Part shown: in pieces, positions 1-6,142 of the stretch
Numbering within the stretch: the first letter of the stretch is position 1
Layout: every line of letters begins with the position of its first letter
DNA from: Deltaproteobacteria bacterium
Lineage (GTDB): Bacteria > Desulfobacterota > DSM-4660 > Desulfatiglandales > B25-G16
Length of the DNA: 6,142 nucleotides
NCBI GenBank assembly: GCA_020348625.1
Contig: CP070752.1
Span: forward strand, 1,426,996 to 1,433,137
Direction: 5' to 3'
The notes under the pieces: generated by a model
Seen by the model: only the letters and a program-made list of their open reading frames with translations
Told to the model about the DNA's origin: nothing
Databases searched by the model: none
Translations under genes and position numbers: made by a program

Positions 1-309
1 CTCGGAAGGGCTGCTGAAAATCGCCTGAAGGAGCTGGGCTATGAGAACATCACCGTAAAAGTGGCAGACGGCTACTATGGATGGGAAGACCACGCCCCTT
101 TTGACTGTATCGTTGTAACGGCAGCCTCTGATCACATACCCCCGCCCCTTGTTCAGCAGCTGAAAAGGGGCGGGAAGATGGCAATCCCGGTAGGTCACCC
201 TTTCGGCGTGCAAGACCTCATGGTAGTAGAAAAATCGGAGGACGGGGAGATAAAAACCCGTAACGTCCTGCCGGTTAGATTTGTGCCTTTTCGCCGCACG
301 TGGAAATGA
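1..309 (+). CDS. pcm: Protein-L-isoaspartate O-methyltransferase, C-terminal half (partial at left edge)
   Basis: This enzyme transfers a methyl group from S-adenosylmethionine to L-isoaspartyl residues in damaged proteins, starting their repair, and normally acts in the cytoplasm. The frame is open from base 1 and ends in TGA at 307-309, leaving 102 residues; the family is usually a little over 200, so about half is visible. Visible residues match the family: a VADGYYGW stretch (codons 21-28), then FDCIVVTAA (34-42) followed by IPPPL, which is the conserved post-motif segment, then the QLKRGGKMAIPVG strand-turn (53-65), and a VRFVPF ending. The N-terminal SAM-binding glycine motif lies outside the window. 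It is followed after about 19 bases by the membrane protein gene on the same strand, so the two are probably co-transcribed. Nothing about the visible half looks damaged. Confidence 0.93.
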   Translation, partial: LGRAAENRLKELGYENITVKVADGYYGWEDHAPFDCIVVTAASDHIPPPLVQQLKRGGKMAIPVGHPFGVQDLMVVEKSEDGEIKTRNVLPVRFVPFRRTWK

Positions 310-328
310 CGGGCAGACGTTGCATCCC

Positions 329-2782
329 ATGTCGTTTAAAAACGATCAGAACGCTATCCCCTTTCTGGCTCTCCTCTGTATCTCTTCAAGTTCCCTGGCC
401 TTTGAGCTCGTTCTCATGCGGCTTTTTAGCATCGTCCAATGGTATCACTTCGCATATATGGTTATCAGTATAGCGCTCCTGGGATTTGCTGCGAGCGGCA
501 CCCTATTGGCTGTTATCCAGACCAGAGGTGGTTGGCATCCTGCTGAGCGGCAAAAGACCCTTATTCTTCCGCTTACCGCTTTCTTGCTTTTTCTGGCTAC
601 GATAGCAAGCTTTTCTGTGGCACAAAAGATCCCGTTCTCGCCTTTCCAGTTGGCCTGGCACAAGCGGCAATACCTCTATCTTACCGGCTACTACGTAACC
701 TTTTTTATCCCCTTCTTCTTGGCAGGATGTTTCATCGGGTTGCACTTCATGCATTTCAGGGAGCAGATAGGCCGGGTCTACTGCTTTAACTTGCTTGGAT
801 CGGGGGTGGGAGTGGCAATAGCAGTGATTTCTTTCTTTCTGCTGCCTCCTAAACTGTTGCTTCTATCCCCAAGCCTTTTTGCCTTGTTGGGTTTCATCTT
901 TTCCTTACAGAGGATGGCCAGAACGAGGGTCTTTCTCTTAGGGAGCATGATAGGGGTCATCCTCATTTCCGTCCACCTGATACAGGGAGGAGCAACGTTA
1001 AAGATCTCTCAATTCAAGGGGATCAGTAAGGTCCTGCACTTGCCCGGGTCGCAGATCGAGCACGAGGAATATTCGCCTTTGGGACTGGTACAGGTAGTGG
1101 CTGCTCCGTCGCTCAGGTTCGCACCCGGGTTGAGTCTTATCTATGACCGGAGCCTCCCCCCCCAGAAGGAGATTTTTGTTGATGGGAATACATACGGAGC
1201 CGTCACCAATTCTGAAGGCAAGAGGGACGCCCTGGCGTATCTTGACTACGGCACCTTTGCACTTGCCTATCATGTAATCTCCCCCCACGATGTATTGGTA
1301 GTTAATTCTGCAGGGGGAAGTCAGGTTTTGGCTGCTTTATACCACGCCGCAGATCACATACAAGGTGTTGAGCCTCATCCTTCAGTTGTCAGCCTTCTGA
1401 GGGGACCCCTGAAATCCTTTACCCAGAGTATCTACGACAGCCACCCCCATGTTGATATTGAGGTGGCATCTCCCAGGGAGTTCATGGCCAAGGGCAACGG
1501 GAGATTTGATCTTATCCAATTGAACCTGATCGGCAGTTGGGGCGGGGTCGGAGGAGGTATCTACGCTGCCGGAGAGAATTACAGTTATACTGTAGAGGCG
1601 TTCCGAGATTACTTCGACCACCTCACGCCCGAGGGCATCCTGAGTGCATCGGCATGGCTCAGCAGTCCTCCTCGAACGTTTTTGAAGCTCTTAGGCCTTG
1701 CGGCCGAGACCTTACGAGGGGACGGCGCAGGAAGCATCTCTCAATCATTGGTTGCCATTCGGAGCTGGGCAACGGGGACCGTGCTTATGAAGAAGGGGGA
1801 ATTCAGCGGTACGGACATCGTGCGGATCAAGGACTTCTGTACTAAAAGAGGCTTTGACCTGGTCTATTATCCCGGGATTCATAGAGATGAGGTCAACCGC
1901 TACAGCGTGTTGGATGCGCCCATCTATTATGAAAGTGCTCTAAGATTGATGCAAAGGGATACATGTCGTGAATTGTACGAGAACTACCTATTCAATATAA
2001 GACCACCAACCGACGATAAACCATACTTTCTTCACTTCCTCAGGCTGTCAGCACTGCCGTATCTTCTCAAAACAATGGGTAAGGAATGGGTCCCCTTCCT
2101 TGAATGGGGATCGGTGATCTTGTGGGGTACCTTGCTGCAGGCCCTGGTTCTGGCCCCCCTCTTCATATTTTTGCCCCTACTCTTGTTAAGAGGCGGAGAG
2201 GGGCTGGCTCCTCTGGGGAAGGGAAAGACCTTTGCCTACTTCTTCCTGATCGGACTGGCGTTCATGTTCGTGGAGATGGGTTTGATCCAGAAGACCATCT
2301 TAGTACTGATCCATCCGATCACTGCCCTCGCCCTGGTGTTGTTTGCCCTTCTGTTGTTCTCCGGCGTGGGCAGCCTCTTGAGTTCCCGATTAGGTGGTAG
2401 CAGGCACTGGCTGCCGTTTGGAGTGATACTCCTCTTCTCACTGCTCTTCATCACCTGCATCGACGGGTTGTTCAGGACCTTTCTTGCGTACCCCCTTTTC
2501 CTTAGGTGTTTGCTCGTGGTCTGTTTGTTGGCGCCCTTGGGCCTTTTTATGGGTATGCCCTTTCCCATGGGGCTCCAAAAGGTCTCGGACAGGCAGAGCC
2601 ATTACATACCGTGGGTGTGGGGGGTAAACGGGGTTGCCTCAGTCATTGCCCCTGTCTTAGGAAGCATACTGAGTGTGTGGCTCGGCTTTCGCACGCTCAT
2701 GATTGCCAGTCTCTTGCTCTATGCCGTGGCTGGATGGATACTCCATCTTCTTGCCCGTGACAGAGGAGACACCAGAGCTTGA
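329..2782 (+). CDS. Polytopic membrane protein with spermidine-synthase-like (SAM-fold) central domain
   Basis: The 817-residue product has three parts. Residues ~10-219 hold about seven hydrophobic segments (roughly 10-28, 42-63, 79-98, 120-140, 153-172, 178-194, 201-219). Residues ~220-590 are soluble and carry a Rossmann-like region: strand VLVVNSAGG (322-330), then GVEPHP (346-351), whose acidic residue sits where SAM ribose is bound in the family, then FDLIQLNL (393-400). PPTDDKPYF at 559-567 is a motif I associate with membrane-fused spermidine-synthase homologues. About seven more hydrophobic segments follow (from ~594), with FPMGL and PWVWGVNG near 745-768. The substrate is unknown. 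The usual glycine-rich loop (GGGDG type) is replaced by NSAGGSQ and the expected acidic catalytic residue after the FD strand is absent, so true aminopropyl transfer is doubtful. I chose ATG 329; TTG 281 or TTG 320 in frame are possible, but 281 overlaps pcm, and no start has a strong ribosome binding site. Confidence 0.85.
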   Translation: MSFKNDQNAIPFLALLCISSSSLAFELVLMRLFSIVQWYHFAYMVISIALLGFAASGTLLAVIQTRGGWHPAERQKTLILPLTAFLLFLATIASFSVAQKIPFSPFQLAWHKRQYLYLTGYYVTFFIPFFLAGCFIGLHFMHFREQIGRVYCFNLLGSGVGVAIAVISFFLLPPKLLLLSPSLFALLGFIFSLQRMARTRVFLLGSMIGVILISVHLIQGGATLKISQFKGISKVLHLPGSQIEHEEYSPLGLVQVVAAPSLRFAPGLSLIYDRSLPPQKEIFVDGNTYGAVTNSEGKRDALAYLDYGTFALAYHVISPHDVLVVNSAGGSQVLAALYHAADHIQGVEPHPSVVSLLRGPLKSFTQSIYDSHPHVDIEVASPREFMAKGNGRFDLIQLNLIGSWGGVGGGIYAAGENYSYTVEAFRDYFDHLTPEGILSASAWLSSPPRTFLKLLGLAAETLRGDGAGSISQSLVAIRSWATGTVLMKKGEFSGTDIVRIKDFCTKRGFDLVYYPGIHRDEVNRYSVLDAPIYYESALRLMQRDTCRELYENYLFNIRPPTDDKPYFLHFLRLSALPYLLKTMGKEWVPFLEWGSVILWGTLLQALVLAPLFIFLPLLLLRGGEGLAPLGKGKTFAYFFLIGLAFMFVEMGLIQKTILVLIHPITALALVLFALLLFSGVGSLLSSRLGGSRHWLPFGVILLFSLLFITCIDGLFRTFLAYPLFLRCLLVVCLLAPLGLFMGMPFPMGLQKVSDRQSHYIPWVWGVNGVASVIAPVLGSILSVWLGFRTLMIASLLLYAVAGWILHLLARDRGDTRA

Positions 2783-2810
2783 CAGGATCCGACCGTGGTG
2801 ATGCCGGAGG

Positions 2811-4178
2811 TCAAAGGGTCTGCCTTCGCAGGATGTCATAGTACGTTCGTATTCGATTTATGTATCGCACCGGCTCTGTGCCGCGGCAGTAGCCGTGTTT
2901 TGACTGCCGTATATATTCTTCATAACAGAGCAGGGGGAGGGTCTGCTCGAGAGAGGACCACCTATTCGGGTCGAACCCTCTCTTGCGTGCAATCCTTTGG
3001 GCGCTCAGGATGTGTCTGGGCCCCACATTGTAGCTGGCGAGGGCAATGAACATGCGGTCCGGATCCTCCGCCTTTTCATGGCGTTTATAGAGCCTTTTCA
3101 GATATTTCACCCCGCCCATAATACTCTGGTACGGGTCGAGTCGGTTTGTAACGCCCATCTCCCGGGCGGTCGCCTGGGTGAGCTGCATTAATCCCCTCAC
3201 GCCGCGGTGACTTTTTGCCCTGGGATTAAAGTGCGACTCCTGATATGTGACTGCTGCAATCAACCTCCAATCGAAGCCATGCATTGTTGCAGCTTCTTTG
3301 ATGATGGGTTGGTATTTGGGCAGCCTCGTCTTGATACGCTGGTGGAATTTCTTAAGGTCAAACCGGTCAAAGACTTGCTCATCGCTGAAATAGTCCCGGT
3401 AGATGTCGTCGAATGTCCCGTCGGACTTGATTTTTTTGAAAAAACCGTTGATTGCCTTGAGGAGAGACCTCTGTCCTTTCTTTACCGCCCATCCCAAGCG
3501 CTGGGTTTCTGCGATGGGGACGCCTATTCTGACAGTGGGGTAGTAGCGAAGATTGAGCCGAGCGATGTTGGAATCGGCGATGGTAACCTCGATCTCCTTA
3601 TCTGCCACTTGCCGTATGAGTTCTTCTGTTGGAACGTCATCATGAACCTTGATGGTGAGATCAAGGCCCTGTTGCCGCAATTCGGAAAGCCGCTCCTCGT
3701 AGGAGGTAGCCTTGCGCACGTGGACGGTCTTTCCGCTCAGATCCGCCACGTCTTCTATGGTGTGGTTATTTTCGCGGACGATAACCCTCTGTTGGACAGT
3801 GAGATATCCGTCGGAGAAATCGATCAGTTCTTTGCGCGAGGATGTAACGGTCTTGCTGGCAGCGATAAAGTCACCTCTTCCCTCATTGAGGGCCTTGATC
3901 ATGTCCGCCCACGGGAATATCTTTACCTTAAGCCTAACCCCCAGATGATCTGCAAAGGCCTTGGCCAGGTCGTACTCAAAGCCCATGGGCTGCTCACGAT
4001 AGATATAATAGCAGTGGGCATTGCTCCTCGTTATGACGGTTATCTCCTTGGCTTTGCGGATCTTCTGCAGGCTGTCTTCTTTTGCTTCAACGCTACCGCT
4101 CAATGCGAGTAACGATACAATAGAGAGGAGGAGCATCCCGGCTTTGTAGCGTGATCCAGGGGTCATCTGATGAGTCAC
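2811..4178 (-). CDS. mltF: Membrane-bound lytic murein transglycosylase F-type (solute-binding domain + SLT domain)
   Basis: Lytic transglycosylase that cleaves peptidoglycan between MurNAc and GlcNAc to give 1,6-anhydro ends, in the periplasm. The 455-residue product begins with a signal peptide: basic R10/K12, hydrophobic MLLLSIVSLLAL at 15-26, and a VEA cleavage site at 30-32. Residues ~36-265 form a family-3 solute-binding domain (GFEYDLAKAFADHLG at 66-80, IDFSDGYL at 119-126, DLSGKTVHV at 146-153). Residues ~285-430 are the SLT domain: QESHFNPRAKS with catalytic Glu314, GVRGLMQLTQATA at 326-338, ALASYNVG at 379-386. This domain order defines MltF; E. coli MltF is somewhat longer. No lipobox cysteine is seen, so it is soluble or peripheral rather than a lipoprotein. 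The listed start is GTG at 4178; ATG at 4166 keeps the same signal peptide and is equally possible, as neither has a good ribosome binding site. It lies 91 bases after the cytochrome gene and may share its transcript. Confidence 0.92.
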   Translation of the reverse strand: MTHQMTPGSRYKAGMLLLSIVSLLALSGSVEAKEDSLQKIRKAKEITVITRSNAHCYYIYREQPMGFEYDLAKAFADHLGVRLKVKIFPWADMIKALNEGRGDFIAASKTVTSSRKELIDFSDGYLTVQQRVIVRENNHTIEDVADLSGKTVHVRKATSYEERLSELRQQGLDLTIKVHDDVPTEELIRQVADKEIEVTIADSNIARLNLRYYPTVRIGVPIAETQRLGWAVKKGQRSLLKAINGFFKKIKSDGTFDDIYRDYFSDEQVFDRFDLKKFHQRIKTRLPKYQPIIKEAATMHGFDWRLIAAVTYQESHFNPRAKSHRGVRGLMQLTQATAREMGVTNRLDPYQSIMGGVKYLKRLYKRHEKAEDPDRMFIALASYNVGPRHILSAQRIARKRGFDPNRWSSLEQTLPLLCYEEYIRQSKHGYCRGTEPVRYINRIRTYYDILRRQTL

Positions 4179-4269
4179 TGTCGTCTTATGATTTTGTGCA
4201 GCGCAGCGTCGCCATGGTGGCTTTGGAGCGTTGGCGAATTACCGAAGCAAAGAGGATGGCTGGCAACCG
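4179..4269 (-). other. 91-base spacer between cytochrome and mltF genes
   Basis: This short spacer lies between two minus-strand genes. I see no GC-rich hairpin followed by a T-run and no convincing -35/-10 pair, so read-through from the cytochrome promoter into mltF is plausible. A small GCC-ACCAT-GGC inverted repeat is present but is too short to call a terminator. Confidence 0.5.
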
Positions 4270-5877
4270 TTATCTGCTGGTTCTCCGCAGTTCCTCGGCC
4301 AATACCTTGATCTCAGTCAGATCCTGGCGTAGTGCGCTCCAGCCGTACCAGAATGCGTAGTCCGGGTTGGCGTGAAACGTCCCCTGAAATGTCCTCATGC
4401 GGTGCTCCAGGAACATGACGAAAAGCTTCTGTTCGATTGGGGTCGGCGCATCATGGAACGTGAGCAGGTCGGGAAATGGGTATGGATAATTCTCTGGTTT
4501 CTCGAGTGTCCCGTCCCGATATAAGTCGGCGACAATCTGTATTGCCTCGGCCATGAGCAGGTCGGCTTCTCGAATCATTTGATCACCCTTTTCCAGCTCG
4601 CCCCTTGCAAAATTGATGGAATGACACTGTGTGCAGGTCTGCACCATCTTGGTCCGCTCCTTTTGCCAATCGGCTTGGCTCAGGCGCGCCACATCCGCTG
4701 CCTTGACCACCTCGAGCCTGTCAGTGGGTTTTCCATCGGGGTCCAGCACACCAAGCGCTTTCAATATGGTAGCCCGGGCGGAGGCCCATGTTTTGTCCTC
4801 GGGCATGGGCAGTCGAACTGCCAGGAATCCCCATGCTGCCCGTACTTCGTGATTGCCCTCTTGCATGTGACAGGTCTGACAACTTGGTGCGGCAGCTGTT
4901 TCGGGAAGGACCCCATTCTGCTTCAACAGAAACCGTACACCGTGTTTGGAAGCCGAATACATCTCCCACTGGGGGTGATCGAATCCCATGTGGCAGGTCT
5001 GGCAGGCCTGTGGTTGTCTGGCTTCCTTGACCGAAAACAGGTGTCGTGTGTGACATACATCGCAGGAGGCAAGCCCGAAGCCCGCTCCTTGGTTCTTGAG
5101 CTCCTTGATCTCTGCCTCGGTCTTGACGCCGATCTTATGACAACCTCCGCAGCCTTTCATGCCTTCCATCAATGCCATGGGTTGCCAGTGGGCAGTGGGC
5201 ATTGCCTTCATAGCAGCCCACGCCAGGGCATGTTTTCCTGCCATAAATTGAGCTCCCTGGATTTCATGACACTGCCTGCAGGTGTCTGCGGCGGGAACCA
5301 GAACCTTGTCCACATCCTCGGCTGACACATGTTGATCGCCATGGCATACGTTACAGCCCACCTCATTCTTGCTGTGAGCGCTCAACATCCAATCCGATAC
5401 GATATTGGCGGTGACAAAGGTATGGCATGTAACACAATTCTGTGATTCAGCCTCCTTGTCCTCGACGGGACAGTTTGCTTTAACCCATTCCCTGTAGCCG
5501 CCCTCAAGACAGTATACCTTTTCAAAACCCATTTCTTTAAGCTTCTGTGCCACCCGGGCACTGGTCGATTCCGTGGGTCACGCTCAGTACAAGACAATGG
5601 TCTTGTCTTTGGGATAGTTGCCGGCCCACGATTCGATAGCCATCGGGTCCTCATGGATGGCGCCAACGATTTTCAATTTGGTTTGCTTCCACTGTTGCTC
5701 GGGGCGAACGTCGAGGATGATGACCTCGGGATCTGCGAGGTTCTCCATAAGCTCCTCTTTCGTTATCCGGGGGACGTCAGGATACGGAATTGAGTTGGAC
5801 TTCTTAGCTACTGCAGAGACATCGGCGACTGCCAAAAATAGCCCCCCTGCCAAGATGGCTGCTATCAACCCTTTCAT
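4270..5877 (-). CDS. Exported rhodanese–octaheme HAO-like cytochrome fusion, putative selenoprotein with Sec98-Ala-Sec100
   Basis: One 535-residue reading frame if two TGA codons (5584-5586, 5578-5580) are read as selenocysteine. ATG 5877 is chosen because AGGAGG lies six bases upstream. Residues 1-~24 are a signal peptide (MKGLIAAILAGGLFLAV, cleavage near VSA or AVA). Residues ~35-135 are a rhodanese domain: ITKEEL, VIILDVRP (52-59), TIVLY then U98-A-U100-P-T-E-S-T-S-A-R-V-A, ending LEGGYREW. Residues ~145-535 carry eight CxxCH heme sites at 148, 175, 200, 243, 272, 292, 333 and 415. They align one-to-one, as I recall the sequence, with Nitrosomonas hydroxylamine oxidoreductase, including CDVCHTRH, ACQTCHMGFDH, SKHG and TCTQCHS...FAR. 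The C-terminus has HANPDYAFWYGW, where the HAO heme-P460 tyrosine seems not conserved, which favours a reductive role (nitrite, hydroxylamine or a sulfur species). Function of the fusion is unknown. It acts in the periplasm, where hemes are attached. Confidence 0.82.
5527..5578 (-). promoter_or_regulatory. Candidate bacterial SECIS stem-loop downstream of the two UGA codons
   Basis: On the minus strand GTGCC (5561-5557) pairs perfectly with GGCAC (5551-5547) around the five-base loop CGGGT (5556-5552), whose second base is G. The loop starts 27 nt after the first UGA and 21 nt after the second. This fits the published bacterial SECIS model as I recall it: a short upper stem, a G in the first two loop bases, and a loop 16-37 nt from the UGA. 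An outer five-base stem, ACCCA (5578-5574) with TGGGT (5531-5527), could close the structure over large internal loops; this part is less certain. One element could serve both codons. SelB binding is inferred, not shown. Confidence 0.68.
5578..5586 (-). other. Two in-frame TGA codons (TGA-GCG-TGA) proposed to encode selenocysteine
   Basis: On the minus strand the frame reads TTG-TAC-TGA-GCG-TGA-CCC-ACG-GAA, that is L-Y-U-A-U-P-T-E. In single-domain rhodaneses with a Y-C-x-C-P-N-E active loop (family knowledge, recalled), the two TGAs fall on the catalytic cysteine and the cysteine two residues later. The rhodanese fold continues in the same frame on both sides, with no other stop in about 1.6 kb. 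The three other genes here end in TGA, so TGA is a stop by default and recoding must be local. Confidence 0.85.
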
Positions 5878-5883
5878 GAGTTT

Positions 5884-5889
5884 CCTCCT
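5884..5889 (-). promoter_or_regulatory. Ribosome binding site AGGAGG that decides the cytochrome start
   Basis: The minus strand reads ATG-AGG-AGG-AAA-CTC-ATG. The perfect AGGAGG lies six bases before ATG 5877, so the upstream ATG at 5892, which would place the Shine-Dalgarno inside the coding region, is not the likely start. Starting at 5877 also gives a cleaner signal peptide beginning MKGLIAA. Confidence 0.88.
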
Positions 5890-5934
5890 CATTTAAGGTT
5901 TTGCGCGCATTACCTTGAAACCCTTTCCTCTTTC

Positions 5935-5963
5935 ACTATAGAAATATAGCACTGATGAGTCAA
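5935..5963 (-). promoter_or_regulatory. Sigma70-type promoter of the rhodanese-cytochrome gene
   Basis: On the minus strand TTGACT (5963-5958) and TATAGT (5940-5935) are separated by exactly 17 bases; each differs from the consensus hexamer at one position. Transcription would begin near 5928, giving a leader of about 50 nt before ATG 5877. A perfect inverted repeat, CTATA-N4-TATAG (5936-5949), overlaps the -10 element and could be an operator or chance in AT-rich DNA. Confidence 0.72.
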
Positions 5964-6142
5964 CAATGGAAATGCAGGTGAGGCAGGGCTATGAAACCAA
6001 GAATAAGGCGAACCATCGATGCCCCTCTTTAGTGCCAAATCAAGGAGCATACATTCGAATCTTCATTCTGTGGAGTGCAAGCAATAATCGATACCTGAAT
6101 AATGAGATTTCTTTCCCCACCATGATCCGCAAAGCCAGATCC
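5964..6142. other. Region upstream of the cytochrome promoter with no recognised gene
   Basis: All frames in these 179 bases are short. One minus-strand frame is open from the right edge to a TGA at 6040-6042 (33 codons, beginning DLALRIMVGKEISLF) and could be the end of an upstream gene, but I do not recognise it. On the plus strand the longest start-to-stop frame is about 13 codons. No tRNA, terminator hairpin or repeat is evident. Confidence 0.5.

What the first reader, a model, noticed from the sequence alone, without database searches (positions are those of the whole stretch)
4270..5877. Rhodanese–octaheme HAO-like fusion is one selenoprotein with a U-x-U active site, not two genes
Seen directly: an exported rhodanese fragment ends at TGA, and a cytochrome frame opens in the same frame just beyond TGA-GCG-TGA. 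The rhodanese fold is completed only by joining them. The cytochrome alone would lack a signal peptide, although heme attachment needs export, and its GTG 5553 has no ribosome binding site. Both TGAs fall on the cysteines of the known Y-C-x-C-P-x-E rhodanese loop. Inference: Sec98 and Sec100 form a selenenylsulfide or diselenide-capable pair coupled to an eight-heme electron wire, in a periplasmic enzyme handling sulfur, selenium or nitrogen oxides. Sec-containing rhodaneses have been predicted before; I do not know of a described U-x-U rhodanese fused to an octaheme HAO-like module.
Basis: partly seen in the sequence, partly recalled or inferred. Interest (0 to 1): 0.93.

Follow-up and report, generated by a model that had tools for sequence, protein, structure and literature searches.

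The report
Double-selenocysteine rhodanese wired to eight hemes
Two neighbouring gene fragments read as one gene interrupted by two UGA codons that are predicted to encode selenocysteine, joining a sulfur-handling rhodanese domain to an eight-heme cytochrome; the same joined gene is found in seventeen related genomes, so databases have probably been splitting a selenium enzyme family in two, one that likely moves electrons to or from sulfur or selenium compounds.

Summary
On the minus strand, 5877-4270 is one 535-aa frame (signal peptide, rhodanese, eight CxxCH motifs) broken only by TGA-GCG-TGA at 5586-5578. These are very probably two selenocysteine codons. (1) Seventeen other genomes carry the fusion; with the window, 16 of 18 have U-A-U and 2 have C-A-U. 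(2) In 82 Sec rhodaneses, site 1 is only TGC, TGT or TGA, and a 5-bp hairpin follows: all pairs in 81 of 82, two-sided changes at four of five pairs, G then G/U in the loop in 82 of 82. It fits the published bacterial SECIS model and lies in range of both UGAs. (3) selA is found in 15 of the 17 fusion genomes. The window's own genome is not held, so its Sec genes were not tested. The C-x-U rhodanese is already known (NF041203); my searches found neither the U-x-U site nor the fusion to an HAO-like octaheme cytochrome in print. Function is inference: most likely a periplasmic sulfane-sulfur redox enzyme whose Sec pair exchanges electrons with the hemes; nitrite/hydroxylamine or selenite reduction are rivals. 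New variant of a known kind.

The parts
4270..5877 (-). whole fusion gene, 535 codons read through both TGAs, stop TAA
   Evidence: the same frame in 17 other genomes
5884..5889 (-). Shine-Dalgarno-like AGGAGG, 6 nt before ATG 5877
   Evidence: sequence
5806..5877 (-). predicted signal peptide (judged by eye)
   Evidence: no signal-peptide program was run
5455..5790 (-). rhodanese domain, NF041203-type
   Evidence: 149.6 bits, cut-off 115; Pfam PF00581 61.3 bits; AF2 blocks mostly above 75 pLDDT here
5584..5586 (-). UGA1, predicted Sec98 (site 1)
   Evidence: site 1 is TGC 38, TGT 19, TGA 25 in 82 relatives incl. the window
5578..5580 (-). UGA2, predicted Sec100 (site 2)
   Evidence: TGA in 18 of 18 fusions; known Sec site of the family (NF041203; PMC13188914 passages)
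5547..5561 (-). SECIS-type hairpin GUGCC-CGGGU-GGCAC, 16 nt after UGA2
   Evidence: all five pairs in 81 of 82, two-sided changes at four of five pairs; -7.6 kcal/mol for the hairpin with short flanks
4270..5436 (-). octaheme HAO-like cytochrome domain
   Evidence: eight CxxCH; PF13447 102.6 bits; PDB matches of the HAO family
5422..5436 (-). heme motif 1 (CxxCH)
5341..5355 (-). heme motif 2
5266..5280 (-). heme motif 3
5137..5151 (-). heme motif 4
5050..5064 (-). heme motif 5
4990..5004 (-). heme motif 6
4867..4881 (-). heme motif 7
4621..4635 (-). heme motif 8
4351..4353 (-). Phe codon aligned with Tyr467 of Nitrosomonas HAO (the cross-linking Tyr; its number is recalled)
   Evidence: HMMER alignment

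Best explanation
The two frames are one gene, predicted to be translated through two selenocysteine UGAs into an exported U-x-U rhodanese fused to an eight-heme HAO-like cytochrome, which likely passes electrons between sulfane-sulfur compounds and its heme chain. Shown: one conserved open frame, both codon positions conserved, a covarying hairpin 3' of the UGAs, eight CxxCH motifs, Sec-synthesis genes in relatives. Predicted: SelB with tRNA-Sec reads both UGAs, using the one hairpin (SECIS) that lies in range of both. Inferred: Sec100, the family's known Sec site, would be the nucleophile that takes up sulfane sulfur (persulfide, polysulfide, perhaps selenium); Sec98, which swaps with Cys in relatives, would resolve it; sulfide leaves, a Sec98-Sec100 diselenide forms and the hemes re-reduce it. 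The reductive direction is favoured because the position aligned with the cross-linking Tyr of oxidative HAOs is Phe here and the best solved match is a reducing HAO-like protein. Split confidence: one double-Sec gene about 0.95; one shared SECIS about 0.8; reductive sulfane-sulfur function about 0.4.
For: 18 fusions held as DNA, 16 U-A-U and 2 C-A-U. Site 1 only TGC/TGT/TGA in 82. Hairpin with two-sided changes that meets the bSECIS model (PMC13188914 passages). Slid versions pair in 0-1 of 57 and 0 of 2000 shuffles reach the observed 56. Without TGA, all five pairs form in 2 of 10 relatives (leaving out the misparsed L107). selA in 15 of 17 fusion genomes; selB 8 of 8 and selD 7 of 8 genomes searched, the selD genes over cut-off each holding one TGA. 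U-x-U as one clade is rejected, so site 1 has switched repeatedly in intact genes. HAO family; Phe at the Tyr position; meaning of the Tyr: PMC12758564 passages. Rhodanese modules joined to persulfide-handling redox partners are among the fold matches.
Against: No Sec-containing product was observed. The window's own genome is not held. Two of 17 fusion genomes show no selA, G043 no selD over cut-off, and G079's tRNA-Sec hit is marginal (47.2 bits, cut-off 47). Longer stretches around the UGAs do not fold better than shuffles (z 0.60, 1.21, -0.62) and Rfam shows nothing. The Tyr position is not constant in the family: L001 has Tyr there. AF2 models residues 219-347 badly, and the 6h5l match has TM only 0.33, so the Sec-to-heme distance is unknown. 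P0032 (C-V-Q) is a fusion without site 2. No conserved operon names a substrate.
Confidence: 0.78

Rival explanations
1. A decayed gene: the TGAs are nonsense mutations and the two halves are remnants.
For: Two stops in a row; a truly broken fusion exists in G295 (L104/L121, U-A-R, further stops).
Against: The frame and both sites are kept in 17 other genomes, with coding-type substitution and a covarying hairpin; all 25 stops at site 1 are TGA (though rows were not chosen for this).
Confidence: 0.02
2. Two separate genes: a short rhodanese ending at the first TGA and a cytochrome started internally, for example at GTG 5553.
For: This is how the database proteins P0122 and P0002 are called.
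Against: The second piece would have no signal peptide although c-type heme attachment happens outside the cytoplasm (established knowledge); the rhodanese would lack a third of its fold; C-x-U fusions with the same layout exist.
Confidence: 0.02
3. Only UGA2 is Sec; UGA1 is read by another tRNA or mostly ends translation as a regulatory stop.
For: Only UGA2 is the known Sec site of the family; one hairpin is seen for two UGAs.
Against: Site 1 alternates with Cys codons only (57 TGY, 25 TGA of 82), and the hairpin loop is 27 nt from UGA1, inside the 16-37 nt range of the model.
Confidence: 0.05
4. The main reaction is at the HAO-type heme (nitrite or hydroxylamine reduction); the Sec rhodanese is an electron-donor or regulatory head.
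For: HAO-family match, Phe at the Tyr position, best match a reducing HAO-like protein; Tyr-free HAOs are predicted, and one shown, to be reductive (PMC12758564 passages).
Against: Does not explain why Sec is placed twice in the rhodanese site; many octaheme relatives live without a rhodanese (78 of 119 hits by a motif rule).
Confidence: 0.25
5. Selenite or tellurite reduction, or selenium delivery, as proposed for the Geobacter ext cluster.
For: That cluster holds a rhodanese-like protein (ExtH) and a predicted Sec-containing multiheme cytochrome (ExtKL); the paper implicates the cluster's porin ExtI in selenite and tellurite reduction (PMC5877670 passages).
Against: Other cytochrome, other gene layout; nothing like the ext cluster was recognised among the neighbours looked at.
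Confidence: 0.15

Closest known systems
NCBIfam NF041203 rhodanese_LYCAU ('Rhodanese-like form 3', C-x-U, in PMC13188914)
   Same: Same rhodanese family (149.6 bits, cut-off 115), Sec at site 2, exported-looking
   Different: Listed with one Sec and motif C-x-U; here Sec is also at site 1 and an octaheme domain follows
HAO family, nearest the reducing Kuenenia complex Kustc0457/0458 (PDB 6h5l)
   Same: Octaheme cytochrome, best PDB match by sequence and by Foldseek
   Different: No rhodanese in the aligned PDB chain; identity 24% and TM 0.33 in a model with a poor heme region
TsoB, rhodanese/DsbD fusion-like selenoprotein (NF045694)
   Same: Rhodanese with two Sec joined to a redox module (U-x-x-x-x-U)
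   Different: 32.4 bits against a cut-off of 805; membrane DsbD-like partner by its name, no hemes
Tetrathionate reductase family octaheme cytochrome listed as a selenoprotein (TIGR04315; PMC13188914)
   Same: Octaheme selenoprotein
   Different: No match at E 1e-3; listed with one Sec and no rhodanese in the entry
Geobacter ExtH plus ExtKL (ext cluster)
   Same: Rhodanese-like protein and Sec-containing multiheme cytochrome encoded together
   Different: Separate proteins, five hemes in ExtKL, porin and Rieske partners
Persulfide dioxygenase-rhodanese (5ve4) and CoADR-RHD / NADH persulfide reductases (3ict, 3nta)
   Different: Non-heme iron or flavin partners and Cys, not Sec (partly recalled)

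Membership tests
Bacterial selenoprotein | In-frame UGA aligned with Cys/Sec in homologues | tested here: met
   18 fusions, both sites; site 1 TGY or TGA in 82
Bacterial selenoprotein | bSECIS hairpin in the accepted range | tested here: met
   5 bp, 5-nt loop with G second, loop 21 and 27 nt from UGA2 and UGA1, -7.6 kcal/mol
Bacterial selenoprotein | selABCD in the host genome | not testable with these tools
   window genome not held; in fusion-bearing relatives selA 15 of 17
Bacterial selenoprotein | Selenium found in the protein | not testable with these tools
   bench work
NF041203 rhodanese_LYCAU | Score over the equivalog cut-off | tested here: met
   149.6 v. 115; five other fusions 129.2-156.8 and P0032 135.7
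NF041203 rhodanese_LYCAU | Motif L-Y-C-A-U with Cys first (the family's name) | tested here: not met
   Sec codon at site 1; so filed as a variant, not as a plain member
HAO-family octaheme cytochrome | Eight CxxCH and HAO-family homology | tested here: met
Oxidative HAO / hydrazine dehydrogenase | Cross-linking Tyr; NF052343 cut-off | tested here: not met
   Phe at the aligned place; 95.7 v. 900 bits
TsoB (NF045694) | Score over cut-off | tested here: not met
   32.4 v. 805 bits
Octaheme tetrathionate reductase (TIGR04315) | HMM match | tested here: not met
   not listed at E 1e-3

The most novel reading that the evidence does not exclude
An unrecognised family of respiratory enzymes in which a diselenide, built from two Sec codons six nucleotides apart that share one SECIS, is the catalytic gate of an eight-heme electron chain and makes or breaks sulfane-sulfur (or selenium) bonds in the periplasm of anaerobic bacteria.
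Probability: 0.35. Interest if true: 0.88.

Novelty: new variant of a known kind. Interest (0 to 1): 0.72.

Why it matters
It would add a U-x-U rhodanese and a Sec-rhodanese/heme fusion to the known selenoproteins and make testable how SelB serves two UGAs six nucleotides apart with one SECIS in range. Because gene callers stop at UGA, 41 of 119 octaheme relatives listed begin inside the rhodanese (motif rule) and some of these are named hydroxylamine dehydrogenase (for example P0010), so counts of HAO-like genes from such names may include halves of a sulfur or selenium enzyme.

Tried and rejected
Pseudogene, two-gene and whole-code (UGA as sense everywhere) readings were rejected. Rfam found nothing. 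A protein search with residues 1-150 of P0001 found nothing at E 1e-10 among 432 candidates. tblastn of the rhodanese against the 80 genome loci hit only L001 at E 1e-3, so no rhodanese of this kind was found in the fetched flanks of the other 79. RNA folding of longer single stretches was uninformative. Gene context: neighbours are shared by eye within the G004/G043/G079 class but none with the window (only nine neighbour proteins of those loci were scanned with Pfam). In G373 a C-T-U rhodanese and a separate octaheme gene lie about 1.5 kb apart on opposite strands with another gene between: too weak for an operon argument. Which site holds the canonical rhodanese cysteine stayed open: HMMER puts site 1 on the strand-end Cys in 6pfz and 3nhv, while in 6mxv the ungapped alignment puts site 2 there. 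AF2 gave a good rhodanese but a poor heme region. In the cytochrome tree fused and separate forms do not split cleanly (three changes needed), so repeated fusion or loss of the rhodanese is not excluded there, although the rhodanese tree allows one fusion clade. The PDB second look lists rhodaneses almost only; absence of HAO there means nothing. Novelty searches; judged from listings, and from passages of some papers; the library lacks most subscription papers and all preprints.

Full report
What is in the sequence. The minus-strand frame from ATG 5877 (AGGAGG at 5889-5884) to TAA 4272-4270 has 535 codons and is open except for TGA at 5586-5584 and 5580-5578. It reads as a signal peptide (by eye), a rhodanese and eight CxxCH motifs. 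The rhodanese match is complete only when the frame is joined: 27.4 bits over profile positions 1-67 for the upstream piece, 61.3 bits over 1-101 for the joined protein. NCBIfam's rhodanese_LYCAU model, named a rhodanese-related (seleno)protein, scores 149.6 against a cut-off of 115. Three neighbouring frames in the window stop at TGA, so UGA still means stop there.

Relatives. A scan of GTDB contigs gave one full fusion in a named record, L001 (Deltaproteobacteria bacterium ALJrbin.12), with Y-C-A-TGA-P. A phylum sample (97 of 395 genomes matched the rhodanese-junction query at E 1e-10) and class searches (3 of 3 and 10 of 55 genomes matched at E 1e-30, 8 of 155 and 5 of 85 at E 1e-37) gave more. 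One search examined 26 motif rows; 18 have CxxCH motifs in frame after the motif and are fusions (the window and 17 genomes): 16 U-A-U, 2 C-A-U. Fifteen of them run 436-445 codons from site 1 to a stop; L199 meets a TGA after 370 (five motifs), and L196 and L201 run off their loci. Not in this count: L104/L121 (G295), broken and U-A-R, and the database protein P0032 with C-V-Q. Per search, fusions were 5 of 395 genomes plus the broken G295 copy (among the matches inspected), 3 of 3, 1 of 55, 8 of 155 and 5 of 85; these samples overlap.

The same site in single-domain rhodaneses. Among 82 Sec rhodaneses, all chosen for TGA at site 2, site 1 is TGC 38, TGT 19 and TGA 25. U-x-U is 16 of 18 in fusions and 9 of 64 in single-domain forms (Fisher p 5.7e-9, not corrected for kinship). 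On a rhodanese tree of few columns (quick method) the fusions can be one clade (p-AU 0.847), while U-x-U as one clade is rejected (p-AU 1e-91); at least four changes are forced by starred branches. So Cys and Sec have swapped at site 1 several times in intact genes. The cytochrome tree is less tidy: fused and separate forms need three changes.

SECIS. Starting 16 nt after UGA2 is a hairpin of 5 bp with a 5-nt loop (GUGCC-CGGGU-GGCAC, 5561-5547). All five pairs form in 81 of 82 sequences; pairs 1 to 4 show changes on both sides; the second loop base is G in 82 of 82 and the third G or U in 82 of 82. It survives changes of the encoded peptide (L141, L142, L159, L163; the T-A-A-R fusions). In the first 57 sequences, slid versions pair in 0 or 1 and none of 2000 shuffles reached the observed 56 (mean 43.8). 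Of ten relatives without TGA two keep all pairs (leaving out the misparsed row L107). The published bSECIS model asks for a 4-16 bp stem, a 3-9 nt loop with G in the first two places, 16-37 nt spacing and at most -7.5 kcal/mol (PMC13188914, passages); the window has 5 bp, 5 nt, 21 nt from UGA2 and 27 nt from UGA1, and -7.6. Against: longer stretches do not fold better than shuffles, and Rfam shows nothing.

Sec machinery. The window's own genome is not held. In eight relatives selA was over cut-off in 8, selB in 8 and selD in 7 (each selD gene over cut-off holds one TGA, itself a sign of UGA decoding). In the twelve further fusion genomes selA was found in 10. Over the 17 fusion genomes selA is present in 15. 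tRNA-Sec passes the gathering score in 10 of 10 genomes searched, but hits are also over it in 5 of 14 control genomes and G079's is only 47.2 bits, so I count 9 of 10 (69 bits or more) as convincing.

Databases split the protein. Of 46 N-terminal protein hits, 45 (the window's own included) end right after ..Y at site 1 and one after ..YCA (which stop codon is not visible). Of 119 listed cytochrome hits other than the window's own, 41 start inside the rhodanese half by a motif rule.

The cytochrome. The best solved relatives by sequence and by Foldseek are of the HAO family, first the reducing Kuenenia complex 6h5l (TM 0.33 only). The residue aligned with the cross-linking Tyr (its number recalled) is Phe; other fusions have Phe or Leu, but L001 has Tyr. 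A 2025 study says HAOs without that Tyr are predicted, and in one case shown, to be reductive (PMC12758564, passages). AF2 gives mean pLDDT 70.6; the rhodanese is good, residues 219-347 are mostly below 50.

Mechanism. Shown: architecture, conserved codons, hairpin. Inferred: Sec100 is the nucleophile because site 2 is the family's known Sec site; Sec98 resolves; the pair exchanges electrons with the hemes; the substrate is sulfane sulfur, by analogy with the rhodanese fusions to persulfide-handling redox modules among the fold matches. In Geobacter a rhodanese-like protein and a predicted Sec multiheme cytochrome share the ext cluster, whose porin is implicated in selenite and tellurite reduction (PMC5877670, passages), so selenium is a live alternative, as are nitrogen oxides.

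Novelty. The C-x-U rhodanese is known (NF041203; PMC13188914 and PMC9312934, passages). In the 2026 review's main text the search showed every place with 'rhodanese' (8 occurrences) and 'octaheme' (1), and no 'UxU': five rhodanese forms are listed, form 3 as C-x-U with one Sec, and a tetrathionate-reductase-family octaheme selenoprotein, but no rhodanese-octaheme fusion. Eight literature searches found none (listings, and passages of some papers). Hence a new variant of a known kind, with an unusual partner.

Noticed in passing
window 2811-4178 (-): MltF-like membrane-bound lytic transglycosylase (488 bits, cut-off 354), same strand, about 90 nt after the fusion's stop; not seen beside other fusions by eye.
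   Followed up: partly
window 281-2782 (+): Large membrane-protein-like frame (833 aa) with no Pfam or NCBIfam match at E 1e-3; by eye like a spermidine-synthase-type fused membrane protein.
   Followed up: no
window 1-309 (+): C-terminal part of a protein-L-isoaspartate O-methyltransferase (PF01135, 106 bits), cut by the window edge.
   Followed up: no
L103, L106, L108, L128, L129, L132, L150, L151, L155: Nine single-domain rhodaneses also have U-x-U (uAu, uTu or uSu), so the double Sec is not limited to the fusion.
   Followed up: yes
L187 6351-9534 (G373): A C-T-U Sec rhodanese and a separate octaheme gene lie about 1.5 kb apart on opposite strands, with another gene between.
   Followed up: partly
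L121 8473-9054 (G295): A broken rhodanese-octaheme fusion: U-A-R at the site, further stops, three heme motifs.
   Followed up: partly
L164 and L184: Two relatives without TGA (CSS, CTC) keep all five hairpin pairs; could be SECIS remnants or chance.
   Followed up: no
L117 4388-4921 (+), L118 8565-9050 (-): Similar small exported-looking proteins encoded upstream of, and away from, the fusion in two related genomes; no Pfam match.
   Followed up: partly
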